A DNA stretch of 8,366 nt from a bacterium (GCA_040757115.1 JBFLYA010000163.1:1-8366), one strand, 5' to 3'. Counted from the stretch's first letter, positions 1 through 8,366 are shown. The notes: generated by a model from the sequence alone, not told the origin. Numbers and translations are program-made.

Positions 1-215
1 ATATAATGAGAGAGCTTGTCGATATAGTAGGGATTGACAAATTTGTGCAAGGGATTGGAGAGGAGAAGGTAATTCGTAGCATTGGGGAAAAGAAGGTAAT
101 TCGTAGCATTGGGGAAAAAGAGGTAATCCGTACCATTGGCGAAGAGAATTTATTGAAAGATCTTATACATCTCCTTGGCAAAGAGAAGATAAAAAAGATG
201 TTGAAGGAAAATTAA
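1..215 (+). CDS. C-terminal part of an unrecognised repeat protein (possibly 5'-truncated by window edge)
   Basis: The frame is open from the window edge to the TAA ending at 215. An ATG at position 6 would give 69 residues, but only five bases precede it, so no ribosome binding site can be judged and the gene may begin upstream. The visible protein is built on a 9-residue repeat, roughly [IV]GEEKVIRS. A degenerate copy spans residues 8-16, three close copies span 17-43, and another degenerate copy starts at 44. The end is Lys/Leu-rich (LGKEKIKKMLKEN). There is no cysteine, signal peptide or membrane segment, and the pattern suggests a charged helical repeat array. I do not recognise a family for certain. 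Similar I-G-x-E-K-[VL]-I repeats can occur as C-terminal tails of larger proteins, which is why truncation at the window edge is the favoured reading. Function unknown. Confidence 0.55.
   Translation, partial: IMRELVDIVGIDKFVQGIGEEKVIRSIGEKKVIRSIGEKEVIRTIGEENLLKDLIHLLGKEKIKKMLKEN
54..149 (+). repeat. 27-bp tandem repeat in coding sequence
   Basis: Three in-frame 27-bp units lie at 54-80, 81-107 and 108-134, with a partial fourth at 135-149. They encode IGEEKVIRS, IGEKKVIRS, IGEKEVIRT and IGEEN. The first two units are almost identical in DNA and the third has diverged at several bases, which indicates recent unit duplication. Confidence 0.85.
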
Positions 216-401
216 GAAAATTAGAGATTAGCAAATTAGGAGAAGATGAGAGGATAAGAAGTTAAGAGGATAAGAGATACAGATGGCGGATTGAAAAAAT
301 CGAAAATTAAACTGGTGTGTGGGTATCTATGTGTCTGGTAGTCTATGTAACGGAACTTCCCCTCTATTTAAAGGCAAAAATGTGGCTAAAAACTATTTTT
401 C
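216..401. other. Intergenic region, purine-rich with an 11-bp direct repeat
   Basis: No gene is supported here. The first part is purine-rich and holds an 11-bp direct repeat (agaggataaga) at 249-259 and 265-275. A frame continuous with the downstream gene could start at ATG 317, but the 34 extra residues look non-coding and no ribosome binding site precedes them. I could not find a convincing sigma-70 promoter, although this is where the promoter of the downstream cluster should lie. Confidence 0.5.
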
Positions 402-407
402 AGGAGG
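402..407 (+). promoter_or_regulatory. Ribosome binding site fixing the start of the large kinase subunit
   Basis: A perfect AGGAGG sits 11 bases before ATG 419. The longer frame starting at ATG 317 has nothing comparable, so 419 is chosen as the start. Confidence 0.8.
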
Positions 408-418
408 TAAAAAAAACG

Positions 419-2248
419 ATGTCAGTGAAAAAAGTTTTTCCCAGCCCTTTTGAAATTGAAACACCAGAGGGTGCAAACGGATGGAAGGAAATGTATCCTT
501 ACTATCTCTTGTTTAGTGAAGAGCGTAAAGAACTTGAAGAAGAGAGATTTTGGTTTTGCGATACGATGCATTGGACAACCCCACTCTATCCCTTTGACAT
601 TTTTACCGCAGAAAGTGCTATATCTGCTCTGGGTCGTTATAACACCCGTGTTTGGCTTATCCCACCCGCACTGGGCATAGATATAAGGTTACTTAATGGC
701 TTCATATATCTAAGTCCTTTAACGGTTGATGACCCCGAGGAGATAACAGAAAGGCTAAAGGATTTTAGTCAGCGGGCAGGGTTTTATTATCAAAATTGGG
801 ATAGCCTTTATGCTAAATGGAAGGAAAAGGTAACCAGAGAAATAGAAGGATTAAAATCAATCGCCATTCCTGATTTACCCGAAAAAGAAGACCTCCAGAA
901 GATAACCGATGCGGTTGGCATTTCCACCGGATTTTCCCTTCTTTCTGCCTACAATCAACTCATAGAAAGTATGACTAAAATCTGGGAATACCACTTTGAG
1001 TTCTTAAATTTAGGGTATGCCGCTTTTCTTGATTTTTCTTGCTTTATGAAAGGTATTTTCCCTGATATTTCAGACCAGACGATTACTAAAATGGTGGCGG
1101 GTATAGATGTTATTTTATTTCGACCAGATAATGAATTGAGAAGATTATCTAAATTAGCAGTAGAACTCAATCTATCCGAGATATTTCTTGAAGGACAAAT
1201 ACCTGAGGCAATCATCGAAAGATTGCAAAGGACTGACTCAGGTAAACAATGGTTAAACAGTTTGGAAGAGATTAAAGACCCCTGGTTCTATTTCAACTCT
1301 GGCACAGGGTTCTATCATACACCCCGAAGTTGGATAGATGATTTATCTATTCCCTTTTCAGCCATTGCTGGATATATCAAAAAATTACAGGCTGGAGAAA
1401 ATATAGAGAGGAAAACAGAAAAAATAGTAGAAGAAGGAGAGAAACTAAAAGAGGGGTATTTTTCGTTATTAAGAAGTGATGAGGATAAAAAGGTTTTCCT
1501 GGAAAAATTCTCTCTGGCTAAAACCGTATTTAGTTATGTTGAGGAGCATAATTTTTATGTTGAGCACTGGCACCATACTATCTTCTGGAATAAGATGCGT
1601 GAGGTAGGGAAGATTTTAGCAAAAAGTGGCTTCTTTGCGCAAGAAGAGGATATATTTTATTTAAACAGATATGAAATCTCACAAGCCCTCTATGACCTAT
1701 ATTCATCCTGGGGGATTGGTTCTCTTCCCAAGGGACCTCAATATTGGCCAAAAATAATCTTAAAGAGGAAAGAAATAATCAAGGCACTTGAGAAATGGCA
1801 GCCTGTTCCTGCCTTAGGACCACCACCGGAGAAGATTACTGAACCATTTACCATTATGCTCTGGGGAATTGTTTCAGAAAAGATAGACGCCTGGCTTGAG
1901 GCTATGAGTGGGGAGCAAAAAGAGGGAGCATTGCTGAGAGGGCACCCTGCTTCACCGGGGGTAGTTGAAGGAATTGCCAGAATAGTGCTTTCAACCGATG
2001 ACCTGCCTGATGTTCAGGAAGACGAGATAATGGTCTGCCCAATTACTACACCATCCTGGACGCCTGTGTTTGCCAGGATAAAAGGTGTAGTGGCTAATGT
2101 TGGTGGGATGATGAGCCATGCCGCCATTGTCTGCAGGGAATACGGCTTGCCTGCGGTGGTAGGCACAGGCTTTGGAACTCGATTGATTAAAACAGGCCAA
2201 TATTTAAGAGTTGATGGAACTAAAGGGATAGTGGAGATTGTAAAATAA
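419..2248 (+). CDS. PEP-utilising-enzyme phosphotransfer subunit, phenylphosphate synthase alpha-like
   Basis: Starting at ATG 419, which has AGGAGG at 402-407, the protein is 609 aa (about 70 kDa). Residues about 1-500 form the long linker/substrate region typical of phenylphosphate synthase subunit 1, with segments such as FEFLNLGYAAFLDF, HTPRSW and FYVEHWHHTIFWNKMREV. Residues about 507-609 are a PEP-utiliser mobile (swivelling) domain. It includes ASPGVVEG and the catalytic signature GGMMSHAAIVCREYGLPAV, where His567 should carry the phosphohistidine; from memory, the Thauera enzyme uses a histidine at nearly the same position. The protein ends right after this domain, so the PEP/pyruvate-binding TIM barrel of PEP synthase and PPDK is absent. 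The ATP-grasp half is encoded two genes downstream. The predicted role is cytosolic transfer of ATP-derived phosphate through His567 to a small acceptor. Phenol is the precedent, but no phenylphosphate carboxylase gene is visible, so the substrate stays open. It could also be a paralogue with another acceptor. Confidence 0.85.
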   Translation: MSVKKVFPSPFEIETPEGANGWKEMYPYYLLFSEERKELEEERFWFCDTMHWTTPLYPFDIFTAESAISALGRYNTRVWLIPPALGIDIRLLNGFIYLSPLTVDDPEEITERLKDFSQRAGFYYQNWDSLYAKWKEKVTREIEGLKSIAIPDLPEKEDLQKITDAVGISTGFSLLSAYNQLIESMTKIWEYHFEFLNLGYAAFLDFSCFMKGIFPDISDQTITKMVAGIDVILFRPDNELRRLSKLAVELNLSEIFLEGQIPEAIIERLQRTDSGKQWLNSLEEIKDPWFYFNSGTGFYHTPRSWIDDLSIPFSAIAGYIKKLQAGENIERKTEKIVEEGEKLKEGYFSLLRSDEDKKVFLEKFSLAKTVFSYVEEHNFYVEHWHHTIFWNKMREVGKILAKSGFFAQEEDIFYLNRYEISQALYDLYSSWGIGSLPKGPQYWPKIILKRKEIIKALEKWQPVPALGPPPEKITEPFTIMLWGIVSEKIDAWLEAMSGEQKEGALLRGHPASPGVVEGIARIVLSTDDLPDVQEDEIMVCPITTPSWTPVFARIKGVVANVGGMMSHAAIVCREYGLPAVVGTGFGTRLIKTGQYLRVDGTKGIVEIVK

Positions 2249-2258
2249 AGAAATACAT

Positions 2259-2276
2259 AACCACAAATTTGTGGTT
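2259..2276. terminator. 18-bp perfect palindrome, possible weak terminator or repeat remnant
   Basis: The sequence aaccacaaatttgtggtt is a perfect palindrome beginning 10 bases after the stop codon of the large subunit, followed by a T-rich tract (tatattttattt). As RNA it could form a 6-7 bp hairpin with a tiny loop, which is weak for intrinsic termination because it has few GC pairs. Each half also resembles the ACCACAAAG repeat seen near 6792, so it may instead be a remnant of that repeat family. Confidence 0.35.
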
Positions 2277-2347
2277 GATATATTTTATTTGCTTTAATTC
2301 TGCATTATTTGCTAAAACAGTTAAGAGAAAAACTACCAGATTTTAAA

Positions 2348-2354
2348 AGGAGGG
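2348..2354 (+). promoter_or_regulatory. Ribosome binding site of the coiled-coil gene
   Basis: AGGAGGG lies 7 bases before ATG 2362. This is a strong independent site, so the small gene is a genuine translated unit and not just a spacer between the two kinase subunit genes. Confidence 0.8.
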
Positions 2355-2361
2355 AAAAACT

Positions 2362-2787
2362 ATGCCAGTAATTGCTGTTCCCAGAGTTTTGAGGGAAAAA
2401 TTAGGGGAAGATGGGGTGGATTCCTTAGTTGAACTCTTCAACAAATCAGAAGAAAGAATAAAGGAAGATGTTATTACCCTATCAGCAGAGAAATTCGCAA
2501 GAAGGCTTTCTGAGGAAATCAGTGGAGTAAGGTCAGATATTGCAATCATGGAAGGGAAACTTGAGGCAAGAATTTCTGGAGTAAGGGCTGAAATGAAAGA
2601 GGAAGTTACCTCTCTTAGGGCTGAAATGAAAGAGGAAGTTACCTCTCTTAGGGCTGAAATGAAAGAGGAAACTTCAAAAATCAGAGTTGAAATGGCACAG
2701 TTCAAATCAGAAATTATCAAATGGATGTTTCTATTCTGGATAGGGCAGATTGCTTGTATGGCTGGAATTGTGAAGTGGTTGAGGTAA
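2362..2787 (+). CDS. Small coiled-coil protein with C-terminal membrane anchor (LA_3696/DUF1640-like), function unknown
   Basis: The protein has 141 residues behind a strong ribosome binding site at 2348-2354. The N-terminus (VPRVLREKLGEDGVDSLVELFN, about residues 6-27) is a conserved-looking head. Residues about 28-118 are a long charged coiled coil containing 11-residue repeats (RAEMKEEVTSL), a hendecad pattern. Residues about 120-138 (WMFLFWIGQIACMAGIVKW) form a single hydrophobic helix, giving a tail-anchored topology with most of the protein in the cytosol. The plan matches what I know of LA_3696/DUF1640-like proteins, small coiled coils with a terminal membrane helix and no assigned biochemical role. 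It sits between the two kinase subunit genes, 113 bases after one and 33 before the other, where the third phenylphosphate synthase subunit (a CBS-domain protein) is not found. It might tether the complex to the membrane, or it may be an unrelated insertion. The family assignment is from memory. Confidence 0.75.
   Translation: MPVIAVPRVLREKLGEDGVDSLVELFNKSEERIKEDVITLSAEKFARRLSEEISGVRSDIAIMEGKLEARISGVRAEMKEEVTSLRAEMKEEVTSLRAEMKEETSKIRVEMAQFKSEIIKWMFLFWIGQIACMAGIVKWLR
2584..2670 (+). repeat. 33-bp tandem repeat encoding 11-residue coiled-coil units
   Basis: Two identical 33-bp units at 2584-2616 and 2617-2649 are followed by 21 identical bases of a third at 2650-2670. Each unit encodes RAEMKEEVTSL. 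Exact identity points to recent slippage or unequal exchange. The length (11 codons) keeps a hendecad coiled-coil register. Confidence 0.95.
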
Positions 2788-2820
2788 AGATAAGAGACAA
2801 AAATTTCAGGAAAGAACTCT

Positions 2821-3651
2821 ATGTACATTAAATGGGATAACGAAATGGTTACATCTGAGGAGGTGGGCAATAAAGCCGCTAATTTATTTGAATTGAAAAG
2901 GATAAGTATATCTGTCCCACTGGGTTTTGTGGTTACCAAAAAGGCATTTGTGGACTTTGTGGCTACACATCAGCTCTATGACTTAGGGCAAAATATTGGT
3001 AATCTTTTGGTAGGACTTGAGATGCCAGATAAAATGGCTAATGAAATAAGCCATGCCTGCCAACTCCTTTCATCAAGGGTTAAAAAAGAAAGCCGGTTTG
3101 CGGTCAGGTCTTCCTCAAGTAGGGAGGATTTACCACATACAAGCTTTGCCGGAATGTATGAGACATTCCTTAATGTAAAAGAGACAGATGTTTTAAAAAG
3201 CATTAAGGGATGCTGGCAGAGCACCTTTAATCCCCATTTGTTAAGCTATTTACAGGTATTGGGAAAAGGATACCAGGATATACAGGAGATAGCCATGGGG
3301 GTAATTGTTCAGGAGATGATAAACTCAACATTTGCGGGCGTTCTGATGACCATAGACCCAATCAGCGGCGACCCCTCGAAGATGGTTATTGAATATGCAA
3401 AGGAAGATTCTGTTACATCAGGCGAGGGAACACCAAATCGTCTGATGATTGACAAAATTACCAACCAGATAGATAAAATAAATGGAGAGATTTTAGAAGA
3501 AAGATATAGATATCAACTTGCTAATCTGGCTAAAAGGATAGAGCAACACTTTGGCTCTTATCAGGATATAGAATGGGCAATTGATAAGGAAAATGGAGAG
3601 CTCATCATCTTACAGGCAAGACCAGAAAGTGTATGGAATAGAAGAAATTAG
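2821..3651 (+). CDS. ATP-grasp (PPDK/PEP synthase N-terminal) subunit, phenylphosphate synthase beta-like
   Basis: The 276-residue protein starts at ATG 2821, with AGGAAAG at 2808-2814 six bases upstream. It is a self-standing PEP synthase/PPDK N-terminal ATP-binding domain. Visible elements are GNKAANLFEL with Lys18, VPLGFVVT (32-39), the nucleotide-binding segment FAVRSSSSREDLPHTSFAGMY (93-113) with Arg96, the VQEMINSTFAGVLMT stretch, and the C-terminal metal/ATP motif IEWAID...ILQARPE with Glu251, Gln265 and Arg267. All the expected ATP-site residues seem present. It should phosphorylate His567 of the large subunit with ATP, releasing AMP and phosphate as in PEP synthase chemistry. Separate ATP-grasp and His-domain polypeptides are the hallmark of phenylphosphate synthase; from memory its subunit 2 is somewhat longer. 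The protein ends directly after the ATP-grasp motif, with no barrel and no His domain. Confidence 0.85.
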   Translation: MYIKWDNEMVTSEEVGNKAANLFELKRISISVPLGFVVTKKAFVDFVATHQLYDLGQNIGNLLVGLEMPDKMANEISHACQLLSSRVKKESRFAVRSSSSREDLPHTSFAGMYETFLNVKETDVLKSIKGCWQSTFNPHLLSYLQVLGKGYQDIQEIAMGVIVQEMINSTFAGVLMTIDPISGDPSKMVIEYAKEDSVTSGEGTPNRLMIDKITNQIDKINGEILEERYRYQLANLAKRIEQHFGSYQDIEWAIDKENGELIILQARPESVWNRRN

Positions 3652-3852
3652 TGCCTTGTCACTACTCAATTACTGGGTAGAGTTTCATAAGCGTTCAGCA
3701 TTTAGCCATCTTTTAGCTAAAAAAAGCGTAACCGTTCAGGGTGTAATGAAGGAAAAATGGAAAAACTGGGGAAAAAAGATATTTTCCTCTCTGTTCCTCT
3801 GCGTCTCTGCGGTAAATTACCACCTGAACGGTTACAAAAAAGCGAACTGATT
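3652..3852. other. Intergenic region before the kinase gene, mostly a small inverted-repeat element
   Basis: There is no convincing gene. From 3652 to about 3719 the sequence holds tttagc...gctaaa and a tttagctaaa palindrome, which could fold after the upstream stop. The rest is a MITE-like element (3729-3835). An open frame spanning 3581-3850 overlaps the real upstream gene and reads through the repeat, so it is not accepted. I see no clear promoter for the kinase gene. Confidence 0.5.
3729..3835. mobile_element. MITE-like 107-bp element with terminal inverted repeats and possible 9-bp target duplication
   Basis: Arms gtaaccgttcagg (3728-3740) and cctgaacggttac (3823-3835) are perfect 13-bp inverted repeats, and the match resumes further inward (gtaat/attac) after a short mismatch. 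The sequence aaaaaagcg occurs immediately outside both ends (3720-3728 and 3836-3844), consistent with a 9-bp target duplication, although its A-tract lowers the significance. Its last G doubles as the first base of the left arm. The interior has no coding sequence, but it carries an A-rich/T-rich inverted segment and a gcgtctctgcgg motif of the window-wide CRCARAG repeat family. The right end lies 9 bases from the ribosome binding site of the kinase gene. Confidence 0.6.
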
Positions 3853-3866
3853 AGGAGTGAAACATT

Positions 3867-5894
3867 ATGAATGAAATTTTTGATGTTATCTTGGAAAGGG
3901 CAAAAAAATATTGTCGGGATGAGTTTGATGTAATTCATCTCGAAAAAGCCTTAGAGATGACAAAAAGGTTAATGGCTATAGAAGGCGGCGATGAAAGGAT
4001 TATCATCCCGGCAATTCTTCTTCACGATACAGGCTGGAGTACCTTTTCCTTTGAGGAAGAAGGGATGATTAGATTGCCTCCCTCCCTTTCAGAAAATTTG
4101 AATGGAAGAGGAATTGCCTTTTCAAATGCCATCTTACTCCATAAGCATGAGATAGAAAGTAGCCTTATCGCTCAAAATATCCTTTCAGAACTTAAATTTC
4201 CAACAGACGAAAAGGAAAAGATTGTTGAGATTATCACCGGACATGATAGTAGAAAACAACCAATCTCAAAAGAGGACGAGGTGGTTAAAGATGGAGACAG
4301 ACTCTCAAGATACACACCAGAATTGTTTTCTGCTCTATGCCAGAAATTTAATCTTGGTGAAGAGGAATTTTTTAAATACCTTAATTTTAATATAGAAAAA
4401 TGGTTTTACTCTGATACAGCCAAAACAATAGCCAGGAAATATCTATTAAGAAAAAGGCTAAAGATTTCTGAGGCTGAGTGGCTAACTGGGATAATGGGTA
4501 GATTTTTTAATCTTTTCCTTAGATTAGAAGGTGAAGCTATTAAAATAACCAAAAAACATGGGGAAAAGATAATGATAAGCCTTACCAGAGAAATAGTCTA
4601 TAATCTCAAAAAAGCAATAGAAATCTATCTTTCATCTCTGCCTTCTGCAACCCTTAAAGGGCTTCAGGAAGATAAAAGGTTTTGTTCCCTTGTTTCTCAA
4701 AAGATAGGGGAATTTGGCTACATTGGCATTATAGATAGAGAGAGTGGCAGGATTATCTTTCATCCTGATAAAGGGTTGATTAACTTACCCAGAAAAGAAC
4801 TTAAAGAGAAAAAGAGACCTGCTCAATATCTCTATGGTTTTTGGAATGTCTATAACCGGGCTTTAAATGGTGAAGAATTCTACGCGCCATATCAGGGGCT
4901 AAATGACAAAGGAGAAATTGTAGATAAAATTTGGTATGTTGTCCCCATGGATAGCGGGGAATTAAAATGGGCTATAGTTGGAGCGGCTGTTTATGATGAT
5001 TTTCATAAGCCAATAGACCTTTTAAGTCAAGATATTATTTACTCCCTTGGTGAGGTTTCCAATCAACTCTATTCCTTACTCAATCTGGTTGATGAACAGA
5101 ACAAGAAATTAGAAAGACTTAATGAAGGGCTTAAACAAGAAATAATTGAACGGCAGCAGGCGGAGGAAAAACTCATTGCCGCAGAGAAATTAGCCGCAGC
5201 AAGCCAGATTGCGGCTGAGTCTGCCCATGAGATAAAAAATCCTTTAACGGTGATTAAGGGTGGAGTCTATTACCTGTCTCAGATTCTAGCCAAAGACGAA
5301 ATTATCAAAAAAACACTTGGCCAGATTGATAAAGCTGTAGATAGGGCAACATCTTACATAAACAGCCTTCTATCCTTCTCAAGACCACCTATACTTAAGG
5401 TTAGCTCTGTAGATATAAATAATCTACTCCAGGAGACATTAAAAGACTTAGAGAATGAGATGAAGGCAGAGGTGAAAATAAAAGAGAATTTAACTAAATC
5501 TCTCCCTCCCCTAAAAGCTGACCCAGAACAACTAAAAGCAGTTTTCTTTAATCTCATCAAGAATGCCATTGAATCTATGGGAGAAAGAGAAGAAAAAAGA
5601 TTGGAGATTAACACTCAGGAGGTTACCCATAAAGAAGGTAGGTTTGTCTTGATAAGGATTAAAGATAATGGTGTGGGTATTCGTAGCAAAGAGGTAGAAA
5701 AGATATTTAACCCCTTTTATACCACTAAGGGAAAAGGCACAGGTTTGGGTTTGGCTATCTGCCAGCGCATCATCGAAGCACATCAGGGAAAGATTGGAGT
5801 AGAAAGTAAAGAAGGAAAAGGAGCAACATTTACGATTAAATTGCCCCAAAAAACGGATATGTCCACGACGGAGAGTGGAGACAAACAGGGATGA
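3867..5894 (+). CDS. Soluble HD domain-Cache-histidine kinase fusion
   Basis: The 675-residue protein starts at ATG 3867, with AGGAGTG at 3853-3859. Residues about 1-200 are an HD-superfamily metal phosphohydrolase domain: His24, His53-Asp54 (LLHDTGW), His92/His94, His126-Asp127 and Asp142/Asp144 (KDGDRLSRY), all plausible metal ligands. Residues about 235-385 look like a Cache-type ligand-binding domain (GYIGIIDRESGRIIFHPDKG, then YVVPMDSGELKWAIVGAAVYDDF). Residues about 393-450 form a coiled-coil linker. The kinase core is complete: H-box SAHEIKNPLTVI with His454, N-box NLIKNA (Asn562, Asn566), G1 DNGVG (600-604) and G2 GKGTGLGLAI (622-631). No membrane span or signal peptide is seen, so the Cache domain, usually extracytoplasmic, would sit in the cytosol. 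The partner is the double receiver 57 bases downstream. The HD domain might hydrolyse a nucleotide or act as a sensor; its substrate is unknown. Confidence 0.88.
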   Translation: MNEIFDVILERAKKYCRDEFDVIHLEKALEMTKRLMAIEGGDERIIIPAILLHDTGWSTFSFEEEGMIRLPPSLSENLNGRGIAFSNAILLHKHEIESSLIAQNILSELKFPTDEKEKIVEIITGHDSRKQPISKEDEVVKDGDRLSRYTPELFSALCQKFNLGEEEFFKYLNFNIEKWFYSDTAKTIARKYLLRKRLKISEAEWLTGIMGRFFNLFLRLEGEAIKITKKHGEKIMISLTREIVYNLKKAIEIYLSSLPSATLKGLQEDKRFCSLVSQKIGEFGYIGIIDRESGRIIFHPDKGLINLPRKELKEKKRPAQYLYGFWNVYNRALNGEEFYAPYQGLNDKGEIVDKIWYVVPMDSGELKWAIVGAAVYDDFHKPIDLLSQDIIYSLGEVSNQLYSLLNLVDEQNKKLERLNEGLKQEIIERQQAEEKLIAAEKLAAASQIAAESAHEIKNPLTVIKGGVYYLSQILAKDEIIKKTLGQIDKAVDRATSYINSLLSFSRPPILKVSSVDINNLLQETLKDLENEMKAEVKIKENLTKSLPPLKADPEQLKAVFFNLIKNAIESMGEREEKRLEINTQEVTHKEGRFVLIRIKDNGVGIRSKEVEKIFNPFYTTKGKGTGLGLAICQRIIEAHQGKIGVESKEGKGATFTIKLPQKTDMSTTESGDKQG

Positions 5895-5939
5895 AAATAA
5901 ATTATTTTGTCAGAGAGCTCAGAAAAGTCAGAGTTTTTC

Positions 5940-5944
5940 AGGAG
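5940..5944 (+). promoter_or_regulatory. Ribosome binding site fixing the double-receiver start
   Basis: AGGAG lies 7 bases before ATG 5952. The only longer alternative is a TTG at 5907 without a comparable site, and the 15 residues it would add come before the canonical first strand of the receiver. The ATG at 5952 is therefore preferred. Confidence 0.75.
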
Positions 5945-5951
5945 TAAGCCA

Positions 5952-6668
5952 ATGGCTAAAATTTTAATTGTTGATGATGAACCAGATTTAGCAGATGTGT
6001 TGAAACACATCCTTAAGATTAAATGTTATGAAGTAAAGCCTGTTCTGGATGGTTATCAGGCTATTGAAGAGGTAAAAAAGACCCATTATGACCTTATCCT
6101 GATGGATATCAGGTTACCTGGTTTAAATGGGGTGGAGACATTTCTTCAAATTAAAGAGATTGATAAAAACACAACGGTAATTATGATGACGGGTTTTGCA
6201 GTAGAGGATTTAATAGAGACCGCTTTGGAAAGAGGGGCTTATGCCTGCCTTCATAAACCATTTGACTTAGACAAGGTCATAACCTTGATTGCCAAAGCCA
6301 TCAGTGAGAATCGCCCAACTATTTTAATTGTCGATGATGATGAAGGGATAAGAAAGAATTTATGTCGTATTCTTGAAGAAAAGGGGTATCGGATTTATTT
6401 GGCTAAAGATGGGCAAGAAGCTTTACTAATGCTTAAAACGGGATTATATCACTGTATTATCCTTGATCTCAAACTTCCGAAAGTAGATGGGATTGTTGTT
6501 TTGAAAGAGGCTAAACAAGTAAATCCTAATGTGGTAGTCATTGTCATTACAGGCTATGATTTGCCAGATTTACTTAACGAAGCCAGGCATTTATCCGCTT
6601 ATGCCTGTCTGAAAAAGCCAATTGATATGACTGAATTATTGAGGTTGCTGAAAGAGACGATAAAATGA
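5952..6668 (+). CDS. Double-receiver response regulator without output domain
   Basis: From ATG 5952 the protein has 238 residues and consists of two CheY-like receiver domains. Receiver 1 (about 1-118) has the acidic pair Asp8-Asp9, phospho-acceptor Asp52 (LILMDIRLPG), Thr80 and Lys102-Pro103. Receiver 2 (about 122-238) has Asp128-Asp129, Asp172 (CIILDLKLP), Thr200 and Lys222-Pro223. Both are intact, so both could be phosphorylated. There is no DNA-binding, GGDEF, HPt or other output domain. The gene lies 57 bases after the HD-Cache kinase in the same direction, very likely in one operon with it. It probably receives phosphate from His454 and passes it on or acts by protein-protein contact. 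With two receivers it could serve as a phosphate sink or as the middle of a relay. A longer TTG start at 5907 is possible but less likely. Confidence 0.88.
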   Translation: MAKILIVDDEPDLADVLKHILKIKCYEVKPVLDGYQAIEEVKKTHYDLILMDIRLPGLNGVETFLQIKEIDKNTTVIMMTGFAVEDLIETALERGAYACLHKPFDLDKVITLIAKAISENRPTILIVDDDEGIRKNLCRILEEKGYRIYLAKDGQEALLMLKTGLYHCIILDLKLPKVDGIVVLKEAKQVNPNVVVIVITGYDLPDLLNEARHLSAYACLKKPIDMTELLRLLKETIK

Positions 6669-6695
6669 GAAGCGGTTATGTCCAGGGAAGTGGAG

Positions 6696-6996
6696 CTGGA
6701 GTTTCGTGAATTTTCTATGATTCCTTTCTCCTTTAATCTTTGCGTTCTTTGCGGTTGATTTCTTTACGTTCTTTGCGGTTAAAAAAAGATAAACCACAAA
6801 GGGCACAAAGTAGTAACGCAAAGGACACAAAGGGAAGAAAATAGGTGAAGCATTTTTTATCAACTCAACTTCAAAGGATAAGTTGCAAAAAAAAATCATC
6901 AGGCTTTTGAGCCTAATTTTGCCATCTTTGAGCAAAATAAACAGATTGATAAGGTTCAGATAGCCTCAATGGCTCCTTAAATTAACGAAACTCCAG
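6696..6996. mobile_element. MITE-like or decayed IS element, 301 bp, 18-bp terminal inverted repeats
   Basis: The left end ctggagtttcgtgaattt (6696-6713) and the right end aaattaacgaaactccag (6979-6996) are inverted repeats matching at 17 of 18 positions, including a perfect 12-bp tip. No obvious target duplication flanks them. The inside is non-coding and strongly structured: direct repeats at 6738-6756 and 6762-6780 face inverted copies at 6792-6810 and 6815-6832. Smaller hairpins follow, including aggc/gcct around 6901-6914 and attttgc/gcaaaat around 6916-6940. Size and structure fit a non-autonomous element mobilised by a transposase encoded elsewhere. Confidence 0.65.
6738..6832. repeat. 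Nested direct and inverted CRCARAG-type repeats
   Basis: The sequence ctttgcgttctttgcggtt (6738-6756) is repeated at 6762-6780 with one mismatch. The complementary-sense copies aaccacaaagggcacaaag (6792-6810) and aacgcaaaggacacaaag (6815-6832) follow across an A-rich spacer, making a long imperfect hairpin. The shared consensus read on one strand is about CRCARAGRNCRCARAG. A related copy occurs in the 3729-3835 element. Confidence 0.85.
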
Positions 6997-7006
6997 ACAA
7001 AAATAC

Positions 7007-7035
7007 TTGACATATTATCAGGTATAATGTATAAT
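7007..7035 (+). promoter_or_regulatory. Consensus sigma-70 promoter for the RHH gene
   Basis: A perfect TTGACA (7007-7012) and a perfect TATAAT (7030-7035) are separated by exactly 17 bases. Transcription would begin near 7042, giving a leader of about 60 bases to the GTG start at 7101. A second TATAAT at 7023-7028 overlaps the spacer. Confidence 0.8.
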
Positions 7036-7053
7036 ATATATCCTGTATGTAGA
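7019..7053. promoter_or_regulatory. Possible operator over the -10 region
   Basis: The half-sites CAGG (7019-7022) and CCTG flank the AT-rich -10 and start region as a loose inverted repeat (caggtata/tatcctg-like). This is a typical place for autorepression by a ribbon-helix-helix protein. The arms are short and imperfect, so this is only a suggestion. Confidence 0.25.
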
Positions 7054-7087
7054 ATATCTAATTAAATGGTATGATGGATAACCTGTA

Positions 7088-7093
7088 AGGAGG
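7088..7093 (+). promoter_or_regulatory. Ribosome binding site supporting a GTG start
   Basis: A perfect AGGAGG lies 7 bases before GTG 7101. This fixes the non-ATG start of the small regulator. Confidence 0.85.
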
Positions 7094-7100
7094 ATATAGG

Positions 7101-7310
7101 GTGTATAAAAGTGAGATATACTTACAAGATGAACAACACGAAATATTAAGGGATATTGCCTATATTTTGACTAAACATACCAAAAAGCGGGTTAGTTTAT
7201 CCGAACTTGTCCGAAAGGCAGTCAATCTCTGGATAGAAAAAGAAGGGATGGAAATTCTTAAAAATAATACTTGTGTTGGGAAATATATCGCTACGGATGA
7301 ACACAAATAG
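7101..7310 (+). CDS. Small ribbon-helix-helix (CopG/antitoxin-like) DNA-binding protein
   Basis: The 69-residue protein starts at GTG 7101 behind a perfect AGGAGG. Its layout is that of a ribbon-helix-helix domain: a short N-terminal strand (YKSEIYL, residues 2-8), helix 1 (about 10-26, EQHEILRDIAYILTKHT) and helix 2 (about 32-48, SLSELVRKAVNLWIEKE). The alternating residues of the strand would contact the DNA major groove as a dimer. A short tail to residue 69 follows. It has its own consensus promoter with a possible overlapping operator, so autoregulation is plausible. Such proteins are often antitoxins, but no toxin gene lies on either side: upstream is a repeat element and downstream is the flagellar promoter region. 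It may be an orphan regulator, perhaps once carried with the neighbouring repeat element. The fold call is fairly secure; the target is unknown. Confidence 0.8.
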   Translation: MYKSEIYLQDEQHEILRDIAYILTKHTKKRVSLSELVRKAVNLWIEKEGMEILKNNTCVGKYIATDEHK

Positions 7311-7391
7311 TTCGTGAATCCAGACAATTTGATTCTGGTAACTGGTGGTTAAATACCGTTTGGTTGAATTCACGGCGAAGTCATTTAACCA
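7311..7391. repeat. Structured intergenic inverted repeats downstream of the RHH gene
   Basis: Several inverted repeats are packed into 80 bases: cgtgaat (7313-7319) with attcacg (7368-7374), ccaga (7320-7324) with tctgg (7334-7338), and tggttaaat (7346-7354) with atttaacca (7383-7391). The first and third pairs overlap in a knot-like order, so they cannot all form in one simple hairpin. No T-run follows, so this is not a standard terminator. The 9-mers ttcgtgaat and tccagacaa are shared with the ends of the 6696-6996 element. Confidence 0.5.
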
Positions 7392-7431
7392 ATTATCCGT
7401 TTGTCTATGATTTGTTCTTTGATAAATTAAT

Positions 7432-7459
7432 TAAACTTTTTGCCCTAAAATGCCGATAA
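7432..7459 (+). promoter_or_regulatory. Sigma-28 (FliA/SigD) type flagellar promoter
   Basis: TAAACTTT (7432-7439) and a perfect GCCGATAA (7452-7459) match the FliA consensus TAAAGTTT...GCCGATAA with one mismatch in the -35. The gap is 12 bases, or 16 counted from TAAA, within the range known for SigD promoters. Transcription would start near 7466, just ahead of the ribosome binding site at 7468-7472. Confidence 0.8.
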
Positions 7460-7467
7460 ATGTAAAT

Positions 7468-7472
7468 GGAGG
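7468..7472 (+). promoter_or_regulatory. Ribosome binding site fixing the flgB start
   Basis: GGAGG lies 11 bases before ATG 7484. The upstream in-frame ATG at 7466 falls at the predicted transcription start and has no site of its own, so 7484 is preferred. Confidence 0.7.
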
Positions 7473-7483
7473 CAAAAAATATT

Positions 7484-7915
7484 ATGTTTGACCAATCTAC
7501 CCATATGCAAACAGTGAAAATATTAGAGAACTCACTGGATACTGCGACCTTACGGCAAAAGGTGATTGCGGATAATATTGCTAATGTTAATACGCCAGGT
7601 TTTAAGAAAAGTTATGTAAGTTTTGAAGATGAGCTTGCCCTGGCATTGCAGAAAAAGGAAACATCAAATTTTAAAGCAAGGACGACTGACCCTAAACATA
7701 TTCAATTTTATAAACCACCAAAACATCCAACTGCAGTTCGACCACGAATGTTTGTGGAAGATGATACTACTTTTCGTAATGACCTGAATAATGTTGATAT
7801 AAATGCTGAAATGGCTAATTTAGCAAAAAATTCTATTATGTATGAGGCAGTAGTTAATAGAATAAGTGGTATGTTTCAGATGCTTGATATGGTAATAAGA
7901 GGAGGCACAAGATAG
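7484..7915 (+). CDS. flgB: Flagellar basal-body rod protein FlgB
   Basis: From ATG 7484 the protein has 143 residues, a normal FlgB length. The N-terminus MFDQSTHMQTVKILENSLD and the rod-protein signature NIANVNTPGF (residues 31-40) identify it. The C-terminal part (about 110-143, NLAKNSIMYEAVVNRISGMFQMLDMVIRGG) is the helix that packs in the rod coiled coil. FlgB is a proximal rod protein at the junction with the MS ring, exported by the flagellar type III apparatus without a cleaved signal. The next gene is flgC after 4 bases, the usual order, with fliE normally following. Transcription probably comes from the sigma-28-like site at 7432-7459. An upstream ATG at 7466 would add six residues but lies at the predicted transcription start, so it is disfavoured. 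Confidence 0.95.
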   Translation: MFDQSTHMQTVKILENSLDTATLRQKVIADNIANVNTPGFKKSYVSFEDELALALQKKETSNFKARTTDPKHIQFYKPPKHPTAVRPRMFVEDDTTFRNDLNNVDINAEMANLAKNSIMYEAVVNRISGMFQMLDMVIRGGTR

Positions 7916-7919
7916 TATC

Positions 7920-8363
7920 ATGATGAATCTTTTTCAAACAATTAATACATCTGGCTCAGGACTTACCGCAGAACAATTACGAATGGATGTAATTGCTAAT
8001 AATATTGCGAATGTGAATACAACTCGAACTCCACAAGGAGGCCCTTATCGTCGACAAAGAGTACTATTTACTCCTCGTGAACCGCAGGTATTTTTTAATA
8101 TACCATTTGTTAAATCACAGGTTATCTACAATGGTAAAGGGGTGCGTGTCGTAGGTATTGAAGAAGACCCTTCTCCATTTAAAATAGAATATCGACCTGA
8201 ACATCCAGATGCAGATAAAGATGGTTATGTTCGGTTGCCAAATGTAAATGTAGTTTTGGAGATGACGGATATGATTACCGCGACCAGGGCTTATGAGGCA
8301 AATGTAGCCGCAATGCGGTCTGCAAAAGAAATGATGATTAGGGCACTGGATATTAGTAGATAA
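7920..8363 (+). CDS. flgC: Flagellar basal-body rod protein FlgC
   Basis: The 147-residue protein begins MMNLFQTINTSGSGLTAEQ and carries the rod signature NNIANVNTT (27-35), followed by TPQGGPYRRQRVLF, which is typical of FlgC. The C-terminal domain (about 110-147, PNVNVVLEMTDMITATRAYEANVAAM) is the conserved flagellar basal-body C-terminal region. It forms the proximal rod together with FlgB, FlgF and FliE. The gene follows flgB by 4 bases. The GAGGAGG inside the end of flgB (7899-7905) is 14 bases from ATG 7920, rather far, so translation may be coupled to flgB termination. ATG 7923 is an alternative start one codon later. The stop is three bases from the window end, and the operon probably continues beyond it. 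Confidence 0.95.
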   Translation: MMNLFQTINTSGSGLTAEQLRMDVIANNIANVNTTRTPQGGPYRRQRVLFTPREPQVFFNIPFVKSQVIYNGKGVRVVGIEEDPSPFKIEYRPEHPDADKDGYVRLPNVNVVLEMTDMITATRAYEANVAAMRSAKEMMIRALDISR

Positions 8364-8366
8364 AAC

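Follow-up and report, generated by a model that had tools for sequence, protein, structure and literature searches.

A two-component small-molecule dikinase encoded beside an HD-domain histidine kinase, with a possible role in a phosphorylation cycle for sensing

Gene organization of the locus

The window, i.e., the whole stretch of 8,366 nucleotides analysed here, is an entire contig (C163) of an uncultured bacterium's genome of 4.3 Mb that is present in 462 contigs and is 99.9% complete. Because the window is an entire contig, the flanking genes were read in relatives. On the + strand the order is alpha, a coiled-coil gene, beta, an HD/sensor/histidine kinase, a double-receiver regulator, flgB and flgC, with the features as follows.

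419-2248, + strand: dikinase large (alpha) subunit, 609 aa (NF006153, PEP-utilizers domain), with an AGGAGG ribosome-binding site before ATG 419
Alpha, about aa 1-500: substrate-binding domain
1925-2245, + strand: swivel (phosphohistidine) domain of alpha, aa 503-609, with the codon of the catalytic His567 at 2117-2119
2362-2787, + strand: coiled-coil protein with a C-terminal hydrophobic segment (Pfam CCDC90/DUF1640-like, 34.7 bits)
2821-3651, + strand: dikinase small (beta) subunit, 276 aa, ATP-grasp (PPDK_N, 202 bits)
3728-3835, no strand: MITE-like element with 20-nt inverted arms in the gap between beta and the kinase (repeat search)
3867-5894, + strand: sensor histidine kinase, 675 aa (Pfam HD, HisKA, HATPase_c)
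3867-4466, + strand: HD domain of the sensor kinase (aa 1 to about 200), CreD-like
5907-6668, + strand: response regulator with two receiver domains and no output domain (Pfam Response_reg, two stretches)
7466-8363, + strand: flgB and flgC

The response regulator is likelier to start at ATG 5952, which has an AGGAG before it, than at 5907. The coiled-coil gene, an insert between alpha and beta, has 83% identity in the sister species and was not found in the other loci. It is also noted that the original prediction missed a conserved partner, namely the fusion of HD phosphohydrolase and histidine kinase together with the double-receiver regulator. A flagellar link through the downstream flgB and flgC was rejected, as this arrangement is not kept in relatives.

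The large and small subunits

Alpha scores 864.8 bits with NCBIfam NF006153 (PRK08296.1-5, 'hypothetical protein'), for which the cut-off is 578, and the Pfam PEP-utilizers mobile domain lies at aa 533-603. The phosphohistidine motif is GGMMSH, with its last residue being His567 and with Met565 two residues before it, while position 1 of the T/SxxGGxxxH motif is Ala559 in the window's genus and T/S elsewhere in the phylum. Residue 560, seven residues before the catalytic histidine, is N in all nine phylum members and D in all 50 relatives outside the phylum. Among 50 alphas outside the phylum 47 columns are invariant, and the window alpha keeps 45 of them.

An AlphaFold model of alpha, built from 33 relatives and having a mean pLDDT of 90.7, aligns best with the rifampin phosphotransferase RPH (5fbt; Z 24.6 over 492 residues, 21% identity), which is the closest solved fold for the whole of alpha; the same fold match has been published for HpeH (PMC12167813). 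RPH is a single chain with a fused ATP-grasp domain and an antibiotic as the substrate, whereas the window has two chains. PPDK and enzyme I align with the model essentially over the swivel domain alone, and in profile searches no PEP/pyruvate-binding barrel is found in alpha or beta. It was predicted originally that the locus encodes a split kinase having the His567 swivel domain and the ATP-grasp domain on separate proteins and having no PEP barrel, which is borne out by the profile matches and the GGMMSH motif.

In beta, the alignment shows that K18, R96, D249, E251, Q265 and R267, which correspond to the ATP-site residues of PPDK, are all intact; a loss of key ATP-site residues, which would have spoken against the original prediction, is thus not seen. 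A loop of beta is shortened, and we considered whether the ATP site could have been lost in this short subunit; this was rejected, as all six residues are kept and the loop is absent phylum-wide.

The resemblance of the swivel domain to PTS enzyme I and the presence of two receiver domains next door raise the alternative that the swivel domain phosphorylates a protein, such as a receiver domain, in the manner of a phosphorelay or of PTS enzyme I and with no small molecule involved. This is very improbable, since the substrate-binding domain of alpha, about 500 residues long, is complete and has most of the family-invariant residues, and since the histidine kinase already supplies a phosphodonor.

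Relation to the characterised two-component dikinases

Judged from their sequences, alpha and beta are a two-component small-molecule dikinase of the subfamily that contains phenylphosphate synthase (PpsAB), 4-cresol kinase (CreHI) and hydroxyphenylethanone kinase (HpeHI), with alpha being 46-47% identical over the full length to representatives of the three types. In a maximum-likelihood tree of 61 alphas, where support was assessed by SH-aLRT only, the window's phylum forms one fully supported clade that lies within none of the three characterised types, while the Azoarcus alpha groups with other UbiD-linked sequences. The nearest alphas outside the phylum (53-56% identity) adjoin UbiD genes, most of them with UbiX.

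The original prediction held that the locus has the design of phenylphosphate synthase and resembles that family. The design and the resemblance stand: PpsAB(C) of Thauera and Aromatoleum, compared here through Azoarcus KH32C, has the same domain split over two subunits, the same catalytic histidine and the same ATP-site residues, and the identity to the Azoarcus enzyme is 46.8% over the full length for alpha and 31% for beta. They do not single out this one family, as the split design is common to the wider published subfamily of PpsAB, CreHI and HpeHI (PMC12167813) and the window sequence groups with none of them. The tree also places alpha in a clade of its own rather than in a family of known different substrate, a grouping that would have contradicted that prediction.

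The locus likewise departs from the other two types. For CreHI (4-methylbenzyl phosphate synthase of the cre operon of C. glutamicum), Rhodococcus plasmids were compared, the operons of which have the order P450-beta-alpha-SDR-ferredoxin-reductase-HD-aldehyde dehydrogenase, collinear with creJ-I-H-G-F-E-D-C of C. glutamicum (PMC7764795). Here the alpha is 46% identical, and the HD phosphohydrolase of CreD type is 31% identical over 150 aa to the HD domain of the window, with the same metal ligands. In the cre operon, though, the HD protein is free-standing and accompanied by P450, ferredoxin, reductase and dehydrogenases, whereas in the window it is fused to a histidine kinase with no oxidative enzymes after it; no P450, ferredoxin or reductase gene adjoins the dikinase in the window or in the gene order of its relatives. 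For HpeHI (Rhodococcus GD02), the operons of Rhizobium and Actinomycetospora were compared. The dikinase design is the same and the Rhizobium alpha is about 46% identical, but HpeHI is linked to a biotin carboxylase, a carboxyltransferase and a NagD-like phosphatase, and the window's genome gave no match to the Hpe-type biotin-dependent carboxyltransferase (HpeB). In Rhizobium and many actinobacteria the order is alpha-beta-BCCP-biotin carboxylase-carboxyltransferase-HAD, often with an acyl-CoA ligase, which fits the Hpe pathway (PMC9618137). Because of this match, acetone activation, which had been guessed for these biotin-linked relatives from an acetoacetate-CoA ligase-like neighbour, was dropped.

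In the published mechanism of the subfamily, the catalytic histidine attacks the beta-phosphate of ATP, the gamma-phosphate is lost and the phosphate is transferred to a phenol (PMC12167813). We infer the same mechanism for the window pair because the family, the fold and the ATP-site residues match. The acceptor itself could differ. The clade lies apart from the three characterised substrate types and carries the clade-specific D560N beside the catalytic motif, as would be expected if the same chemistry served another pathway with a non-phenol acceptor (an alcohol, an amine or a lipid-like compound). Nevertheless, alpha retains the residues conserved in the family, and its nearest relatives are of phenolic type by their context, which makes such an acceptor rather improbable and a phenolic one the better candidate.

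Partner genes of the catabolic relatives

The complete phenylphosphate synthase operon of Azoarcus KH32C consists of alpha, beta, CBS, ppcBDAG and UbiX. Unlike PpsAB(C), the window has no CBS subunit (no match to that of Azoarcus) and no ppc or UbiD partner, belongs to another clade, has a shorter beta and shows the linkage to the HD-histidine kinase. The original prediction had already remarked on the lack of the CBS subunit and UbiD in the window, and the tested partners are also missing genome-wide: no phenylphosphate carboxylase of the aryl-phosphate type (UbiD-like PpcA/PpcB) and no protein of the benzoyl-CoA reductase/2-hydroxyglutaryl-CoA-dehydratase type (PF06050) is found in the genome. 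A search for UbiD beyond the window gives a single gene, which adjoins UbiX on a different contig. It is only 28-33% identical to the phenol-type UbiDs and is found in 16 of the 19 phylum genomes, irrespective of the dikinase, which suggests a housekeeping gene.

That the pair is a genuine phenylphosphate synthase, as the identity to the Azoarcus alpha and the same subunit design might suggest, is thus rejected on the tree, CBS and carboxylase tests. With the clade being separate, and with the CBS subunit, the UbiD-type aryl-phosphate carboxylase and the biotin-type carboxylase missing from the window or the genome, we give this reading next to no weight.

A more serious alternative is that the pair is a catabolic or detoxifying kinase of phenol type, with its downstream enzymes unlinked or unrecognised and with the HD-histidine kinase being a local regulating sensor. 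Operons for aromatic compounds often have a sensor of their own, and the UbiD neighbours of the nearest alphas outside the phylum point in the same direction. All of the characterised relatives are catabolic, in that they start breakdown pathways (PMC12167813, PMC9618137). Against it, the genome is without a phenol-type UbiD, an Hpe-type carboxyltransferase and a protein of the 2-hydroxyglutaryl-CoA-dehydratase/benzoyl-CoA-reductase type, a DNA-binding domain is missing from the regulator, and a CreD-like hydrolase domain is part of the sensor. We thus consider this catabolic alternative to be somewhat unlikely and rank it second, after the sensing cycle described below.

The HD-histidine kinase fusion and the response regulator

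The sensor kinase consists of an HD phosphohydrolase domain (aa 1 to about 200), a Cache-like region (about 270-380), HisKA (H454) and HATPase. The phosphoacceptor histidine of HisKA and the HATPase boxes are present, with the receiver domains in the next gene. Since the middle is Cache-like (at sub-threshold profile scores) and no strongly hydrophobic segment of 19 residues is found in the protein, the sensor kinase is probably cytosolic. A structure model of it, made from only 3 sequences and having a pLDDT of 62, was set aside.

The HD ligands H24, H53-D54, H94, H126 and D142 are invariant and are shared with the Rhodococcus CreD-type proteins, which are called CreD-type from their collinear gene order rather than from a comparison with the CreD of C. 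glutamicum. When 72,556 plasmids were searched with the HD domain, the only proteins matched were the HD proteins of two Rhodococcus records, both of which carry cre-type operons. With a profile made only from HD domains of the phylum, the Rhodococcus HD proteins score 75-110 bits, as compared with at most 53 bits for other HD proteins in 386 genomes. By sequence, the HD domain looks like a CreD-like phosphohydrolase; HD domains are common, and an identity of about 30% does not fix the substrate.

The double-receiver regulator is the same neighbour in a second locus (L024) and lies directly before alpha in a third (L025), adjoining the set in only 3 lineages. In another locus (L070) the kinase beside alpha was considered as a homologue of the sensor kinase and was rejected, as it is an unrelated GAF-PAS kinase that is joined only through HisKA/HATPase.

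Co-occurrence of the dikinase and the HD kinase

The sample comprised 19 genomes of the phylum and 367 genomes outside it. Alpha is present in 10 of the 19 phylum genomes and beta in 8, and the HD kinase is present in the same 8 and in none of the 11 others. The probability of this match between beta and the HD kinase by chance is 1.3e-5, a value in which kinship is not corrected for. In each of five within-family pairs (f1 to f5: G003/G002, G005/G004, G008/G013, G014/G009 and G010/G015), beta and the kinase differ together, with one genome having the two and the other neither. Beta adjoins the kinase in the window's genome (G000) and in G005, G006, G008 and G014, while in G010 the kinase is on a different contig from alpha and beta. 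As to the genomes having alpha without beta, the alpha of G007 lacks about the first 260 residues, no beta is detected there and this alpha is probably a remnant, and in G017, which is 87% complete, the expected place of beta and the kinase falls beyond the end of the contig. Outside the phylum, alpha occurs in 3 of the 367 genomes and the HD kinase in none; two of the three loci were read, and among them are a UbiD-linked copy and a copy of the biotin-carboxylase type (carboxyltransferase and HAD).

A proposed sensing cycle

Based on the above, we propose, at about an even chance, that the dikinase/phosphohydrolase pair has been rewired as a sensory module, in which a phosphorylation that is written and erased serves for sensing rather than for catabolism. 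In the proposed cycle, beta would bind ATP, and His567 of alpha, by analogy with the characterised enzymes, would take the beta-phosphate, yielding AMP and Pi. The swivel domain would then deliver the phosphate to the acceptor in the alpha site, a small hydroxylated compound and most likely a phenolic one. The CreD-like HD domain of the neighbouring cytosolic histidine kinase would most likely both read and hydrolyse the resulting aryl phosphate, and the kinase would signal to the regulator with its two receivers. What the sequences show is the dikinase family with intact catalytic residues, the intact HD and histidine kinase sites and the co-occurrence; the phenolic acceptor, the hydrolysis of the dikinase product by the HD domain, the signalling role and its direction are proposed. 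In the cre-type operons a phosphohydrolase and a dikinase of this type belong to one pathway. On the other side, an unrecognised catabolic enzyme could lie elsewhere in the 462-contig assembly.

A further step, which is more doubtful than the cycle itself and which we put forward tentatively, is that the locus may represent a new signalling principle: the dikinase would make an aryl phosphate second messenger from an intracellular phenolic, and the receptor histidine kinase would carry the enzyme that destroys the messenger. In a literature search of incomplete coverage, no report was found that connects an HD domain, a histidine kinase and phenylphosphate, and only two papers dealt with the two-component dikinases under these names. 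If the sensing cycle is true, a clade locked to a histidine kinase that bears a phosphohydrolase would be the first sign of dikinase chemistry being adopted for sensing, and some of the PRK08296 families, until now annotated as 'hypothetical protein', would gain a role.

Other neighbourhoods of the dikinase family

It is noted that a distant pair of the large (alpha) and small (beta) dikinase subunits, with 38% identity, is present at locus L070 (3-5612), where a GAF-PAS histidine kinase that is unrelated to the sensor kinase of the window lies upstream of the pair. This locus possibly represents an independent link between a dikinase and a sensor kinase. One more neighbourhood of the dikinase family is that of two haloarchaeal plasmid loci (L093 and L127), in which the alpha-beta pairs adjoin the genes of a ring-hydroxylating dioxygenase and a metallophosphoesterase. 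Note also that one genome outside the phylum (G236) has three alpha paralogues (L141-L143), with at least one of them being located within an Hpe-like operon.

Additional elements in the window

Besides the dikinase and regulatory genes, the following features are present in the window.

1-220, tandem repeat with a 27-nt unit at the truncated end of an open reading frame, giving 9-residue units like IGEKKVIRS
2362-2787, coiled-coil gene between the alpha and beta genes
3728-3835, in the gap between the beta and sensor kinase genes, another short element besides that at 6696-6996, with 20-nt inverted arms
6696-6996, dispersed repeat, about 300 bp long, with 18-nt terminal inverted repeats

The coiled-coil gene, which contains an internal 33-nt repeat, is genus-specific, and elsewhere in the phylum nucleotidyltransferase-like or other genes are inserted instead of it between alpha and beta. 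The dispersed repeat has 36 matches within its own genome, about a dozen of them near full length, and is MITE-like.

Finally, we note that in G008, a relative in the same phylum, a stretch of about 200 bp that contains stop codons (L024, 14560-14770) separates one receiver domain of the regulator from the other.
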